NCBI GenBank assembly: GCA_002835545.1
Contig: PIZK01000001.1
Location: forward strand, 62,001-126,000
Reading direction: 5' to 3'
From: Alteromonadales bacterium alter-6D02
GTDB taxonomy: Bacteria > Pseudomonadota > Gammaproteobacteria > Enterobacterales > Psychrobiaceae
Length of the DNA: 64,000 bases
Of this stretch, positions 1 to 64,000 are shown one piece after another. The translations under genes were made by a program, and so were the position numbers. Numbering within the stretch: the stretch's first letter is position 1; the number at the start of each line of letters is the position of its first letter. The notes below the pieces were generated by a model. That model saw only the letters and a list, made by a program, of their open reading frames with translations. It ran no database searches and was not told the DNA's origin.

Positions 1-562
1 TGTTCTCTTGACAACAAGTAAATAAAATATCGGCGATTTCGATGGCGCACTTTTGGTCTAAATTGCCAGTAGGTTCATCGGCAAAAATAAACTTGGGCTG
101 AAAAACGAGGGCCCGTGCTATGGCCACGCGTTGTTGCTCACCACCACTTAACTCACTTGGTTTATGGTTAATGCGATCATTTAGTCCAACCTTGCTTAGC
201 CAAGCGGTTGCTTTTTTTATCGCATCTTTATCGCCCCGAAGTTTTAGCGGCAACGCAACATTGTTTAATGCGGTTAACTCGGGTAATAAATGAAATTGTT
301 GGAATATAAAACCAATATCACTTCTTAATTCACTTAATGCTTTGCTTTGACCCGCATTTACATAAACACCATGTCCCGTTGACGGTTGCTCTAATCCTGA
401 TATCAGCGTTAACAAGCTCGATTTTCCTGCTCCAGAAGGTCCAGTGATAGCATATGACTCACCTTGGTGAACGGTTAAATTGAGGTTGTTAAATAAAGTG
501 ACCTGGGTATCGTTGGTTTGAAAGGACTGGCTGGCGTTTTTTAACTCAATGTAACTGGGCAT
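1..562 (-). CDS. ABC transporter ATP-binding protein, LolD/YbbA-like (3' end cut by window edge)
   Basis: The gene reads leftwards off the window; about 187 N-terminal residues are visible. It starts at the ATG at 562 (MPSYIELKNASQSF). The order of motifs is that of an ABC ATPase: Walker A GPSGAGKS near residue 40, a Q-loop FIFQQFHLLPE, the signature LSGGEQQR near 145, and Walker B FIFADEPTGNLD. The HLLPELTALNNVALPL stretch and the ATPase-only architecture are typical of the LolD/MacB/YbbA branch, which energises lipoprotein release or periplasmic substrate handling together with an FtsX-type permease. That permease would lie outside the window. The family assignment is certain; the choice between YbbA and LolD cannot be made from the visible part. 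Confidence 0.9.
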   Translation of the reverse strand, partial: MPSYIELKNASQSFQTNDTQVTLFNNLNLTVHQGESYAITGPSGAGKSSLLTLISGLEQPSTGHGVYVNAGQSKALSELRSDIGFIFQQFHLLPELTALNNVALPLKLRGDKDAIKKATAWLSKVGLNDRINHKPSELSGGEQQRVAIARALVFQPKFIFADEPTGNLDQKCAIEIADILFTCCQEN

Positions 563-805
563 AGTGTTTACTCGTGATTATCCAATGTATGGTTTAATTT
601 AATCGACGAGGTGTGAAATAGATGTGAAACGGTGAAGTAATGAATTTGGTTAAGAGTGTAAAAGGCATGCGTGACGGCGACAGGTATAAGTTTAATATCA
701 AATATATAGACTGTTTTGTAAAGCTAACTTGATAACATTTTTAGCTTATCTTTTAATCTGGTTACTCGCTCAACCTAGCATTAATTGTTAATTTGAAGTA
801 AAGTT

Positions 806-825
806 AAATGATAGCGCTGTCATTT
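806..825. promoter_or_regulatory. LacI-type palindromic operator upstream of the sugar transporter
   Basis: A 20-bp inverted repeat (AAATGATAGCGCTGTCATTT) with a central CG and one mismatched pair lies 93 bp before the transporter start. Its form (TGA-N-AGCGCT-N-TCA) is that of operators bound by LacI-family sugar regulators, known in Alteromonadales for NagR- and GluR-type regulons. No LacI-family gene is in the window. The rest of the 355-bp gap between 563 and 917 is AT-rich promoter-like DNA in which I see no gene. Confidence 0.55.
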
Positions 826-917
826 TTGTTTGATTGCGCCTGACTATATAGTGCTCAATAGCGGTTTTTAAGTACTAAGATAGTTACAATAACTACAACT
901 AACACAAGAAGAATTTT

Positions 918-2219
918 ATGGAAGCGACAGCGGAAATCGAACAAAAACCACAACATAGTATATGGCTACCTATGGTATTAGCCGGCTCGATGTTCTTTAT
1001 TTTAGGGTGTATCACTTGGCTTAACGGTGCCATTACTCCCTTTTTACAACAGATGCTTGAATTAACACCACTGCAAGCCTCTTTTATTATTTCATCGTTT
1101 TATATCGCGGTAACTATCGCTGGTATTCCTTCTGCGATGTTGATTAAGCGTGTCGGCTATAAAAATGGTATGGCAATTGGTTGTACTATTATGGCTGCCT
1201 CCGCTTTGCTATACATCCCAGCTGCTAAAATGCAGATGATTGAAATTTTCTTATTTGCACAATTGCTCATTGGTGTTGGTCAAACGGTTTTACAAACAGC
1301 GGTAAACCCGTATGTGGTTAAGATGGGCTCAGAGAAATCTGCTGCGGTACGTGTTTGTATCATGGGCTTATTAAACAAGTTTGCTGGTGTTATTGTACCA
1401 ATCGCTTTTGCTGCTGTTGTAGTAAGCGGTGTGGTTGCTGACGGAGAGCAATTATCGCAAGCGCAAAAAGATGCGATGGCAAATAGCTTAATTTTACCTT
1501 ACATTGCGATTGCTGGTTTGATTTTTGTATTTGCTTTATTTGCTAAATTTTCACCACTACCTGACCTAGTATTTGATGAAGGTGAGAGCAGTGGTAAAGG
1601 TGAAATTAAAGAAGCATTATCACATCCACACTTAGTATTAGGTGTAATCGGTATCGCGCTTTATGTAGCGGTAGAAGTTATTGCAGCCGATACAATCGGT
1701 TCATACGCTTTAGCGATTGGAATTGCGGATTATTCTGTCATGACCTCATACACAATGGCGTGTATGTTAATTGGTTATGCCATTGGTATTGCTTTGATCC
1801 CTAAATACATGTCACAACAAAATGCTTTAGTAATGTCTGGTATTGCCGGACTTGTTACAGTGGCGGCTGTTATATTGGGTTCAAATGATTCATTTGTCAT
1901 CGCTAACTTAGTCTTAGTACCATTTGGTGGTCCACAATTACCAGACCCATTACTGTGTATTGCTCTACTTGGTTTTGCTAATGCGATGGTATGGCCTGCA
2001 ATTTGGCCACTAGCGCTTGCTGGTCTAGGTCGTTTAACTGGTACTGCTTCTGGTTTATTAATCATGGGTATTGCTGGTGGTGCATTAGGCCCATTGCTTA
2101 TCGGTTTAGGTAATGTTGCTGGTTTGGGCGCTCAAGGTGCTTACGCAGTGATGATCCCAAGTTACTTATTCATCTTATTCTATGCACTTAAAGGTCATAA
2201 AATGAGAAGTTGGAAATAA
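918..2219 (+). CDS. Sugar MFS transporter, FucP/GluP type (fucose:H+ symporter family)
   Basis: Inner-membrane symporter of 433 residues with about 12 membrane segments, the usual size for the family. After a short polar N-terminus (to residue 16) the first segment carries the FILGCITWLNGAITPF stretch characteristic of FucP/GluP/NagP transporters, and the first cytoplasmic loop carries IKRVGYKNG, the MFS loop signature. The later LLGFANAMVWPAIWPLALAGLG and GIAGGALGPL stretches also match this subfamily. Likely substrates are glucose, galactose, fucose or N-acetylglucosamine; sequence alone does not decide. AGAAGAATTTT precedes the ATG. No kinase, isomerase or regulator gene lies next to it, so it is an orphan transporter, probably under the palindrome at 806-825. 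A terminator follows directly. Confidence 0.88.
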   Translation: MEATAEIEQKPQHSIWLPMVLAGSMFFILGCITWLNGAITPFLQQMLELTPLQASFIISSFYIAVTIAGIPSAMLIKRVGYKNGMAIGCTIMAASALLYIPAAKMQMIEIFLFAQLLIGVGQTVLQTAVNPYVVKMGSEKSAAVRVCIMGLLNKFAGVIVPIAFAAVVVSGVVADGEQLSQAQKDAMANSLILPYIAIAGLIFVFALFAKFSPLPDLVFDEGESSGKGEIKEALSHPHLVLGVIGIALYVAVEVIAADTIGSYALAIGIADYSVMTSYTMACMLIGYAIGIALIPKYMSQQNALVMSGIAGLVTVAAVILGSNDSFVIANLVLVPFGGPQLPDPLLCIALLGFANAMVWPAIWPLALAGLGRLTGTASGLLIMGIAGGALGPLLIGLGNVAGLGAQGAYAVMIPSYLFILFYALKGHKMRSWK

Positions 2220-2249
2220 GTTAAGGCTTATTTCATAAAGAAATATTAG

Positions 2250-2281
2250 GCCCCGTTAGTTAACGCTAGCGGGGCTTTTTT
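2250..2281 (+). terminator. Rho-independent terminator of the sugar transporter
   Basis: A GC-rich 10-bp stem (GCCCCGTTAG with CTAGCGGGGC, one G-U pair) is followed by six T, 30 bp after the transporter stop. Confidence 0.85.
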
Positions 2282-2387
2282 ATTATATATGGAGGTTCTC
2301 ACTTCAAAGCCAGCTTTTCAATGAGATCATCGCATATTTGAACAGATGGACTATACTTTAGTATAAAGGTTGATTTTGGAGCAGTGA

Positions 2388-2540
2388 ATGGGGGCGAAAC
2401 AACTTAAACGTTTGAGAAAGTTAAACAGTACTTTGCACCCTTGCAAGGTTGTTGGTCGTAGAGCGTTTGGCGTATTTAATAACGATAATTTGTCTAAGGG
2501 ATGTGACTTTGCTGGTCAATTATCCCGATGTTTAACCTAG
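2388..2540 (+). CDS. Possible 50-residue leader ORF coupled to the downstream metalloprotease-like gene
   Basis: A short ORF (begins MGAKQLKRLRKL, strongly basic) has a well-placed GGAG at 2378-2381, six bases before its ATG. It ends with TAG at 2538-2540, 10 bases inside the next gene, which itself has no recognisable ribosome binding site. The arrangement suggests translational coupling or a leader peptide. It resembles no family I recognise and could be chance. An inverted repeat, TATAC-TTTA-GTATA at 2353-2366, sits about 20 bp before it. I see nothing else in the 300-bp gap after the transporter apart from the terminator. Confidence 0.3.
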   Translation: MGAKQLKRLRKLNSTLHPCKVVGRRAFGVFNNDNLSKGCDFAGQLSRCLT

Positions 2541-3100
2541 GGCGAAAATCCACTTACCTTAAAGGCTGTGTTGTTGTCTTTATTGTACTCAGCTTGTTTC
2601 ATCATCAAACAAGTTCAGCCTTTAACCGACCAATCTATGAATATGGACAAACACTTGATCAACAAGAGACTATAGATTGGTTGTGGCAACAGGCTCAGAA
2701 ATTGTCTGGTATCGAATCGATTTACGATAGCCACAGTCCAACACACCTGCCTATCTACATTGTATCCAACCACTTCATGAGCTCTGAGATTTGTCCTACA
2801 GATCCTGAAAACTGTCGAAATTTGATGGGAGCCTATGATACTCAGGCAAAAAGGATTTTATTACTCAGCAGTTTGGTTCCGATAGAGGAAGAAATTTCAG
2901 CCTCCTTTTTAGTGCATGAATTTATGCACGCGCTGCAAAATGAAAAACGTACCGATGATGAAATGTTTGGTGATTGTTCACGTTTAAAACATTCGGAACA
3001 AGAAGCTTACCATGTACAAAATGCCTTTTTAAAATCCCAGGGAGTACTATTTACAGCAGGTTCTGGCTTGCGGATGATGTTTTGCCCGACAGAGAAGTAA
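2528..3100 (+). CDS. Secreted protein with an HExxH zinc-protease motif (DUF6647-like)
   Basis: 190 residues. Residues 1-32 form a signal peptide (basic FNLGRKSTYLKG, hydrophobic VVVFIVLSLF, small residues at the end), so the mature protein is periplasmic or secreted. Near residue 130 lies HEFMHALQ, an HExxH motif of the kind that binds zinc in metalloproteases, preceded by the hydrophobic SASFLV helix start. Four cysteines (ICPTDPENC, DCSRL, FCPTE) could form disulfides. Further downstream the EQEAYHVQNAFL stretch could supply the third zinc ligand (E or H). I do not recognise a characterised relative; the peptidase function is inferred from the motif alone. Translation may be coupled to the short upstream ORF. 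No clear terminator follows. Confidence 0.65.
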   Translation: MFNLGRKSTYLKGCVVVFIVLSLFHHQTSSAFNRPIYEYGQTLDQQETIDWLWQQAQKLSGIESIYDSHSPTHLPIYIVSNHFMSSEICPTDPENCRNLMGAYDTQAKRILLLSSLVPIEEEISASFLVHEFMHALQNEKRTDDEMFGDCSRLKHSEQEAYHVQNAFLKSQGVLFTAGSGLRMMFCPTEK

Positions 3101-3286
3101 TGACCTCGGTAGCTTTTTCCCAGTTCACTCATGGCTTTAAGCTGTGCTTTTTTTAACTTTTGGGGGGTAATGTTACTGACCATTGAACTCGCAGGGAGAT
3201 TGTGTGATTAAGGTAATGTTGCCATAACAACAGCATTTATCTTGAGTCAGCTTACCAATAGGGAAGGGTTATCAATAGAGTACAGA

Positions 3287-4072
3287 TTAATCAGTACTAA
3301 TGTGACTAACCATGTCATTGTTAATCCAAAATTGCAGACGTTTAAGTGCTTCAACAGGAACCTGCTCTTCATGACAATAGTCGGTTAATAATTCACAAGC
3401 ATGGCTAAAGTCATTGCCATCGTTAAAACTTTGCCATAACACTTGGCTGATAGGGTCAATATTGGCGAACTCTGTCAAACGTTGCTCGTTACGCCACACT
3501 AACCAGAAAACTCCAAGCGGGTAATCTTGTGCTGGAGGGGGAGCTGTATCAGTTTTTAATGCTTGCCATGACTCAACAGCATTGGTGAGCTGAGTGAACA
3601 ATCTACAACTGGGATGAAAAGTGAGTTTTATATCAGGCCACCGATCAATTTCAATGTTCGACAAAGCGTCCATTTTGGCTACCGGCTTATCTGCGGCGTC
3701 AAATGCATCTAAAAGGGTTCGTTCGAACTTTGCTAAATCAGTTAATATTGGGTGTGATGAAAATGGTCGCTGTGTGGCTAAATATTGAGGGATGTTGTGA
3801 CAAAAGTGACGCAGCGATCTAACCTTGGACGGGTAAGTGGCTACATAACCATCCACAAGCGCATCATACAGTTCATCGCCTAAATATTTACCAAGTTGCG
3901 GATGATCGTTATCAATTGTTTCACGAAGGCGCATTTTATAAGCATTTTTATAAATACCAAGGCGGGTATCTATTGTCACAGGTGGCTGGTTTATGACGTT
4001 GTCAGAAAATGAATTACTCTTTCCTTGTAAGTAATCTAAAAATTGTTGCTGGATTAATGCTAAGTCAGGCAT
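3287..4072 (-). CDS. bufC: BufC/HvfC-type partner of the RiPP iron oxidase (DUF2063)
   Basis: 261 residues, third gene of the bufferin operon, with its start overlapping the end of the oxidase gene by 8 bp. The N-terminal half (QQQFLDYLQG, then RLGIYKNAYKMRLRETIDNDHP and LRHFCHNIPQYLA) is the DUF2063 'putative DNA-binding' domain. In this setting it is known as the recognition partner that brings the precursor peptide to the DUF692 oxidase; DNA binding is not its expected role here. The C-terminal half (LGVFWLVWRNEQRLTEF) is the HvfC-type wing. Role is by family and context. No DoxX-like bufD gene follows, although that gene is often present in such operons. Confidence 0.85.
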   Translation of the reverse strand: MPDLALIQQQFLDYLQGKSNSFSDNVINQPPVTIDTRLGIYKNAYKMRLRETIDNDHPQLGKYLGDELYDALVDGYVATYPSKVRSLRHFCHNIPQYLATQRPFSSHPILTDLAKFERTLLDAFDAADKPVAKMDALSNIEIDRWPDIKLTFHPSCRLFTQLTNAVESWQALKTDTAPPPAQDYPLGVFWLVWRNEQRLTEFANIDPISQVLWQSFNDGNDFSHACELLTDYCHEEQVPVEALKRLQFWINNDMVSHISTD

Positions 4073-4928
4073 TGATGATTTCCTTATCAGAGAGCGCTAA
4101 GCTAGGGATGTGTTTCGCCGCAATTTTTCTAGCCATATCAAGTTCATTAACTAACTCATTGAGAGAAGGGATATTATCGTCACGCTCTATCATCGTGCTG
4201 ACCTTCCCTAAGCGTTGAACAGCGCTTTCATAAAGTGACCAAACTGGGTCACAGATAGGGTGGTCATGCGTGTCAATCACATAGTCGCCGTAGTCCTGAT
4301 GGCCAGCGAGGTGGATTTGTCGAACACGAGTTTTATCGATGGCATTTAGGTAATCTAAAGCGTTAAATTGATGATTACGTGCGCTAACGTAGATATTGTT
4401 GATATCAAGCAGCATGTAGCAATCGGCGCGTTGGCACACTTCGTTGTAAAAATCCCATTCTGACAATTCAGAGCTTTGATAGGTTAAATAGCTGGAAACA
4501 TTTTCGAGTAGCATCTGTTGGCCAAGAGTGTCTTGAACTTGCCGTATACGCGCTGCAATATGGTCGATAGCCTCTTCGGTATAAGGCATAGGTAACAGAT
4601 CATGACTATTGACATTGCCCGCTTGGCTAAAGCACAAATGATCGGAAATCCAACGGGGCTTTACATGGCTAATCAACTTTTTTAAGTTGGTTAGATATTG
4701 CTGATCAAGCGGGGTTACGCTGCCTACTGACATTGATACACCATGCATCACAATAGGGTATTGTTCCGCGATAGCGTCTAAATAATAGCGAGGCTTACCA
4801 CCGTCAACCATAAAATTTTCGGAGATTATTTCGAACCAGTCAACCTTGGGCTTGCTCGATAATACATCTTCGAAGTGTTGTGTTCGAAGGCCCAAACCAA
4901 AACCTAAAAAGTGATCATGATGCGTCAT
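4065..4928 (-). CDS. bufB: Multinuclear non-haem iron oxidase BufB (DUF692) modifying Cys residues of the precursor
   Basis: 287 residues, a TIM-barrel of the DUF692/MNIO family. These enzymes use two or three iron atoms and O2 to convert cysteines of a ribosomal peptide, for instance to thiooxazoles or oxazolone/thioamide pairs. Expected metal-ligand blocks are all present: VMHGVSMSVG (H), ISDHLCFSQ (D/H), LLENVSSYL (E), LLDINNIYVSA (D/N), IHLAGHQD (H), DTHDHP (D/H) and MIERDDNIP (E). The N-terminus FLGFGLGLRTQHF is the usual GxGLR start. It lies between the precursor and DUF2063 genes, all on the minus strand, with a hairpin separating it from the precursor. Cytoplasmic enzyme; the precursor is probably exported afterwards. 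Confidence 0.92.
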   Translation of the reverse strand: MTHHDHFLGFGLGLRTQHFEDVLSSKPKVDWFEIISENFMVDGGKPRYYLDAIAEQYPIVMHGVSMSVGSVTPLDQQYLTNLKKLISHVKPRWISDHLCFSQAGNVNSHDLLPMPYTEEAIDHIAARIRQVQDTLGQQMLLENVSSYLTYQSSELSEWDFYNEVCQRADCYMLLDINNIYVSARNHQFNALDYLNAIDKTRVRQIHLAGHQDYGDYVIDTHDHPICDPVWSLYESAVQRLGKVSTMIERDDNIPSLNELVNELDMARKIAAKHIPSLALSDKEIINA

Positions 4929-4945
4929 AGTCGTTACCGATAATA

Positions 4946-4983
4946 AGCATAATATAAGAAAACGAGAGTACTTATATTATGCT
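4946..4983. promoter_or_regulatory. Perfect 13-bp stem-loop between the bufferin precursor and oxidase genes
   Basis: AGCATAATATAAG at 4946-4958 is the exact reverse complement of 4971-4983, with a 12-base loop. It lies in the 86-bp gap between the precursor stop and the oxidase start. There is no long T run, so it looks more like a processing/stabilising or attenuating hairpin than a full terminator. It could set a high precursor-to-enzyme ratio. Confidence 0.6.
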
Positions 4984-5014
4984 AATAACTCCATTAATGT
5001 GGGTGGTGAATGTA

Positions 5015-5488
5015 CTAGGCGTCAGTATTACCACCAATATCCTTACATGAAGCGGCGGTTGTTGCGACAAAACCTAGCCCTTGACATGATGCCATGCCTT
5101 TACATGCGTTGGTTGCTGTTTTGCAATCATTATGGCCTTTACAGATATTAACGCCGTAACAATGTACTAAATCGACTTTGGTTGTTTTTCCTATCCAGTT
5201 ATCTTTAATGTTGCCACCGACGTCCATACAGGCTTGACTTGGCATAGCGACGAAACCGTGACCTTTACAGCTTGCCATACCTTTGCAACCATTACTTGCC
5301 GTTTTACAGTCGTTATGCCCTTTACAGGTGTTTACACCGTAGCAATGTACGAGTTCGACTGTACTACTAGCTGCTTTCGAGGCGGCGTTATTTGCAGTTG
5401 TTTCTGTAGTGGCTTGGCAGCCCATTAGGGTCGCTGCAGCCATAGCAAGGGTCGCACCACCAATTTTTGTCTTTAATTGTGAGCTCAT
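5015..5488 (-). CDS. bufA2: BufA2-like bufferin precursor with a duplicated Cys-rich core and a lipobox
   Basis: 157 residues from the ATG at 5488, chosen because AAAGGAA lies 8 bases before it; an in-frame ATG ten codons upstream has no such site. Residues 1-24 form an export signal ending LMGC, a good lipobox, so the protein may be a lipoprotein. Two copies of one Cys-rich core follow at about 44-92 and 105-153, each with six Cys in the same spacing (C-x5-C-x5-C-x6-C-x5-C-x12-C). Each opens with VHCYGVN, continues CKGHNDCKTA and CKGMASC, and closes with GG. All Cys pairs are offset by exactly 61 residues. This is the BufA2 family of periplasmic metal-binding RiPPs, thought to sequester copper or similar metals, whose members as I know them carry one core. 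It is the first gene of the bufA-bufB-bufC operon. A 7-bp inverted repeat (AAGCGAT/ATCGCTT) lies in the upstream region near 5529 and 5579. Confidence 0.85.
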   Translation of the reverse strand: MSSQLKTKIGGATLAMAAATLMGCQATTETTANNAASKAASSTVELVHCYGVNTCKGHNDCKTASNGCKGMASCKGHGFVAMPSQACMDVGGNIKDNWIGKTTKVDLVHCYGVNICKGHNDCKTATNACKGMASCQGLGFVATTAASCKDIGGNTDA

Positions 5489-5625
5489 TGAGGTATTCCT
5501 TTTGTTAGGTTCTATCATATAGACCGATTAAGCGATAAAAACTTTCACCGCTAAATAAAAAGCTTACTAGTTTAGTGTAATCGCTTTTTTTAAAATTGTA
5601 GTAATAACTCGCTACTGGTCTAGAC

Positions 5626-5694
5626 TTTCCGTTATGGAAAATAGTAACTTGCCATGTTGGAAAGTCTGTATTACATTAGTTTCCAACATGGAAA
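5626..5694. promoter_or_regulatory. Three copies of a TTTCC-N5-GGAAA palindrome before the membrane protein/regulator operon
   Basis: Sites at 5626-5640 (TTTCCGTTATGGAAA), 5649-5663 (TTGCCATGTTGGAAA, one mismatch) and 5680-5694 (TTTCCAACATGGAAA). Centres are 23 and 31 bp apart, about two and three helix turns, so bound dimers would face the same side. The last site ends 17 bp before the start codon of the downstream gene. The winged-helix protein encoded second in the operon is the obvious candidate binder. Also, 5652-5663 and 5680-5691 are perfect reverse complements, allowing a hairpin in the leader RNA. Confidence 0.6.
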
Positions 5695-5711
5695 CTAAGG
5701 AAGCGAAAAAA

Positions 5712-6194
5712 ATGACCATACCAGATAAATCAATTTCAGCAGCGGAAGCAAAGTCAGCACTCGCCGCATTAGAAAAAACAAATAGCAATTTAATCAAGAC
5801 TTGTCGTCCTCCGATTGGCCTTGCGCTAGTGGCGGCATTTTTAATCGGATTAGAAACATTGGCGATTTCATTAGGCATGGCAAGCGATGGCTGGCGATTA
5901 CTGATGTTTAGCTCAGCAATCGGTTTAGTGGTGACTTTATTTTTATGGGTCAAGTCTTTACGAAAACATGGCGTGGCCATGCAACTTTGTCCAAAAACGA
6001 CAGCGGACCGAATTTTTGGCGCGTTGCAAGCGGTGTTTGTGATTATCATGATGATCGGCTCACAGCTTTTATTTAAACAAGGCATTGAGTGGCCAAGCTA
6101 CGTTGCCGCACTGATTAATGCCGTGTTTTTATTGTATATAATGTATTATCATCCAACAGGCCGTTGGGTTGAGAAGCAAGGAGAGGGCGAATGA
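5712..6194 (+). CDS. Four-helix inner-membrane protein cotranscribed with a winged-helix regulator
   Basis: 160 residues from the ATG at 5712, chosen because AAGGAAG lies 8 bases before it. In-frame ATGs at 5634 and 5689 lie inside the palindromic operator sites and lack ribosome sites. After a soluble N-terminus (IPDKSISAAEAKSALAALEK) four hydrophobic segments are visible: PIGLALVAAFLIGLETLAIS, WRLLMFSSAIGLVVTLFLWV, IFGALQAVFVIIMMIGSQLL and YVAALINAVFLLYIMYYH. I recognise no characterised family. Its stop overlaps the start of the next gene by 4 bp (ATGA), a sign of translational coupling. Such small membrane proteins paired with an HTH gene may act as the regulator's sensor or target, but that is inference. 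Confidence 0.7.
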   Translation: MTIPDKSISAAEAKSALAALEKTNSNLIKTCRPPIGLALVAAFLIGLETLAISLGMASDGWRLLMFSSAIGLVVTLFLWVKSLRKHGVAMQLCPKTTADRIFGALQAVFVIIMMIGSQLLFKQGIEWPSYVAALINAVFLLYIMYYHPTGRWVEKQGEGE

Positions 6195-6478
6195 GCGAAG
6201 GATTTGATCCATTAATCCATGCACCAAACCGTTTAAAAGTTTGTGCGCTGCTAGAAGCAACTTCTGCGATGGAATTTAAAGCGGTTAAAGATCACCTTGA
6301 AGTGAGTGACTCCGTCTTATCTAAGCAGATAAAGCAACTGGAGGAAGTAGGTTATGTCATTGTCGAAAAGCGTCAACAAAATGGTCGAGTGTATACATGG
6401 TTACAGCTATCAACATTAGGCCGCAGCGCCTTTCGTGGCCATGTTCTAGCGCTGAAACAAATTGTTGGAGAGATGTAA
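6191..6478 (+). CDS. Winged-helix transcriptional regulator (ArsR/MarR-like, HTH_34 type)
   Basis: 95 residues, a single compact winged-helix domain: LIHAPNRLKVCALLEAT (helices 1-2), FKAVKDHLEVSDSVLSKQIK (recognition helix) and GYVIVEKRQQNGRVYTWLQL (wing). This length and pattern match stand-alone HTH_34/'transcriptional regulator' proteins that act as dimers. There is no sensor domain and no conserved metal-binding Cys motif, so its signal is unknown. It overlaps the preceding membrane-protein gene by 4 bp. It probably represses its own operon through the three TTTCC-N5-GGAAA sites upstream; that is inferred from position, not shown. Confidence 0.85.
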   Translation: MSEGFDPLIHAPNRLKVCALLEATSAMEFKAVKDHLEVSDSVLSKQIKQLEEVGYVIVEKRQQNGRVYTWLQLSTLGRSAFRGHVLALKQIVGEM

Positions 6479-6482
6479 GGGG

Positions 6483-6941
6483 CTAAATAAGATAAGCTAG
6501 CCCGAACGCGAATAAAATAGCGCCTGTCACCTTACTAAACGCTGCCCATGGCAGCGTTTTTTCTAATATAACCCAGAAGGTTAGAATGATGATGGCTGTT
6601 ATGCTCATCACGCCAGTGACAAATAGCGATGACCATTGCTATAACCCTGCGCCCATCAGTAAAGCCCCGGTAAAATATTGGTTATTATTGACCATCATCG
6701 CAAATAACAGTGCAGCATGATGCAACCCCCACTGACACAAAGTGATAGCCGCTGAAAATAACAGGCACATGAATAAATAACCGACAAAAAAATAGTGGGC
6801 AGGGTTATATGTAGGCTTGTCTTTAGGCGATAGTCTACTGATAAATAGCGTGATCGAGGTTGCAGAGGGGAGCATCACACCTATCATCTCATCGTGTCCA
6901 TAAAGTGTGTTAATGAGGAGGAGGCATTTCTTTATCGTCAT
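6483..6941 (-). pseudogene. Decayed DUF2182 predicted metal-binding membrane protein
   Basis: Two in-frame blocks of one family are separated by a stop (TAG at 6639-6641). The first (6642-6941) holds VMLPSATSITLFISRLS, YFFVGYLFMCLLFSAAI, QWGLHHAALLFAMMV and GALLMGAGL, which follow the N-terminal half of DUF2182 proteins. The second (6483-6638) holds SLFVTGVMSI, LTFWVILEKTLPWAA and GAILFAFGLAYL, its C-terminal end. The family's central region with its Cys-containing motif (about 50 residues) is missing between them. Tyr of the conserved GAGLYQ is the stop codon. The apparent start codon at 6939-6941 lies inside a dispersed repeat, so the real N-terminus is also lost. No longer functional. Confidence 0.7.
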
Positions 6942-7033
6942 CCTGAAAGTGTTTTATTCAGGATCTCGTTGTTTGGTTTGGGGGAGTGTTAGCAGTAAAG
7001 TGAAATCCTGGCTAAAAGCCTGCCGGACTGACA
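6934..7033 (+). repeat. Dispersed ~100-bp hairpin repeat (REP/MITE-like), single diverged copy
   Basis: Starts ATCGTCATCCTGAAAG and ends GCCTGCCGGACTGAC. It shares the ends and both small hairpins (TCCTGAA...TTCAGGA; CCGGC-type) of the 110-bp tandem units at 52921-54008; the middle is diverged. It abuts the 5' end of the DUF2182 pseudogene. Confidence 0.75.
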
Positions 7034-7054
7034 AAGATTGAGATATTAGCGTAT

Positions 7055-7088
7055 AAAAAAGCCCTTATCACCAAGGTGATAAGGGCTT
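7055..7088 (-). terminator. Rho-independent terminator of the S9 peptidase gene
   Basis: Perfect 12-bp stem GCCCTTATCACC/GGTGATAAGGGC (7061-7072, 7075-7086) with six T on the minus strand, 18 bp after the stop codon of the peptidase gene. Confidence 0.9.
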
Positions 7089-7105
7089 GTCGACGTAAAA
7101 AAGAA

Positions 7106-9175
7106 TTACTTGTCTTTTTTAGCTGCTTCTAAATTACCTTTATGGTCAATTTCAAATGTTGGCATTTCTTTACCACCATTTTTCAGGTAATGATCCATCC
7201 AGCGCATCATACGGATAGTGTAATCGTATTTTGCTGCTACACGCTTGTTACCATGGCCTTCGCCTGGGTAGTAAACTAGACGTACATCTTTACCTTGCAC
7301 TTTCATGTAGCGGTATAGCTCCATTGATTGTGCAGGGTGAACACGTGGGTCGTCTTTACCGTGCATAATTAATAGCGGTGTCTCTGACTGACCAGCCCAG
7401 TAGATAGGGCTGCGTTCTAGGTACCATTGCCATTTATCCCAAGGGTAAGAACGAGCGTGTACTAGATGCATTTCGTTTGAAATATCCGTAGTACCGAATT
7501 TTGATAATTGGTTAGTTACACCAACAAACATTACACTTGTTGCAAAGTGCTTAGTAAGTTTAGTTGCAGCCCAAGCCGATGCATAACCACCGTAAGAACC
7601 ACCAGTAATACCAACACGCTTAGTATCAACTAAGCCCATGTCAACAAGGTGCTCTTTAAAATCAACTAGATCGTCGAATTCTTTACCAGCGTAATCGTTT
7701 TGACCAAGCTTAGAGTAGTCTACGCCTTTACCGGTACTACCACGGTAGTTTGGATAGAATACAGCGTAACCTTGTGTCGCAGCCATTTGACCCGGACGAG
7801 AGTAGTTTGTTACCCAACCGTCTTTGTCATGGCTTTCAGGACCACCATGCACTGACATAATCAGTGGGTAGCGTTGACCTTTTTTGTAATCGATTGGGTA
7901 AACTAATACACCACCGATCTCGACGCCATCACGTGCTTTAAGCGTAATTTCTTCTTGCTTAGCCAGTACTTCATCATTTAACCATTCGTTAGAGTCAGTT
8001 AAACGTGTTTGTTTGTGGCTACGACCGCGAAGCATATAAACTTCAGTTGGATGCTGTGAAGTATGTGCTTTAATTGCAATAGTTTTATCTGAATCAGAAA
8101 TACTTAAGTTACTTGCGATGAATTTACCCGCACGTACGACTTCTTTGAATTTCTTTTTACCAGGCTTGATCGTTGCAACAATTGACTGAGCGTTAACGTT
8201 AGTCACTAAGTACAATTTGTTTTCGTCATTGGCCCATTCAAAATCAGCAACATGACCTAAGTGGTTCGGTAACCAATCAGTCACTTCGCCGGTCTTTGTA
8301 TCACCTAAAAATAGACGACCTGTGGCAGGGTCGTGCTTGTCTTCAGCACCGTGAATAGCTACGTAACGACCATCGTGAGAAAACTCAGCTGCACCTAATT
8401 TACCTTCAGTAACAAACGATGTTAATTTCTCTTGGCTAGATGCATCAACAATATGCCATTGTGACTTCATGTATTTGTCATCAATGAGCGCTGTTGGTTG
8501 TGTTTTAACTAATAAGCTGTTGCCTTTAGGTGACCATTGAACGTCAGAAACGTATGTGTCAATGTTCCAAGCTTCTGGTGTTAGTGGCTTGTCAGCTGCT
8601 TTTAAATCAACAACGTATAATTGTTGATTAGTTAAATCTTCTTCATAAACTTCAGCTTTAAAACCAAGTTTCTTTAATTCTTTGATAGATTTATCTTTAG
8701 CTGGCTTCGCTAAAATAGCAATTTTCTTGTTATCTTCACTTAATGCGTAGCTTGAGATGCTAGTACCTTTAAGAGAGATAACTTTACTCGCTTGGCCGCC
8801 ATTAAAAGGGATTTGATAAAGCGAAGTGAATTTATCGCCTTTCATTTTTGCTAGGAAATAAATAAGTGAGCTGTCAGCTGACCACTGCACTTTTCGAACG
8901 TTTACTTCACCTGTAATGTAAGGGCGCTCAACACCTTTATCATCGACTAAATGTAATTCGCCCCAGTTTAACCCATCTTTATCAAGGTATAATTTACGCG
9001 GCACAGAGCGAACAAATGCAACACTTTCGCCATCTGGGCTAACTTGAGCGCTGCTCACTTGTTGAATCGTTGCAACTTCTTCAGCAGTTAAAATGTTAGT
9101 TGCTGATGCAGAAAAGCTCAACAAACCAACCGCCACAGCTAAGGCATGCTTAACGTGTTTAATTTTGTTATTCAT
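7106..9175 (-). CDS. S9 family prolyl oligopeptidase/acylaminoacyl-type peptidase, periplasmic
   Basis: 689 residues. Residues 1-26 form a signal peptide (basic KIKHVKH, hydrophobic core, ASA-TN), so it acts in the periplasm or outside. The first ~400 residues form a beta-propeller (repeated strands such as VQWSADSSLIYFLAKM and AEFSHDGRYVAIHG) that gates access to the catalytic domain. The C-terminal alpha/beta-hydrolase domain carries the nucleophile Ser527 in GGSYGGY, the acid in HGKDDPRVHP, and the histidine in PGEGHG, a complete triad. The family cleaves short peptides, often after proline or at blocked N-termini. It is a single gene with its own terminator. A striking repeat cluster lies upstream (9201-9315). 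Confidence 0.9.
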   Translation of the reverse strand: MNNKIKHVKHALAVAVGLLSFSASATNILTAEEVATIQQVSSAQVSPDGESVAFVRSVPRKLYLDKDGLNWGELHLVDDKGVERPYITGEVNVRKVQWSADSSLIYFLAKMKGDKFTSLYQIPFNGGQASKVISLKGTSISSYALSEDNKKIAILAKPAKDKSIKELKKLGFKAEVYEEDLTNQQLYVVDLKAADKPLTPEAWNIDTYVSDVQWSPKGNSLLVKTQPTALIDDKYMKSQWHIVDASSQEKLTSFVTEGKLGAAEFSHDGRYVAIHGAEDKHDPATGRLFLGDTKTGEVTDWLPNHLGHVADFEWANDENKLYLVTNVNAQSIVATIKPGKKKFKEVVRAGKFIASNLSISDSDKTIAIKAHTSQHPTEVYMLRGRSHKQTRLTDSNEWLNDEVLAKQEEITLKARDGVEIGGVLVYPIDYKKGQRYPLIMSVHGGPESHDKDGWVTNYSRPGQMAATQGYAVFYPNYRGSTGKGVDYSKLGQNDYAGKEFDDLVDFKEHLVDMGLVDTKRVGITGGSYGGYASAWAATKLTKHFATSVMFVGVTNQLSKFGTTDISNEMHLVHARSYPWDKWQWYLERSPIYWAGQSETPLLIMHGKDDPRVHPAQSMELYRYMKVQGKDVRLVYYPGEGHGNKRVAAKYDYTIRMMRWMDHYLKNGGKEMPTFEIDHKGNLEAAKKDK

Positions 9176-9200
9176 GTAATCTCTTACTCCAAATTATTTT

Positions 9201-9315
9201 TATTCCAATAGCGCTAATCCCACTTTTGATTAATAGACTTTTAGCGATATTGGAATAGCCCACCGATCCTAACCAGCATATAACCTATTGTCTAGTGTTA
9301 AACGATATTGGAATA
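9201..9315. repeat. Three copies of a TTGGAATA-type motif, two forming a 17-bp inverted repeat, upstream of the peptidase gene
   Basis: TATTCCAATAGCGCTAA (9201-9217) is the reverse complement of TTAGCGATATTGGAATA (9241-9257) at 16 of 17 positions; the gap is 23 bp. A third copy, AACGATATTGGAATA, lies at 9301-9315. They occupy the 340-bp gap between the divergently arranged peptidase and GST genes and may be regulator sites or a transcript hairpin. No gene is visible in the gap. Confidence 0.6.
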
Positions 9316-9519
9316 AAGCTTTTAACAAAGTTCGGGCATCTCTTTTATAGATAAAATAATGACTTGTTAGATAAGTTTGTATAGTTGTTCAATGTTAGGT
9401 TAAATCTGATTGGGTGTTTTTACAGCAATTTAAGACTAGACAAAAGTTGAAGGCTGGTTTAGCTTGGATTGTATTAACAACGGACGATCTATTGTTATTA
9501 CTTTATCAAGGAGATTACT

Positions 9520-10158
9520 ATGGCGATTATTTACGGTGTTCCAGCATCACCATATGTTCGAAAAGTGATGTTGGCTCACGCCTTTAAACAGGTGAATTAT
9601 GAATTAAAAGTCACGATGCCCGGTAGTGAGGATGAAGAGTTTCGTCAAGCTAGCCCGTTTGGCAAGGTACCTGGGTATCGAACCGATGATGGTTTTTCAT
9701 TTTGTGATTCATCCGTTATCATCGCGTACTTAGAAAAGACAACTACAGACCATAAACTCTATCCCGACAATGCAAACCAACTCGCTAAAGCATTATGGAT
9801 AGAAGAGTATGCTGACACTAAAATGATGGAAGCAACCGCCGCTCTTTATTATCAGCGTGTTATTGGTCCTAAATTCTTTGAGCACCAAACCGACCCTGAG
9901 CGAGTAAAAGAATTGATTGAAAAAGTTATTCCGCAAGCACTCAACTATATTGAATCTCAGCTGACTACTAGCTGGGTGATTGATGAGCTATTTAGCATTG
10001 CAGATCTAGCTGTTGCAGCCAATTTAATAAACTTGTTCCACGCAGACTTTGATATAGATGTGAATCAATGGCCAAAACTGTCAGCTTATGCAGACCGGAT
10101 TCTTGAGCTTGAAATAGTTCAACAACAAATGGGCATTGAAACGAAAATGTTTAGTTAA
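9520..10158 (+). CDS. Glutathione S-transferase family protein
   Basis: 212 residues, typical GST length. The N-terminal thioredoxin-like domain (1-80) shows MAIIYGVPASPYVRKVMLAH with the catalytic-site SPYVRK motif, the cis-proline block FGKVPGYRTDDG and the glutathione-binding FCDSSVIIAYLE, in which DSS replaces the usual ESxxI. The C-terminal all-helical domain (90-205) includes FSIADLAVAANL, the conserved N-capping box with Asp. Cytoplasmic. Detoxification by glutathione conjugation, or peroxide/isomerase activity, is the family role; the substrate is unknown. AAGGAGA lies 8 bases before the ATG. It stands alone. Confidence 0.9.
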   Translation: MAIIYGVPASPYVRKVMLAHAFKQVNYELKVTMPGSEDEEFRQASPFGKVPGYRTDDGFSFCDSSVIIAYLEKTTTDHKLYPDNANQLAKALWIEEYADTKMMEATAALYYQRVIGPKFFEHQTDPERVKELIEKVIPQALNYIESQLTTSWVIDELFSIADLAVAANLINLFHADFDIDVNQWPKLSAYADRILELEIVQQQMGIETKMFS

Positions 10159-10344
10159 TTAGTGTTTCCTTAGCATTAGCCCCGACTTTAATCGCTCGAT
10201 TTAATACACTTACAATGTGAGAAAGGGCGATTATATTTTTTAACTTACTAATTAAAAAGAGAAATAAATTAGACCCTTTACTCTTTTTATACTATTATCG
10301 CGCTGGATTTTGATTAACGATAATAATATAAAAGGAATTTATCG

Positions 10345-12351
10345 ATGTTTAAGTTTACCAAAGTTGCTGTTGCAGTTACCACGTGTTTAGCATTAACGGC
10401 TTGTCTTGAAGTTGAAGACAATAGTAATGATGCTCTAGTTGAAGAGCTACGAGCACAAAACGAAATCTTGCAAAACCAACAAAAAGCAGAGCAAGGTTTA
10501 GTGTCGCTGTATGGCCAAATTGTCACCGCTGGAAGTGCAGACGGTATGGCTGCAACAATTAAGGTTAAGGCTGGGTCGACATGGTATCCGGAAGTCACGA
10601 CGACAGATGGTCATTTCACGGTCCCCCAATTGCCACCTTACACAGAGTTTGTTGTCGTTATTACAGGTGAAAGTAATTACCTGGAACGGGCATACTACGG
10701 CCGCACATTAAATGCAGGGGCTAATCAGAGTTTTCAGCAAGCATTAGGTCAAATTGAGTTATACGAAGCTGAAGAGTTTACATTTAAGGTTGCAGATGAA
10801 CAGTCAGGGGAGTTGTTAACCAATGCAACGGTAAGTGCTGATATCTCAGTTAACGCTGACGCCCATAGCTTATTTGCAGAGTTAAATTCATACAAACAAG
10901 AAGCGACTGTCAACCCCGATACTGGCTTATATACCATTCTCGCTGCAAAAGGGTTTGGTTTAGTACTAGAGTTCAATCTTGACTTGGATAAAGATGGGAT
11001 TGCAGATCATGCATTGGCTAACCCAATGGACCCGTATTACCCGGGGCGTAATAAAGTACGCTTTGACAGTGTAAACTTAGACAAAGAACAGACTATTTAC
11101 ACGAATGAAAAAGCTGGCTTGCGTGAGCTTGAGATAAGAGTAAGTGTACTTAATGATGACTTAGAATCTCTTAATGACCTCGATTTTTTTGTAAATACTA
11201 CTGACAGTACAAATAGTGCAAGGGAAAATTTTGTCTTTGATACAGACACACAGCAATATGTAGCAGTTGCAAAATCGAGTAATTACTTTTCTATTACCTT
11301 ACCAGCTTTTATTGCCAATGGAATCAACTATAAAAGTTTGCGAACAAGCCTAGACCTTCAGGATGATGGCTTTTATAGAGTGTACTCAAACTATCATAAC
11401 TCGTATGATGTTTATGAAAAAGATGGTGTGGTTGACATAGTCATAAAACCAGAAATAAATTTTAATATTTCAACGCTTTCAGTCGTCGCTAAAACAGAAC
11501 GATTAAACTATTTGACTGATAGTTTTAAATTATTTTATTCATCGCCAATTGAGCTTTTATCTGATTCAGTGTTACTTTCGCAGGTCGATAAACTTTCTAT
11601 TATTCCAGGAAACGCTGTTGCCGATGATAGTACTCCAAATGGAACGACGAGAGTAAGTTTTAATGAAGTCGAAGTTGAAGCAACGAGCAACTTAGGGCTC
11701 AATGATACCTTCCTTACAGTAACACCAAGTGCCCCAATGATTGCTGGTGAAGAATATAAATTATCGCTCGGTTACATCAATGACGCTATCTTTAATGTTC
11801 GAAAGGATCTTGCTCAAGATGATTTTTCTTTAAAAGCGCCATCGCAGGCAGTGTTTTCTATTGATGATGTCTTTGTCGATAATTTTAATTACTCAACCAA
11901 CGGCCAACTAACGCACGCTACAAATACTGCTGGTGAGATGGGCTTTTCTCATGGTGAAAACCCTATCAGATTTGTATTTCCGAAATCAATTGATTCGCTT
12001 TATAATTTAACAATGACGATAACCGAGTCGACTCGTAATGGTGTTAAGAGCGCTCAGTCAGAATCCTATACCCCTGTGCATGACGGTTCACCTTATGGTT
12101 TAGAGAAAGCGATTACTTTAGCGTCTTCGAGTGCCGAAAATATATTTGTTGATCGTAGTGAACAGAATCAGTATTTTCATGTTTACTCAGGTACGGCTGA
12201 AAACTATGCGAAGAGCTATCTAGAGTATATTCATTCTATTCGTTTAAATGATCACACATCTTCATCAGAAAACAGTATTAAAGTCACATATAGCTATAAT
12301 CTTGCTGGTGGCGAAGAAGTGACCGGTGAAAAAGTTTTCCTTATTAGGTGA
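10345..12351 (+). CDS. Large lipoprotein with a carboxypeptidase-regulatory-like domain
   Basis: 668 residues. Residues 1-20 form a lipoprotein signal ending LTAC (lipobox), followed by acidic LEVEDNSND and a short coiled-coil-prone stretch (VEELRAQNEILQNQQKAEQ, about 31-50). Around 52-125 lies a beta-sandwich of the carboxypeptidase-regulatory/CarboxypepD_reg type (SLYGQIVTAGSADG, TTTDGHFTVPQLPPYTEFVVVI). The rest is acidic, beta-rich and repetitive in character, including LDLDKDGIADHA, which resembles a Ca2+-binding DxDxDG loop. Likely exposed on the outer membrane; the function is unknown and I do not recognise relatives. A promoter-like AT-rich region and AAAGGAA (10331-10337) precede the ATG; a terminator follows at 12432. 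Confidence 0.75.
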   Translation: MFKFTKVAVAVTTCLALTACLEVEDNSNDALVEELRAQNEILQNQQKAEQGLVSLYGQIVTAGSADGMAATIKVKAGSTWYPEVTTTDGHFTVPQLPPYTEFVVVITGESNYLERAYYGRTLNAGANQSFQQALGQIELYEAEEFTFKVADEQSGELLTNATVSADISVNADAHSLFAELNSYKQEATVNPDTGLYTILAAKGFGLVLEFNLDLDKDGIADHALANPMDPYYPGRNKVRFDSVNLDKEQTIYTNEKAGLRELEIRVSVLNDDLESLNDLDFFVNTTDSTNSARENFVFDTDTQQYVAVAKSSNYFSITLPAFIANGINYKSLRTSLDLQDDGFYRVYSNYHNSYDVYEKDGVVDIVIKPEINFNISTLSVVAKTERLNYLTDSFKLFYSSPIELLSDSVLLSQVDKLSIIPGNAVADDSTPNGTTRVSFNEVEVEATSNLGLNDTFLTVTPSAPMIAGEEYKLSLGYINDAIFNVRKDLAQDDFSLKAPSQAVFSIDDVFVDNFNYSTNGQLTHATNTAGEMGFSHGENPIRFVFPKSIDSLYNLTMTITESTRNGVKSAQSESYTPVHDGSPYGLEKAITLASSSAENIFVDRSEQNQYFHVYSGTAENYAKSYLEYIHSIRLNDHTSSSENSIKVTYSYNLAGGEEVTGEKVFLIR

Positions 12352-12431
12352 TAAGCGTTTTCACGGAAAAGATTGCCTTCGGTCGAATGATCAACAGCTA
12401 AGTAAATGGTTGTCGACGGAAGGTGATCATG

Positions 12432-12467
12432 AAAAATCAGTAGACTATGTTGACTACTGATTTTTTA
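12432..12467 (+). terminator. Rho-independent terminator after the large lipoprotein gene
   Basis: Perfect 12-bp stem AAAAATCAGTAG/CTACTGATTTTT (12432-12443, 12454-12465) running into T residues. The A run on the left would let it work in both directions. Confidence 0.8.
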
Positions 12468-12950
12468 TCAAGCTAAGCCAAGTTTTGGCGCTTTGGACAG
12501 TTCTATCACTGAAGAGTTTGCTAGATAATTACATTACTCTCGCCAGATTTTATTCGAGAATGTTTAATTGATCCTACCATTAGGACAGCTTGAAATGCCG
12601 ACTGCGATGGTATCGTTTGCGAACGCCCCATATCAACAACTTGTTGTGCTCCTTTAGCCGTTCGTATTACCGGAAAGTAGCTATTGTAATGGACGAGATA
12701 CTAGTAATCCCCCTAGAGTTTTACAATTTTTTATAGAGTGAGAAAGGGGATATCCTAGAGCAGTAAAAGTGCTTAGTGATTACTTAACTAAAACACCGAA
12801 ATTTTCAAAACACTCATACTGACAATATTATACCTGAAGACTACTTCCTAATTCACAACGAAAAAAAACACTATTATAAATAGATAATAAACTATTCTTA
12901 GCAGCTACAACTTGTTTTATAATTAAGTTTTAATTACTTGGGACGTTTTA
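12468..12950. other. Gene-free stretch of about 480 bp
   Basis: No ORF with a recognisable product and no tRNA or repeat that I can see. The last ~130 bp are very AT-rich and probably hold the promoter of the TPR-GGDEF gene. The part at 12590-12700 is less AT-rich but neither strand gives a convincing protein. Confidence 0.5.
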
Positions 12951-14855
12951 ATGTTGAGAAGTCACGTCATGATTAAGCGATATATTGTACTTTTGCTTCT
13001 CTGCAGCTGTGTTTGTTTCTCTGCTGTGCATGCTAGCGAAAAATATCCTACCTGGTTCCAAAAGGTTTTATCAAAAGCGGATAAATTGAATGATTTAAAC
13101 CCTGAGTCCGCTCTCACTTATATAAAACAGTTTGAGCAAGACAATACTCAAGCATTAAGCCAAATGCAGCAGGCAGAAATAAGTTCGCGTAAGGCAAGCT
13201 ATCTTTTGTATATTGGTAAAAGCGAAGAGTCTTTAGCGCTAATTAATCGTCTCTACTTATTGCTACCTAGCTTTGATAGTCAACTCGGCGTTGATGTCTT
13301 ACTGACACATGCTAGTTTACTTGAAGGTAAAGCCGAGGTTGCCGCGGCAATGCTCAAGATAGAGCAAGCAATCACTATTGCAAAAACGCTTAATGAAAGT
13401 AACTATCTCGCCTATGCTTATACCGCGTTAGCAAATATTCATTTATCAAATCATGACGATATTGAGGCATTAACTTTTTACCAAAAAGCGTTTTATCTTA
13501 TTCAAGAAGTAGGTGATGAGATAGAAATGGCTTATCTAAAATATCAGATGGCACGTGCCCATGCTTATTTAAAAGATAGAGACAGAGCTGTGGAGCTTTA
13601 TAAAGAGGCGATAAAAACATTTAGTGACCATAAAATGACATTTGATGAGATGCGGGTACAAGATCTGCTTGGTTTAGTGTATCTGGAACAAAAGAAGTAC
13701 CAGCAAGCAATCATTGCCTTTGAACGGGTATTAGCAATCTCAAAAACTTTTAATTCTAAAGCGCAAACATACTTGGCCTATTTTAACTTGTCAATTACAT
13801 ACAAAGAGTTAAAACAATTAGATAAGGCTTTCTCGCATTTTGAACTAGCACGGCCGCTACTTATTGAAGTTGATGATGTATTTACAAAAGGGACTCACCA
13901 TTTAACAGAGGCTCAATTGTATATACATTTTGACAAGCCAATACTAGCGAAAGAGGCATTAGCCAATTCTCTAAAGTATTACAAAACCTTTAAAGTCGAT
14001 GATATTTTGAGCTCTATGGTGGCTTATTACGATACCAACGCCGACTTGTTTGTGCTTACCAATAATTATGAACAGGCTTACCAAAATCAGAGCAAGGCTA
14101 GAAAATTAGCTGCAAGGTATAATAATGAAAATCGAGAAGAGGCTCGTTCAAAATATAAGGTCATGTTTGATACTGAGCAAGCTGAATTGAAAGCGAAATT
14201 CTTAAAGCAACAAGAACATTTAAACCAAGTTGAACTTGATAATATTAAGACAAAGAACCAACTACAGTTTTTATTAATTATTTCAGCATTGATTGCAATC
14301 GTGCTCTTGGGGTACTTCTTTTACCGTCAAGTGTTAACCAGCAAAACACTTAACAGATTAGCCAACTCAGACCCTTTAACTAGGTTAGCAAATCGTCGTT
14401 ATATCTTTAATTACGCTAATATCGCTTTTAAACAGTCAATCATTGAACAAACATCGCTAGCTATTATTGTGTTTGACATTGATTACTTTAAAAAAGTGAA
14501 TGACAGCTTTGGCCATACAGCAGGGGATGATGTGCTTGTCGAACTCGCTAAATTGGCATCAGAAATAGTTAGGAGCCAAGATAGTATCGCTCGGATCGGT
14601 GGAGAGGAGTTTCTGATTGTATTACCGCAAACGGAACGGCAACAAGCCATCGAAGTTGCAGAACGTATCAGAGAAGAAATTGAAAGGAAAACCATAAACT
14701 TTGATGATAGAAAGATTCAAGTCACTTCAAGCTTTGGTGTCGCGCAACGAACAACAACTGATACGGAGTTCTTAACGTTATTTAACCGAGCCGATATAGC
14801 CTTGTATCGCGCAAAAGATCACGGACGAAATCAAGTCATGGCTGACGATGTCTAA
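12951..14855 (+). CDS. Diguanylate cyclase with periplasmic TPR sensor domain
   Basis: 634 residues (ATG 12951; an in-frame ATG at 12969 is an equally good start). A signal/anchor segment, IKRYIVLLLLCSCVCFS, leads into about 400 residues of TPR-type helical repeats (for example YLAYAYTALANIHLSNHDD, then EMAYLKYQMARAHAYLKDR) expected in the periplasm. A coiled-coil stretch and a single membrane segment LQFLLIISALIAIVLLGYFF (about 443-462) follow. The cytoplasmic GGDEF domain has SDPLTRLANRRY, FDIDYFKKVND and an active RIGGEEF (GGEEF 550-554). An RSQD inhibitory I-site sits exactly five residues before it (541-544), so the enzyme should make c-di-GMP and be product-inhibited. Monocistronic. Confidence 0.92.
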   Translation: MLRSHVMIKRYIVLLLLCSCVCFSAVHASEKYPTWFQKVLSKADKLNDLNPESALTYIKQFEQDNTQALSQMQQAEISSRKASYLLYIGKSEESLALINRLYLLLPSFDSQLGVDVLLTHASLLEGKAEVAAAMLKIEQAITIAKTLNESNYLAYAYTALANIHLSNHDDIEALTFYQKAFYLIQEVGDEIEMAYLKYQMARAHAYLKDRDRAVELYKEAIKTFSDHKMTFDEMRVQDLLGLVYLEQKKYQQAIIAFERVLAISKTFNSKAQTYLAYFNLSITYKELKQLDKAFSHFELARPLLIEVDDVFTKGTHHLTEAQLYIHFDKPILAKEALANSLKYYKTFKVDDILSSMVAYYDTNADLFVLTNNYEQAYQNQSKARKLAARYNNENREEARSKYKVMFDTEQAELKAKFLKQQEHLNQVELDNIKTKNQLQFLLIISALIAIVLLGYFFYRQVLTSKTLNRLANSDPLTRLANRRYIFNYANIAFKQSIIEQTSLAIIVFDIDYFKKVNDSFGHTAGDDVLVELAKLASEIVRSQDSIARIGGEEFLIVLPQTERQQAIEVAERIREEIERKTINFDDRKIQVTSSFGVAQRTTTDTEFLTLFNRADIALYRAKDHGRNQVMADDV

Positions 14856-15016
14856 TGCTGGCAATATTTAGAACGGATTTTGATATAGAACAAAGTTGGA
14901 GTGATTCACTACTTACTCCCTGCTAACTCAACTAAGAATCGACTACACTTTAGTTATATTATTAATTGATGGTCCTCGAAGGCGGTGTAATCAGGGGCAA
15001 AATTGAGAGGTGCAAG

Positions 15017-15454
15017 ATGAGTTCCGGAAAATATATAGTTGGCGTTGATGGCAGTCAATGGAGTGAGCGAGCAGTTGAAAAGGCGGTACGTCTTGCTGGT
15101 GACACAGGCGCTCAAGTAAAAATATTGTATGTCCTTGACTGGTCCTCATTACAGCCGATCGTTGCTGAAGGCGTTGTTCCTCCACCTATTGATGCCAAAA
15201 CAGAAGAGAAACGTATTTTTGAGGATGTTTTGCAGCCTTTGGTAGATAAGTACCAAGCTGGTAAAGTATCGGTTAGTACTGATCTGATTTGGGGGGAGCC
15301 TGTGGATGTACTTCATGAACAAATAAAACAAGAGCATGCCACAATGCTTTTTGTGGGGCGTCGAGGCCGCTCTCGCTTTGTCGATATTCTACTTGGCAGT
15401 GTTGCGAATAAATTGGCACACCGTGTCGGTGTGCCCATCGTGTTGGTTCCTTAG
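15017..15454 (+). CDS. Universal stress protein, UspA family, ATP-binding type
   Basis: 145 residues from the ATG at 15017, chosen because GAGAGG lies six bases before it and the domain begins at once (KYIVGVDGSQWSERAVEKAV). An in-frame ATG 17 codons upstream would add a tail not seen in the family. The C-terminus has the nucleotide-binding signature G-2x-G-9x-GS (GRRGRSRFVDILLGS), so it is likely of the ATP-binding subclass, followed by the final strand GVPIVLVP. Cytoplasmic dimer implicated in stress survival; its precise role is unknown. It runs convergent with folX, only 3 bp apart. Confidence 0.9.
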   Translation: MSSGKYIVGVDGSQWSERAVEKAVRLAGDTGAQVKILYVLDWSSLQPIVAEGVVPPPIDAKTEEKRIFEDVLQPLVDKYQAGKVSVSTDLIWGEPVDVLHEQIKQEHATMLFVGRRGRSRFVDILLGSVANKLAHRVGVPIVLVP

Positions 15455-15457
15455 ATG

Positions 15458-15820
15458 CTAAGCCTTATAGCTTAGTTGCAAAGAGACAGAGTCTGCGAAC
15501 CTAAGTGCATGAGGTTTATCTATTTCGACCTCAGCATAGGTTACCCAATCGTGTTCACTGGCAATCGCGAGTACGTCATGAGTCATCTTTTCAAGTAAGC
15601 CAAAACGGTTGTTTTCAACAAGAGCAATTATTTTCTTTGTAATAGTGCGGTAATTGAGAGCATCGTCCATATTGTCACTTTGTTGCGCTTTGTCAGCAGG
15701 ATAATGGATGACAACATTGATAATGACATCTTGGCGGTTGGCTATTTCATCATCGTTAATGCCAATGAATGTGCGTAAACGTAAATTTTTTATTCGAATA
15801 ATAGCTAATTCACTACTCAT
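15458..15820 (-). CDS. folX: Dihydroneopterin triphosphate 2'-epimerase FolX
   Basis: 120 residues, the same length as E. coli FolX, and close to it over the whole span: [62 protein letters not shown] and [20 protein letters not shown]. It belongs to the dihydroneopterin aldolase fold and converts 7,8-dihydroneopterin triphosphate to the monapterin epimer in the tetrahydromonapterin pathway. The expected glutamate and lysine catalytic residues lie in LLEK and EIDK. The start is followed at once by the conserved domain. Convergent with the universal stress gene; no operon partners (folM is not adjacent). Confidence 0.92.
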
Positions 15821-15926
15821 GGGGCTTCCTTTTGTGTGTTATTGATTCTATTAACGCTGTTTGTTGTTGTTATTGCAACCATAACTGGTTAAATTACAGA
15901 TAATTTCTTACTAGTGTGGTTTTATT

Positions 15927-17039
15927 GTGAAAAGTGCCCCCATGAGTTCTACCTTCAAAACGATGGTATTGTTAGCTGCAATTGTAATTGTACTGGCAGG
16001 AATAAAGGCAGCCAGTGTTGTATTAGTGCCTTTTTGTTTATCCGTATTTATTGCAATTATTTGTAATCCAATTTTATCTGCGTTGGTTAAACGCAATGTA
16101 CCTAAAGGCGTTGCTATAACATCAATCATTGTAATTGTTGTCCTAGCAGGTATGTGGTTAACTAATCTAGTCGGTAAGGCTGTTAATGATTTCAGCAGCC
16201 AATTACCACTTTATCAGCAACAGCTGGGAGCACAATTTAGTGGTATTGCGCAGCAGTTAGCACAATACAACTTGCCGATCTCTGTTAATCAAGTGATTGA
16301 ATATTTTGATCCAGGTGCAGCCATGGGGGTTGCAACTACGATTGTCGGCGGTTTTGGTGGGGTTATGGCTAACTTCTTCTTAATTTTGTTAACCGTTATT
16401 TTTATTCTAGCTGAAGCGGACACTTTTTCTCGTAAATTACACTTTGCGCTTGATGATCCTGACATGCGAATGGCACAAATTGATCAATTTCTAAGTTCAG
16501 TAAACCAGTATATCGCCATCAAAACAATGGTTAGTATTGCTACGGGCGTAGTGATAAGTTTAGCCCTCTGGCTTATTGGTCTGGATTATTGGGTGCTATG
16601 GGGTGTGTTAGCATTTTTGCTTAACTATATTCCTAATATCGGTTCGATCATTGCTGCGCTTCCTGCTGTTTTACTCGCTTTAGTTCAGCTTGGGCCTGCG
16701 TGGGCGGGCGGTGTTGTTGGCTTGTATGTCACAGTTAATCTAATCATGGGTAATGCGGTCGAACCCAGGTTCTTAGGCAAAGGGTTAGGTTTGTCTACTC
16801 TGGTTATTTTCTTATCACTGATATTTTGGGGCTGGTTATTAGGCACTGTCGGTATGTTGCTGTCAGTACCACTAACAATGATTGTCAAGATAGCTCTTGA
16901 GTCTAACAGCTCTTCACGTTGGTTAGCATTGTTATTAGCAGGAGATATTGAAAAACTGGAACCTGGTATTGACCCTAGTAATGTTGTTCCTCCTGTTGGC
17001 ATGAATAACAATCGACTAGAGCAACCTCCTGAACGCTAA
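15927..17039 (+). CDS. AI-2E family transporter (YdiK/PerM type permease)
   Basis: 370 residues with about eight membrane segments in the usual pattern: two N-terminal helices (TMVLLAAIVIVLAGI; VVLVPFCLSVFIAII), a long amphipathic central region (QLPLYQQQLGAQFSGIAQQ), then the hallmark LLNYIPNIGSIIAALPAVLLAL and NAVEPRFLGKGLGLSTLVIF near 230-290. The family exports or imports small molecules (AI-2, Na+, others); the substrate here is not known. The start is probably GTG 15927, with ATG 15942 possible. A hydrophilic tail follows residue 335. Its own terminator lies just downstream. Confidence 0.88.
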   Translation: MKSAPMSSTFKTMVLLAAIVIVLAGIKAASVVLVPFCLSVFIAIICNPILSALVKRNVPKGVAITSIIVIVVLAGMWLTNLVGKAVNDFSSQLPLYQQQLGAQFSGIAQQLAQYNLPISVNQVIEYFDPGAAMGVATTIVGGFGGVMANFFLILLTVIFILAEADTFSRKLHFALDDPDMRMAQIDQFLSSVNQYIAIKTMVSIATGVVISLALWLIGLDYWVLWGVLAFLLNYIPNIGSIIAALPAVLLALVQLGPAWAGGVVGLYVTVNLIMGNAVEPRFLGKGLGLSTLVIFLSLIFWGWLLGTVGMLLSVPLTMIVKIALESNSSSRWLALLLAGDIEKLEPGIDPSNVVPPVGMNNNRLEQPPER

Positions 17040-17085
17040 TAATTATTGTCGAGTTCACCAAGAGAATTTTTGCTGATAGATAGAG

Positions 17086-17124
17086 AAGGGCGTTGATGTT
17101 CGCTATAATCAACGCCCTTTTTTC
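17086..17124 (+). terminator. Rho-independent terminator after the AI-2E transporter
   Basis: Perfect 12-bp stem AAGGGCGTTGAT/ATCAACGCCCTT (17086-17097, 17108-17119) followed by six T. It lies just before the methyltransferase gene. Confidence 0.9.
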
Positions 17125-17140
17125 TTTCGGCGTTTAATTA

Positions 17141-18061
17141 ATGCAACTATTGTTATCTATTTTACAACAAACCGAGTTAGGTTCTGACAGTAAACGTCTA
17201 TTCCATGGTCGCGGAAAGTGTTACCCAAATTTTGAGCAGGTCACCATTGATTGGTTTTCCCCTGCAATATTCATTACTCTTTTTTCTGAACATAGTAGTG
17301 AGTTTGAGCAAGAGTTACTTGCTACAATTGGTCATGCTTACCCTGACTTTGTTGGTCCGCTATTGATTCAGCGACGTTATATTCACGGTGCGCCCGTTGA
17401 ATTGGTACGGGGCGAATTACCCCAACCTCATTTAGTTCAAGAGCAAGGGTTAACTTATCAAGTGAAATTACTTGATGGACAAAACAACGGTTTGTTTTTG
17501 GATATGGCTAATGGTCGTCAGTGGGTAAGAGAGCATGCTTCAGGACGAAATGTTTTAAACTTGTTCAGTTATAGCTGTTCATTTTCTCTAGCTGCGATGG
17601 CTGGTGGTGCAGAGTCTGTCATTAATATCGACATGAGCCACGGCGCATTAAAACTTGGTAAAATCAACCATAAGAATAATGAAATCGCTCTGGATAAGGT
17701 GAAGTTTTTCCGCCACGATATTTTTAAATCATGGGGGAAATTGAAACGTTACGGCCCTTATCAAACGATTGTTATCGACCCGCCGAGTAATCAAGTGGGG
17801 AGTTTTGTTGCCGCTAAAGATTATCAGCGTTTATTACGGAAAATCCCAGAGTTAGCTTCTGAGCAAGCGGATATACTGGTTTGCTTAAATTCACCAGAGT
17901 TAGGCAAGGACTTCATTGAACAGCAAATGGGGGAATATGCACCTGATTGTCAACTAATTGCTCAAGTTAGGAATCCAGAAGTTTTTGCTGAAATCGATAG
18001 TAATAAAGGCTTGAAGGTTTTTCACTATCGCTATCTTGGCACAAAAGCATGCCAAGCGTAG
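17141..18061 (+). CDS. Class I SAM-dependent methyltransferase (RlmI/RlmK-like)
   Basis: 306 residues. The N-terminal third (RLFHGRGKCYPNFEQVTIDW, then RRYIHGAPVELVRG) resembles the RNA-recognition part of RlmI-like rRNA m5C methyltransferases. Residues ~115-300 form the Rossmann domain: GLFLDMANGRQWVRE, motif I VLNLFSYSCSFSLAAMAGGA, the acidic residue in INIDMSH, FRHDIF, and motif IV VIDPPSN. The family usually reads DPPxF there. It modifies RNA or possibly protein; the target is unknown. Short gap to the preceding terminator, so it has its own promoter or starts on read-through. Confidence 0.85.
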   Translation: MQLLLSILQQTELGSDSKRLFHGRGKCYPNFEQVTIDWFSPAIFITLFSEHSSEFEQELLATIGHAYPDFVGPLLIQRRYIHGAPVELVRGELPQPHLVQEQGLTYQVKLLDGQNNGLFLDMANGRQWVREHASGRNVLNLFSYSCSFSLAAMAGGAESVINIDMSHGALKLGKINHKNNEIALDKVKFFRHDIFKSWGKLKRYGPYQTIVIDPPSNQVGSFVAAKDYQRLLRKIPELASEQADILVCLNSPELGKDFIEQQMGEYAPDCQLIAQVRNPEVFAEIDSNKGLKVFHYRYLGTKACQA

Positions 18062-18087
18062 AAAGGCTTGTTTATCAAAGTTTAAAA

Positions 18088-18116
18088 AACCGGTACACAT
18101 TTTCAATGTACCGGTT
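18088..18116 (-). terminator. Rho-independent terminator of the Pmp3-family gene
   Basis: Perfect 10-bp stem AACCGGTACA/TGTACCGGTT with a run of six T on the minus strand (18084-18089). It could also weakly serve the methyltransferase gene on the plus strand. Confidence 0.8.
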
Positions 18117-18149
18117 CGACGAGTTCAAAATGTAGTTAACGAATTTTCG

Positions 18150-18341
18150 TTACTTATCATTCATCGCTTGAGATATCTTTTGGTCTGTTTTGTATTGACT
18201 TAATGCATAAACCGACCAAATTGCTGCCGGAATCCAACCGATCAAAGTAATTTGTAAAATCAAACACACCACACCTGCCATTGGGCGACCGATAGTGAAA
18301 AACTGTAGCCAAGGCAATAGTAAAGCTAATATTAAACGCAT
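18150..18341 (-). CDS. Pmp3/YqaE family small membrane protein
   Basis: 63 residues with two hydrophobic helices (LILALLLPWLQFFTIG and GVVCLILQITLIGWIPAAIW) and the family's C-terminal motif SVYALSQYKTDQKI. The family is small proteolipids linked to membrane potential and salt or cold stress; the exact role in bacteria is not settled. Length and layout match YqaE (52-60 residues). TTGATAAAGAGAAATAATT precedes the ATG. Monocistronic with a terminator downstream. Confidence 0.88.
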   Translation of the reverse strand: MRLILALLLPWLQFFTIGRPMAGVVCLILQITLIGWIPAAIWSVYALSQYKTDQKISQAMNDK

Positions 18342-18469
18342 AATTATTTCTCTTTATCAAAACATAGCCATATTATGAGTCAATAGCGACTAAAAACCAA
18401 TGGGTTAATCTGGCAATTTATAGTAAATATTGAGCATAACTAATATTTATTGAAATGTAGGCCAGTAGA

Positions 18470-19645
18470 ATGAGTAACTGGAGTGAACGGGCACAACAGA
18501 TTGAGTCCTTCAAAGTGATGGACTTATTGTCTAGAGCTAATGAGTTAAAGGAGCAAGGGCGAGATATTATTTCTATGGGGGCGGGGGAGCCTGATTTTTC
18601 GACGCCGCCGTTAGTTGCCAAGGCGGGTATTGATGCCATTGTTGCCGGTGAAACTAAATATACCCCATCGACTGGTATTCCTGCGCTACAACAAGCAATT
18701 GCTCATTTTTACCTGCAGCGCTATCAGCTCACCATCGCGCCAGAACGTATCGTGATAACCAGTGGTGCGTCAGCAGGGCTGTTAATGGTATTTTCCTTAT
18801 TGACTGACGCAAACGATAACTTCTTACTCGCCGACCCTGGCTATCCTTGTAATAAACAATTTTTGCGAGTGATTGAAGCAAAAGCGAAAAATATTGCCGT
18901 CTCTAAAGAAGATAACTTTCAATTAACAGCTAAACATATTGATCTGGCCTGGGACAAAGACACTGCTGGCGTATTAATCGCCTCACCTGCAAATCCCACA
19001 GGGACTATGTTAACGAAAGAACAACTCAGCTCGTTAAGTGCAAGTGTTCGAGCAAAGCAAGGTTATCTTGTTGTTGATGAACTCTATCATGGTCTAACGT
19101 ATGAGGAGGATGCCCATAGTGTGCTAGAAGTTGATGATGATGCCTTTGTAATTAATAGCTTTTCAAAATACTTCGGGATGACGGGTTGGCGTTTAGGCTG
19201 GGTTGTTGCTCCTAAAGGGGCAGTATCATCCCTTGAACGATTGGCTCAAAACCTCTTTATTTCGCCATCGACCATTGCCCAGCATGCCGCATTGGCGGCA
19301 TTTCATCCCCAAACATTACTTGAGTTAGAACGTAGACGCTGGGAGTTTAAAGCTCGCCGGGATCTGTTAGTTGCAGGCCTTGAGGAATTAGGTTTTAAAA
19401 TTGAAGCACAGCCACAAGGTGCATTTTATTTGTATGTCAATGCTTCACGTTTTACTGATGACAGCTATACGTTTTGTTGGCAGCTATTGGAAGACGATGG
19501 CATTGTGGTGACACCTGGGATTGATTTTGGTACGAATCAGTCGAATCAGTTCATTCGCTTTTCTTACACGACCAGTATTACCGATATAAAACGAGTGTTA
19601 CGACGCTTAAGTATACGGCTTGATCAACCTTTACACTTGGAGTAA
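18470..19645 (+). CDS. Pyridoxal-phosphate aminotransferase, class I/II
   Basis: 391 residues, fold type I. Visible landmarks: the N-terminal substrate segment SMGAGEPDFSTPP, YTPSTGIPALQQAI, ITSGASAGL (phosphate-binding turn), ADPGYPCNKQF (aromatic residue stacking on PLP), SPANPTGTML (Asn), DELYHGLTY (Asp/Tyr) and SFSKYFGMTGWRLGW with the Schiff-base lysine. The C-terminal FIRFSYTTS carries the arginine that binds the substrate carboxylate. An aspartate- or alanine-type transaminase is likely; the exact amino acid is not predictable. ATG 18470 follows TAGGCCAGTAGA. Monocistronic. Confidence 0.9.
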   Translation: MSNWSERAQQIESFKVMDLLSRANELKEQGRDIISMGAGEPDFSTPPLVAKAGIDAIVAGETKYTPSTGIPALQQAIAHFYLQRYQLTIAPERIVITSGASAGLLMVFSLLTDANDNFLLADPGYPCNKQFLRVIEAKAKNIAVSKEDNFQLTAKHIDLAWDKDTAGVLIASPANPTGTMLTKEQLSSLSASVRAKQGYLVVDELYHGLTYEEDAHSVLEVDDDAFVINSFSKYFGMTGWRLGWVVAPKGAVSSLERLAQNLFISPSTIAQHAALAAFHPQTLLELERRRWEFKARRDLLVAGLEELGFKIEAQPQGAFYLYVNASRFTDDSYTFCWQLLEDDGIVVTPGIDFGTNQSNQFIRFSYTTSITDIKRVLRRLSIRLDQPLHLE

Positions 19646-19753
19646 TCGGCCCGTGTTGAATTAGACTAATACCACGTTTGGCTACTGCAAGCTTGTTAAC
19701 ATCGTGTTATATTCACTAGCCTTGATTTCACGATGTTTTGAAAAGTTATTAGT

Positions 19754-22700
19754 ATGTTACCCAAGCTTAGTTATGACCAGTTAATTCCAGAAACTTACCT
19801 TAAATTTCTTACTCAAGTTGAGCAATCATCTTTCGCCGGAGATGTCGAGCAGGATTACGGTGCGCGACTTGCTGTGTCCACGGATAACTCAATTTATCAA
19901 AACTTACCACAAGGGGTGGTTTTCCCTAAATCAACTGCTGATTTATTAGTCTTAACAAAGATTGCTAATCAAGATGAATTTAAATCGATCACTTTTAGTG
20001 CTCGTGGTGGTGGCACTGGCACTAATGGTCAGTCACTGAATAATGGCGTGATTGTCGATCTATCACGCCACATGAACAATATTCTTGAAATTAATGAACA
20101 GGAAGGCTGGGTTCGTGTGCAAACTGGGGTGATTAAAGATCAACTCAACCAGTTCCTAAAGCCTTATGGCTATTTCTTCTCACCTGATTGTTCAACCTCT
20201 AATCGTGCGACATTAGGCGGGATGATTAATACAGACGCCTCGGGTCAGGGTTCATTAGTCTACGGTAAAACTTCCGATCACGTTCTTGAGTTAACCTCGG
20301 TATTAGTTACAGGTGAGCTTTTAGATACTAAAACTGAGAGCCATAACCACATTGGTGCTGATGAACAGGGACGCACAAAAGATATTGTTAGTGCTGTTGC
20401 TGGTATCTGTCGAGATAATCGTGAATTGATTGTTAAAAAGTTTCCACGCCTTAATCGCTTTTTAACAGGTTATGACTTAGAGCATGTATTTGATGACTCT
20501 CTGAGTGAGTTTAACCTTAGCCGTATTTTAACGGGCTCTGAGGGGTCATTAGCTTTTATTACTGAAGCAAAATTAAACCTAACGCCCATTCCTAAATTAC
20601 GGACCCTAATTAATATCATCTACGACAGTTTTGACTCGGCGTTACGTGATGCACCACATTTAGTTAAAGCAAATGCGACTTCGGTTGAGACAGTAGATAG
20701 CAAAGTATTAGGTTTGGCCAAGCAAGATATTGTCTGGACTACCGTGAGTGATTTAATCCCTGAGCGAGAAGATCAAATCACGGACGGGTTAAATATGGTT
20801 GAATATGCAAGTAATGATGCTAACGAACAGCAACAACGTATAGAAGCGCTGACTCAACGCCTGGAACAGGATATCGAGCAAGGCAATGGCGGGATTTTAG
20901 GTTATCAAATCTGTAGTGAACTCGGCCAAATCAATCGTATTTACACCATGCGTAAAAAAGCGGTGGGTTTATTGGGGGCGACTAAAGGATTTACTAAGCC
21001 GTTAGCGTTTGCTGAAGATACTGCAGTGCCTCCGGAAAAATTAGCGGACTTTATCGTCGAATTCAGAGCATTATTAGATTCCCATAATCTGCACTATGGC
21101 ATGTTTGGTCATGTCGATGCGGGTGTGTTGCATGTGAGACCTGCGATGGATATGTGTGATGAGAAGCAAGAGCTAAAGCTTACTCAAATCTCCGATCAAG
21201 TCGTGGCATTGACTGCAAAGTATGGCGGTTTAATGTGGGGGGAACATGGTAAAGGTTACCGAAGTGAATACGGCCCGGAGTTCTTTGGCCCAGAACTCTT
21301 TAAACAACTACGTGTGATTAAAGGCTTGTTTGATCCTGATAACCGCCTAAACCCTGGTAAAATATGTACACCAATCGATAGTGACGCAACGTTAGTTCGA
21401 GTTGCTGATACAAAGCGCGGTGCTTTTGACCGTCAAATCCCAATCGATGTTCGCACGAGTTTTATGCCTGCAATGAGTTGTAATGGTAACGGCCAATGTT
21501 TTAACTTTGATGTCGACTCACCAATGTGTCCATCGAGTAAAGTGACTCGCGATCGCCGCCACTCACCTAAAGGTCGAGCGACTATGGTTCGAGAGTGGTT
21601 ACGCCTATTGAGTAACCAAGGCGTTGACCCTGTAGCACTTGAACAAAACGATTGCTCGGCAAGCTTACTCGAACGTGTTAAAAATTCATGGAAAAAATCA
21701 CAAGGGGAGTATGACTTTTCTCATGAAGTGATGGATGCCATGAAAGGTTGTTTAGCGTGTAAAGCGTGTGCCAGTCAATGTCCAATCAAGGTTGATGTAC
21801 CGGGCTTTAGAAGCCGTTTTATTAATCTATATCATCAACGTTATTTACGCCCAGTCAGTGACCATGTGGTGGCTAATGTTGAGTTGTCGTCGCAATTGAT
21901 GGCTAAAGCACCTAAGTTGGCAAACTTAATCATTAATAACCCGGTAAGTAAAGCGCTTATAAAAGCGACCGTAGGTATGGTTGATAACCCTGAGCTTTCT
22001 GCTCCCACACTTAAAGAACGCGTTGAAACGCTGCCGAAATTAAGTGGTGTGTTACGTTTTGATTTGGACTATTTACGGAATCTATCGACCGAACAGCGTG
22101 AGCAGTATGTTTTGGTTGTTCAAGATCCCTTTACCAGCTTCTACGATGCGGCGGTGGTTGAAAGTTTATTATTATCGATTAAAAAATTAGGCTTTGAGCC
22201 AGTGTTATTACCGTTTAAACCAAACGGTAAGCCAGCCCATGTTAAAGGCTTCTTAACTAAGTTTGCCAAAATGGCGCAAGATGCGAGTGATTTCTTTAAT
22301 CAACTAGCCGCACTTGATATTCCACTAGTGGGCGTTGATCCATCATTAGTGCTTTGTTATCGCGATGAATATCAGCAAGTGCTAGGTGATAAACGTGGTG
22401 AGTTTAATGTTCAATTGTTCCAAGAGTGGTTGGTGCCACAATTAGCGAACCTTGATGTGAAAGCAACTCAGTCGACACAAGATTATCAATTATTTGCACA
22501 CTGTAGTGAAAAAACTGCTGTTGCTTCAACACATAATGATTGGAAAAGAATCTTCTCTGAACTTGGTTTAAAGCTAGAGACTCAAGAGGTTGGTTGTTGT
22601 GGTATGGCGGGTACATATGGACATGAAAAACAAAACTTAGATAACTCGGCTAAACTATATGAAATGAGCTGGCAACCTAAAGTTGATAAGCATATACCTG

Positions 22701-22804
22701 CGCAAGTCCTAGCGACGGGCTACTCGTGTCGTTCGCAAGTTAATAGACAGGCAGGGTTTAAGCCATTGCATCCAGTGCAAGTGATTGCTCAGGTTTTGCC
22801 ATAA
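19754..22804 (+). CDS. ydiJ: D-2-hydroxyglutarate dehydrogenase-type FAD/Fe-S oxidoreductase YdiJ
   Basis: 1016 residues, matching E. coli YdiJ in length and architecture. The N-terminal PCMH FAD domain has SARGGGTGTNGQSLNNGVIV and the RATLGGMINTDASG pyrophosphate contact. The FAD-oxidase C-terminal-like domain (about 300-545) has AEDTAVPPEKL, FGHVDAGVLHVRP and WGEHGKGYRSEYGP. The Fe-S part begins MSCNGNGQCFN and holds CLACKACASQCP near residue 674, and the CCG domain carries EVGCCGMAGTYGHE near 950. It oxidises D-2-hydroxyglutarate at the membrane face, passing electrons on. It is followed 21 bp later by the DUF1285 gene and then fieF, probably one transcript. Confidence 0.93.
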   Translation: MLPKLSYDQLIPETYLKFLTQVEQSSFAGDVEQDYGARLAVSTDNSIYQNLPQGVVFPKSTADLLVLTKIANQDEFKSITFSARGGGTGTNGQSLNNGVIVDLSRHMNNILEINEQEGWVRVQTGVIKDQLNQFLKPYGYFFSPDCSTSNRATLGGMINTDASGQGSLVYGKTSDHVLELTSVLVTGELLDTKTESHNHIGADEQGRTKDIVSAVAGICRDNRELIVKKFPRLNRFLTGYDLEHVFDDSLSEFNLSRILTGSEGSLAFITEAKLNLTPIPKLRTLINIIYDSFDSALRDAPHLVKANATSVETVDSKVLGLAKQDIVWTTVSDLIPEREDQITDGLNMVEYASNDANEQQQRIEALTQRLEQDIEQGNGGILGYQICSELGQINRIYTMRKKAVGLLGATKGFTKPLAFAEDTAVPPEKLADFIVEFRALLDSHNLHYGMFGHVDAGVLHVRPAMDMCDEKQELKLTQISDQVVALTAKYGGLMWGEHGKGYRSEYGPEFFGPELFKQLRVIKGLFDPDNRLNPGKICTPIDSDATLVRVADTKRGAFDRQIPIDVRTSFMPAMSCNGNGQCFNFDVDSPMCPSSKVTRDRRHSPKGRATMVREWLRLLSNQGVDPVALEQNDCSASLLERVKNSWKKSQGEYDFSHEVMDAMKGCLACKACASQCPIKVDVPGFRSRFINLYHQRYLRPVSDHVVANVELSSQLMAKAPKLANLIINNPVSKALIKATVGMVDNPELSAPTLKERVETLPKLSGVLRFDLDYLRNLSTEQREQYVLVVQDPFTSFYDAAVVESLLLSIKKLGFEPVLLPFKPNGKPAHVKGFLTKFAKMAQDASDFFNQLAALDIPLVGVDPSLVLCYRDEYQQVLGDKRGEFNVQLFQEWLVPQLANLDVKATQSTQDYQLFAHCSEKTAVASTHNDWKRIFSELGLKLETQEVGCCGMAGTYGHEKQNLDNSAKLYEMSWQPKVDKHIPAQVLATGYSCRSQVNRQAGFKPLHPVQVIAQVLP

Positions 22805-22824
22805 TATAACTAGGTAGGCAGACC

Positions 22825-23385
22825 ATGATAGATATCTCTAATCTAGAACAAGCGGTAAATCAACTATCAGGTGAAGCTTACCCTCTTGAGCAATGGCACC
22901 CTGAACATTGTGGTGAGATGGACTTGGTGATTAAAGCTAATGGACAGTGGATTCATCAAGGCAGTGCGATTAAGCGTGATAAGTTGATTAAGCTATTTAG
23001 CAAAGTGCTAATTAAACAAGGTCAGGACTTTTTCTTAGTCACACCAGCTGAAAAAGTTAAGATTAAGGTGGATGACGCGCCATTTTTGATCGTCGATTTT
23101 AGTCTCTCGGTTAATCAGCACAAGCAACAAGTCATTACATTGCATTCAAATATTGGTGATGATATCCCTTTGGCTAGGCCATATTCACTCGAATTAAGGG
23201 GAGGGGAACAGCGCCCTTATATTAACTTGTGGCGCGGCTTAGATGCGTTGATTGAGCGAAATACATTCTATCAATTAATTGAGTTAGCATTAGCTCAACA
23301 GGGGGAAACCTCTGATGATGTCGAGCTGTCGACACTGATGTTACATTCTGGTGATGAAAAGTTTAGCCTTGGGTGTATCGAATAG
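22825..23385 (+). CDS. DUF1285 domain protein
   Basis: 186 residues, the usual length for DUF1285. It shows the family's PLEQWHPEHCGEMDLVIKANGQWIHQGS-like N-terminal block (split here as PLEQWHPEHCGEMDL then VIKANGQWIHQGS), IKRDKLIKLFSKVL, and FFLVTPAEKVKIKV. The fold is a pair of beta-rich domains; the biochemical role is unknown. No signal peptide. It starts 21 bp after ydiJ and ends 25 bp before fieF, suggesting cotranscription, but no functional link is known to me. Confidence 0.85.
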   Translation: MIDISNLEQAVNQLSGEAYPLEQWHPEHCGEMDLVIKANGQWIHQGSAIKRDKLIKLFSKVLIKQGQDFFLVTPAEKVKIKVDDAPFLIVDFSLSVNQHKQQVITLHSNIGDDIPLARPYSLELRGGEQRPYINLWRGLDALIERNTFYQLIELALAQQGETSDDVELSTLMLHSGDEKFSLGCIE

Positions 23386-23409
23386 CTAGTAAAAGGTAAA
23401 CATAACTTA

Positions 23410-24294
23410 ATGACACAAAAAGATTATAAGTTCTGGGTTAAGTTTGCCAGCCGCGCAGCGTTGGTTATCGTTACTGTCATTGTATTGAGTAAAACGTGGG
23501 CTTGGCTCTTTTCTGGCTCTGCGGCGATGCTTGGTTCATTAACTGACTCTCTCCTTGATTTAACGGCCACTTCCATTAATTTCTTTGTCTTGCGTTACGC
23601 TTTACTCCCTGCTGATGACGACCATCGATTTGGTCATGGTAAAGCCGAGTCTTTAGCAGGGCTTGCTCAAGCAGCCTTTATTTCAGGCAGTGCATTACTT
23701 CTGGCGTTTCATGGAGTTGAGCGTTTAGTTCGCCCTGTAGAACTCTCCGTAAGTGGAAATAATTTAACGATCTATGTCAGTGTGTTGGCGATAGCGTTGA
23801 CCTTTGTTTTACTTTATATCCAACGACTTGTCATTAGCAAGACTGGCTCTGTTGCGATTAAAGCCGATTCACTTCACTATCAAGGGGATTTATTGCTCAA
23901 TGCCAGTGTCATCATTGCTATGGTTCTTGCTGGTATGGGCTGGCAAAGTGCAGATGCGAGCTTTTCGATATTAATTGCATTGTTTCTACTTTTTAATGCT
24001 TGGCAAATCGCGGTAGAGAGCAGCGAGCATCTGATGGATAAAGAGCTGGCAGAGACAGAGCGACAAGAGATTACGACTTTAATTGAGTCGCATCAAGCGG
24101 TACATGCTGTGATGGCTATGCGAACAAGAAAGTCAGGCCAAACTAAATTTATTCAATTTAATTTGGCCCTAGACGATAGCCTATCATTAGTTGATGCTCA
24201 TCAGGTGGCCGATGAAATAGAAGCATTACTAAAACAACGCATTGAAGGGCAGCTTGATGTGGTGATACATCAAGAGCCTCGGTCACTTTGTTAG
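23410..24294 (+). CDS. fieF: Cation-efflux pump FieF (Fe2+/Zn2+, CDF family)
   Basis: 294 residues, a six-helix inner-membrane CDF transporter with a cytoplasmic C-terminal domain. Metal-binding residues fit FieF: SLTDSLLDL in helix 2 (both Asp), and HYQGD in helix 5 (His and Asp). The DDDHRFGHGKAESL loop after helix 2 is the family signature. The C-terminal ferredoxin-like domain has LIESHQAVHAVMAMRTRKSG and ends VVIHQEP, where dimeric zinc sites form. It exports divalent metals in exchange for protons. The last 4 bp overlap the convergent lipoprotein gene, so the two 3' ends are interlocked and no terminator fits between them. Confidence 0.93.
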   Translation: MTQKDYKFWVKFASRAALVIVTVIVLSKTWAWLFSGSAAMLGSLTDSLLDLTATSINFFVLRYALLPADDDHRFGHGKAESLAGLAQAAFISGSALLLAFHGVERLVRPVELSVSGNNLTIYVSVLAIALTFVLLYIQRLVISKTGSVAIKADSLHYQGDLLLNASVIIAMVLAGMGWQSADASFSILIALFLLFNAWQIAVESSEHLMDKELAETERQEITTLIESHQAVHAVMAMRTRKSGQTKFIQFNLALDDSLSLVDAHQVADEIEALLKQRIEGQLDVVIHQEPRSLC

Positions 24295-25943
24295 CTGTCT
24301 TTTTTACTTTCTTGATTATCGTTAAAACGCAGCCATAATTTTGACAGTTTCCCTTTAATCTTTATGGCATGCACAACAACAAAACCATAGTTATCAAATA
24401 AATATACATCTTGCTTATCAGGATAGTTAGCAGACGTTTTTAGCCATAACCCGTCTTGGTATTCAATGTTAAATTCAGCCGTTCTAACAACGGAGGTGGT
24501 TGATTTCTCCGATTGTTTTGTGTGTGAACAACCGCCTAAGTCAGTCATACATTCGAATGGGGAAAAGTGGTAATTAATAGCCGTAGTTAATACTTGTTCA
24601 GATCGCTTTAGCACCTTGCCATTAAGTGTGCGGTGCTCAAACATAGCACCTAAAACACGCGAACTATGGAGCGCGAATTTAGCTGTTTCACCTTCAATAC
24701 CTTTAAACTCATAGTGTATGACTTTACGAGGCGTCGCTGCACTCATCAAGTAGAAATTATATGAAGAAGGTAATTGTCTGAGGTCAATGTTGCTTGCTTT
24801 TTTTGGAGTTAGATATTGTCCTTCAAGTTCTTCTTTACGTTTAGTAAATATTTCCTCAAGCTTATCGTTATAGTGAGATAATTGCTGTGAATTTATCTTA
24901 AATATGTTGTCGACCGCTTTGCCGATAGCTGCTGTTCGTTGGGTCGGAGAATTAACTCGGCTTAAATCTATTCCGTCTAAAATAGAGGTGTTAGGCGAAC
25001 TATTTTGCTCCGTTTGATTGGTTGCTAAGGTTTTTTTTGTTTGACAGTCTGCGGGCTCAGTTTTTAAGAAACACTGTGTTTTGTTTTGAGAGAAGTCTGA
25101 CAGGAATGTGACTTTTAACTCTTTGGGTTTTGCGCCTTTAATCACTTGCCCTTTAAAATAAGCATGAACGTTATCTTTAGCAAAATCTGAGTTCAAAGGT
25201 ATAACTCTAAAATCCTTAACATTTGCATTGTTAATGAGCTTTCCTTGATAAAATACGTGTTGCTTATCCCGAGCATAATCTAATCTTAGGACTTTTAATT
25301 GCTTATGGTTGATACCAGTAATCTTTTCACTCTTATAGTAAGCGTTATTTTTATCATAAGCATAAGAGCGACTTTTGGTTCTAAATGACTTAGCATCAGC
25401 CCCTTCGATTTTTATTCCGTTATAAAACACACAGTGTTTATCTTTTGAAAACTGTTCATCACCAAGCACTCTAAAACTGTCTATAGCACAAGGTGTGAAG
25501 TTTTTAGCCCCATGATTAATGATGACTTTTCCTTGGCTTAGCGCATAATTGTTATCCCATGACCAATCACTAACCTCAAGCAGTTTTATATCTTGAGGTG
25601 AAGCGCCTTTCACAACCCTAGCGTTAAGGTAGACATGGTTTTTATCAGCATAGTATTTGCCATCAAGGTGTTCAAAAGTTGTGGGATCGGCGAAAGCAAC
25701 AGTCTTTCCATGATAATACACAAAGTTTTTATCTTTAGCGTATCCAAGGTGATTTATTGACTCAAAGCTTGCAAAGTCAGCGTTTACGAGCGGCTTACTG
25801 ACAACCTTTTGATTTAGAAAGCCAACACCTTTACCAAATAAGATACGGTTATGCTCTTTATCAATAGCGTAGCCATTTAAGGGGGCCGTTGTTTTGCAAC
25901 CGGCAAGTAAGCTCACTAGCAGGATTGGTACAAATTTTTTCAT
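24291..25943 (-). CDS. Lipoprotein with DKNYVYY-type repeats
   Basis: 550 residues. Lipoprotein signal with LLAGC lipobox at residues 11-15. Residues ~25-300 are a ladder of about eight 35-40-residue repeats built around an aspartate-lysine and an aromatic pair (AKDKNFVYYHGKTV, ADKNHVYLNARVV, SKDKHCVFYNGIKI, AYDKNNAYYKSEKI, ARDKQHVFYQGKLI, AKDNVHAYFKGQVI), which is the DKNYVYY domain. A Ser/Thr/Asn-rich linker leads into a C-terminal beta-rich domain (about 390-550) with a CMTDLGGC pair of cysteines. Probably exposed on the outer membrane; the function is not known. Convergent with fieF with a 4-bp overlap. Confidence 0.8.
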   Translation of the reverse strand: MKKFVPILLVSLLAGCKTTAPLNGYAIDKEHNRILFGKGVGFLNQKVVSKPLVNADFASFESINHLGYAKDKNFVYYHGKTVAFADPTTFEHLDGKYYADKNHVYLNARVVKGASPQDIKLLEVSDWSWDNNYALSQGKVIINHGAKNFTPCAIDSFRVLGDEQFSKDKHCVFYNGIKIEGADAKSFRTKSRSYAYDKNNAYYKSEKITGINHKQLKVLRLDYARDKQHVFYQGKLINNANVKDFRVIPLNSDFAKDNVHAYFKGQVIKGAKPKELKVTFLSDFSQNKTQCFLKTEPADCQTKKTLATNQTEQNSSPNTSILDGIDLSRVNSPTQRTAAIGKAVDNIFKINSQQLSHYNDKLEEIFTKRKEELEGQYLTPKKASNIDLRQLPSSYNFYLMSAATPRKVIHYEFKGIEGETAKFALHSSRVLGAMFEHRTLNGKVLKRSEQVLTTAINYHFSPFECMTDLGGCSHTKQSEKSTTSVVRTAEFNIEYQDGLWLKTSANYPDKQDVYLFDNYGFVVVHAIKIKGKLSKLWLRFNDNQESKKDS

Positions 25944-26010
25944 GAATATTATCTCGAATTATATACTTTCGATAGGGTAGCATAGTAACTAAGTAGTTAA
26001 TATTAAAGAA

Positions 26011-26043
26011 GTCACCGCTGTATGTATGCGATACAGCGGTGAC
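26011..26043 (-). terminator. Terminator hairpin downstream of the chemoreceptor gene
   Basis: Perfect 13-bp stem GTCACCGCTGTAT/ATACAGCGGTGAC (26011-26023, 26031-26043), 15 bp past the stop; the T tract on the minus strand is short and interrupted. Confidence 0.75.
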
Positions 26044-26058
26044 TGTTGAAAAGAGGGT

Positions 26059-27915
26059 TTAGACTTTATAAGCATTGACTAAAGTAGCCAACTGCTCCGA
26101 TAACACCTCGAGTTCATCACTTATCTCTGATGCCTGTTTAGCGGCTATAGTTGTATTTGAAGCTAAAGCGCCAATGTCGTTGGTGCTTTGTGAAATCGTT
26201 ATTGCTGCTTCTTTTTGTTGTTGTGCTGCGACTGCTATGTGGTCATTCTTATCACTAATTGAGTCGATACTATTATTTATTTCGGTTAATGAGCGTGACG
26301 ATTGCTCGATAGCATCTGTAGTTTTGTGCATGTTCGAACTGCTTTGTTCCATGACCAAAACGGAGTCATTAACGCCGGAAACAATTTTCTCAACAACTTC
26401 TTGTATTTCTAATGTTGATTCTTGCGTTCTTACCGATAAGTTTCTAACTTCATCGGCGACAACCGCAAAGCCACGACCCGCTTCTCCTGCGCGCGCTGCT
26501 TCAATGGCCGCATTAAGTGCTAGCAAGTTAGTCTGGTCCGTGATCGCTCGAATAACGTCAATCATGGAACTGATTTTTTGACTATCAACTTCCAGTTGCT
26601 TAATAACATCCGTTGCTCGTTCAATGTCTGATGATAGGTCGTGAATGATTGCACCTGTAGAGTCTGTTTGATATTTCCCGGTATGGGCAATATCTTGTGT
26701 GCTTTTCGCGTTTGCAGACACTTGCTCAACATCATCATTGACAGCACTAATTGAGCTGGCCATTTCCTCTACTGAGCTGGCGACGATATGTATGGCATCT
26801 AGCTGTGATTGACTGTTTTGTTCAGTGCATTTTGATAGCTGATTACTTTCTAATGCTGCTGTTTGTAGTTGATTTGTCACCTCAGTGACTTTAGTAAAGG
26901 ATAAGCGTAGTTTTTCAACAAACGCATTAAACGAACGCGAGATGTCACTTAATTCGTCTTGACCTCGTTCGTCCAGTTTTACCGTTAAATCTCCTTCACC
27001 AGTGGCGATATTTTTCATGCGTCGGTTAATGCGTGATAAACGAAAACTAATATCGCGACTAACGAAAAATAGTGCGCCGAGCGTAAAAATAATAATCGCA
27101 ACGGTGGAGATAACAGTGGTTGTTTTAATTTTTGTTTCGTAACTATCAATAATCGTCACGATCTCATCGCTGACTTGCTCGAGGATGATTTCTGATTGAT
27201 GAATCGATTGACGAAGCTGACCATAGATGCCTTGTTCGTGTGTGAGTCCGAACTCTTGAAGAGCAACGACAATAGCTTTAAAACTTTGTTGGTAGTTTGT
27301 GACTGCTTGTTGCAGCTCAGGATTAGGTGTGGTTAATAAAATTGAACTGATGTTGTCTGACACTTGTTCAAAGTTTGTAACATATTTTAAATCGAGGCGA
27401 AGAAAAAAGTCTTTCTCGTGACGGCGCAGCTGTAGCAAGTAATATGAGAGCTCACTGGATTTATTATGTTTAGTGTATGACTCCGCTTGATGAGCAGCGG
27501 CTCTAAGTTTGCCAACAATACCACTGTCTTTATCTAAACCTATCTTTTGCATGATTTGGGACATTTGACCAAACTCAACAGCATAACTACCTATAATTTT
27601 TTTAAACTTGGATAGCTCGGCTCTAGAGTCGATATCATTTTCCAATAAAACATGCTCCAGTGAGGCTAGCAATTGATTTAGCCTGTTCATGCTTGCGTCA
27701 AAGTCTTTGGTATATTTTAAGTCTTTTCTGGCTAGAAAGTCTTTTTCGTATTTACGCAGTTTTAATTCTTCAATTTGAATTTGAGATACTAAATCACGGC
27801 TATGTTTTAGCGAAATGATTTTGTTTGTCGATAAATATGAAGAAAGCGATAGCAATACAAGAGACAAAGAAATTATTAAGGACAGGGCAAGTAGCTTTAC
27901 TTTTATTTTCATCAC
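26059..27915 (-). CDS. Methyl-accepting chemotaxis protein with HBM sensor domain
   Basis: 618 residues. A membrane segment at 8-26 ([19 protein letters not shown]) and one near 266-286 enclose a periplasmic four-helix-type HBM domain. Its two modules each carry the hallmark: [16 protein letters not shown] and [16 protein letters not shown], the second about 110 residues after the first. HBM receptors bind organic acids or similar ligands. A HAMP domain ([19 protein letters not shown]) and the long signalling coiled coil follow, with the hairpin tip [19 protein letters not shown] and [17 protein letters not shown]. It relays to CheA/CheW. No CheR/CheB pentapeptide is obvious at the end (KV). 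The start may be either of two consecutive ATGs (27915 or 27912). Confidence 0.93.
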
Positions 27916-28012
27916 TCTATTCCATTAGAAACACTGGTTAATTATCTAGATTATCATGTGAATTTTTTTGTTCAATGAGGATTTCGTTTCAAGATGTAAC
28001 AAAAATGAAATA

Positions 28013-30040
28013 TTAACCGGGGTTTCTGGGGCTAAACAAGATAACGCTGTCATTATGTGATGTTTTTTCTAGCAAATTAGTAAATAATGGTAGTTGTACA
28101 AATTCGTGAATAGTGACTGGTCGACTATAGAAAAAACCCTGAGCAAGCAGATCTGGGTATTGAGCCATTACTTGTTGGTGATGTTTACTTTCTATTCCTT
28201 CTACGATGACATGTAAACCTAATTTGTTTGCCATCGCGATAGTGGCTTCAACGACAATTTGGCTCTTATCAATATTGGTAATGAACGAGCGATCAATTTT
28301 AATCGTATTAATTGGCAGCTCATGGATATAGGCAAGTGAAGAATAACCAGTGCCAAAATCATCAATACATAACTTTACACCATGCTGGCAAATGGCTCGT
28401 AATCGCTTGACTATTTGGTGAATATTAAGCATGAATATAGATTCAGTAAGCTCTAAGCTTAAATACTTTGCGTCTAACCCCGTTTCTTTTAGGGTGCGAC
28501 CTAGCATTTGGCTAAATTCATCGTTTAGCTGTGTTGCCGATACATTAACTGATAGCTTGAGTGGTTTTCCGGTTAGTTGTTGCCATTGGACACACTGCTG
28601 ACAAGCCTTTTTTAAAATCCACTGACCAATCTCATTCATCGTTCCAGAGCGCTCAGCCTCTGGCACAAATTCGTGAGGGTTAACTGTACCAAGAATTGGA
28701 CTGTTCCAGCTTAATAATGCCTCCATTCCAACGAGCTCTCCTGACTCAATATCAACAATAGGTTGATAAAGAGGGGTTAGTTGGTCATTGTTGATGGCAT
28801 TTCTTAACCCTTGTTGAATAGCACTTTTTCGCTGAATTTCAATACTCATGGGTTCTATAAACTTTGCATATCCCGTTGAACCTTGCTCTTTTGCTTTATG
28901 CATTGCCGTATCGGCGTACATGATGAGTGATTCAACTTTGACTGCGTCATAGGGAAAGGTTGCAGCTCCAATACTGGTTGTAATTTGAATACTGTCGAGA
29001 CATTTTATCGGCGTTGCAACCAGTTGAGCTATTTCGCTACTGACTTTATCGACTGAAGGTGACGTTTCAGTGATTGGAGTGATAACAATAAATTCATCCC
29101 CACCAAAACGGCAAATTGTATAATCTGGCGATAAGTCTTCAAGCAGTCGCTGGCTAATTACTTGCAGAGCTTTATCGCCTGCCACATGGCCAAGGTGATT
29201 ATTAATAAATTTAAAACCATCTAAATCGAGTAAAAACAATCTAAATGCCAATTGCTCTTTACAATATTCATCCATGAAGTCCTTCAAGCCGTTACGGTTT
29301 AAGAGACCAGTGAGTTGATCATGAAAAGCTAAGTGCTTATAAGTGTTTTCACGTGTCTTGTGCTTAGTAATATCTTCTTGCGTCACTAAGTAGTGTGTGT
29401 CCGAATGTATCCATTTGACAATAAAATTAAACCAGCATATTCGCCCATTAACGATGACTTGACGTTCAACCTCAAGCACATTGGTATCATGCATTAACTC
29501 GGCAAGCTCGTTAAGCGGCATTTCGAGCAATTCAGCTAAGTCTACTTCCTCACTTTGATAGGTGGTAGTGAATTTTAAGTTTCCACTAAGAAATTGCCCG
29601 TGTTGGTCGAACAAGGAAGTGATGGTGTTCCCTTTTGCCACAAAGGAGGTGTCTCGTTCAGTGTCTTCTCTGGAGATGACAGACTCACAGAGTAATAAAT
29701 TACGATGTAGAGTTGATGAGATATTACTAAAACGAATATAAACCTGTTTAGGTTGGTTATTCGGGTAAAGTGTCCACCACATTGCACTATGTTTTAGACG
29801 ACTTTCTTTGGCTAGCTGTTGGAGTTGGTGATCGGTTGCTTTAGTTATATCGTGAGAGAGATCACGCTGACAGAGTTCATTGACACTTCGTGCATTCCAC
29901 AGGGATAACGCACTTTGATTAGCCCAACAGACACGATAGTTTTCGACATCATATAGCCACATTGGCGTGACAATTAAGTCAAATAAAGACAGATCGTTGG
30001 GGATTAAATTGTTTGGTAAACTCACGTCACTAACATCCAT
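28013..30040 (-). CDS. PAS-GGDEF-EAL protein (c-di-GMP turnover)
   Basis: 675 residues. The N-terminus holds a PAS-like domain (LFDLIVTPMWLYDVENYRV, then ANQSALSLWNARS, about 15-70) and a second PAS-like segment (about 135-225), with no membrane helix, so it is cytoplasmic. GGDEF: HDQLTGLLNRNGL, DLDGFKFINNHLGH and intact RFGGDEF (313-317). The four residues five before it are SPDY, so there is no RxxD inhibitory site. EAL: MEALLSW (EAL 440-442), SLELTESIF, CIDDFGTGYSSLAY and IKIDRSFI, all the metal and base residues for phosphodiesterase activity. Either activity is possible; net output is undecided. It sits between the chemoreceptor and leucine dehydrogenase genes, both on the same strand. 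Confidence 0.92.
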   Translation of the reverse strand: MDVSDVSLPNNLIPNDLSLFDLIVTPMWLYDVENYRVCWANQSALSLWNARSVNELCQRDLSHDITKATDHQLQQLAKESRLKHSAMWWTLYPNNQPKQVYIRFSNISSTLHRNLLLCESVISREDTERDTSFVAKGNTITSLFDQHGQFLSGNLKFTTTYQSEEVDLAELLEMPLNELAELMHDTNVLEVERQVIVNGRICWFNFIVKWIHSDTHYLVTQEDITKHKTRENTYKHLAFHDQLTGLLNRNGLKDFMDEYCKEQLAFRLFLLDLDGFKFINNHLGHVAGDKALQVISQRLLEDLSPDYTICRFGGDEFIVITPITETSPSVDKVSSEIAQLVATPIKCLDSIQITTSIGAATFPYDAVKVESLIMYADTAMHKAKEQGSTGYAKFIEPMSIEIQRKSAIQQGLRNAINNDQLTPLYQPIVDIESGELVGMEALLSWNSPILGTVNPHEFVPEAERSGTMNEIGQWILKKACQQCVQWQQLTGKPLKLSVNVSATQLNDEFSQMLGRTLKETGLDAKYLSLELTESIFMLNIHQIVKRLRAICQHGVKLCIDDFGTGYSSLAYIHELPINTIKIDRSFITNIDKSQIVVEATIAMANKLGLHVIVEGIESKHHQQVMAQYPDLLAQGFFYSRPVTIHEFVQLPLFTNLLEKTSHNDSVILFSPRNPG

Positions 30041-30106
30041 ATAGCAGATAAACCAAATTCCTAATTCATCTAACTATATGGTATTTTGTGAGATGTTTCA
30101 AATATC

Positions 30107-31150
30107 CTACTCGCGAGTTGCTTTTTTAGCATCAATAATAGAGCGAGCTAATTGGTCTGCAACAGTTGCTGTTTGTACATTCTGCGAATCAGCTTGTTTA
30201 AAGATATTTAATAACGTTGTGTAAATTTGTTCAACCTTCTCCGTTGATTTCTTAGCACAATAATCATTCTCAAAAGAAACGTTGATGATGCCGCCGGCGT
30301 TTATTACATAATCAGGGGCATATAAAATTCCCTTGTCACGTAACACATCACCGTGACGTGGTAATGCTAATTGGTTATTAGCACAACCAGCAATAATACT
30401 TGCTTTTAATTGTGTTATGGTTTGATCGTTTACAGTGGCTCCTAATGCACAAGGAGCATAAACATCGACGTCTTGGTGATAAATAGCATCGAGGTCAACA
30501 ATAACCGCATTGAATTCTTCTGCAACTTTAGCGAGAGCTTGCTGATTTAAATCGGTCACAATAAGTGTAGCGCCAGCTTGGTGAAGGTGCTTGCATAGGT
30601 GGTAACCAACATGGCCAAGCCCCTGAATCGCTACGCGAATGCCTTGCAAACTGTCTTTTCCTAATTGGTGTTTTACCGCTGCTTTGATGCCTAAGAATGT
30701 TCCAAGAGCAGTGAAAGGAGATGGATCGCCACTTTTACCTTCTAGACCCGCCATATAAGGCGTTTCTTCATGTGCATACATTATATCTTGCGTATTAATA
30801 CCCACATCTTCAGCACTATAATAACGACCACCTAGCGAATGAATTGCACGACCGAACGAGCGAAATAACGCTGGTGTCTTGTCACGGCGGGCGTCACCAA
30901 TGATAACAGATTTACCACCACCCATGGCTAGCCCTGCAACAGCATTCTTGTATGTCATGCCACGAGAAAGGCGTAATACATCGGTTATCGCTTCATCATC
31001 CGAGGCATAATTCCACATACGGCAACCGCCTACAGCAGGGCCCAGTGTTGTGTCATGAATCGCAACAATTGACTTGAGGCCAGTTTGTTCATCGGTAAAA
31101 AATGTAACTTGTTCGTGGTTATCGAAATCGGCTAGTTCAAAAAACGCCAT
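30107..31150 (-). CDS. Leucine/valine dehydrogenase (Glu/Leu/Phe/Val dehydrogenase family)
   Basis: 347 residues, typical for leucine dehydrogenase. GGCRMWNY, then TYKNAVAGLAMGGGKSVIIGD, place the substrate-binding Lys68 and catalytic Lys80 as in the family. The SAEDVGINTQDIMYAHEETPY block carries the catalytic aspartate. The Rossmann domain begins VAIQGLGHVGYHLC with an aspartate in VTDLNQQ, favouring NAD+. It reversibly deaminates branched-chain amino acids to 2-oxo acids, the first step of their use as carbon and nitrogen. It starts with AAGGAGTGTTAAATG. The Lrp gene at 45.7 kb could be its regulator, but no site is provable here. Confidence 0.9.
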   Translation of the reverse strand: MAFFELADFDNHEQVTFFTDEQTGLKSIVAIHDTTLGPAVGGCRMWNYASDDEAITDVLRLSRGMTYKNAVAGLAMGGGKSVIIGDARRDKTPALFRSFGRAIHSLGGRYYSAEDVGINTQDIMYAHEETPYMAGLEGKSGDPSPFTALGTFLGIKAAVKHQLGKDSLQGIRVAIQGLGHVGYHLCKHLHQAGATLIVTDLNQQALAKVAEEFNAVIVDLDAIYHQDVDVYAPCALGATVNDQTITQLKASIIAGCANNQLALPRHGDVLRDKGILYAPDYVINAGGIINVSFENDYCAKKSTEKVEQIYTTLLNIFKQADSQNVQTATVADQLARSIIDAKKATRE

Positions 31151-31310
31151 TTAACACTCCTTCGGTGCAGCTTTTATTATTATTTTTGGCTGAAACCAGT
31201 TTATAGACCAAACCCAATTCCGCGTATTTTTTTTCGCATTTTCACGAGTTAAATAAGTGTAATTGGTATATTTTTTCTGAACGATACCACTAGAAAAAAA
31301 ATCAAGCTAC

Positions 31311-31340
31311 AAAAAAACGGCAAAAAACTTTTGTGCCGTT
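31311..31340 (-). terminator. Rho-independent terminator of the roxA-GNAT operon
   Basis: Stem AACGGCA/TGCCGTT (31316-31322, 31334-31340) followed on the minus strand by seven T, about 35 bp after the GNAT stop. Confidence 0.75.
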
Positions 31341-31375
31341 GTAAAGATATATTGATAGCAGGAGAGAATGTTGCT

Positions 31376-31816
31376 TTAAAAGCGGACTTGGTTGATGTGG
31401 CAGCTTGCATGACGACGAGGAATGCCTGCTTTCATAAAAACTTGACCTTGAGGTTCAAAACCAAAACGAGTGTAAAATTCAAGGGTTTCTAATTTGGCAG
31501 AAAGAGTAATGGTTTCTAAATCATTACCTCTTGCTAGTTTAACGAGATTCTTTAACACTAAGGCACCAACGCCTTGCCCTCGGTAACCGGGGAGAACACA
31601 GATACGGCTAATGACACCCGTTGTCGTAATCCGGCCACAAGCAACAGGTTGCTCACCATCGGTGATCAAAATATGTTGTGATTGAGGATCTTTAACATCA
31701 AATTCTGTGCTACGCGGTGTGCGCATTTCCATGACATTAACTTTATCACGCAAAAATTCGAGTTGATGTTGGTGTTGCTGCCATGTGGCAGCAACTGCAT
31801 GTAATGTACTGTTCAA
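31376..31816 (-). CDS. GNAT family N-acetyltransferase, TTG start
   Basis: 146 residues starting with TTG at 31816 (NSTLHAVAATWQQH). AGGAG lies five bases before it, inside the end of roxA, whose stop codon is only 2 bp away. A longer in-frame ORF to 31894 would run 26 codons through roxA and lacks such a site, so I reject it. The core shows strand 4 ISRICVLPGYRGQGVGALVLKNLV with the acetyl-CoA-binding R-G-x-G-x-G loop, then ITLSAKLETLEFYTRFGFEPQGQVF, the usual alpha4-beta7 end of the ElaA/YjgM-type branch. It acetylates a small molecule or protein of unknown identity. Translationally coupled to roxA. Confidence 0.88.
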   Translation of the reverse strand: MNSTLHAVAATWQQHQHQLEFLRDKVNVMEMRTPRSTEFDVKDPQSQHILITDGEQPVACGRITTTGVISRICVLPGYRGQGVGALVLKNLVKLARGNDLETITLSAKLETLEFYTRFGFEPQGQVFMKAGIPRRHASCHINQVRF

Positions 31817-31818
31817 TG

Positions 31819-32967
31819 TTACTCCTGAAAATACCAGTACCCTGCATTTATTAAATCGACTAGCAACTGGCAAAACGATTGTTCGTGTAGCCATGGTGCG
31901 AGCTGTTCATATGATAATTCAGTATTATCAGCTAATAACGTTAATGCAGAGTGAAGCTCTCTTTGAAGAGTAAATTTTTCTCCATTAATGTAAATACTAC
32001 CTATGGCTACATCAGAATCAAAATATAGACACCTTAAGCCGCCTAATCTAATGAGAACATCTTGTTGGTTCAGTATTTCGTTAAACTCTTCAAGGCTAAT
32101 TGTTTCTTGTTCTGGGTCGATTGCTAAGTCATGCTTTGCCTGCGATAAATGTTGACCAAAGAAGTCAGTTAATTGGTCTTTATCTTCGAGCATTTCATGT
32201 AAGGCTGAAGTTAACTTATTTACATCACAATCGGCGATTAAGCCCGGCGTTGTTGTGATTTGACGCTCTGGATCAACGACCATCTCTTTACCTTGTTGAT
32301 TATCAATCAGGTAATCAGCGAAATGACTAAATAGGTTGGCTTTTGCCGTGGTACGAAAGCCCACTGAATAACTCATTGAGGGCTCAACGGCAACCCCTTG
32401 GTGTGGGAACCCCGGTGGGATATATAAGATATCTCCTGGCAATAATTCAGCATCTATAATTGGGCTGAATCGTTCAACATGGAGCAGGGCAGAATGCGCA
32501 ACAACTTCTTTTAATTCAGTATTACTACCGACTTGCCAATGACGCTTACCACTACCTTGGATGATAAAGACGTCGTAGTTGTCAACGTGAGGGCCTACAC
32601 CACCACCGGGCGTGGCAAAACTTACCATCACATCGTCGATGCGCCAGTTGGGTAAAAAGCGAAATGGACGGATAAGTTCAGCGACTTGCTCGTCCCAATG
32701 ATCTACGCCTTGGATTAATAATGACCAATCTTTATCGCCGAGGTGGCTATAATCTTCAAAAGGTCCATGTTCTGCTTGCCATTCGCCGTCCTCTTGCCAA
32801 ACCAGACGGGACTCTATTTGCTCTTCCATGGCTAAACCCGCAAATTCATCTGGTGAAATAGGGTCGTCAAAATCACTAAGACCTTGCCTAATTAATAGCG
32901 GCTTCTTTTGCCAGTATTCATCCAAAAAATGTTGCGGGGTTAGGTCGTTTAAATTAATGCTATACAT
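31819..32967 (-). CDS. roxA: Ribosomal oxygenase RoxA (YcfD), 50S protein uL16 arginine hydroxylase
   Basis: 382 residues from ATG 32967 (MYSINLNDLTPQHFL); E. coli YcfD has 373. An in-frame ATG at 32991 lies inside the purB terminator stem and is rejected. The JmjC-type double-stranded beta-helix holds FATPGGGVGPHVDNYDVFIIQ, with the HxD iron ligands, and later FPHQGVAVEPSMSYSVGFRT with the distal histidine; the GKRHW stretch between them fits the 2-oxoglutarate side. The C-terminal winged-helix-like part (to WYFQE) serves dimerisation. It hydroxylates a conserved arginine of ribosomal protein uL16 using O2, Fe(II) and 2-oxoglutarate. First gene of a two-gene unit with the GNAT gene. Confidence 0.93.
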   Translation of the reverse strand: MYSINLNDLTPQHFLDEYWQKKPLLIRQGLSDFDDPISPDEFAGLAMEEQIESRLVWQEDGEWQAEHGPFEDYSHLGDKDWSLLIQGVDHWDEQVAELIRPFRFLPNWRIDDVMVSFATPGGGVGPHVDNYDVFIIQGSGKRHWQVGSNTELKEVVAHSALLHVERFSPIIDAELLPGDILYIPPGFPHQGVAVEPSMSYSVGFRTTAKANLFSHFADYLIDNQQGKEMVVDPERQITTTPGLIADCDVNKLTSALHEMLEDKDQLTDFFGQHLSQAKHDLAIDPEQETISLEEFNEILNQQDVLIRLGGLRCLYFDSDVAIGSIYINGEKFTLQRELHSALTLLADNTELSYEQLAPWLHEQSFCQLLVDLINAGYWYFQE

Positions 32968-32980
32968 AAGCTCACTTAAT

Positions 32981-33017
32981 AAAAAAGGCAATGATAATCT
33001 AATATTATCATTGCCTT
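32981..33017 (-). terminator. Rho-independent terminator of purB
   Basis: Perfect 12-bp stem GGCAATGATAAT/ATTATCATTGCC (32987-32998, 33004-33015) followed by six T on the minus strand, 14 bp before the roxA start. Read-through could feed roxA. Confidence 0.88.
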
Positions 33018-33069
33018 GGAGACAAGAAATTGCGCTAGTTCAAACTAGTACAATAATTGTTGAATCGAA

Positions 33070-35090
<2,021 letters not shown>

Positions 35091-35095
35091 AATAA

Positions 35096-36199
35096 TTAAT
35101 CTCGAATGACTTGGTCGATGATTGCGCCGCCAAGGCAGACTTCACCTTGATAGAACACTGCAGATTGCCCCGGCGTTACAGAGCTCTGTGGTTCGTCGAA
35201 AATAACTCGAACTTGGTCAGGGCCAGCAGGGTAAAGAGTACAAGGGATATCAGTTTGTCGGTAACGAGTCTTGACCGTTAACTTGGTGATTTGTTGAGGC
35301 CCTTGACGATCCGTCCAGTGTAATTGACTGGCTAATAAGCCATTTGAAAATAGGCGAGGGTGGTCGCTGCCTTGCCCAACGATTAATACATTACGTTCGA
35401 GATCTTTATCTACTACATACCAAGGGGCTTCACCATGATTAGCTAGTCCACCAATTTGTAGGCCCTTACGTTGACCAAGGGTGTGATACATCAAACCGTC
35501 ATGTTTACCAATAACTTCACCTTCACAGCTCTCAATATTACCAGGCTGTGCAGGGAGGTATTTAGCAAGGAAGTCTTTAAACTTACGTTCACCGATAAAA
35601 CAAATACCGGTTGAGTCTTTCTTATTATGGGTAACTAAGCCTTGTTCTAACGCAATTTCACGGACTTCTGGTTTATCTAGCTCACCGACAGGAAATAACG
35701 TTTGAGCGACGTGCTCACTTCCTAATGTGTATAAGAAGTAGCTTTGGTCTTTGTTATTATCTAAACCGCGTAATAGCTGCCATTGGCCATCGACTTCACG
35801 GCGACGAACATAATGGCCTGTTGCAATATAGTCAGCACCTAAAGCTTCTGCAGCAAATTCTAAAAATGCTTTGAACTTAATTTCTTTGTTACAGATGATA
35901 TCAGGGTTAGGAGTTCGACCAGCTTTGTATTCTTCTAGGAAGTATTCAAAAACGTTGTCCCAATACTCTGCAGCAAAGTTAATACTGTGTAATTCGATAC
36001 CTAATTTTTCACATACCGCTTGCGCGTCGGCTAAGTCTTCTGAAGCTGAGCAATACTCGTCGGTGTCATCTTCTTCCCAATTCTTCATAAACAAGCCTTC
36101 GACTTGATAGCCTTGTTGCTTTAGAAGATATGCTGAAACGGATGAGTCAACACCGCCGGAAATTCCAACGATTACTTTTTTGCTTGCCTTGTCTGACAT
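35096..36199 (-). CDS. mnmA: tRNA 2-thiouridylase MnmA
   Basis: 367 residues, the usual length. N-terminal PP-loop [15 protein letters not shown] binds ATP for activation of uridine 34. The two catalytic cysteines are in [15 protein letters not shown] and [12 protein letters not shown]. The C-terminal RNA-binding part contains [13 protein letters not shown] and the [17 protein letters not shown] beta-barrel. It forms s2U34 in tRNA-Lys, -Glu and -Gln with sulfur delivered through the TusDCB-TusE relay, which is encoded in the same window at 54.0-55.4 kb. First gene of mnmA-hflD-purB; the ATG follows AAGGTACACC. Confidence 0.97.
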
Positions 36200-36365
36200 G
36201 GTGTACCTTAATGCTAAACGTGATGTTCATCATGTTAATTGCTGTTACTGTTTAAAAGCTGTGACCAAGTTAACAGATGAATGGTATTTTTCGGGCGCAA
36301 AGTTTACCACAGTGTCGCAGTGAGTGGTAGTGATGTTTACTGGCTACAGGGCTGTTAAATTTAGA

Positions 36366-36833
36366 CTATTGTGTGACGTAGTATGATGAGAGCAGCGCTG
36401 CGGCTTGAACGGTTCCGTGGTTGAGGTAATCAGTGATTGATTGAATAACCAATGGACTGCGTAATGACGCTGTTTTTTGTTTAATTTGATCGAGCGTCAG
36501 CCAGTGTGCGGCGATAATATTTGGATCGTGGGGACGTAACTGTGGTGCAGCAGTTAAGGGTAAAGCGAAAGTAAAACGCACATATTGCTTATCGCCAACG
36601 AAATATTGGTAGATAGCAATCAATTCGGTTAACTCGGCTGATATTCCTGTTTCTTCGCGTAATTCCCGTTGCGCAGCTTCCGTGATGGTTTCATTAGCTT
36701 CAAGATGGCCTGCTGGTTGATTAAAAGTGATGACTGGCTCATTTCCAACGGCCCTTTCTTCAACCAATAGATATGTATCTTGATAGTTCACAACTGTCGC
36801 TACGGTTACAAAAGGTTGATAGCGATTTGTCAT
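36366..36833 (-). CDS. nudJ: Nudix hydrolase NudJ-like (pyrophosphatase)
   Basis: 155 residues (E. coli NudJ has 153). The Nudix box is complete (G-x5-E-x7-REL-x-EETGI: GHLEANETITEAAQ, RELREETGI), binding Mg2+ for hydrolysis of nucleoside di- and triphosphates or thiamine pyrophosphate. It also has FVTVATVVNYQDTYLLVEER at the N-terminus and FTFALPL near the middle, matching the NudJ branch. Only 2 bp separate it from rluE, upstream on the minus strand, so the two are translationally close. 166 bp of non-coding DNA separate it from mnmA. Confidence 0.92.
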   Translation of the reverse strand: MTNRYQPFVTVATVVNYQDTYLLVEERAVGNEPVITFNQPAGHLEANETITEAAQRELREETGISAELTELIAIYQYFVGDKQYVRFTFALPLTAAPQLRPHDPNIIAAHWLTLDQIKQKTASLRSPLVIQSITDYLNHGTVQAAALLSSYYVTQ

Positions 36834-36835
36834 GG

Positions 36836-37501
36836 TTAAACCCTCTCTTTAATTTTTCGCCACTCACCATTGGCTAGACCATCAAGTGTCCAGTTACCTA
36901 TACGATAACGAATCAATCGTAATGTAGGGTGGCCTATATGTGCTGTCATACGGCGAACCTGACGGTTTCGGCCTTCTGTGATAGTTATTTCAAGCCAACT
37001 AGTTGGAATGGCTTTTCGCTCCCTGATCGGGGGGACGCGCGGCCATATTTGGTTTGGCTCATCAATCAATTTTACTTGTGCAGGTAAAGTAACCCCATCT
37101 TTTAACACTACGCCTTGGCATAAATCCTGGATAGCCTTGTCTGTAGGAATTCCTTCTACTTGCGCCCAATACGTCTTAGCGGTCTTTTGTTTGGGTTGGG
37201 TTAGCCTAGCTTGGAGTTTTCCGTCATTGGTTAATAAAAGTAACCCTTCACTATCACGATCAAGGCGACCTGCAGCATAAACTTCTTTTTCACTAATGAA
37301 ATCAGCTAGAGTCTGGCGACCTTGATTATCGCTAAATTGACATAGTACATCGAACGGCTTGTTAAATAGTACTATTTTTTGTTCAGTGACGGCTGATGAA
37401 GGCTTGTGCTGTATCTTTTGTTTTTTTTTGGCGCTTTGCTGCTTTTTTGTGCTGTGACGTGCTGATAAAGAAAGTGTTTTTGTTCGACGTAATGAGGACA
37501 T
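36836..37501 (-). CDS. rluE: 23S rRNA pseudouridine synthase RluE
   Basis: 221 residues of the RsuA/RluE family without an S4 domain. The catalytic aspartate is in [19 protein letters not shown]; other blocks are [32 protein letters not shown]-like (here [14 protein letters not shown]), [28 protein letters not shown], in parts. It makes pseudouridine 2457 of 23S rRNA. The first ~40 residues are extremely Lys/Ser/Gln-rich ([15 protein letters not shown]), a basic extension that may aid RNA binding. Forms a two-gene unit with nudJ. Confidence 0.93.
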
Positions 37502-37582
37502 AAAGCGTAAGGTCAGTGGTTAGAGAATTAATGTACGATTATAACAACGATTAGAATGGTGGGGAAATAAGTTTTGGAATAA

Positions 37583-37608
37583 AAAACCGCAAGATGAATT
37601 GCGGTTTT
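37583..37608 (-). terminator. Rho-independent terminator of cspD
   Basis: 10-bp stem AAAACCGCAA/TTGCGGTTTT (37583-37592, 37599-37608), with a T run on the minus strand, 34 bp after the cspD stop. Confidence 0.8.
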
Positions 37609-37641
37609 ACAACATTGTTCTCTTAAATACTGAGATGGGCG

Positions 37642-37848
37642 TTAAATAACGGGGCTGATTTTCTCTGCGTGAGCACCTTTAGGGCCGCTCTGTAGTTCAT
37701 ACTGCACTTCTTGGCCAGCTTTTAGGGTACGATAACCTTCCATCTCTATCACTGAGTAATGAGCAAAAATATCTTCACCACCACTATCAGGGCAAATAAA
37801 ACCAAAACCTTTTGCGTTATTGAACCATTTTACTGTGCCTGTTGCCAT
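37642..37848 (-). CDS. cspD: Cold-shock-domain protein CspD
   Basis: 68 residues from ATG 37848, with AAGGGAA a few bases upstream. A longer in-frame ORF to 37989 is rejected because its added residues are hydrophobic nonsense and the cold-shock domain begins at once with MATGTVKWFNNAKGFGFI. RNP-1 (KGFGFI) and RNP-2 (DIFAHYSVI) single-strand-binding motifs are intact. CspD, unlike CspA, binds ssDNA and inhibits replication in stationary phase; the assignment to CspD rests on the divergent position next to clpS-clpA, a hallmark gammaproteobacterial arrangement, and on the EMEGYRTLKAGQEVQYEL stretch. Confidence 0.93.
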   Translation of the reverse strand: MATGTVKWFNNAKGFGFICPDSGGEDIFAHYSVIEMEGYRTLKAGQEVQYELQSGPKGAHAEKISPVI

Positions 37849-38058
37849 ATTCTGTATTCCCTTAACTAAATTATTATGAAGTTCCGTCTCAATCAAATAT
37901 ATATTAATATAATAACAAAGACAGATTGTCTCTTTACCAAGAATTAATAGTAAAATATTTAAACAATTTAAATAAACAGTCAAGAACAATTATTGCTAAT
38001 TTATATAAAAATTGTTCTTTCTGTCACACGACGAATAAATAGGGTCTAAAATTAAGAT

Positions 38059-38373
38059 ATGAGTGATTCGATAGATTTTGATTTTGTACTTGAGAAAAGC
38101 ACTCAAAAACAAGCACTAAAGCCGCCTTCCTTGTATAAGGTTGTGCTAAATAATGATGACTATACACCGATGGATTTTGTTGTTGAGGTGCTGAAAGTTT
38201 TTTTCGCCAAGGACGAGGAAGCAGCATTTCAGATAATGATGACAATTCATCAGCAAGGCAAAGCGAATTGTGGTACTTATAGTCTTGATGTTGCTGAGAC
38301 TAAAGTTCAGCAAGTGAATGAATGTGCAAGGGATAATGAGCATCCACTTTTGTGTACAATGGAAGAAGTTTAA
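38059..38373 (+). CDS. clpS: ClpS, N-degron adaptor of ClpAP
   Basis: 104 residues, the usual length. The substrate-binding core is visible: [24 protein letters not shown] and then a run ending [19 protein letters not shown]. The DDYTPM and VVEVL residues line the pocket for N-terminal Leu, Phe, Tyr and Trp. The flexible N-terminal tail ([17 protein letters not shown]) is needed for delivery to ClpA. Followed 38 bp later by clpA and facing cspD across about 210 bp. Its substrates are created by Bpt and Aat, encoded nearby. Confidence 0.97.
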
Positions 38374-38411
38374 CCGTTTAGCGGTGGTGAAGTTACATTA
38401 AGGGGAAACTT

Positions 38412-40688
38412 ATGTTGAATAAATCACTAGAATTAACGCTCAATAACGCATTTTGTGAGGCGAGAGCGAAACGCCATGAGTTTATGACCGTTGAGCACCT
38501 CCTATTAGCCTTAACAGATAATGAATCGGCTAAAGAGGCGCTATTGGCCTGTGGAGCTAAACTTGATACTTTGAAGCAAGAAATCGTTGCTTTTATTGAA
38601 GAAACGACGCCATTAATTGCCGTTGATGATGAAGAGCGCGAGACACAACCAACACTTGGGTTTCAACGGGTGTTACAACGTGCTGTTTTTCATGTTCAAT
38701 CATCTGGCAGTAATGAGGTAACAGGGGCGAATGTTTTAGTCGCCATTTTTAGTGAACAAGAGTCACAAGCAGCTTATTTACTAAAAAAATCTGATATTAC
38801 ACGTTTAGATATTGTTAACTTTATTTCTCATGGTGTTACTAAAGATGAGCACCATGAAGCAACTCCTGGGATTGAGCAAACAGATAATGGTGAAGAAGCC
38901 TCTCAAGCAACACCATTAACTAAGTACGCTACTAACTTGAACGAAGCGGCTGTCGCTGGGCATATTGATCCGCTCATTGGTCGTGAGAATGAGGTTGAGC
39001 GAACGATTCAAGTTTTATCGCGTCGTCGTAAAAATAATCCATTACTGGTGGGAGAGGCTGGTGTTGGTAAAACAGCCATCGCAGAAGGCCTAGCATATCG
39101 TATCGTTAAGGGAGATGTTCCTGAAATCATTCAAGATCATGTCATATACTCTTTGGACATGGGGGCAATTCTTGCGGGAACTAAATACCGTGGAGATTTT
39201 GAAAAGCGTTTCAAGTCGGTGTTAAAAGAGTTTGAAAAAGAGCCGGACGCTATTTTATTTATTGATGAAATTCATACGATTATCGGTGCTGGTGCAGCAT
39301 CAGGTGGTATGATGGATGCGTCGAATCTGTTAAAACCGCTATTATCGAGCGGCCAATTACGCTGTATTGGTTCGACAACATATCAAGAATTTTCTGGCGT
39401 GTTTGAAAAAGATCGAGCATTAGCGCGTCGTTTCCAAAAGATTGATGTAATAGAGCCAACCATTGAAGATACTACTGAAATCTTAATGGGTTTAAAGCAA
39501 TGTTATGAAGAGCACCATAATGTTAAATACACACGCCAGGCAATGCAAGCTGCTGCGAAGTTGTCTTCAAAATACATCTTAGAGCGTTTCTTACCGGACA
39601 AAGCGATTGATGTTATTGATGAAGCGGGTGCTCGTTTAGCCATGACACGTCAGCCGACAGAGGAAACTGAAATTGAACAGGTGATTGATGTTGAGCAGAT
39701 TGAAGCAATAATTGCGAAGATTGCACGTATCCCGGAGCAATCAGTATCATCATCAGATCTTGACCTCTTAAAAAGCTTAGATCGCAACCTTAAACTGGTT
39801 GTTTTTGGACAAGATCCCGCCATTGATAAGCTCACCTCTGCTATTCGTTTATCTCGCTCCGGTTTGGGTAATGAAGATAAGCCTATTGGTTCATTCTTGT
39901 TTGCAGGCCCAACGGGTGTTGGTAAAACAGAAGTGTGTAAACAATTAGCTAAATGCCTAGGTGTTGAACTTATTCGTTTTGATATGTCTGAGTATTTAGA
40001 AAGCCATACCGTCAGTCGCCTTATTGGTGCGCCTCCTGGTTATGTAGGTTATGATCAAGGTGGTTTATTGACCGATGCTGTTCGTAAACATCCCCACAGT
40101 GTTGTTTTACTTGATGAGATAGAGAAAGCACACGGCGATGTTTATAACTTGTTACTTCAAGTTATGGACCATGGTAGCCTGACAGATAATAATGGCCGTA
40201 AAGCGGACTTTAGAAACGTGATTGTGGTGATGACAACCAATGCGGGTGTGACAGAGACTGAGCGTAAATCTATTGGTTTTAAATTGCAGGATAACTCAAC
40301 GGATGCCATGCAGGAAATCAATCGTCTGTTTTCACCTGAGTTTAGAAACCGGTTAGACTCGATTGTTTGGTTTAATAATCTTGATGTTAGTATTATTGAA
40401 CAAGTGGTTGATAAGTTTATCGTTGAAGTGCAAGCACAACTTGATAGTAAAGGTGTCACACTAGATGTGTCTAAAGATGCCCGAGCTTGGTTAGTGGAGC
40501 GTGGCTACGATAAAGCGATGGGGGCACGGCCAATGACACGTGTCATTCAAGATAACTTGAAGAAGCCAATGGCAAATGAACTGTTGTTTGGTGAATTAGC
40601 ACATGGTGGTATTGTCAAAGTCAACGTTAAGAATGATAAGTTAGATTTTACGTACATTGCTCAACCACAAGCTGAGCCGATTGATTAA
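38412..40688 (+). CDS. clpA: ClpA, AAA+ unfoldase of the ClpAP protease
   Basis: 758 residues (E. coli 758). N-domain with [30 protein letters not shown], which binds ClpS. D1: Walker [14 protein letters not shown], Walker [16 protein letters not shown]2: Walker [14 protein letters not shown], Walker [12 protein letters not shown] and sensor [11 protein letters not shown]. The IGF tripeptide in [10 protein letters not shown] is the loop that docks on ClpP. It starts behind AAGGGGAAACTT. It unfolds N-degron substrates given by ClpS and feeds them to ClpP, whose gene is not in the window. A terminator follows at once. Confidence 0.97.
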
Positions 40689-40713
40689 TGCCTGAGGTAT
40701 TACTCACAGCAAC

Positions 40714-40743
40714 AAAAAAGCCCATCATGTGATGGGCTTTTTT
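40714..40743. terminator. Bidirectional terminator after clpA
   Basis: Stem AAAAAAGCCCATCA/TGATGGGCTTTTTT, A-rich on the left and T-rich on the right, between clpA and the convergent infA gene. Confidence 0.9.
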
Positions 40744-40848
40744 GTTTAAATACTTTTGTAAAGTGTAGCGAGATTAAAGTGCAACGAGAGGTTGTGTCTC
40801 TGCTGACTTTGAAAAACCTAACTTTAGGCCATATTTAATCCGTTGTGA

Positions 40849-41073
<225 letters not shown>

Positions 41074-41185
41074 TTATTCCTGTCGATTTTAATTAAAAAT
41101 TGTATAAATATTAAACAATTTAATTGCTGATAATTTATGGGCGCAAATAATGACGTAAATAGCGAGCTGTGTAAAGCTTTGCCCG

Positions 41186-41893
41186 CTATTTTTTGACTTT
41201 TATCCATTGATTATTGATAAAGCGCTCGTTTGGTACATAGTTTTGTTTGTAGTTCATTGCAGTGCATTCATCTATTTGAAAACCAAGGTAGACAAATTCA
41301 CGTTCCAGTTGCTTCGCAATTTCTATCTGCTGCAATATATTGAGTTTTCCTAGAGAGCGTTTATCAAATTCTGGTGCAAAGAAAGTATAGACCGCAGACA
41401 ATGAGTTTGATAGTAAGTCACACACAGCAACACTGACAAGTTGACCATCTAAGTAGCCCTCGATAAAGATAATGTCGAGCCAATGGCATTGACTGAAGCT
41501 TTGCATAGTTTCGATAGTCGGAGGGTACATACTACCTGTTCGATGCCGTTGGCTAATATAACGACTGTATAAGTCGAAGTATTGTGACTTCTCTTGGTGC
41601 GACACCTTAAATTCAATATCTTTGTTTTTATTGATAATGCGGCGTTGACTGGTGGTTGGCTTAAAGTCATTAACTTTAATACGTAGACTCTGACAGGCTT
41701 GGCATTGGGGACAGTTTGGGCGATAAACTTGATCACCACTGCGACGAAACCCTTTATTCATTAATTCTTCATAAAGTGGAGCACTAGCTTGTTCTAAAGG
41801 GTAAACCACAAGCAATCTCTCTGATTGCTGTTCTAAATAGCTACACTCAAATTCTGGCGTAAGGCCAAGCGAAACATGGCTTAAATCAATCAT
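41186..41893 (-). CDS. bpt: Aspartate/glutamate leucyltransferase Bpt
   Basis: 235 residues. It transfers leucine from Leu-tRNA to proteins with N-terminal Asp or Glu, turning secondary destabilising residues into ClpS substrates. Landmarks are the N-terminal Cys-rich block VYRPNCPQCQACQSLRI, with the CxxCxxC arrangement of ATE-type enzymes, then QRRIINKNKDI, YISQRHRTGSM, and a GNAT-like half with AVYTFFAPEFDKRSLGK and EFVYLGFQIDECTAMNYK. Its start overlaps the aat stop by 8 bp, so the two are translationally coupled. Works in the same pathway as clpS and clpA next door. Confidence 0.94.
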   Translation of the reverse strand: MIDLSHVSLGLTPEFECSYLEQQSERLLVVYPLEQASAPLYEELMNKGFRRSGDQVYRPNCPQCQACQSLRIKVNDFKPTTSQRRIINKNKDIEFKVSHQEKSQYFDLYSRYISQRHRTGSMYPPTIETMQSFSQCHWLDIIFIEGYLDGQLVSVAVCDLLSNSLSAVYTFFAPEFDKRSLGKLNILQQIEIAKQLEREFVYLGFQIDECTAMNYKQNYVPNERFINNQWIKVKK

Positions 41894-42590
41894 GGCAGAG
41901 CTCTCGTGAAGACCAATCGATTGAAATGTTTGATGTCGAAGAGCTCTTAAGGTGGTTTAAAAAGTCAACACGTGGAATGGATTGTGCGCCTAGTGATAAA
42001 AGATGATCATTTTCAACTTGGCTATCAATCATTTTAACGCCATGTGCTGATAAAAATTGACATAGCGTGTAAAGCGCTTGCTTTGATGCATTCGCCTCTA
42101 ACGAAAACATCGATTCACCACAGAAAACGTTATTGATAAACAATCCATACAAACCGCCGACCAATGTCTCGTTATGCCATACCTCGATACTATGGGCTAC
42201 CCCTTCTTGGTGGAGTTGGTTATAGGCTTGCATCATATTAGTATTTATCCAGGTCCCATCTTGTTTCTCACGCGGGAGGGTACAATGAGCAATAACTTGT
42301 TTAAACTGTTGGTTTAACGTGATTTTAAATGGAGATTTCTTTAAAAATTTCTTAAAGCTTTTACTGGTATAAAACTGATCGGTAAAGAAAACACATCGTG
42401 GGTCGGGTGACCACCACAAAATTGGATCATCGTCGTTATACCACGGAAAAATACCTTGTTTATAGGCACTGATTAGCCGTTCAGTAGTTAAGTCACCACC
42501 AATAGCTAATAAGCCATTGGGCTCACTTAGGGCTAAATTAGCAGGTGGAAATATTGTATTATTGTCATCTAACATGATAAGTTGCGACAT
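41886..42590 (-). CDS. aat: Leucyl/phenylalanyl-tRNA-protein transferase Aat
   Basis: 234 residues, matching E. coli Aat. It adds Leu or Phe from tRNA to proteins with N-terminal Lys or Arg. Landmarks: FPPANLALSEPNGLLAIGGDL, YKQGIFPWYNDDDPILWWSP and DPRCVFF, then LYGLFINNVFCGESMFSLE, SKQALYTLC and MIDSQVENDHLLSLGAQSIPR, in parts. It heads the aat-bpt pair, together with clpS and clpA a complete N-degron module. Its promoter lies in the 79-bp divergent gap to the neighbouring secreted-protein gene. Confidence 0.95.
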   Translation of the reverse strand: MSQLIMLDDNNTIFPPANLALSEPNGLLAIGGDLTTERLISAYKQGIFPWYNDDDPILWWSPDPRCVFFTDQFYTSKSFKKFLKKSPFKITLNQQFKQVIAHCTLPREKQDGTWINTNMMQAYNQLHQEGVAHSIEVWHNETLVGGLYGLFINNVFCGESMFSLEANASKQALYTLCQFLSAHGVKMIDSQVENDHLLSLGAQSIPRVDFLNHLKSSSTSNISIDWSSRELCHD

Positions 42591-42669
42591 GGTATTGATA
42601 AAAGTAAATATTTATTAGTAGTTACTGTTATCATATACTAGAACGTGAAAATATCACATGGAGAATAGA

Positions 42670-43143
42670 ATGAAGTGGTTAGTTTGTTTATTCAGCCTGT
42701 GCTGTATGTTGGGGGCTTCTGTCTACTCTCCAAGTACCCATGCAACTGAGCAAACCATCAGCATTACTAAAGTTGAATCTGCTGTTGTGCTGAGTATTCG
42801 TAAGTTGAGTGAACAAGATTTGCAACGGGATCAGGGGCGAGGTTGGGCGCTGTTTGGTAAAGCACTATTGGGCGGTGTCTTAGGCTACCAATATGGTGAA
42901 GGATCAGCCGTTGATGTGAAGAGTGTGTTGGACACTATTTTACGTCATAACCAACGTGTTCAAATGGGCAATGAATTAGAGAGCGCCGATAAAATTCGTT
43001 TGATCGAGTTGCAAGTTACATTAAATAGCGGTGCGCGTCAGGCAATTATTTTGTCGATGAGTAAGGATCAAGTTTTTCGAGCGAATGATAAAATTAGGTT
43101 GGTTCATTTTGAAACCGGTGTTTTTATTGACCTAGTACTATAG
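42670..43143 (+). CDS. Exported protein with a glycine-zipper segment, function unknown
   Basis: 157 residues from ATG 42670, chosen because GGAG lies six bases before it; an ATG four codons earlier covers that site. Residues 1-26 are a signal peptide (MKWLVCLFSLCCMLGAS, ending THA-TEQ). Near residue 58 GWALFGKALLGGVLGYQYGEGSA is a glycine-zipper-like helix seen in SlyB/Rcp-type outer-membrane proteins; the flanks are beta-rich (RLIELQVTLNSGARQAIILS). No family name is recognised. Divergent from aat, convergent with trxB, monocistronic with its own terminator. Confidence 0.7.
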   Translation: MKWLVCLFSLCCMLGASVYSPSTHATEQTISITKVESAVVLSIRKLSEQDLQRDQGRGWALFGKALLGGVLGYQYGEGSAVDVKSVLDTILRHNQRVQMGNELESADKIRLIELQVTLNSGARQAIILSMSKDQVFRANDKIRLVHFETGVFIDLVL

Positions 43144-43194
43144 TGGCTAGCAATATCAGATAGAATAATGTTTCGACTGGTTATTAGATAAACC

Positions 43195-43233
43195 AAAAAA
43201 AGCCGTCAAATATCACTTTTGACGGCTTTTTTG
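43195..43233. terminator. Bidirectional terminator between the glycine-zipper gene and trxB
   Basis: Stem AAAAGCCGTCAAA with TTTGACGGCTTTT (through 43198-43231, loop TATCACT region), flanked by A and T runs. Confidence 0.88.
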
Positions 43234-43253
43234 TGTTTAGATGCTCAGTATGA

Positions 43254-44279
<1,026 letters not shown>

Positions 44280-44341
44280 TCAAGTACAAGTATTACAAGT
44301 GTCTTATCACAAATATCTGACCAGTTTAGTTGGTTTTAAAC

Positions 44342-44369
44342 AAAAAAGGGAAAGCATTTGCTTTCCCTT
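44342..44369 (-). terminator. Rho-independent terminator of ald
   Basis: Perfect 11-bp stem AAGGGAAAGCA/TGCTTTCCCTT (44346-44356, 44359-44369) with six T on the minus strand, 25 bp after the stop. Confidence 0.9.
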
Positions 44370-44393
44370 GGGTATCTTTGTTTGTGCTTTTAA

Positions 44394-45509
44394 TTATGCG
44401 ATAGCAACTTCTGGTGCTACGTAATCAAAACCTAGTGCATTTGCAACACTTTCACAGGTCACTTTACCATCGATAACATTTAAACCGTTTAAGAAATCTT
44501 TATTTGATAAAAGTGCTTCTTTGTAGCCTTTGTTCGCTAGTTCGATGATGTACGGTAAGGTTGCATTGTTTAATGCAAACGTTGATGTACGAGGTACAGC
44601 GCCTGGCATGTTAGCAACACAGTAGTGAACTACGTCATCAACGATGTAAGTAGGATCTTGATGAGTTGTTGCTTTAGAGGTTTCAATACAACCACCTTGG
44701 TCGATTGCAACGTCAACAATAGCCGCACCAGGCTTCATTGCAGCGATGTGCTCTTTGGTCACTAGTTTAGGTGCAGCAGCACCAGGAATTAGTACGCCAC
44801 CGATAACTAAGTCAGCCGCTAATACTTCTTTCTCTAGCGTGTCAGCTGTTGAGTAAAGTACTTTAGCAGTGTTACCAAATTGAACGTTTAAACGACGTAA
44901 CGTATCGATGTTACGGTCAAGGATAGTAACCTCAGCACCTAGACCTACAGCCATTTGTGCAGCGTTGTTACCAACCATGCCACCGCCGATAACCACAACT
45001 TTAGCTGGCTCAACACCTGGTACGCCACCTAATAACATGCCGCGACCAGCATTTGATTTTTCAAGGGCTTGTGCGCCAGCTTGAATAGACATACGGCCAG
45101 CAACTTCTGACATTGGTGCTAATAGAGGTAAACCACCGTTACGATCAGTGACTGTTTCATAAGCAATACATACTGCTTTTGAGTCAATTAAATCTTGAGT
45201 CTGTGGCAAGTCAGGGGCAAGGTGTAAGTAAGTGAATAAGATTTGGCCTTCACGTAACATAGCACGCTCAACGGCTTGTGGCTCTTTTACTTTAACAATC
45301 ATGTCAGCTTTAGCGAAAATATCTGCAGCTTCGTTTTCGATTGTTGCGCCAACTTCAATGTAATCAGCATCAGAGAAACCGATACCACTACCAGCATTTG
45401 TTTCAACAACAACACTATGACCATTTTGGATAAGCTCACGCACACTAGCAGGAACCATACCTACGCGGTATTCGTGATTTTTAATTTCTTTTGGTACACC
45501 GATAAGCAT
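44394..45509 (-). CDS. ald: Alanine dehydrogenase Ald
   Basis: 371 residues, typical length. N-terminal LIGVPKEIKNHEYRVGMVPA (Arg15), Lys in IVKVKEPQ, catalytic His in FTYLHLAPD, NAD-binding VVVIGGGMVGNNAAQMAVGLG, VDVAIDQGGC and the C-terminal PGAVPRTSTFALNNATLPY. It reversibly converts alanine to pyruvate and ammonia with NAD+. Divergently transcribed from lrp across about 160 bp of AT-rich DNA, the common arrangement in Alteromonadales; Lrp is likely its activator in the presence of alanine. Confidence 0.96.
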   Translation of the reverse strand: MLIGVPKEIKNHEYRVGMVPASVRELIQNGHSVVVETNAGSGIGFSDADYIEVGATIENEAADIFAKADMIVKVKEPQAVERAMLREGQILFTYLHLAPDLPQTQDLIDSKAVCIAYETVTDRNGGLPLLAPMSEVAGRMSIQAGAQALEKSNAGRGMLLGGVPGVEPAKVVVIGGGMVGNNAAQMAVGLGAEVTILDRNIDTLRRLNVQFGNTAKVLYSTADTLEKEVLAADLVIGGVLIPGAAAPKLVTKEHIAAMKPGAAIVDVAIDQGGCIETSKATTHQDPTYIVDDVVHYCVANMPGAVPRTSTFALNNATLPYIIELANKGYKEALLSNKDFLNGLNVIDGKVTCESVANALGFDYVAPEVAIA

Positions 45510-45673
45510 AATACGACCTTTGTTTAATTAGTTTTAATTGGCGGTAATTATAGGTCAATTATTTTGATATTTTCGTCTTTAATTTTGATGCTCTTGGTGA
45601 TTTTGTAGTGAATTAATCTATAAAAAATATTATTATTAGTGAAAAATTCTGTTTGTGTTGGTTGTGGTAGGTT

Positions 45674-46138
45674 ATGGAACTTGATCGTATTGATAAAAAC
45701 ATTCTTCGTGAGTTACAAAAAAACTGTAAGATCTCAAATGTTGAGCTGGCAAAGAGGGTCGGTTTAAGCCCTACACCGTGTTTAGAGCGAGTAAAACGGC
45801 TAGAAAAGAACAATGTTATTTTACAATATACTGCATTACTCGATCCCAGCGCACTGAATGCAGCCTTATTAGTGTATGTTGAAATTAAATTGCATCGAAC
45901 AAGTGCGGATGTATTTGACCGTTTTAACTTAGCGGCTGAGCAACTCGATGCTATTTTAGAATGTCATTTAGTGTCTGGTGATTTCGACTATTTATTGAAA
46001 ACACGCGTTTCAGACATGTCGACCTACCGTCAAGTGCTCAACGAGACTTTACTGTCCTTACCTGATATTAAAGACTCACGAACATATGTGGTGATGGAAG
46101 AAGTGAAATACTCTACCCAGATAAATATAGAAGCTTAG
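45674..46138 (+). CDS. lrp: Leucine-responsive regulatory protein Lrp
   Basis: 154 residues. HTH: LDRIDKNILRELQKNCKISN and VELAKRVGLSPTPCLERVKRLE, then the RAM sensor domain with YVEIKLHRTSADVFDRF and LECHLVSGDFDYLLKTRV, ending SLPDIKDSRTYVVMEEVK. Feast/famine regulator binding leucine or alanine. The short AT-rich gap to ald probably contains Lrp sites for both genes, but I cannot point to one with confidence. ATG follows GTTGGTTGTGGTAGGTT. Confidence 0.95.
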   Translation: MELDRIDKNILRELQKNCKISNVELAKRVGLSPTPCLERVKRLEKNNVILQYTALLDPSALNAALLVYVEIKLHRTSADVFDRFNLAAEQLDAILECHLVSGDFDYLLKTRVSDMSTYRQVLNETLLSLPDIKDSRTYVVMEEVKYSTQINIEA

Positions 46139-46335
46139 TTAAAATCTAAACACTTAGGTACTATATACATAGAATTATTGGTTTAAATTTTGTATGGTTG
46201 AGCCTCGGTGAATAAGCGATCGCCATTTATTTTTTCTGTCGTATTAATTCAAGGTAAATATAGTCAATGTATGATGCAATTGAATGCGCGTATTGCGGCT
46301 ATTAAGTTACAAAACATTTTTAAAGGAAGTAATTT

Positions 46336-48948
46336 TTGTCTTCAGAACCAATGCCTCACCAAGAGCCAGAACATGCCAATGAAGATGCACCTTCTGTCCG
46401 AGTAGTGACAGGGATGCAACGTGTGCTAGAAGCGTCTATTGTGACGACAACTTTACTGTCACTCTATTTGTTACTTGCACTTTATAGTTTCGACCCAACA
46501 GATGCCGCTTGGACTCAAGTGGCAATCTCTGGTGCCGCAGGAAATTGGATGGGGCATACAGGTGCTTACCTAGCAGACATCTTATTTTTCAGTATTGGTC
46601 ATTTAGCTTATGCAGTGCCTTTTTTGTTTGCTGGTTTAGGTTATGTGCTGTTTAAAGCTCACCATAAATTACGAAGTATCGACTTTTTTACCTTAGGACT
46701 TCGTTTTATTGGCTTCTTTTTGTGTTCTTTTGGTGTCTTAGCCTGTGCGAGTATTAATTTTGATGACTTGCATCAGACTTTTTCTTCTGGTGGCGTTGTT
46801 GGAGATATGATTTCCAGTGCCATGTTGCCGAACTTTAACTTTCTAGGCACAACACTATTGCTGATTTGTTTTATTGCAACGGGGTTGACACTCATGACGG
46901 GTATCGGTTGGATGCAACTCACGGAGTATATCGGCAGTGTTGTAATCAAAGGGTCTATATGGCTGTGGCAATTCCCTGAACGCTACGCACGCTACTCTGA
47001 GGCAAAGCGCGAACAAGCCGCTGGTGATGCATTAACACAAGAGCGCTACGCTGAGCAAGACGACGAGCCTGAGAGAGCCCCATTAACAGCTGACACTCAA
47101 AAAACTGATGTGGTTGAATCAGAAAAGATGCCATCGTTAAACGATGTGATGTCCTCTTCGAGTTCAATGGAAACCCCGACGGTTTCTGTTGAAAGCTCAG
47201 AACTTGATGATCATACCACAATGCCATCATTTTCTGCCGTTAAAGAAGATGAAATAGAGATTGATGACTTGTCTGAGTATCAGCGCCCTATCACTAATCA
47301 ACAACCAAATATTGATGAGCGCATTATTGAAGATGAGTTACCGCCGGTAGAGTCAAGTACCCACGAATTGGCTCAAGCAATTGCGGCTGTGCAACAAAAA
47401 ACGGTAGCAGTGCCGAATACTGAACCGATGAAAACAACTAAGCCTCAGGGGGCATTAACTGCCATGCCATCATTAGAGTTACTTGATGCACCTAAACGTT
47501 TAGTTAACCCGATTGAACAAGAAGTTTTGGATCGGGTATCTCGTTTAGTTGAAGCGAAACTATTAGATTTTAATATTCAAGCGACGGTCGTTGATGTTTT
47601 TCCAGGGCCTGTGATCACGCGTTTTGAGTTGGATTTAGCGCCTGGTGTTAAAGTCAGTAAGATAACTGGTTTGTCGAAGGATTTAGCACGTTCGCTGTCA
47701 GCATTGAGTGTACGTGTCGTTGAAGTCATTCCGGGAAAAAGTGTAATTGGTTTAGAGATCCCAAATGAAAACCGTGAGATCGTTTACCTGCGTGAAAACT
47801 TGGCGTGTGATAAATTTTCACAGTCTAAATCTGCCTTGACCATGGTATTAGGGAAAGATATAGCGGGTGATCCTGTTGTCGTTGATTTAGGTAAAATGCC
47901 ACATTTATTAGTTGCTGGTACCACGGGTTCAGGTAAATCAGTGGGGGTTAATGCGATGATTTTATCACTGCTATATAAATCAACCCCCGAGCAGGTAAGG
48001 ATGATTATGATCGATCCTAAGATGCTTGAATTATCCGTTTATGAAGGTATCCCACATTTATTATCGGAAGTAGTGACCGATATGAAAGAAGCGGCTAATG
48101 CGCTACGTTGGTGTGTGGGGGAGATGGAGCGACGCTATAAGTTGATGTCAGCAGTTGGGGTACGTAACTTAGCGGGTTATAACGCTAAAGTGTCGGCTGC
48201 GATAGCTGCCGGTGAGCCGTTAACCGATCCGTTATGGCAACCAGGGGATAGTATGGATCAAACGCCACCAGAGCTAGAAACACTCCCGAGTATCGTGGTT
48301 GTGGTTGATGAGTTCGCTGACATGATAATGATTGTTGGTAAAAAGGTCGAAGAGTTGATCGCACGGATTGCGCAAAAAGCCCGTGCCGCTGGTATTCACT
48401 TAATCTTAGCAACACAGCGTCCATCAGTTGATGTTATAACGGGTTTAATAAAAGCCAATATTCCGACTCGTATCGCATTCCAAGTCTCATCACGTGTTGA
48501 TTCCCGTACTATTTTAGACCAACAAGGTGCGGAACAACTCCTTGGACAGGGTGATATGTTGTATTTGCCCCCTGGTACGGGTGTGCCAACACGTGTTCAT
48601 GGAGCGTTTGTTGATGACCATGAAGTTCATAAGGTTGTCGATGACTGGAAACAACGCGGTGAACCGAACTATATCAGTGAAATATTGTCTGGAGAGAGTA
48701 ACGAGTCAATTTTATTACCAGGAGAAGCCGCCGAAGGCGATAGTGAAAATGACGAGTTTTACGATGATGCAGTAGCCTTCGTCACCGAAACAAGACGTGG
48801 CTCTATTTCAAGTGTACAACGTAAGTTTAAAATCGGTTATAACCGTGCCGCTCGTTTAATCGAGCAAATGGAAGCCTCGGGTGTGGTTAGTTCACCTGGC
48901 CATAATGGCACTCGAGAAGTATTAGCGCCGCCACCGCCAAAGCATTAA
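46336..48948 (+). CDS. ftsK: DNA translocase FtsK, TTG start
   Basis: 870 residues from TTG 46336 (reading [16 protein letters not shown]), with AAAGGAAG six bases upstream. About four N-terminal membrane segments ([20 protein letters not shown] ... [17 protein letters not shown]) anchor it at the septum, followed by a Pro/Glu/Ser-rich linker (about 220-385), shorter than that of E. coli FtsK (1329 residues). RecA-type motor: [17 protein letters not shown] (Walker A), [14 protein letters not shown] (Walker B). The gamma winged-helix domain at the end ([22 protein letters not shown]) reads KOPS. It resolves chromosome dimers with XerCD at division. Leads the ftsK-lolA-rarA-crcB-serS cluster. 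Confidence 0.95.
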
Positions 48949-49012
48949 GTTTTAGTTCATGAGCGATTGCTACGCTAGTAAAGCGACACAGATTATAAAG
49001 AGTAAATATATA

Positions 49013-49690
49013 ATGATAAAAAGTGTATTAAAAAAAATGGTTGTCCTAACGACTAGTTTGTTAGTCATGACCCCAGTGGTAGTATCAAGTGCACAAGCCA
49101 CTACCACGTCATCAGTGATGGCGATTACAGACAATGAAGCTATTGTTGAGCTACGCCATAAGTTACAACAAATGAAGCAGTTTTCAGCGAATTTTCAACA
49201 GCAAGTATTTGATGCTAAGGGCCAAGAAATTCAGCAAGCTACTGGCAGCATGAAAGTACAACAGCCGAATAAGTTTCGCTGGGTGACTAATGAGCCAGAT
49301 GAATCACTGATTGTTTCTGACGGTGAAGCGGTGTGGATATATAACCCATTTGTTGAACAAGTGACGGCCATGAGTCTTGATCAAACAGTACAACAATCTC
49401 CACTATGGCTTATTGCCAATCAAAGTGAAAACGCATGGCAACAATTCAGTGTCGCTCGAAGTGCAAAAGGTTATATCATTATGCCTCACGATCGTAAGAA
49501 TCTAACTCGTAAGATTGAAATGCGCTTTAAGGGGGGCAACCTCAGTGGATTATTTATTGAAGACCGTCAGGGGCAATCGAGTAACTTTGTTTTCAGTGAT
49601 GTTGATGAATCACCAAGTTTAAATGCCGATACATTTATGTTTAGTTTACCAGCCGGTGTCGACTTCGATGATCAGAGAGAGGCGAAATAA
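49013..49690 (+). CDS. lolA: Outer-membrane lipoprotein carrier LolA
   Basis: 225 residues from ATG 49013; an in-frame ATG at 48959 would add 18 residues before the signal peptide. The signal is KSVLKKMVVLTTSLLVMTPVV ending in SAQA, so the protein is periplasmic. The single half-barrel with lid is indicated by LQQMKQFSANFQQQVFDAKGQ, GSMKVQQPNKFRWVTNEPDESLIVSDG, VWIYNPFVEQVTAM and a late FKGGNLSGLFIEDRQGQ. It ferries lipoproteins from LolCDE to LolB. Its start is ~65 bp after ftsK and the gene lies 6 bp before rarA. Confidence 0.95.
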   Translation: MIKSVLKKMVVLTTSLLVMTPVVVSSAQATTTSSVMAITDNEAIVELRHKLQQMKQFSANFQQQVFDAKGQEIQQATGSMKVQQPNKFRWVTNEPDESLIVSDGEAVWIYNPFVEQVTAMSLDQTVQQSPLWLIANQSENAWQQFSVARSAKGYIIMPHDRKNLTRKIEMRFKGGNLSGLFIEDRQGQSSNFVFSDVDESPSLNADTFMFSLPAGVDFDDQREAK

Positions 49691-49696
49691 GCATTA

Positions 49697-51052
49697 GTGA
49701 GCACTTTATCGTTTGACTTTTCCCCTAATTTTGAACCATTGGCCGCACGTATGCGGCCTCAAACCTTTGAGCATTATATTGGCCAAGAGCATATATTAGC
49801 TAAAAATCAACCATTACGTATTGCTTTAGAATCTGGCCGTGCGCACTCGATGATTTTATGGGGGCCACCGGGTACAGGAAAAACGACGTTAGCCGAACTC
49901 ATTGCGCATTATGTTGACGCTCATGTTGAGCGTATTTCCGCGGTGACGTCTGGTGTTAAAGAGATCCGTAATGCGATTGAACAGGCGCAGCAAATTGCTC
50001 AATCTCAATCCCGTCGTACCTTATTGTTTGTGGATGAAGTTCATCGTTTTAATAAATCTCAGCAAGATGCTTTTTTACCTTACATCGAGGATGGTACTGT
50101 TATTTTTGTTGGTGCCACTACTGAAAATCCATCATTTCAACTCAATAATGCATTATTATCACGAGCTCGTGTCTATTTATTAAAACAGCTGAGTCCAGAA
50201 AATATCATGTCACTACTAAATCAGGCGCTTAATGATGAAGAGCGAGGATTAGCTGATAGCGGGGTGGTATTAGAAGATGGCGTAGCTTCAGCGTTAGCTA
50301 ACATCGTTCAAGGTGATGCCCGCATGGCACTTAATTACCTTGAACTACTTAATGATATGGCACCGGCGCATTCGGCGGCTAATGGTGAGGTTATTAAGTC
50401 GATTAATCTTGATATGCTTACCCAGGTATGTGGCGATAAAGTGAATCAATTCGATAATAAAGGTGATCTTTATTACGACCTAATTTCAGCGCTTCATAAA
50501 TCTGTGCGTGGTTCCTCGCCTGATGGCGCACTCTATTGGTATTGTCGGTTGTTGGCTGTTGGGGGGGATCCTCTTTATGTTGGTCGTCGACTACTGGCTA
50601 TTGCCTCAGAAGATATTGGCAATGCAGACCCTAAAGCCATGCAAGTGGCTTTGAGTGCGTGGGATTGCTATCACCGCGTTGGTCCAAGCGAAGGGGAACG
50701 GGCTATTGCCCAAGCAGTTATTTACCTTGCCTGTGCACCGAAGAGTAACGCGGTTTATAGTGCGTTTAACCAAATGAAAGCATTGGTTAAACAAGAACAA
50801 GACTACGCCGTTCCTGAGCATTTACGCAATGCGCCGACAAAACTGATGGCTGACTTAGGTTATGGCGCTCAATACCGTTATGCACACAATGAAGCCAATG
50901 CTTTTGCCGCTGGTGAATGTTATTTGCCACAAGAGCTCAAAGATCTTAGCCTTTACCAACCCACTAATCGTGGCTTAGAAGCCAAAATTAGCGAGAAATT
51001 AGACTATCTAAAGCAATTAAACCAACACAGTGATATGAAACGCTATGAATAA
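49697..51052 (+). CDS. rarA: Replication-associated recombination protein RarA, GTG start
   Basis: 451 residues; the GTG at 49697 gives [21 protein letters not shown], closely matching the E. coli N-terminus. AAA+ ATPase of the clamp-loader clade: Walker [18 protein letters not shown], Walker [21 protein letters not shown], sensor 1 GATTENPSF and sensor 2 near [10 protein letters not shown]. The C-terminal MgsA domain has [25 protein letters not shown]. It acts at stalled replication forks. Overlaps crcB by 8 bp, so the two are coupled. Confidence 0.96.
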
Positions 51053-51413
51053 TCTGTTATTAATTGCGATTGGGGGGGCATTTGGTGCAGTTTCTCGCTA
51101 TGGACTCGCATATTTAGCAATTAACCTATTTGGTAAAGGCTTTCCTTTTGGTACACTTATCGCCAATTTCGTTGGCTCATTTTTAATGGGGTTACTTTTT
51201 GGTCTGGTTGAATCGGGTCAATTGTTACCTCAAGCACGAATTGCATTAGGTGTTGGCTTTTTAGGGGCGTTAACAACCTTTTCTACTTTTTCGTTGGATA
51301 CCTTATTGTTGTTACAACAGGGTGAATGGATGAAAGCACTGCTCAATGTGCTATTAAATGTGATATTAAGTTTAGCTGCTGCGTTTCTCGGTTTGTGGCT
51401 AATCACTAAATAA
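51045..51413 (+). CDS. crcB: Fluoride exporter CrcB/FluC
   Basis: 122 residues, four membrane helices, dual-topology dimer forming two fluoride pores. Motifs: [33 protein letters not shown] (Asn of the pore), [17 protein letters not shown] (Phe-box and central Na+ site). No fluoride riboswitch precedes it, since the start lies inside rarA; expression follows rarA. Confidence 0.95.
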
Positions 51414-51435
51414 TTAAATATAAGTTTTTGGATAA

Positions 51436-52725
<1,290 letters not shown>

Positions 52726-52735
52726 TCGTTGATAT

Positions 52736-52855
52736 ATGCGTGATGATGACGAGTGGCTAAAACGCCTGCTGTATCGTAGTATGTTAATGGTTTTTGGAAG
52801 TTTACTGTTTATTATTTTGTATGAAGTGATAATCATTGTTGCCGAAAACACGTAA
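52736..52855 (+). CDS. Possible 39-residue single-span membrane peptide
   Basis: A short ORF 10 bp after serS: charged start (RDDDEWLKRLLYRS) then a clear hydrophobic helix (MVFGSLLFIILYEVIIIVA) and ENT. The composition looks selected rather than random, and it ends right before a good terminator. It lacks a strong ribosome site and may be translated by coupling to serS. Function unknown. Confidence 0.4.
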   Translation: MRDDDEWLKRLLYRSMLMVFGSLLFIILYEVIIIVAENT

Positions 52856-52872
52856 CAGTATTTAAGTTAATG

Positions 52873-52900
52873 AAAAGCCAGCGTTTACGCTGGCTTTTTT
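52873..52900 (+). terminator. Rho-independent terminator of the serS transcript
   Basis: AAAAGCCAGCG/CGCTGGCTTTT stem with four-base loop and six T, before the tandem array. Confidence 0.9.
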
Positions 52901-52920
52901 GTATCTGAAATTTATCACTG

Positions 52921-54008
52921 ACCGTCGTTCTGAAAGTGTGTTATTTAGGGGCTCGTTAGTTACTGATATACAATACGAGATTCCGGCTAAAAGCATGCCG
53001 GAACGACACATTGGTGAGGCGCTCTCTTGCATCGTCGTCCTGAAAATGTGTTATTCAGGACCTCGTTAGTTGCTGTTATACAGTACGAGATTCCGGCTAA
53101 AAACCTGCCGGAACGACACATTGGTGAGGCGTTCTCTTGCATCGTCGTCCTGAAAGTGTGTTATTCAGGACCTCGTTAGTTGCTGATATACAGTACGAGA
53201 TTCCGGCTAAAAACCTGCCGGAACGACACATTGGTGGGGCGCTCTCTTGCGTCGTCGTCCTGAAAGTGTGTTATTCAGGATCTCGTTAGTTGCTGATATA
53301 CAATACGAGATTCCGGCTAAAAACCTGCCGGAACGACACATTGGTGGGGCGCTCTTTTGCATCGTCGTCCTGAAAGTGTGTTATTTAGGGGCTCGTTAGT
53401 TGCTGATATACAATACGAGATTCCGGCTAAAAGCATGCCGGAACGACACATTGGTGGGGCGCTCTCTTGCGTCGTCGTCCTGAAAGTGTGTTATTCAGGG
53501 GCTCGTTAGTTGCTGATATACAATACGAGATTCCGGCTAAAAACCTGCCGGAACGACACATTGGTGAGGCGCTCTCTTGCATCGTCGTCCTGAAAATGTG
53601 TTATTCAGGACCTCGTTAGTTGCTGATATACAATACGAGATCCCGGCTAAAAGCATGCCGGAACGACACATTGGTGAGGCGCTCTCTTGCATCGTCGTCC
53701 TGAAAATGTGTTATTCAGGACCTCGTTAGTTGCTGTTATACAGTACGAGATTCCGGCTAAAAACCTGCCGGAACGACACATTGGTGAGGCGTTCTCTTGC
53801 ATCGTCGTCCTGAAAGTGTGTTATTCAGGATCTCGTTAGTTGCTGATATACAATACGAGATTCCGGCTAAAAGCCTGCCGGAACGACACATTGGTGAGGC
53901 GCTCTCTTGCATCGTCGTCCTGAAAATGTGTTATTCAGGATCTCGTTAATTGCTGATATACAGTACGAGATTCCGGCTAAAAGCATGCCGGAACGACACA
54001 TTGGTGAG
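52921..54008 (+). repeat. Tandem array of ten 110-bp repeats, each with two hairpins
   Basis: Units begin at 52921, 53031, 53141, 53251, 53361, 53471, 53581, 53691, 53801 and 53911, an exact 110-bp period; the tenth stops about 12 bp short, 1 bp before the tusE stop codon. Each unit has one hairpin TCCTGAA...TTCAGGA and one TTCCGGC...GCCGGAA, and ends that are roughly inverse (GTCGTCC...GGAACGAC). Units differ at a few bases; units 2 and 8 are identical over 110 bp. Single diverged copies occur at 6934-7033 and (inverted) 60803-60905, so a dispersed REP-like element was amplified here. Not a CRISPR array: there are no unique spacers. Confidence 0.95.
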
Positions 54009-54009
54009 A

Positions 54010-54348
54010 TTAAATACACTTTGCTGGTTTCGGTAACCCAGCAATACGGGTGGCTTGTTTCGCTGGCCCTTTAGGAAAGAGCTTGTAAAGATAACGCGAG
54101 TTGCCTTTTTCTGGCCCAAACTCTTTCGCGACCGCTTTGACGAGCATGCGTACCGCAGGGCTGGTATTAAACTCAAGGTAAAAATTGCGAATAAAGCGCA
54201 CCACTTCCCAATGCTCTTCAGTCATGGTGATATTTTCTAATGATGCTATATGTAGCGCGACTTGTTCATTCCAGTCTTCGAGGTTAAGCAAATAATCATG
54301 CTTATCGACATCAAGGGCTTTGCCTTGAAAAATAATTCCTGTGCTCAT
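54010..54348 (-). CDS. tusE: TusE, sulfur-relay protein (DsrC family)
   Basis: 112 residues. DsrC/TusE fold with [48 protein letters not shown] and [36 protein letters not shown], in parts. The penultimate cysteine (KPAKCI) is the sulfur carrier that passes persulfide to MnmA. Last gene of tusDCBE; its stop codon lies 1 bp from the repeat array. Confidence 0.95.
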
Positions 54349-54354
54349 GCTGTG

Positions 54355-54618
54355 TTACCAATTTACAATAGGGTGGTGAAGGGCGGTTAACTCGACAAAT
54401 TTTTCTAGGTCGATTAACTTAAATGCTTGCGAGTTTAACACTTGTAAACCCCGTGCATGAAGATCACTTTCTAAAACAAATACCTCATTAAACTGTGCTA
54501 ATGAGTCAGGTAGTGTCGCTGCAATGACACTGTCTTGGGTCAAGACTACTGTCACGTCATTAACGCTTGGAGGTAGGGCTTTAGTAAACGGGCTTTGCGT
54601 AGCAATTAATAACATCAT
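54355..54618 (-). CDS. tusB: TusB, sulfur-relay subunit (DsrH family)
   Basis: 87 residues, DsrH-like: LLIATQSPFTKALPPSVNDV and VVLTQDSVIAATLP, then VFVLESDLHARGLQVLN. Together with TusC and TusD it forms the hexameric relay that accepts sulfur from TusA. Its cysteine is absent, as usual in many TusB. The ATG shares one base with the tusC stop (54618). Confidence 0.9.
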   Translation of the reverse strand: MMLLIATQSPFTKALPPSVNDVTVVLTQDSVIAATLPDSLAQFNEVFVLESDLHARGLQVLNSQAFKLIDLEKFVELTALHHPIVNW

Positions 54619-54974
54619 TAGAAATTTAGTACCTGATCAAATTGACTTAACGTATCAAACCATTGTTTCTGACTCAACATTTGGCCATCAATCAGAAAGT
54701 GTTCGGCAGTTAAACCTCGCTCGTTCATCGACTGCTGGCATAAATAGATTTGCTCGATGTCATACAATTCAAGCAAGCCATAGCTTTTACTAATGTCTTT
54801 ATGTCCGGTTAATTGAGCATCGGTCGACTTGAGGATCTGGTACAACCCATCTCCAGCAAAAAAAAGGCCGACGGGGCGGTCATAAGAAGCATTCGCTAAC
54901 AGCATATCGAGGGATTCACGATCGTTGATGCTACTAAACGGGGCACTACTGTTTACAATAGCTAGGGATTTCAT
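54618..54974 (-). CDS. tusC: TusC, sulfur-relay subunit (DsrF family)
   Basis: 118 residues: SLAIVNSSAPFSSINDRESLDMLLANASYD, in parts; PVGLFFAGDGLYQIL; KDISKSYGLLELYDIEQIYLCQQSMNERGL. DsrE-like fold of the relay complex. It lies between tusD (11 bp) and tusB (1-bp overlap). Confidence 0.92.
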   Translation of the reverse strand: MKSLAIVNSSAPFSSINDRESLDMLLANASYDRPVGLFFAGDGLYQILKSTDAQLTGHKDISKSYGLLELYDIEQIYLCQQSMNERGLTAEHFLIDGQMLSQKQWFDTLSQFDQVLNF

Positions 54975-54985
54975 AAGGTATTCAC

Positions 54986-55375
54986 TTAAAATTGTATTAA
55001 CTTATCTGCATCGGCAGAGGCTTGTACGAACTCACCCAAGCCGCCTAAACGGAAGTGAGGTGCAAGGTTGTCGCTCGCCAGCTGTTGCTCTTTTGCAAGC
55101 TGCTCATCAACAATACCCCGACGCAGCGATGCTGCCACACAGCTGACAAGGTCAACGGCAAAGTTTTCGGCTAGCCCTTGCCATAATGCGACGACATTGG
55201 TTTCATCACTCGCTGGGCAATAAAGTGCATTGGTATTGGCCGTACCTTGTTGATAGAAAAATACTTGAGTTAATTGATGTCCTTGCTTTAACAGCGCTCG
55301 TGCAAATAAATAGGCACTGTAAGCCCCTTGGCTATTCACATCACTGTTAACGACTAAAACATATTTCAGTGTCAC
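54986..55375 (-). CDS. tusD: TusD, catalytic subunit of the sulfur relay (DsrE family)
   Basis: 129 residues, first gene of tusDCBE. LKYVLVVNSDVNSQGAYSAYLFARALLKQGH, in parts, and the active-site cysteine in VDLVSCVAASLRRGI (about residue 77), which receives persulfide from TusA. Cytoplasmic. The relay feeds MnmA, encoded elsewhere in the window at 35.1-36.2 kb. Confidence 0.94.
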   Translation of the reverse strand: MTLKYVLVVNSDVNSQGAYSAYLFARALLKQGHQLTQVFFYQQGTANTNALYCPASDETNVVALWQGLAENFAVDLVSCVAASLRRGIVDEQLAKEQQLASDNLAPHFRLGGLGEFVQASADADKLIQF

Positions 55376-55641
55376 TATGGTTGTTACCTTGTTATATGTA
55401 GTGGCGGAAACCCATTACATGAGTGAGAAAATTAAGGGTATTCTAACATGCCTCATAAGCTATGTTTATACCAAATACATTAAGTAAGTGATCTTGTTGT
55501 GCCTTGGAAAGATGAGCTAGAACAAGACGCTGATTGAGTAATAGCTGGCGATTGGGGTTGAGAGCAACCTCGTTCCTGATTATTTAAACTGCTACAAATG
55601 GGCAAATAGTTAATGCAATTGGTATTCGAATAAAGTATCAG

Positions 55642-55703
55642 GCAAAAAAAAGCTCCGCACTAGCGAAGCTTTTGGGTTAATTAGAGTAACATACTCTAAT
55701 TAA
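55642..55703 (-). terminator. Two consecutive hairpins after yccA
   Basis: Nearest the stop is a perfect 12-bp stem TTAATTAGAGTA/TACTCTAATTAA (55677-55688, 55692-55703). Next is a GC-rich stem near 55649-55672 (AAAGCTCCGC with GCGAAGCTTT, one mismatch) with a long T run on the minus strand, the actual terminator. In the rest of the 335-bp gap up to tusD (55376-55641) I see no gene. Confidence 0.75.
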
Positions 55704-55710
55704 GTGTAAC

Positions 55711-56373
55711 TTAGTCGTCACCGGCAAAGCCTAATAAAGCTAATAGGTTGATGAATAAGTTATAGATGTTTAAGTATAAAGATACTGTGGCGCGGATGTA
55801 GTTAGTTTCACCGCCGTGAACGATACGACTTGTATCATACAAGATAAAACCAGACATAATCATTACGATTGCTGCACTTAACGCTAAGCTCACTGCCGGG
55901 ATAGCGAAGAAGATGTTAGCAATAGCGGCAACGATTACAACTAAGATACCAACACTTAAGAAGCCGCCCATGAAAGAGAAGTCTTTTTTAGTAGATAACG
56001 CGTAAGCTGATAAACCGAAAAAGATTAATGCCGTGCCACCTAGCGCTTGCATAATTAACTCACCGCCATTAGACATTGCTAAATAACGATTTAAGATTGG
56101 GCCGAGTGCCATACCCATACAGCCAGTGAAAATAAATGTCCACATTAGGCCTTGTGCTGTATCCGCTTTTTTATGAACGATAAATAAGCTGATGAAACCA
56201 GCGATTAGGAAACCGAAGTAACCAATCATACCTAAATTCAATTGGGTACTGAAAAAAGCCGTTACTGCACTGAACATTAATGTCATTGCTAATAGGCTGT
56301 AAGTATTTCTCAATACTTTATTAGTTTGTAACGCAGACTCATTCGTTGCGCTATAAGTTGTACGATGCTCCAT
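55711..56373 (-). CDS. yccA: YccA, Bax inhibitor-1 family membrane protein
   Basis: 220 residues with seven membrane helices. N-terminal TNKVLRNTYSLLAMTLMFSAVTAF, VIVAAIANIFFAIP and C-terminal YDTSRIVHGGETNYIRATVSLYLNIYNLFINLLALL, in parts, identify the BI-1/YccA family. In E. coli YccA is a substrate and inhibitor of the FtsH protease and helps when SecY is jammed. Neighbours tus genes as in many gammaproteobacteria. ACGGAGTTTTT lies before the ATG. Confidence 0.93.
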   Translation of the reverse strand: MEHRTTYSATNESALQTNKVLRNTYSLLAMTLMFSAVTAFFSTQLNLGMIGYFGFLIAGFISLFIVHKKADTAQGLMWTFIFTGCMGMALGPILNRYLAMSNGGELIMQALGGTALIFFGLSAYALSTKKDFSFMGGFLSVGILVVIVAAIANIFFAIPAVSLALSAAIVMIMSGFILYDTSRIVHGGETNYIRATVSLYLNIYNLFINLLALLGFAGDD

Positions 56374-56544
56374 AAAAACTCCGTCTAAATTAAAAATAAT
56401 TACTCAATTTGATTCTACTATAACAGCAACTTGGCCATTGTCATAATATGCCGTTCTCACTTGTTAGTATATGACGATTTTGTGAGCAAAAAGTTTAGTT
56501 TTATTAAAAAAAACTTATTAACACTTGCATCTCATCTGTATTGC

Positions 56545-56550
56545 TATACT
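56545..56550 (+). promoter_or_regulatory. Probable -10 box of tRNA-Ser copy 1
   Basis: TATACT lies 12 bp before the tRNA, followed by a GC-rich discriminator (CACCGCG) typical of stringently controlled stable RNA. A TTGCAT is 14 bp upstream, closer than a normal -35. Confidence 0.45.
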
Positions 56551-56562
56551 ATACACCGCGCT

Positions 56563-56653
56563 GGAGAGATGGCAGAGTGGTCGAATGCACCGGTCTTGAA
56601 AACCGGCATGGGTTAATAGCCCATCTAGGGTTCAAATCCCTATCTCTCCGCCA
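56563..56653 (+). tRNA. tRNA-Ser(UGA), copy 1
   Basis: 91 nt with encoded CCA. Acceptor GGAGAGA pairs TCTCTCC; anticodon loop CTTGAAA with TGA at 56597-56599; long variable arm ATGGG-TTAATAG-CCCAT; T-loop TTCAAAT. Class II shape proves Ser. Identical in sequence to copy 2 at 59960-60050. Confidence 0.98.
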
Positions 56654-57040
56654 CTAATTAAGAAAAGCCCGCTAACATGAAAATGTTAGCGGGCTTTTTG
56701 CTTTCAGGTTAAAAAAATGCGTTAATAGCGCAGTTAGGGAGATTCAAATTCCTACCTCTGCGCCACTAATTTAGAGAAGCCTGCTAACATGAAAATGTTA
56801 GCGGGCTTTTTGCTTTCAGGTTAAAAAAATGCGTTAATAGCGCAGTTAGGGAGATTCAAATCTCTATCTCTCTGCCACTTATTTAGAAAAGCCCGTGAAC
56901 ATGAAAATGTTAGTGGGCTTTTTGCTTTCAGGTTAAAAAAATGTGTTAATAGCGCAGTTAGGGAGATTCAAATTTCTATCTCTCTGCCACTAATTTAGAA
57001 AAGCCCGTTAACATGAAAGTGTTAACGGGCTTTTGGCTTT
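56654..57040 (+). repeat. Array of three tRNA-Ser 3'-fragments, each alternating with a terminator
   Basis: After the tRNA a terminator (stem AAGCCCGCTAACAT/ATGTTAGCGGGCTT, 56665-56696) is followed by a 47-base degenerate copy of the tRNA variable arm, T-arm and 3' acceptor strand ending CGCCA or TGCCA. The set repeats with a 112-bp step: fragments at 56719-56765, 56831-56877, 56943-56989; terminators near 56665, 56776, 56887 and 57000. Each fragment keeps the GTTAATAG variable loop and TTCAAAT. Confidence 0.9.
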
Positions 57041-57062
57041 TTAGGCTTAATTACCTTAAACA

Positions 57063-57100
57063 CATCCGTCGTTCCGGTAGTGTTTTGAGCCGGAATCTCC
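57063..57100 (-). repeat. Half copy of the dispersed hairpin repeat
   Basis: CATCCGTCGTTCCGG...CCGGAATCTCC equals one end plus the CCGG hairpin of the 110-bp/REP-like element in inverted orientation; the other half is missing. Confidence 0.65.
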
Positions 57101-57115
57101 TAACGAAACAAGATA

Positions 57116-57150
57116 AGCTCACTAACATGAAACATGTTAGTGAGATTTTT
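57116..57150. terminator. Terminator-like hairpin between the tRNA array and the HDOD gene
   Basis: Stem CTCACTAACATG/CATGTTAGTGAG with a 3-base loop, followed by five T on the plus strand. It resembles the array terminators (CTAACATGAAA), so it may be a further degenerate unit. Confidence 0.7.
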
Positions 57151-57174
57151 GCTTAAAAGCTGATATTAGAGTGT

Positions 57175-58020
57175 TTAGAACAATAGCGCGCTTGAAGGAT
57201 TGAGAATGGATAAAAGCTCCAAACGCTCAACATTGCAAATATCTTTCGCTTCATCTAAAACATCATCATTAAGTGAAAAGTCTTTTATCTCTTGGAAGTT
57301 AATCACTTTACTATAAGGCTCATCTTCAAACTGGTGATTTTTAAACACGGCTCGTTTAGCGATGTATAGTAATTTAGATTCTAATGTCGCATCTTCATGA
57401 GTTAAGTCATCTTGTAACGCGATTGGGTGGGATATAGATAAAGGAAAACCCCATAATTCAAGTAAGCGCGCACCGCATTCGCCAAAACTAAAACCAACAG
57501 TGAGTCGTTGTTTTTCCCAAGGTAAGATACTGATGTCATCGCAAGCGCATTGATGTACTAATTTGCTATCATGCTGTTGGATAGTGAGCTCACCGAGGTT
57601 ATGTAACAACCCTATAATGAATAAGCGCTCGGCATTTTTAAGGCCAAAACTTTGTCCTAAGTATTTAATCGTCAAGGCTGTATCTACGCTGGTAAACCAG
57701 AAATCATCGAGGTACTCATGGTCAACTTCAGGGCGGTTAAATGCTTTACTACTAAAAAAGGTGAGAACGAGACTATAAACTTCTTTGGTCCCTAAAATCA
57801 TTATCGCTTTAGTAATGGTATCAACTTTGCCCGATGTTTTATAAATCGGGCTATTGGCTAACTTTAAAATGGTTGCTGTTAAGGCGGGATCTAAAATGAT
57901 GACTTCACCGATTTCATCCATAGTCGAATCGTCACTTTCGAGTAATGATTTTATTCGAAAAAATGAGTCTTCTAAAACAAATACTTCATTGGCTGTTTTT
58001 GCATAATCTAATGCATTCAT
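57175..58020 (-). CDS. HDOD domain protein
   Basis: 281 residues, an HDOD domain over most of the length: LLESDDSTMDEIGEVIILDPALTATILKLANSP, in parts; ITKAIMILGTKEVYSLVLT; GLLHNLGELTI. The HD metal-binding residues of true HD phosphohydrolases are largely replaced (LHNLGE, no paired His-Asp), as in HDOD proteins, which act as signalling scaffolds in c-di-GMP and stress pathways. No other domain. Lies between the two tRNA-Ser arrays, divergent from the GGDEF fusion gene. Confidence 0.88.
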   Translation of the reverse strand: MNALDYAKTANEVFVLEDSFFRIKSLLESDDSTMDEIGEVIILDPALTATILKLANSPIYKTSGKVDTITKAIMILGTKEVYSLVLTFFSSKAFNRPEVDHEYLDDFWFTSVDTALTIKYLGQSFGLKNAERLFIIGLLHNLGELTIQQHDSKLVHQCACDDISILPWEKQRLTVGFSFGECGARLLELWGFPLSISHPIALQDDLTHEDATLESKLLYIAKRAVFKNHQFEDEPYSKVINFQEIKDFSLNDDVLDEAKDICNVERLELLSILNPSSALLF

Positions 58021-58219
58021 ATTTTTAACCCCATAATGAGCGGTTTTACTGATAGAAAATAAAAGTGAGATATTGCGATAAGTATAGACCTTATTAGATT
58101 AAAACTAGAGATAAAACAAATTTATCACTACATTTAATGAACTCAAGTCTAAAATATCACGTATTTCGAGTTATATAGGTTATACTAATTTCTGCACATG
58201 TGTTTTCTAAGGATGGGGT

Positions 58220-59854
58220 TTGTTGAAATATTTACATTGTTTGTTAGCTGGTCCTTTGCTGTTTTTACTGTGTTTAGTCAGTTATGTCCCTCCCGTTTTT
58301 GCTCTTAATATTGATAGTCTACCGAAAGAACTTGAAAAGATTAGATTCCAAGTACGTTGGCATCATCAGTATCAGTTTGCAGGTTACTACGCAGCCAAGC
58401 ATAAAGGTTTTTTTGCTGAAGCTGGTTTTGACGTCGAAATTATTGATGGCAGCCCCGAAAGACAACCTGTGACAGAAGTCCTTGCTGGACGCGCTGACTT
58501 TGCCGAAGGCAATAGTGAAGTGTTAATTAGTCGCTTACGTGGCGAGCCTATTATTGCCTTAGCAGCGATTTTTCAACAGTCACCATCTGTCCTTTTAACG
58601 CTTGCCGACTCCCATATAAATCATGCTTCTCAGCTAAAAGGTCATTCTGTGATGCTTGCTGGGAATGACGATGATGCTGATTTACTTGCTATGTTTAGCG
58701 TGGCTGGTTTATCTAAAAATGATATCAATGTTATCCCTAGTTCTTATGATATATCAGATTTAAGTAATGGTAGCGTAACAGCGTTTAATTCTTACTTAAG
58801 TAACGAGCCTTACTTTCTTGCTCTTCAAGACATTAAATACAACATAATAAAACCTCAAGATTATGGGATTAAGTTCTATAGCGATATTTTATTCACAACA
58901 CAGGAACAGGTGAATAAAGATCCCAAAAGAGTCGAGCGATTCAAACAAGCGGTTTTAAAAGGATGGCGTTATGCCATTCATAATTCTGAAGAGATAATTA
59001 ATATTATTTATACTCAATACAATGATGAAAAAACGCTAAACCATATGAGATATGAAGCATTAGCTATTAACGCACTAGTTCACTCTGAGATTTTACCTGT
59101 TGGCCATATTTTTGAACCTCGTATCGAGAAAATGGCTGATGTGTTTATCGAACAAGGAATGGTCAAAGATAAAACTCATTTAGATGGTTTTATTTTTGTC
59201 GCACCGCAAAAGTTTAGCCCAAAGTTATACTTTGGCTTTTTTGTCGCTGTGATTGTTACCTTACTATCGTTGCTTGTTGCGGGTTTATTTATAAAAATGA
59301 ACTTTAAACTTAAATTGGAAATCTCCCGTAGAAAAGATTACCAAGAAAAATTACAACATTTAGCCGATACTGATGGGTTAACCCAATTACTCAATCGCCG
59401 AGCTTTTATGCGCCAATATCAACAACATGAAGCATTGGCCCGCCGCTATAATCAGACTTTTTGTCTAGCTCTTTTCGATCTGGATTTATTTAAAAATATC
59501 AATGATCAATATGGCCATGATGCTGGAGACCGAGTCTTATTGGCTGTTGCTGCGATTTTAAAAGACTCAATACGTGACTCTGATGTTTGTGCTCGCTTTG
59601 GTGGGGAAGAATTCATATGGCTTTTCCCTAATACCAGTTTAGCTCAGGCATTAAACTGTGTTGAAAGAGTACGTTTAGCTTTTGAAAATGAAGGGGTGAC
59701 CTTAGATAATGAGCATGTGATTCAGTTTACCGCGTCTTTTGGTGTCATTCAGGGTGATAAAGAAGAACTTTGTGAGCTGCTCAACCATGTGGATCGTGCG
59801 TTATATAAAGCTAAAGCCGCAGGCCGAAATACCGTTCATGCAGAGGTCGCGTAA
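58220..59854 (+). CDS. NMT1/THI5-like substrate-binding protein fused to GGDEF diguanylate cyclase
   Basis: 544 residues from TTG 58220, AAGGA six bases upstream. Residues 1-28 form a signal/anchor (HCLLAGPLLFLLCLVSYVPP). Residues ~33-325 are a periplasmic binding domain of the NMT1/THI5 type (IRFQVRWHHQYQFAGYYAAK, EAGFDVEIIDGSPERQP, LAGRADFAEGNSEVLISRL), which in transporters binds pyrimidines, taurine or similar. A membrane helix (LYFGFFVAVIVTLLSLLVAG, about 339-358) leads to the GGDEF domain: TDGLTQLLNRRAF, LFDLDLFKNIND and RFGGEEF (GGEEF 461-465), with RDSD I-site at 452-455. A ligand-gated, product-inhibited cyclase. The binding domain acts as sensor since no ABC permease is near. Confidence 0.92.
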   Translation: MLKYLHCLLAGPLLFLLCLVSYVPPVFALNIDSLPKELEKIRFQVRWHHQYQFAGYYAAKHKGFFAEAGFDVEIIDGSPERQPVTEVLAGRADFAEGNSEVLISRLRGEPIIALAAIFQQSPSVLLTLADSHINHASQLKGHSVMLAGNDDDADLLAMFSVAGLSKNDINVIPSSYDISDLSNGSVTAFNSYLSNEPYFLALQDIKYNIIKPQDYGIKFYSDILFTTQEQVNKDPKRVERFKQAVLKGWRYAIHNSEEIINIIYTQYNDEKTLNHMRYEALAINALVHSEILPVGHIFEPRIEKMADVFIEQGMVKDKTHLDGFIFVAPQKFSPKLYFGFFVAVIVTLLSLLVAGLFIKMNFKLKLEISRRKDYQEKLQHLADTDGLTQLLNRRAFMRQYQQHEALARRYNQTFCLALFDLDLFKNINDQYGHDAGDRVLLAVAAILKDSIRDSDVCARFGGEEFIWLFPNTSLAQALNCVERVRLAFENEGVTLDNEHVIQFTASFGVIQGDKEELCELLNHVDRALYKAKAAGRNTVHAEVA

Positions 59855-59914
59855 TTATATATTTTTCATTTGTGTGTTTTATCGGCAGTCGTAACTAATA
59901 AGCCATCTTATTGC

Positions 59915-59943
59915 TTTACAAAACGAAATAACATCATTAATAT
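59915..59943 (+). promoter_or_regulatory. Promoter of tRNA-Ser copy 2
   Basis: TTTACA (59915-59920) and TAATAT (59938-59943) are separated by 17 bp; the tRNA begins 17 bp after the -10 box. Confidence 0.65.
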
Positions 59944-59959
59944 GCGCTTCACCAGCTGC

Positions 59960-60050
59960 GGAGAGATGGCAGAGTGGTCGAATGCACCGGTCTTGAAAAC
60001 CGGCATGGGTTAATAGCCCATCTAGGGTTCAAATCCCTATCTCTCCGCCA
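59960..60050 (+). tRNA. tRNA-Ser(UGA), copy 2
   Basis: 91 nt, identical to copy 1 base for base including the encoded CCA. Anticodon TGA at 59994-59996. Followed by its own terminator/3'-fragment array. Its 5' flank is unlike that of copy 1, so the two are separately promoted. Confidence 0.98.
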
Positions 60051-60740
60051 CTTATTCTGTAAAAAGGCTATCTAATTATTTTAGATAGCCTTTTTCGTTT
60101 CAGTCTAAAAAGATTGGGTTAATAGCTCAGTTAGGGAGATTCAAATCCTTATCTCTCCGCCACTTATTCTGCAAAAAAGGTTATCTAATTATTTAGGTAG
60201 CCTTTTTTCGTTTCAGTCTAAAAAGATTGGGTTAATAGCTCAGTTAGGGAGATTCAAATCCTTATCTCTTCGCCACTTATTCTGCAAAAAAGGTTATCTA
60301 ATTATTTAGGTAGCCTTTTTTCGTTTCAGTCTAAAAAACATTGGGTTAATAGCTTAGTTAGGGAGATTCAAATCCCTATCTCTTCGCCACTAATTTAGAA
60401 AAGCCCGTTAACATGAAAGTGTTGGCGGGCTTTTTGCTGTCAGGTACAAAACATTGGGTTAATAGCTCAGTTAGGGAGATTCAAATCCTTATCTCTCCGC
60501 CACTTATTCAGTAAAAAAGGTTATCTAATTATTTAGGTAGCCTTTTTTCGTTTCAGTCTAAAAAGATTGGGTTAATAGCTCAGTTAGGGAGATTCAAATC
60601 CTTATCTCTCCGCCACTAATTCTGTAAAAAGGCTATCTAATTATTTTAGATAGCCTTTTTTCGTTTCAGTCTAAAAAGATTGGGTTAATAGCTCAGTTAG
60701 GGAGATTCAAATCCTTATCTCTGCGCCACTTATTAAAAGA
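60051..60740 (+). repeat. Array of six tRNA-Ser 3'-fragments alternating with terminators
   Basis: Fragments of 47 bases at 60116-60162, 60229-60275, 60343-60389, 60456-60502, 60569-60615 and 60682-60728, in steps of 113-114 bp. Each starts GGGTTAATAGC and ends CGCCA. Between them lie hairpins with T runs, mostly of the GGCTATCTAATT/TTAGATAGCC or GGTTATCTAATT/TTAGGTAGCC type. The one after the third fragment (60396-60435) is of the CCCGTTAACATGAAA type otherwise found only in array 1, a sign of exchange between the two arrays. Confidence 0.92.
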
Positions 60741-60802
60741 AAGCGTTACTTATTAATTTAAGTGGTGCTTTTTTTATTTTTAAGCCGTCGATATCATAAA
60801 TG

Positions 60803-60905
60803 CATCCGTCATTCCGGCAGTCTTTTAGCCGGAATCTCGGGTTTGTTACCGATGGTGATTACTCTACGACAAGATCCTGAATAAAATATTTTTAGGACGA
60901 CGATG
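60803..60905 (-). repeat. Inverted single copy of the dispersed hairpin repeat
   Basis: CATCCGTCATTCCGGC... to ...TTAGGACGACGATG, the reverse complement of the element in the 110-bp array, with intact CCGGCAGTCTTTTAGCCGG and TCCTGAATAAAATATTTTTAGGA hairpin parts. Its CATC...GATG ends suggest the true element borders. It sits 20 bp after the barrel-protein stop. Confidence 0.8.
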
Positions 60906-60925
60906 CTGATGTCATCTTATAAGCG

Positions 60926-62119
60926 TCAGAACTTATAGCGAATGCCAAAATTAACGCCCTTTGACTGGCGCTTGACGCGAGTAAACTCTGCGCTGTTATT
61001 TGCGAACAATGCCTGATGGCTCTTGTCATTATCGGCCTGCCAGTCTTGGTAGTTGATTGATAGGGCAAGGGACGTTTGTGAGCTTAGTTGATAAAGCCCA
61101 GATAATTTTGCGACTGTGCCATGGCCTGTGGCTTTATGATTGCGCCTTTGCGGCGGGGCAATTTCAGGGTAGGCCATTAAATTCGTTGATGCGCTATAAC
61201 TGGCATAGTGATGCTCAAGCGACATATTGAGCGAGAATGATTGAGATAATTGAAAGCGACTATCAAGCCCCAGCCAAGGGCCAAACCACGCTCCATCATC
61301 AGTGATGAAAGGCGTTGTTAAGCGTTGTGAGGCATAACGTAAGCCCATTTGTGGTCTGAGCTCAACAGTAGGAAAGCTTGACTGTTGTTGGATAGGAAAC
61401 CAGCGATAATCGATTGATGTCGATAAAGCGAACATTGAACTGTTTTCAGCACTAGTAGCCTCTCCAAACGCTAGGTCGACATTGAATAACCAATCTGAGT
61501 TCAGTGAGGCATTAACACCTAAGTTGACGGTCGTGTTGTCTAGTGATTGTCTGATAACGTGAGGTTGGCTACTGGCTATCATCTGCTTGTTATTAAATAG
61601 CCACTGGAACTGCTCCTGTTGATGATCTAGCTTTAGGTAAACGTTTGTATTGATATTATCAAGGGGCTCTTTTTCATTGTCGCTGACTAAAGTTAGCTCA
61701 TCAAAAATATGCATTTTAAGTGCGGGCACTTGATTATAGCGGCGCTGTGTTTGGTTGTTTGGTTCAATGTTAAACACGTGCATCTGTAATAAGGGGGTGG
61801 GCTGATGCTCACTAGTTGCAGCTTGGCCGCTAGAAGTATGGTCTGTAGAGGAATGGTGCTTAGAGGTATGGTGTTTAAATATGTGGGTTTTAAGCACAGG
61901 CGTAGCGCTGTATTCATTCTCCGCTGCGCTGCCGTTTGTAGACGAAAAAATATGTGTTTGTAACTGAGGGGACTCAGTCGTTGTATTCACCTTATCTTTT
62001 TTGTCATAGACATGAAGTTTCAGCGCTGCTTCAGCCGAGGTTACTGGTGTTAGTAACATCAGTGAAGCACCAACGAATATATATCTACCCTTAGCCACGA
62101 TGAGCAAGGGACTCATCAA
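60926..62119 (-). CDS. Outer-membrane beta-barrel protein with five PxLKxHIF repeats
   Basis: Up to 397 residues. Signal peptide about 9-31 (KGRYIFVGASLMLLTPVTSAEA); the true start could be ATG 62119/62116 or GTG 62098. The mature N-terminus repeats a short motif five times: ALKLHVYD (32-39), PQLQTHIF (51-58), PVLKTHIF (74-81), PLLQMHVF (109-116) and PALKMHIF (132-139), with Ser/Thr/His-rich spacers of 15-27 residues. From ~160 the chain alternates as beta strands (VNLGVNASLNSDWLFNVDLAF; LALSINYQDW) and ends in NFGIRYKF, the C-terminal aromatic of an outer-membrane barrel recognised by Bam. The family is unknown to me. It overlaps the secretin gene by 29 bp, so it is translationally coupled, suggesting a joint role. 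Confidence 0.75.
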   Translation of the reverse strand: MMSPLLIVAKGRYIFVGASLMLLTPVTSAEAALKLHVYDKKDKVNTTTESPQLQTHIFSSTNGSAAENEYSATPVLKTHIFKHHTSKHHSSTDHTSSGQAATSEHQPTPLLQMHVFNIEPNNQTQRRYNQVPALKMHIFDELTLVSDNEKEPLDNINTNVYLKLDHQQEQFQWLFNNKQMIASSQPHVIRQSLDNTTVNLGVNASLNSDWLFNVDLAFGEATSAENSSMFALSTSIDYRWFPIQQQSSFPTVELRPQMGLRYASQRLTTPFITDDGAWFGPWLGLDSRFQLSQSFSLNMSLEHHYASYSASTNLMAYPEIAPPQRRNHKATGHGTVAKLSGLYQLSSQTSLALSINYQDWQADNDKSHQALFANNSAEFTRVKRQSKGVNFGIRYKF

Positions 62120-64000
62120 ACGGTAATTCAGAGACTAAATATAAATAGGTTTTGTCATTGCGATTACCCTGTGGTGCTAAGTTGTTAACCTCGATTGACG
62201 ACGCTAACCAGCGGCCGCTTATGTTCTGATAATCAACCGCTTGAAAGTGTGTTGATGTATTACTCACCTCAACCACGGTGACAAATAACGCACCATGTTG
62301 CCAACTTTCCAAGGCTTGAACGCTAAGACTGCGGTTATTCAATAGCTCCGTGATGTTGCTGTTGGTATACCGTGCTGGCATGTAATGCTCATTCTGGATA
62401 CGCTGACCTGTGGGTGTACGCATCGAGTTCGCCGCATATTGACTCATTTTCAAATAAAGCTGTTGCTTTTGAGCTTGGCTTTGCGTCGAATTGGCAGGTT
62501 GTTTTTTGCCAATAAACTTGTTCTCAAAAGGTACAACGTCTGGGTGGCCTTGATTAAAATCACGGTAGAAGCGGTTGTCAGCACCACGGATTTTGTCACT
62601 GTCATCAGTTCTCGTGAGGATCCGTGGGGTGATTAGTAAGATAGTTTCCGTTTCTTGTTCACTTTCAATGGTACTTTTAAAAACGTGACCAATAATTGGG
62701 ATCTCAGATAAGAAAGGGACCTTTTGAATATTACTTACTTTCTTATTTCTGATTAAACCGCCGACAGCTACGGTTAGGTTATTTTTAGCCACAACGGTAC
62801 CAGTGAGCCTTGAAGAGTTGACAGTATCAATAGGTAAGTTTAGAACGCCACCTTCGCCATCCGCGATAGGTAGGGTGGTTCCTCCGGGTCTAACCTCCGA
62901 GCTTTCTTGTTCGAGGGTTAAGGCGACGGTACCATCGGTATTAATTTTAGGCACTATCCGCAGGGTGATCCCAATTTCTTGTAACTCAGTTTCTGTTTGA
63001 ATATATGCGGGCGACACCACAAGGCCATTGTCAATCGTTGCTGGGTTAAAGGTGAAACCGCGCACTAACAGCGTTTCTTCTCCGATAAATAACTCGGCCT
63101 GACGATGATTAGACGCGAGTACCATCGGGTTTGATAGTACTTTTATGCGTCGATTTTTTTCTAAAAACTCGATGTTGGCACGTAATCGATTATTCAAAAA
63201 CTCGTAGATCACTGAGCCGGAATTTGGCAGTGCATTATTACCGAGCTTAATCGGACGCACCGATTGATTGCTGCCACTAGACTCTAATTGAAAATCGAAA
63301 ATTGAGGTAAAGTCTTCACCAAGTGTAATACTGACTATTTTCATCTCCAGCATGACCTGCGGAATTTCCATATCCATTTTTTTAACTAAATGAGCAATCG
63401 ATTTAAGCACCGCACGGTCATCGGTACGCACTACAATCATGCTATGTTCGTTGTTAACCGTGATATAAATAGGTTGTGATTGTGCACTGATTTGCGCTAG
63501 TGCTTGATTATTCAGTGCACTTGAACCTTGCATTGCTAGGGATAAACGCTCAAATTGATCGACGGTTAATCGACTGGTATCAAATGAATTATTGTTAGCG
63601 CCTCGAGATGAACCATTATTGGAATTAGCCGATCGATTATCGCGGTTGGTGGAACGAGAGTTTCTAACCCCGCCAGAAGATTGGCGTGAGTTACTGTTGC
63701 TACTCGCGCGCGATGAACCTCCAGCGCCTCCTTCGACTTGCTCACCCAGCGATAAAATTACGCGGCTACCGTACAAGTCCTCAATGGATTTTGCAATAAT
63801 TCTGACATTGGCGTTTCTTACTTTATAGATTTCAATGTGTTCGCTTTCGCGTACCACTAAGTCTTTGGCGTATTCTTCACGCGTCATCAAACGGAAGGTG
63901 TTGGTATCTTCGTCAAAGCGAAACCATAAGTCGGTAATGCGGCTAATCGACTTTAAGGCGTTTTCAACGGTGGTGTTTTTTAAATGAATGGTGACTTTTT
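62091..64000 (-). CDS. Secretin (GspD/PilQ/MshL superfamily), 5' end cut by window edge
   Basis: The reading frame is open to the window edge; the 110 bases before 63890 add VTIHLKNTTVENALKSISRI, a typical STN/N0 domain. N1-type domain residues follow (EIYKVRNANVRIIAKSIEDLY), then a ~50-residue Ser/Asn/Arg/Gly-rich insert (63582-63734) and another ring domain (PIYITVNNEHSMIVVRTDDRAVLKS). The secretin core spans KIKVLSNPMVLASNHRQAELFIGEE-like (here RRIKVLSNPMVLASN), VAVGGLIRNKKVSNIQKVPFLSEIPIIGHVFKS and TILLITPRIL, the outer-membrane pore. The C-terminal ~150 residues are an additional domain. It could serve type II secretion, a type IV pilus or an MSHA-like system; neighbours outside the window would decide. 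Confidence 0.92.
   Translation of the reverse strand, partial: KVTIHLKNTTVENALKSISRITDLWFRFDEDTNTFRLMTREEYAKDLVVRESEHIEIYKVRNANVRIIAKSIEDLYGSRVILSLGEQVEGGAGGSSRASSNSNSRQSSGGVRNSRSTNRDNRSANSNNGSSRGANNNSFDTSRLTVDQFERLSLAMQGSSALNNQALAQISAQSQPIYITVNNEHSMIVVRTDDRAVLKSIAHLVKKMDMEIPQVMLEMKIVSITLGEDFTSIFDFQLESSGSNQSVRPIKLGNNALPNSGSVIYEFLNNRLRANIEFLEKNRRIKVLSNPMVLASNHRQAELFIGEETLLVRGFTFNPATIDNGLVVSPAYIQTETELQEIGITLRIVPKINTDGTVALTLEQESSEVRPGGTTLPIADGEGGVLNLPIDTVNSSRLTGTVVAKNNLTVAVGGLIRNKKVSNIQKVPFLSEIPIIGHVFKSTIESEQETETILLITPRILTRTDDSDKIRGADNRFYRDFNQGHPDVVPFENKFIGKKQPANSTQSQAQKQQLYLKMSQYAANSMRTPTGQRIQNEHYMPARYTNSNITELLNNRSLSVQALESWQHGALFVTVVEVSNTSTHFQAVDYQNISGRWLASSIEVNNLAPQGNRNDKTYLYLVSELPFDESLAHRG

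Follow-up and report, generated by a model that had tools for sequence, protein, structure and literature searches.

The gene at positions 5015-5488 of the window, the whole 64,000-nt stretch of DNA analyzed here, encodes a putative BufA2-type bufferin precursor in which an earlier note recognized two complete six-Cys cores behind a lipobox. This raises the question of whether a double, membrane-anchored metal trap is unusual among bufferins, and of how such a gene would be controlled. The features on which the answer depends are as follows.

3287..4072, minus strand: bufC, DUF2063 partner protein, overlapping bufB by 8 nt (PF09836, 57 bits against a cut-off of 27.2)
4065..4928, minus strand: bufB, MNIO-family bufferin maturase (NF050167, 387 bits against a cut-off of 310; PF05114, 381 bits)
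5015..5488, minus strand: bufA2, two-core BufA2 bufferin precursor of 157 aa (NF050166 match and two-core relatives)
5045..5161, minus strand: core 2, residues 110-148, six Cys, 61 residues from core 1 (72.4-bit match; direct repeat)
5228..5344, minus strand: core 1, residues 49-87, six Cys (84.7-bit match to the BufA2 model)
5417..5488, minus strand: lipoprotein signal peptide, residues 1-24 (PROSITE-type lipobox rule; alignment)
5417-5428, minus strand: lipobox L21-M22-G23-C24, followed by Gln (agrees with the PROSITE-type rule)
5521..5547, minus strand: ECF-type promoter-like element TGAAA-N16-CGGTCT, 27 nt, lying 32 nt before the bufA2 start codon (sole match in the window, 0.11 expected)

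The open reading frame at 5015-5488 is real. It starts at 5488 with a protein beginning MSSQLKTK, in agreement with the coordinates first assigned to it; a second in-frame ATG lies upstream at 5518, where the relatives do not start. In a profile search with the 157-aa product, the NCBIfam BufA2 model NF050166 scored 147.6 bits against a cut-off of 60, in two stretches, and the BufA2 identity was thus borne out. The product has Cys residues at positions 24, 49, 55, 61, 68, 74, 87, 110, 116, 122, 129, 135, and 148, a lipobox Cys followed by twice six core Cys with equal spacing; of the two layouts that define the family, one core with 6 conserved Cys or two cores with 12, it shows the second. 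Each core alone scored above the BufA2 cut-off. The duplication is also seen in the DNA, as two 114-nt copies with 75% identity and a start-to-start spacing of 183 nt, a two-copy repeat that Tandem Repeats Finder did not pick up. Given this DNA-level repeat and the separate above-cut-off match of each core, the duplication did not arise by chance, and the claim of two cores with identical Cys spacing and a 61-residue offset was confirmed. The six Cys of core 1 and the six of core 2 are all invariant across 38 aligned proteins.

Since bufB (MNIO) and bufC (DUF2063) lie directly downstream of bufA2, in the order bufABC, the operon is complete. The HvfC model gave just 45.4 bits on bufC (cut-off, 142), and no DoxX gene was found beside the operon. 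Among the two-core relatives, bufB adjoins bufA in 79/80 and bufC is present in 78/80. Because the BufA2, BufB, and DUF2063 models all scored above their cut-offs, we read the locus as bufferin-2; with high confidence, it is a complete bufA2-bufB-bufC operon, with a precursor of the already known 12-Cys type that carries a lipoprotein signal and would work as a copper trap. On the other side of the intergenic region shared with bufA2, a divergent pair at 5634-6478 (plus strand) encodes a 186-aa membrane protein and an HTH_34 regulator; these were rejected as parts of the system, being near bufA2 in 0/80 relatives. In Alteromonadaceae M269, one two-core BufA2 gene (L072) has no bufB or bufC within 3 kb, and the other copy in the same genome (L052) has both; the L072 product is possibly a stand-alone precursor modified in trans.

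The double, lipidated form had been presented as unusual, on the premise that BufA2 precursors have one core after a Sec signal. This premise is wrong. According to Antoine et al. (2025, PMC12452194), 90% of Buf2 precursors contain 6 conserved Cys and the remaining ~10% contain 12, and about 16% have lipoprotein signal peptides; their model of a 12-Cys member shows the six-Cys domain in duplicate, with a Cognaticolwellia aestuarii protein in the figure, and the family was originally named Buf_6/12Cys. Lipidation is predicted for a subset of bufferins and has been demonstrated for another MNIO product, DybA (PMC12636315). In our survey, the best 80 relatives in the genome collection were two-core without exception (80/80), and 53/80 of these loci had a lipobox. 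Their hosts are Shewanella, Colwellia, Amphritea, Marinobacterium, Motilimonas, Marinicella, and other mostly marine Gammaproteobacteria. The double-core lipobox BufA2 is therefore a widespread marine gammaproteobacterial form that is already published, and the claimed novelty falls away; such relatives are the very result that the earlier note had named as one that would refute its claim.

The core offset was 61 residues in 80 of the 82 distinct two-core proteins used for the offset and lipobox counts, and a lipobox was present in 56/82 by our own pattern and in 49/82 by a stricter PROSITE-type rule. In an even class sample, all BufA2 proteins read from loci (41/41) were single-core. Sampled single-core proteins had a lipobox in 6-8/42, and 6 of 41 is close to the published 16%. 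The lipobox was more frequent in two-core (56/82) than in single-core proteins (6/42; Fisher p 1e-8); we do not claim a functional link from this excess, because the two-core proteins were selected for their similarity to the window protein and are related to one another. In a tree of the cores, whose 206 rows and 48 columns are too short to settle a single duplication, 2 changes separate single-core from two-core proteins; core 1 and core 2 are interleaved, and core 2 as one clade was not rejected (p-AU 0.405). Two loci hold odd BufA2 relatives outside the two-core group (L004, on G047 contig 21, and L182): one 183-codon frame with 14 Cys, and one locus with neighboring precursor genes with and without a lipobox.

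Compared with known systems, the window precursor is closest in design to 12-Cys Buf2 (for example C. aestuarii WP_077285100, PMC12452194), which likewise has duplicated six-Cys domains, a Sec or lipoprotein signal, and the bufABC order. The C. aestuarii relative in our set (L075) is 58% identical to the window BufA2, with an equal 61-residue offset and a lipobox. No major precursor difference was seen; the window protein only has Gln after Cys 5 of core 2, which is common to most of its genus. Single-core BufA2 of the Legionella WP_010947964 type shares the six-Cys motif and the MNIO/DUF2063 partners but differs in its one core, its less frequent lipobox, and the lack of the promoter element in 38/38. 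The DybA RiPP-lipoproteins (PMC12636315) also place an MNIO product on a lipoprotein signal, one whose lipidation is established, but they have a different precursor and macrocycle/hydantoin instead of thiooxazole chemistry.

By rule and alignment, the N-terminus of BufA2 is a Sec signal with a K-containing n-region, a hydrophobic h-region, and a lipobox. Cys24 falls within the 15-35 range of the PROSITE-type rule, with positive charge near the N-terminus, and its column is conserved in most full-length relatives; Met ahead of Gly-Cys is tolerated in a lipobox, although it is not the commonest residue. The suggestion that a signal ending in LMGC fits lipoprotein processing is thus supported, and the window BufA2 is probably membrane-anchored. 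In E. coli, the residue after the lipobox Cys (Asp or not) guides sorting between inner and outer membrane. Since Asp follows this Cys in none of the two-core lipobox proteins, the outer membrane would be the likelier destination by that rule. A free periplasmic double-core bufferin, in which LMGC is incidental and signal peptidase I cuts further on, has a precedent in the 26-33/82 two-core relatives with AxA-type signals and no lipobox, largely from Shewanella and Motilimonas. However, Cys24 sits exactly where the relatives alternate between LAGC, LMGC, or LAAC and AxA sites, and every genus member read retains the lipobox, so we consider this form decidedly unlikely for the window protein. 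The lipobox is missing from about a third of two-core relatives, which mostly have AxA-type signals at the same place; anchoring is thus not essential to the two-core form.

The number of modified Cys calls for similar weighing. The earlier note counted 12 modifiable Cys, which is an interpretation rather than an observation and, by analogy with Buf1, probably an overcount. In Buf1, the first and last Cys pair in a disulfide and the central Cys are modified (PMC12452194). In this family, Lys is the usual residue after Cys 2, 3, and 5 of each core, Ala, Lys, or Gly comes after Cys 4, and Tyr/Phe after Cys 1; the last Cys is followed by A/G/D in most relatives and, in core 2 of the window protein, by Lys. 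On the Buf1 pattern and these neighboring residues, eight modified Cys (four central per core), two disulfides, and one lipidated Cys are probably a better guess than twelve modified. That all 12 core Cys are modified, giving a trap without disulfides, would agree with their invariance in the alignment and with the Lys after the last Cys of core 2, but it is unlikely given the Buf1 arrangement and the residues that flank the first and last Cys of each core. An AlphaFold model (38 sequences) was of middling quality (mean pLDDT 67.6), ordered in blocks round the outer Cys of both cores and low in confidence round the central Cys of core 1; this picture is loosely compatible with eight modified Cys and outer disulfides, and the model carries no information on Cys chemistry. 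It is also conceivable that core 2 is a decaying copy that contributes no separate function, as Gln replaces Lys after its Cys 5 in most of the genus. Yet all six of its Cys are invariant, it is conserved like core 1 (mean identity 0.735 between core 2 copies and 0.751 between core 1 copies), and the 61-residue offset is almost always kept, which makes decay very improbable.

For the two-core lipoprotein reading, we propose that BufB with BufC would oxidize the central Cys of both cores, probably four in each and mostly in Cys-Lys motifs, to thiooxazoles in the cytosol, and that the peptide would then be exported by Sec. Cys24 would receive its diacylglyceryl group and signal peptidase II would cleave off the signal; as Gln rather than Asp follows Cys24, the peptide would probably be sent to the outer membrane, where the two tandem cores may bind excess copper. 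Thiooxazoles, copper, duplicated domains, and lipoprotein signals of bufferins all have a basis in the literature (PMC12452194).

Comparison of the sequence upstream of bufA2 in near relatives brought out the conserved element TGAAA-N16-CGGTCT. A tighter form, TGAAANTTTT-N10..13-GGTCT, has four matches genome-wide: before bufA2, before a bufferin-1 operon (upstream of L112 1195), at the start of an ECF sigma/DUF3379 operon (L184 1501-1528, minus strand), and at one apparently unrelated site. The bufferin-1 operon (L112 1195-3705, G000 contig 19) is complete, with a DUF2282 precursor (bufA1), an MNIO, a DUF2063-like protein, and DoxX. The pattern comes from the bufA2 sites; the bufA1 and ECF sites, on which it was tested afterward, are therefore the independent support. 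With the strict pattern in the 250 nt upstream of each gene (at most 0.02 expected per set), the element was found in the genus before bufA2 in 6/6, bufA1 in 9/9, and ECF in 9/10; the same promoter element thus stands at the sigma gene and at its candidate targets, where about 0 would be expected. It also preceded 11/76 other two-core bufA2 genes, and no match lay ahead of single-core bufA2 (0/38), second bufA1 copies in the genus (0/4), or bufA1 of other families (0/11). A relaxed pattern was found before 24/76 other two-core bufA2 genes (0.57 expected) and at 10/10 ECF genes of other families, in the latter inside the annotated N-terminal coding region, where protein conservation could contribute. 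The -10 part of the element at the sigma gene coincides in part with a possible TTG start codon, which makes the true start uncertain. In other families (L201-L211), a short N-terminal extension (KK...TV..DM) of the ECF sigma gene is encoded by DNA that retains the GAAA-N17-CGGTC spacing; the matching DNA of the window's genus opens with an in-frame stop (the TGA of TGAAA) and is no longer coding.

A known case of ECF sigma control concerns bufferin-1 (DUF2282), which like BufA2 is an MNIO-modified, Sec-exported copper trap but has four Cys and a different precursor family. In Caulobacter, sigma F controls bufferin-1 operons via GTAACC-N16-CGAA (PMC3511200), and the system carries an NrsF-type (DUF1109) anti-sigma. 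Neither this site nor NrsF (PF06532) was found in the window's genome, and NrsF/sigma-F control of the window bufferins was rejected because PF06532 is absent. Sigma and NrsF genes have been found in Buf1 but not in Buf2 clusters (Antoine et al., PMC12452194). From the shared element, we consider it probable that both bufferin operons are under the control of the DUF3379-paired ECF sigma factor, whose gene lies about 113 kb away, and that this factor acts via a TGAAA-N16/17-(C/A)GGTCT promoter; bufA2 transcription would then be switched on from elsewhere in the genome, by the same sigma factor as the bufferin-1 operon. The DUF3379 partner is likely the anti-sigma; no mention of DUF3379 was found in the literature searched. 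So far, this candidate regulator has been found with the two-core lineage. Given the different Caulobacter site, the absence of NrsF here, and the lack of sigma genes in Buf2 clusters, a trans regulator common to both bufferin types and paired with DUF3379 would be an addition to what has been described. If true, Buf2 operons, reported without sigma-factor genes, would gain a regulator acting from elsewhere in the genome, and the element offers a testable regulatory link between two bufferin families and an uncharacterized ECF/DUF3379 pair.

Follow-up and report, generated by a model that had tools for sequence, protein, structure and literature searches.

A ten-unit tandem array between serS and tusE belongs to a genome-wide set of arrays of CGTC-type REP-like heterodimers

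The gap between the converging genes serS and tusE is filled by ten tandem copies of a 110-bp unit, and the question is what this unit is, how it was multiplied and whether it serves the two genes. The array lies in a stretch of 64,000 nucleotides (the window) of a marine bacterial genome available as a 3.99-Mb draft of 45 contigs; the nearest named relative of its SerS protein, at 86% identity, comes from a MAG labelled Psychrobiaceae, which makes a position near Psychrobium probable. TRF placed the array at 52923-54008 with a period of 110, 9.9 copies, 94% matches and 0% indels, and all ten units could be aligned without a gap. The initial annotation had described a ten-copy array with a fixed joint, with identical units 2 and 8, and with both neighbouring genes ending towards it. 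The TRF run, the unit alignment and the coordinates (Table 1) bear out each of these points, the joint GAGGCGCTCTCTTGCATC being nearly constant from unit to unit.

Table 1. Positions in the window of the array, its dimers, the neighbouring genes and the dispersed relatives
Feature	Position	Strand	Remarks
Tandem array	52921..54008	+	ten 110-bp units, each a head-to-head CGTC-tagged REP-like heterodimer plus a 26-bp joint; in each unit hairpin A on the + strand, hairpin B on the - strand
Dimer 1	52924..53007	+	edge unit, most diverged, different 5' flank
Dimer 2	53034..53117	+	identical to dimer 8
Dimer 3	53144..53227	+	
Dimer 4	53254..53337	+	
Dimer 5	53364..53447	+	
Dimer 6	53474..53557	+	
Dimer 7	53584..53667	+	
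Dimer 8	53694..53777	+	identical to dimer 2
Dimer 9	53804..53887	+	
Dimer 10	53914..53997	+	edge unit; 3' flank extends into the tusE stop codon
serS (seryl-tRNA synthetase)	51439..52725	+	converges on the array
tusE (DsrC family)	54010..54348	-	stop codon one base from the array; converges on the array
Hairpin AAAGCCAGCG TTTA CGCTGGCTTT with T run	52874..52900	both strands readable	found by inspection; missed by the terminator scanner
Dispersed single dimer, same family	6937..7032	+	
Dispersed single dimer, same family	60808..60901	-	
Weak, decayed dimer	57068..57146	-	31.5 bits

Hairpin A of the array units consists of the tag CGTC followed by GTCCTGAA, nine bases and TTCAGGAC. After a spacer comes the inverted hairpin B, which reads on its own strand TGTC followed by GTTCCGGC, nine bases and GCCGGAAT, and which has a CGTC tag at most other loci. 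The stem arms are RTCCTGAA/TTCAGGAY for A and RTTCCGGC/GCCGGAAY for B. Since the tags are on the outside of both hairpins, the unit is a head-to-head heterodimer. The unpaired tag at one hairpin end that marks the CGTC superfamily (CGTC, with TGTC/CCTC also admitted) was found in both hairpins, on opposite strands, across the loci and in other genera. The 8-bp stem encloses a loop of about 9 bases here and of 9-11 in most relatives, and the unpaired tail is CTCG here and CTNN or CCAG in relatives.

The presence of two hairpins per unit, already proposed from the letters, was confirmed by folding the unit as DNA (z -4.4) and by the covariation of the arms. Across 30 dimers and their two 8-bp stems, 16 cells were doubly changed where shuffling gave 4.0, and the observed value was not reached in any of 500 shuffles. 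The first pair is A-T, G.T or G-C and the second mostly T-A; on the CGTC strand the first pair is G.T in 61 dimers as compared with A.C in 2. Dimers from other genera of the order have different stems that are still complementary (e.g., ATCCTCGA, ATCCCTGA, ATCCCCGA, ATCCTGCA). To judge from these patterns of substitution, the hairpins look selected as single strands. We also considered a four-way-junction fold of the whole dimer and rejected it: covariation supported the two separate hairpins but not the outer and middle stems of this fold. The ends of the element, given initially as CATC...GATG, were right in part, in that the flanks of different loci do have an inverted repeat in common; it is weak, reads about CCCACACATC, GTC...GAC and GATGTTGGGG in this order, and suggests a length of perhaps about 100 bp for the mobile unit.

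The dimer is abundant in the genome. Exact A hairpins occur 97 times and exact B hairpins 70 times, against 0 and 2 occurrences of the reversed patterns, and a covariance model found at least 80 full dimers. At the 25 loci sampled, 79 of the 84 dimers stand in tandem, forming 20 arrays that range from two to ten units and have individual periods of 86-213 bp. The array at 52921-54008 is the longest resolved example of this genome-wide habit and not a singular satellite. Its description as unusual does not hold in view of these 20 arrays and of the tandem REPIN clusters already published (PMC3116915), while the proposal of a dispersed REP-like element does: the relatives seen at 6.9 and 60.8 kb are real, and a third, weaker one was added (Table 1).

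The dimer loci are crowded on the contigs C25 (49-73 kb) and C44 (91-163 kb), and several contigs of more than 90 kb have no dimer among the matches listed. In a further array (C8:192319-193156, 8.9 copies of 100 bp) every unit has kept hairpin A, while hairpin B has degenerated so far that the search pattern misses it; here it seems that amplification acted on the already decayed form. The window also contains a tandem array after each of two tRNA-Ser(UGA) genes (56563-57040, 3.7 x 112 bp, and 59960-60734, 6.5 x 113 bp), the unit of which is a terminator-like hairpin with a truncated tRNA remnant devoid of the anticodon arm. We take these two arrays to be similar to the repeats after E. coli tyrT.

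Comparison of the dimers indicates how the arrays arose. Dimers of one array share 92.5% identity, those of different arrays 71%. For 62 of 79 dimers the nearest neighbour belongs to their own array, where shuffled labels would give 3.5, and monophyly holds for 11 of the 20 arrays, including the one at 52921-54008. These data indicate that for the most part an array descends from a single founder at its own site, in agreement with the local tandem amplification first suggested. The other nine arrays are not separately monophyletic, four of them being neighbours on C25; either arrays have to some extent shared or exchanged units, or the sequences are too short for resolution. Two details of the initial scenario had to be given up. 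The copies at 6.9 and 60.8 kb, taken as the source, are among the most distant relatives of the array (ranks 66 and 65 of 74, 64-65% identity), and its closest relatives (75-77% identity) are on other contigs. A duplication of blocks of six units finds no support either: the longest exact repeat inside the array is 188 bp, and an offset of six is no better than chance order (permutation p 0.58). Within the array, 14 of 36 informative site pairs failed the four-gamete test, which could partly reflect recurrent mutation, and divergence is highest in the first unit. Both observations would fit unequal exchange.

An array could also be built by repeated transposition of REP dimers into one spot by a RAYT-type transposase instead of by local recombination. 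REP dimers are regarded as mobile (PMC3116915), and in our locus list, compiled by hand from the search results, the loci cluster along contigs, with 20 adjacent pairs less than 15 kb apart against 7.6 expected. However, the units of one array have joint and inner spacer in common, while both vary from array to array, and the search for a RAYT/TnpA-REP transposase, suggested at the outset, gave no link to the dimer. The sole Y1 transposase gene of the genome (C22:50950-51282, minus strand) is flanked by TCAATGGGGTCAGAGTCGTTGA, a repeat of 22 copies (up to 2 mismatches) that is unrelated to the dimer. The dimer model run on sixteen Y1 loci, this one and 15 in other dimer-carrying genomes, gave no clear match (best E 0.017). 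Moreover, 3 of 10 dimer-carrying relatives have no Y1 gene at E 1e-4, and two of them (G154 and G187) are assessed as 100% complete. A RAYT was thus rejected as the mobiliser, as was membership in the RAYT-mobilised REPINs of the GTAG type, where the cognate Y1 gene is flanked by the same REP. Repeated transposition appears highly improbable as the origin of the array. The missing Y1 link agrees with the published lack of a dedicated transposase for CGTC REPs (PMC3733652), and as no mobilising enzyme was identified, the mobility of the dimer is deduced solely from its dispersal. In the whole 4-Mb genome, no copy of TCAATGGGGTCAGAGTCGTTGA is farther than about 14 kb from the Y1 gene, which looks like the strictly local spread of a TIR-type repeat near its own transposase.

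The number of units might have been inflated or collapsed by the assembly. The genome is a draft, the 188-bp exact repeat exceeds common k-mer sizes, and 12 of 80 contig-end 500-mers contain the hairpin of the array. The assembly does break at such arrays, then, and ten is a provisional count; the arrays at the ends of C32 and C45, both with a 117-bp period, may be one array that was split. On the other hand, 9 of the 10 units are distinguishable, which makes a pure assembler duplication unlikely, and similar arrays occur at many sites and in other genera. We regard an assembly artefact as improbable.

A related MAG locus (L077) gives an idea of the site before the array. There, the serS terminator is directly followed by the tusE stop codon, without array; the intergenic sequence is too diverged for an empty-site alignment exact to the base. 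The hairpin on the serS side of our array is likely the serS terminator, and L077 has a comparable hairpin at the same place. Few of the other relatives looked at have kept serS next to tusE. Both loci also have a small ORF after serS (52736-52855, plus strand, MRDDDEWLKRLLYRSMLMVFGSLLFIILYEVIIIVAENT, in the window; MKNDELWFRRLLLRAMFLMFGGLVLIILTDALILIIDNT in L077), the product of which is a probable conserved small membrane protein.

Taken together, we consider it very probable that a non-autonomous CGTC-type REP dimer was multiplied from a local founder by slippage or unequal recombination. As L077 suggests, a dimer would have arrived in the short stretch that separates the serS terminator from the tusE stop codon. 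This one founder would have been multiplied, joint included, by replication slippage or unequal homologous recombination, and exchange would then have partly homogenised the units, as indicated by the incompatible sites and the diverged edge units. Some twenty further loci would have gone through the same steps, and each has a period of its own.

A different explanation is that the units were multiplied for a function, as an RNA or terminator array that blocks read-through between serS and tusE or protects the 3' end of the tusE mRNA. The placement of the loci is in its favor. Fourteen of 25 loci lie between converging genes as compared with 19 of 125 other neighbouring ORF pairs (Fisher p 4e-5), which extends to the family the convergent position first seen at serS-tusE, and none of 25 lies between diverging genes, as compared with 22 of 125 (Fisher p 0.026); the loci come from the same hand-compiled list, the control pairs from the same stretches, and the ORFs were called mechanically. 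The dimer loci also favor sites within tens of bases of stop codons, the hairpins are compensated, and the serS-side hairpin is 1.1 kb away from tusE. Yet a bias of this position is expected from purifying selection alone; insertions in genes and promoters were probably selected against, and a placement bias of the same kind has been published for REPs (PMC3733652). The serS terminator already lies to the left of the array, and the array hairpins, lacking a T run directly after them, do not have the structure of an intrinsic terminator (a G+C-rich stem followed by a T run). The terminator scanner gave only weak 5-pair matches in the array, and Rfam found no family above the gathering score there, with weak sRNA-terminator matches beside it.

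The distribution in relatives also argues against a function. At E 1e-6 the covariance model, which was trained on this genome and undercounts distant relatives, had matches in 13 of 295 genomes of the order, which belong to 5 of 100 genera. Of eight congeners, one has a few matches. At the sensitivity of the model the element is absent from almost all genomes of the order and from most congeners. A DNA search at the level of the unit gave no matches in 57 relatives, because the stems differ. Where the dimer occurs it may again be in tandem, for example with a spacing of 119 bp in G063 and of 154 bp in G187. A functional array is thus in our view unlikely, and the dimer is best read as a neutral or mildly useful element.

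To which class does the dimer belong? The CGTC-tagged REPs were described by Di Nocera et al. 2013 (PMC3733652), and our dimers resemble them in the unpaired CGTC tag at one end, in the 8-bp stem with usually A-T as first and T-A as second pair (in the superfamily, stems measure 8-9 bp and their first two positions are complementary A/T), in the predominance of head-to-head heterodimers without association to a transposase gene, and in the location between converging or unidirectional genes. They differ in the loop, of 9-11 bases instead of the 4-5 typical of the four published families, for which exceptions are noted; perhaps in the tail, CTCG instead of CCA (CCAG occurs in G154); in the clusters, which are the rule here and were called rare; and in the host, a gammaproteobacterial order instead of mainly alphaproteobacteria (PMC3733652). 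Given the loop of about 9 bases, the dimers would form a new family in the CGTC superfamily, distinct from CGTC-1 to -4.

Tandem growth of such elements has a precedent in P. fluorescens SBW25, with 16 tandem REPIN clusters, the largest of four REPINs and over 700 bp (Bertels and Rainey 2011, PMC3116915). As in these clusters, near-identical doublets follow each other head to tail together with flanking DNA, but the array has ten units in 1.1 kb, and the SBW25 REPs are of the RAYT-linked type while the array dimers have no RAYT link. From these comparisons, the kind of structure is known, the array being longer and the family new.

The enterobacterial BIMEs, whose REPs are of the GTAG type and come with a RAYT, differ from the array in these two respects and in sequence, and resemble it in that inverted, unlike REPs alternate. 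Runs of this alternation are sometimes long and lie downstream of genes (outlined in PMC2817692).

If the shared terminator to the left of the array serves tusE, the tusE mRNA would have a 3' UTR with up to 20 hairpins, which may slow 3' decay or end transcription. A more far-reaching idea, which we hold to be rather doubtful, is that the long-loop CGTC heterodimers of marine gammaproteobacteria are mobile palindromes of a class of their own, which need no Y1 transposase to spread and are prone to form tandem arrays behind genes, whose 3' UTRs would become adjustable in length. The number of units given by a draft genome of this group is not to be relied on. A genome so rich in dimers is a place to measure the rate at which REP arrays gain and lose units. 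The mobiliser of the CGTC-tagged REPs was left open at their description (PMC3733652); this group, with at least 80 dimers in one genome, arranged in many arrays particular to their loci, and with relatives that carry dimers but no Y1 transposase, is a place to look for the real one.

Follow-up and report, generated by a model that had tools for sequence, protein, structure and literature searches.

The tRNA-linked repeats (TLRs) of E. coli were first described in 1978, and in a 2021 paper they were still without known function. They occur as one to five repeats per locus at ten loci, including rtT of tyrT and rrA, rrB and rrF of the rrn operons, where the repeats lie directly behind a tRNA or rRNA gene and their 3' part copies the 3' end of that gene (PMC8144298). 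The repeats rrA, rrB and rrF are each flanked by two terminators; their transcription depends on read-through, and their RNAs bind Hfq and CsrA (PMC8144298). The copy number can vary, as at rtT with a 175 bp variable-number change between Salmonella serovars (PMC2658671). Two other described systems lie close to these: the attR scars of tRNA-targeting islands (Islander-type), in which a displaced tRNA 3' fragment is followed by the original terminator (PMC4383910), and the sponge trailers of the 3'ETS-leuZ type, RNA that comes from behind a tRNA gene.

We analysed a window of 64,000 nucleotides from the marine, Psychrobium-type gammaproteobacterium Alteromonadales bacterium alter-6D02 (contig PIZK01000001.1), in which the initial annotation had likened two tRNA-Ser arrays to the E. 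coli tyrT/rtT repeats, though in another phylum branch; the likeness is apt, since the arrays are of the TLR kind, but E. coli and this host are both gammaproteobacteria. As with the TLRs of E. coli, the units lie in the tRNA transcription unit immediately after the gene, at tRNA-Ser and at tRNA-Thr loci. In contrast to them, the Psychrobium arrays have a terminator behind every unit and up to six units (3 and 6 per locus in the window), and the copy in the window is longer and less exact (about 47 nt, with 16-18 of the last 19 nt identical to the tRNA). The TLR hallmark, identity over the last 18-19 bp, was present in three tRNA-Thr units of the genome and not in the Ser units of the window; therefore, we regard the Ser arrays as TLR-like rather than strict TLRs. 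The Rfam model of rtT gave no match at 50-64 kb of the window at E up to 1 and none in L045, L049, L062, L096 and L100 at the gathering threshold, and an Rfam search of the arrays returned only tRNA above threshold. The window units share with attR scars an attachment core that runs from the T-arm to CCA and has the original terminator behind it, but they are in tandem and include the variable arm, with no element between them and no integrase between fragment and tRNA. Unlike the sponge trailers, they have no known sponge target, and the E. coli trailer, cited in PMC8144298, is not described as a tRNA-end repeat.

Two tRNA-Ser arrays in the window

The window contains two tRNA-Ser(UGA) genes of the same sequence. 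Behind them lie 3 and 6 fragments of the tRNA 3' end, respectively, with a Rho-independent terminator behind each:

56563..56653, + strand, tRNA-Ser(UGA) gene 1, CCA encoded (ARAGORN; RF00005, 61.1 bits)
56661..56698, + strand, terminator of tRNA 1, type A (hairpin and T run)
56718..56765, + strand, array 1 unit 1, tRNA 3'-end fragment
56773..56810, + strand, array 1 unit 1 terminator
56830..56877, + strand, array 1 unit 2 fragment
56885..56922, + strand, array 1 unit 2 terminator
56942..56989, + strand, array 1 unit 3 fragment
56997..57034, + strand, array 1 unit 3 terminator
59960..60050, + strand, tRNA-Ser(UGA) gene 2, same sequence as gene 1 (ARAGORN; RF00005)
60061..60095, + strand, terminator of tRNA 2, type B
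60115..60162, + strand, array 2 unit 1 fragment
60172..60208, + strand, array 2 unit 1 terminator
60228..60275, + strand, array 2 unit 2 fragment
60285..60321, + strand, array 2 unit 2 terminator
60342..60389, + strand, array 2 unit 3 fragment
60397..60434, + strand, array 2 unit 3 terminator, type A, inside a 77-79 bp block identical at another tRNA-Ser locus
60455..60502, + strand, array 2 unit 4 fragment
60513..60548, + strand, array 2 unit 4 terminator
60568..60615, + strand, array 2 unit 5 fragment
60625..60662, + strand, array 2 unit 5 terminator
60681..60728, + strand, array 2 unit 6 fragment
60736..60775, + strand, array 2 unit 6 terminator, type C, also in the C1-start array

ARAGORN called both genes as tRNA-Ser(TGA), and a scan of the 64 kb with the 3'-terminal 25 nt of the tRNA (at most 8 mismatches) returned exactly 11 sites on the + strand, which were the 2 tRNAs and the 3 and 6 fragments; in shuffled windows the number of sites was 0.0 when up to 4 mismatches were allowed and 0.15 when up to 8 were. 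This bears out the original description of two genes with terminator-bearing 3' fragments at steps of 112-114 bp (112/112/112 in array 1, 112-114 bp in array 2), except that the last terminator reaches about 60775 and not 60740. The CCA end and the motifs TTAATAG and TTCAAAT were kept in 9/9 fragments of the window, and a stable hairpin with a T run followed all nine (-15 to -26 kcal/mol, every hairpin intact). The term serial terminators is structurally correct.

We hold, with a confidence only somewhat above even, that the arrays are of the TLR kind and consist of 3'-end/terminator cassettes amplified by recombination, which act as redundant terminators and spare attachment sites. Each cassette comprises a degenerate tRNA-Ser 3' end and a Rho-independent terminator. 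In this genus, tyrosine-integrase elements have their attachment site in the 3' end of the tRNA gene at which the cassettes lie. The cassettes would have been multiplied by unequal recombination, by a route that we can only infer, and kept alike by exchange among the four tRNA-Ser(UGA) loci, which was seen, and presumably with the tRNA gene. Their present role is most likely a passive one, each cassette being a further terminator behind the strong tRNA promoter. Moreover, each retains a T-arm-to-CCA core that an integrase may use instead of the tRNA gene, as two junctions in a relative suggest. Fragment RNA would arise only by read-through of the preceding terminators, and a dosage-dependent RNA function would thus be unlikely.

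Unit sequence and exchange between loci

The units had been taken for the 3' 47 bases of the tRNA. The length of about 47 nt holds, but they are not plain copies: all units carry an AGA insertion in the T-arm (TAGGGAGATTCAAAT vs TAGGGTTCAAAT in the tRNA) plus further changes, and 19/19 identity over the last 19 nt was found only in C1c, outside the window. Similarly, the CCA end ascribed to all units is general in the window, but in other parts of the genome there are three units with TCA in its place. Units of the 3' end were present at all four tRNA-Ser(UGA) loci of the genome, and the Phe/Thr tRNA operon contains a fourfold tRNA-Thr version of 3' end plus terminator, in which three units are identical to the tRNA-Thr 3' end over 22 nt. 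The exact block of 77-79 bp common to array 2 and the C35/C1 locus comprises a terminator of the array-1 type and the start of the next fragment. Indeed, since unit 3 of array 2 carries this array-1 type terminator, the arrays are mosaics. Within array 1, the linkers are identical and the fragments and terminators differ.

Mosaic exchange and a retained variable arm would also fit decayed tandem duplicates of the tRNA-Ser gene with its terminator, which lost their 5' halves, were maintained at the 3' end by gene conversion with the intact tRNA gene and have no role. Units 1 and 4 of the Thr array still align to the anticodon stem-loop (score reached by 8-11 of 1000 shuffles), and the rtT body aligns to tRNA-Tyr 18-67 (2 of 1000 shuffles). 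However, no similarity was found between the Ser linkers and the tRNA 5' half, and several lineages have in common the same boundary, an insertion of the same kind in the T-arm or ahead of it, and intact terminators, so we consider decay alone possible but doubtful.

The initial annotation had taken covariation in the variable-arm stem as a sign that the fragments are more than decaying copies, and had proposed a covariation test. This argument was overstated: in the aligned fragments, one base pair of the variable arm changed on both sides (GU in 6 distinct rows, CG in 3, UG in 1, mismatched in 1), probably in one event, its mismatched G.G form is present in the same genome, and no other helix exceeded its shuffles. 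Among standard pairs the T-arm helix had only C-to-U changes on one side, with pairing weakened to G-U or broken in some units; covariation was not above shuffles in the acceptor-like helix GGGAGAT/ATCTCTC or in the variable-arm/acceptor helix GCGCAG/CTGCGC, and the terminator hairpins, though kept, had one double change, no better than shuffles at such low divergence. Several independent compensatory pairs would mark a structured RNA, and this one pair was all that we observed.

These results bear on the units as small-RNA genes comparable to those of E. coli, where rrA, rrB and rrF set the precedent. Two weak hairpins and an AGGGA motif in the window units agree with such genes, but the motif was not seen in Thr, G002 or G008 units, no + strand promoter match lies inside either array, and a row of as many as six strong terminators would leave little transcription for the later units. 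Given also that unit number differs between species and is zero in one genus mate, we think small-RNA genes improbable.

Relatives and integrase elements

A search of related genomes for a tRNA-Ser 3' end followed by repeats, as had been proposed, found units in some genus mates, but with 0-2 per locus and none at all in G006. At the orthologous yccA-tRNA-Ser locus the window has 3 units, G005 has 1, and G006 and G002 have 0. In other families of the order, the tRNA-Ser and Phe/Thr clusters that we read consisted of full genes instead of such arrays. The variable loop of the units equals that of the tRNA of their own species (TTAATAG in the window genome, TTTATAG in G005, TTTAT in G002, G008 and G007); therefore, copying from the parent gene (concerted evolution) fits.

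Integrases of one family lie directly behind tRNA-Ser in G002 (C192), G003 (C99) and G009 (C62). In G002, a copy in C69 and a decayed one in C199 come directly after a repeat unit instead. In the ten genomes searched, all copies of this family with an identifiable site were behind tRNA-Ser or a repeat unit. Further, the right end of one such element runs into a 3' end of the repeat type, with the repeat terminator and another unit behind it. As a draft, G002 (a metagenome-assembled genome) leaves the joining of contigs at the integrase ambiguous, since two contigs fit the same 77 bp overlap. From these sequences, such copies appear to be used in a related species as landing sites by elements that normally insert into the tRNA-Ser gene. 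The genome of the window has no integrase copy of this family, and attachment-site use is therefore indicated for G002 and not for the window's species. Since the array units contain the variable arm and the right-end fragments of the elements do not, the units cannot be explained simply as scars left by the right ends of the observed elements.

That the arrays are kept as spare attachment sites which divert tRNA-targeting integrative elements from the essential tRNA gene we regard as rather unlikely; if true, it would give TLRs of the E. coli type an origin and a role in mobile-element conflict. For the units as selected decoys, with extra 3' ends maintained since an integrase that inserts there leaves the essential tRNA-Ser gene untouched, the two repeat/integrase junctions and the integrase sites in the ten genomes speak in favour. 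However, the gain may be minor, as an integrating element rebuilds the 3' end of the tRNA, and several species have few or no units, which leaves such selection very doubtful. In the openly licensed literature we found no direct precedent for tRNA 3' ends in tandem or for attachment sites that serve as decoys. Psychrobium is a second genus with arrays of this kind, which differ from species to species and occur at two different tRNAs. The repeat/integrase junctions tie TLRs to recombination and to the integration of mobile elements, and offer an account of how they arose and why they turn over rapidly that can be put to the test.

Decoys for tRNA maturation enzymes (RNase E/P/T, CCA enzymes) are highly improbable: CCA and an AU-rich trailer are kept in all window units, but the TCA ends, the impaired T-arm pairing and transcription by read-through only stand against them, and neither promoters nor conservation, with no match inside the arrays and one genus mate without units, lend support to either of the RNA roles proposed at first.

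Displaced 3' fragments with an original terminator, of the attR type, do occur in G002 and G004 and in IMG/VR viral contigs. In the latter, fragments of another tRNA-Ser follow unrelated upstream sequence and precede a terminator-like hairpin and T run; ARAGORN divided the occurrences into 46 fragment, 31 full-tRNA and 7 edge cases, some of the 46 being tRNAs that it missed.

Fragment and terminator arrays behind tRNA genes

The initial annotation proposed that the 3' part of tRNA-Ser had been amplified into two arrays with a terminator in each unit, and this was borne out. When the window was scanned with the tRNA's final 25 nt, the two genes were recovered along with three and six extra sites, each on the + strand and within an array; at ≤8 mismatches there was no additional + strand site and one weak - strand site, and shuffled windows gave 0.15 sites. 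The step was 112 bp in array 1 (three units) and 112-114 bp in array 2 (six units), and every unit had the same order of linker, 48-nt fragment with terminal CCA, AU-rich trailer, stable hairpin and T run. The fragments are not clean copies: a T-arm AGA insertion was present in all window units, plus one to several substitutions each.

tRNA-Ser(UGA) genes and arrays of the window's genome (C, contig)
56563-56653, + strand: tRNA-Ser(UGA) gene 1, identical to gene 2, followed by array 1
59960-60050, + strand: tRNA-Ser(UGA) gene 2, identical to gene 1, followed by array 2
C2:215527: tRNA-Ser(UGA) locus outside the window
C35:19024: tRNA-Ser(UGA) locus outside the window
L062:984-1564 (fetched region; G000:C14:125479-126063): tRNA-Thr array, four units behind the Phe/Thr operon

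All four tRNA-Ser(UGA) genes of the genome had units behind them. The C35 array runs off the contig end, and, judged from 119 exact bases common to C35 and the start of C1, it very likely continues there. A tRNA survey with 24 other regions fetched covered 82 tRNA genes, including the Ser loci, and among the other loci only the Phe/Thr operon had such repeats. Each of its four units finishes with the tRNA-Thr 3' end, which three of them match exactly across 22 nt, and carries a terminator like those of the Ser units; the steps are 126-200 bp. Dispersed palindromic repeats break up this array, which extends past the end of C14 and probably resumes on C19.

Dispersed palindromic repeats (GTCATTCCGG...GCCGGAATCT) directly follow both window arrays, at 57066-57103 and 60790-60840, and the rest of the genome holds many related copies. 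The interval between the tRNA-Ser loci encodes, at 58220-59854, a protein in which a periplasmic binding domain of NMT1/THI5-like type is joined to a GGDEF domain; it is adjoined by an HDOD protein on the opposite strand.

Exchange among loci and the variable arm

The terminators of array 2 are of sequence type B except for unit 3 (type A) and unit 6; unit 3 lies within a block of 77-79 bp that recurs without a difference at the C35/C1 locus, and the last terminator (type C) recurs with its flank at the C1 start. In array 1 the linkers are identical, and the fragments and terminators are 88-96% identical. Such a mosaic of terminators and blocks across loci shows recombination among them, and unequal crossing-over would be the source of copy number.

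It had been suggested that variable-arm pairing was kept while both sides changed. Across the genome's 14 units, 11 of them distinct, the stem was indeed 97.7% paired, but both-sided change occurred in only one of the four pairs (GU in 6 rows, CG in 3, UG in 1), which was mismatched as GG in one distinct row (two units). The CG form is confined to array 1 and C2 and was probably one event, because these share blocks of 42-47 bp. The observed variable-arm covariation score was reached by 11 of 500 shuffles, with the tool's warning that relatedness alone can suffice, and covariation in the T-arm and two alternative helices was no better than in shuffles. The variable loop of the units follows the resident tRNA (TTAATAG in the window's species, TTTATAG in relative G005, TTTAT in G002, G008 and G007). 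The preserved loop and stem would thus reflect sequence copied from the parent gene and from other loci, and are not taken as evidence that a fragment RNA is under selection.

Units in the genus and at integrase elements

Behind tRNA-Ser(UGA), G002 had 1-2 units per locus, G008 two, G005 one at three loci and G007 a weak match, while G004 had one fragment without a variable arm, counts taken mostly from fragmented MAGs in which arrays collapse or are cut where contigs stop. In the least fragmented relative, G006, each of three tRNA-Ser(UGA) loci had one terminator and no unit. At the orthologous locus by the yccA-like gene, the window's species had three units, G005 one, and G006 and G002 none. 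Since unit counts differ between relatives, units turn over between species. No tRNA-Thr array turned up in the genus mates, and the Ser and Phe/Thr loci inspected outside the genus had full tRNAs and no arrays.

A tyrosine integrase search covered six genus genomes, and in G002 integrase matches and tRNA-Ser loci shared contigs. In G002 (C192), G003 (C99) and G009 (C62), the tRNA-Ser CCA directly adjoins an element of one family, whose left end has the element's own terminator and then the integrase gene; that gene is decayed in C99 and C62, and in C62 an unrelated insertion precedes it. On C69 of G002 this left end abuts a repeat unit downstream of the tRNA, not the tRNA itself, and on C199 of that genome the second repeat unit is followed by a decayed left end that retains part of an integrase. 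All copies of this integrase with an identifiable site sit behind a unit or tRNA-Ser; a further weak partial match came from G003 C189, and no copy was found in the window's own genome. A misassembled copy of the C192 junction was ruled out for C69, as the junction sequences differ at several positions.

The element on G002 C83 ends 13.4 kb past the integrase; its final fragment has a 3' end of the repeat type and is followed by a repeat terminator and one more unit. C83 overlaps the integrase ends of both C69 and C192 by an identical 77 bp and could continue either, though the repeat-type end favours C69. This ~13.4-kb element (L210, G002:C83:20500-35489, with L211, G002:C69), ending in a tRNA-Ser repeat-type fragment, carries cargo ORFs read from their start sequences as a putative ABC transporter and isoprenoid-type enzymes. 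On G004:C105 (L114), a 3' fragment of tRNA-Ser that lacks the variable arm lies near 1430, ~20 kb from a tRNA-Ser gene, and the intervening ORFs were interpreted as type I secretion and as RTX-like; the fragment's upstream motif AAAGG(A/G)TAG is common to other element right ends.

A 23-nt core from another tRNA-Ser is common to a set of IMG/VR contigs, and at many of its occurrences the upstream sequence is arbitrary and a terminator-like hairpin is present. L138 and L184 each hold a complete tRNA-Ser(CGA) together with a 3' fragment of 23 nt, at distances of ~9.2 and ~9.7 kb, with a terminator-like hairpin behind both; these are probably small integrative elements of another host. The IMG/VR fragments independently support fragment plus terminator as a usual integration product.

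Proposed working and the E. coli repeats

The proposed working builds on what the sequences show: the part order, intact terminators, exchange among loci, species-specific turnover and units as element junctions in a relative. No + strand promoter-like site was found inside the window arrays, so transcription would enter the units only by read-through, and each unit would thereby add termination; each would also keep an attachment core. The units may have an RNA function, for which the E. coli rrA, rrB and rrF repeats, produced exactly by read-through between two terminators (PMC8144298), are a precedent, but nothing here calls for it.

The suggested likeness to the tyrT/rtT repeats held up, as E. 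coli tRNA-linked repeats (TLRs) are the nearest known kind, with 22 members at ten loci, 18-19 bp of 3' identity and most without known function (PMC8144298). The tRNA-Thr array shows this 3' identity and is a stricter match than the window arrays, whose Ser units, at 16-18/19, fall below it and are therefore termed TLR-like. New relative to the openly licensed papers found are the genus, here taken to be Psychrobium (Gammaproteobacteria), the terminator in each unit, the up to six units and the tie to tRNA-targeting integrases. The E. coli rtT body (L113:1632-1941) aligned to tRNA-Tyr positions 18-67 with a score that 2 of 1000 shuffles equalled; this hints that the repeats of E. coli may likewise derive from altered 3' parts of tRNAs, in rtT with a T-arm insertion.
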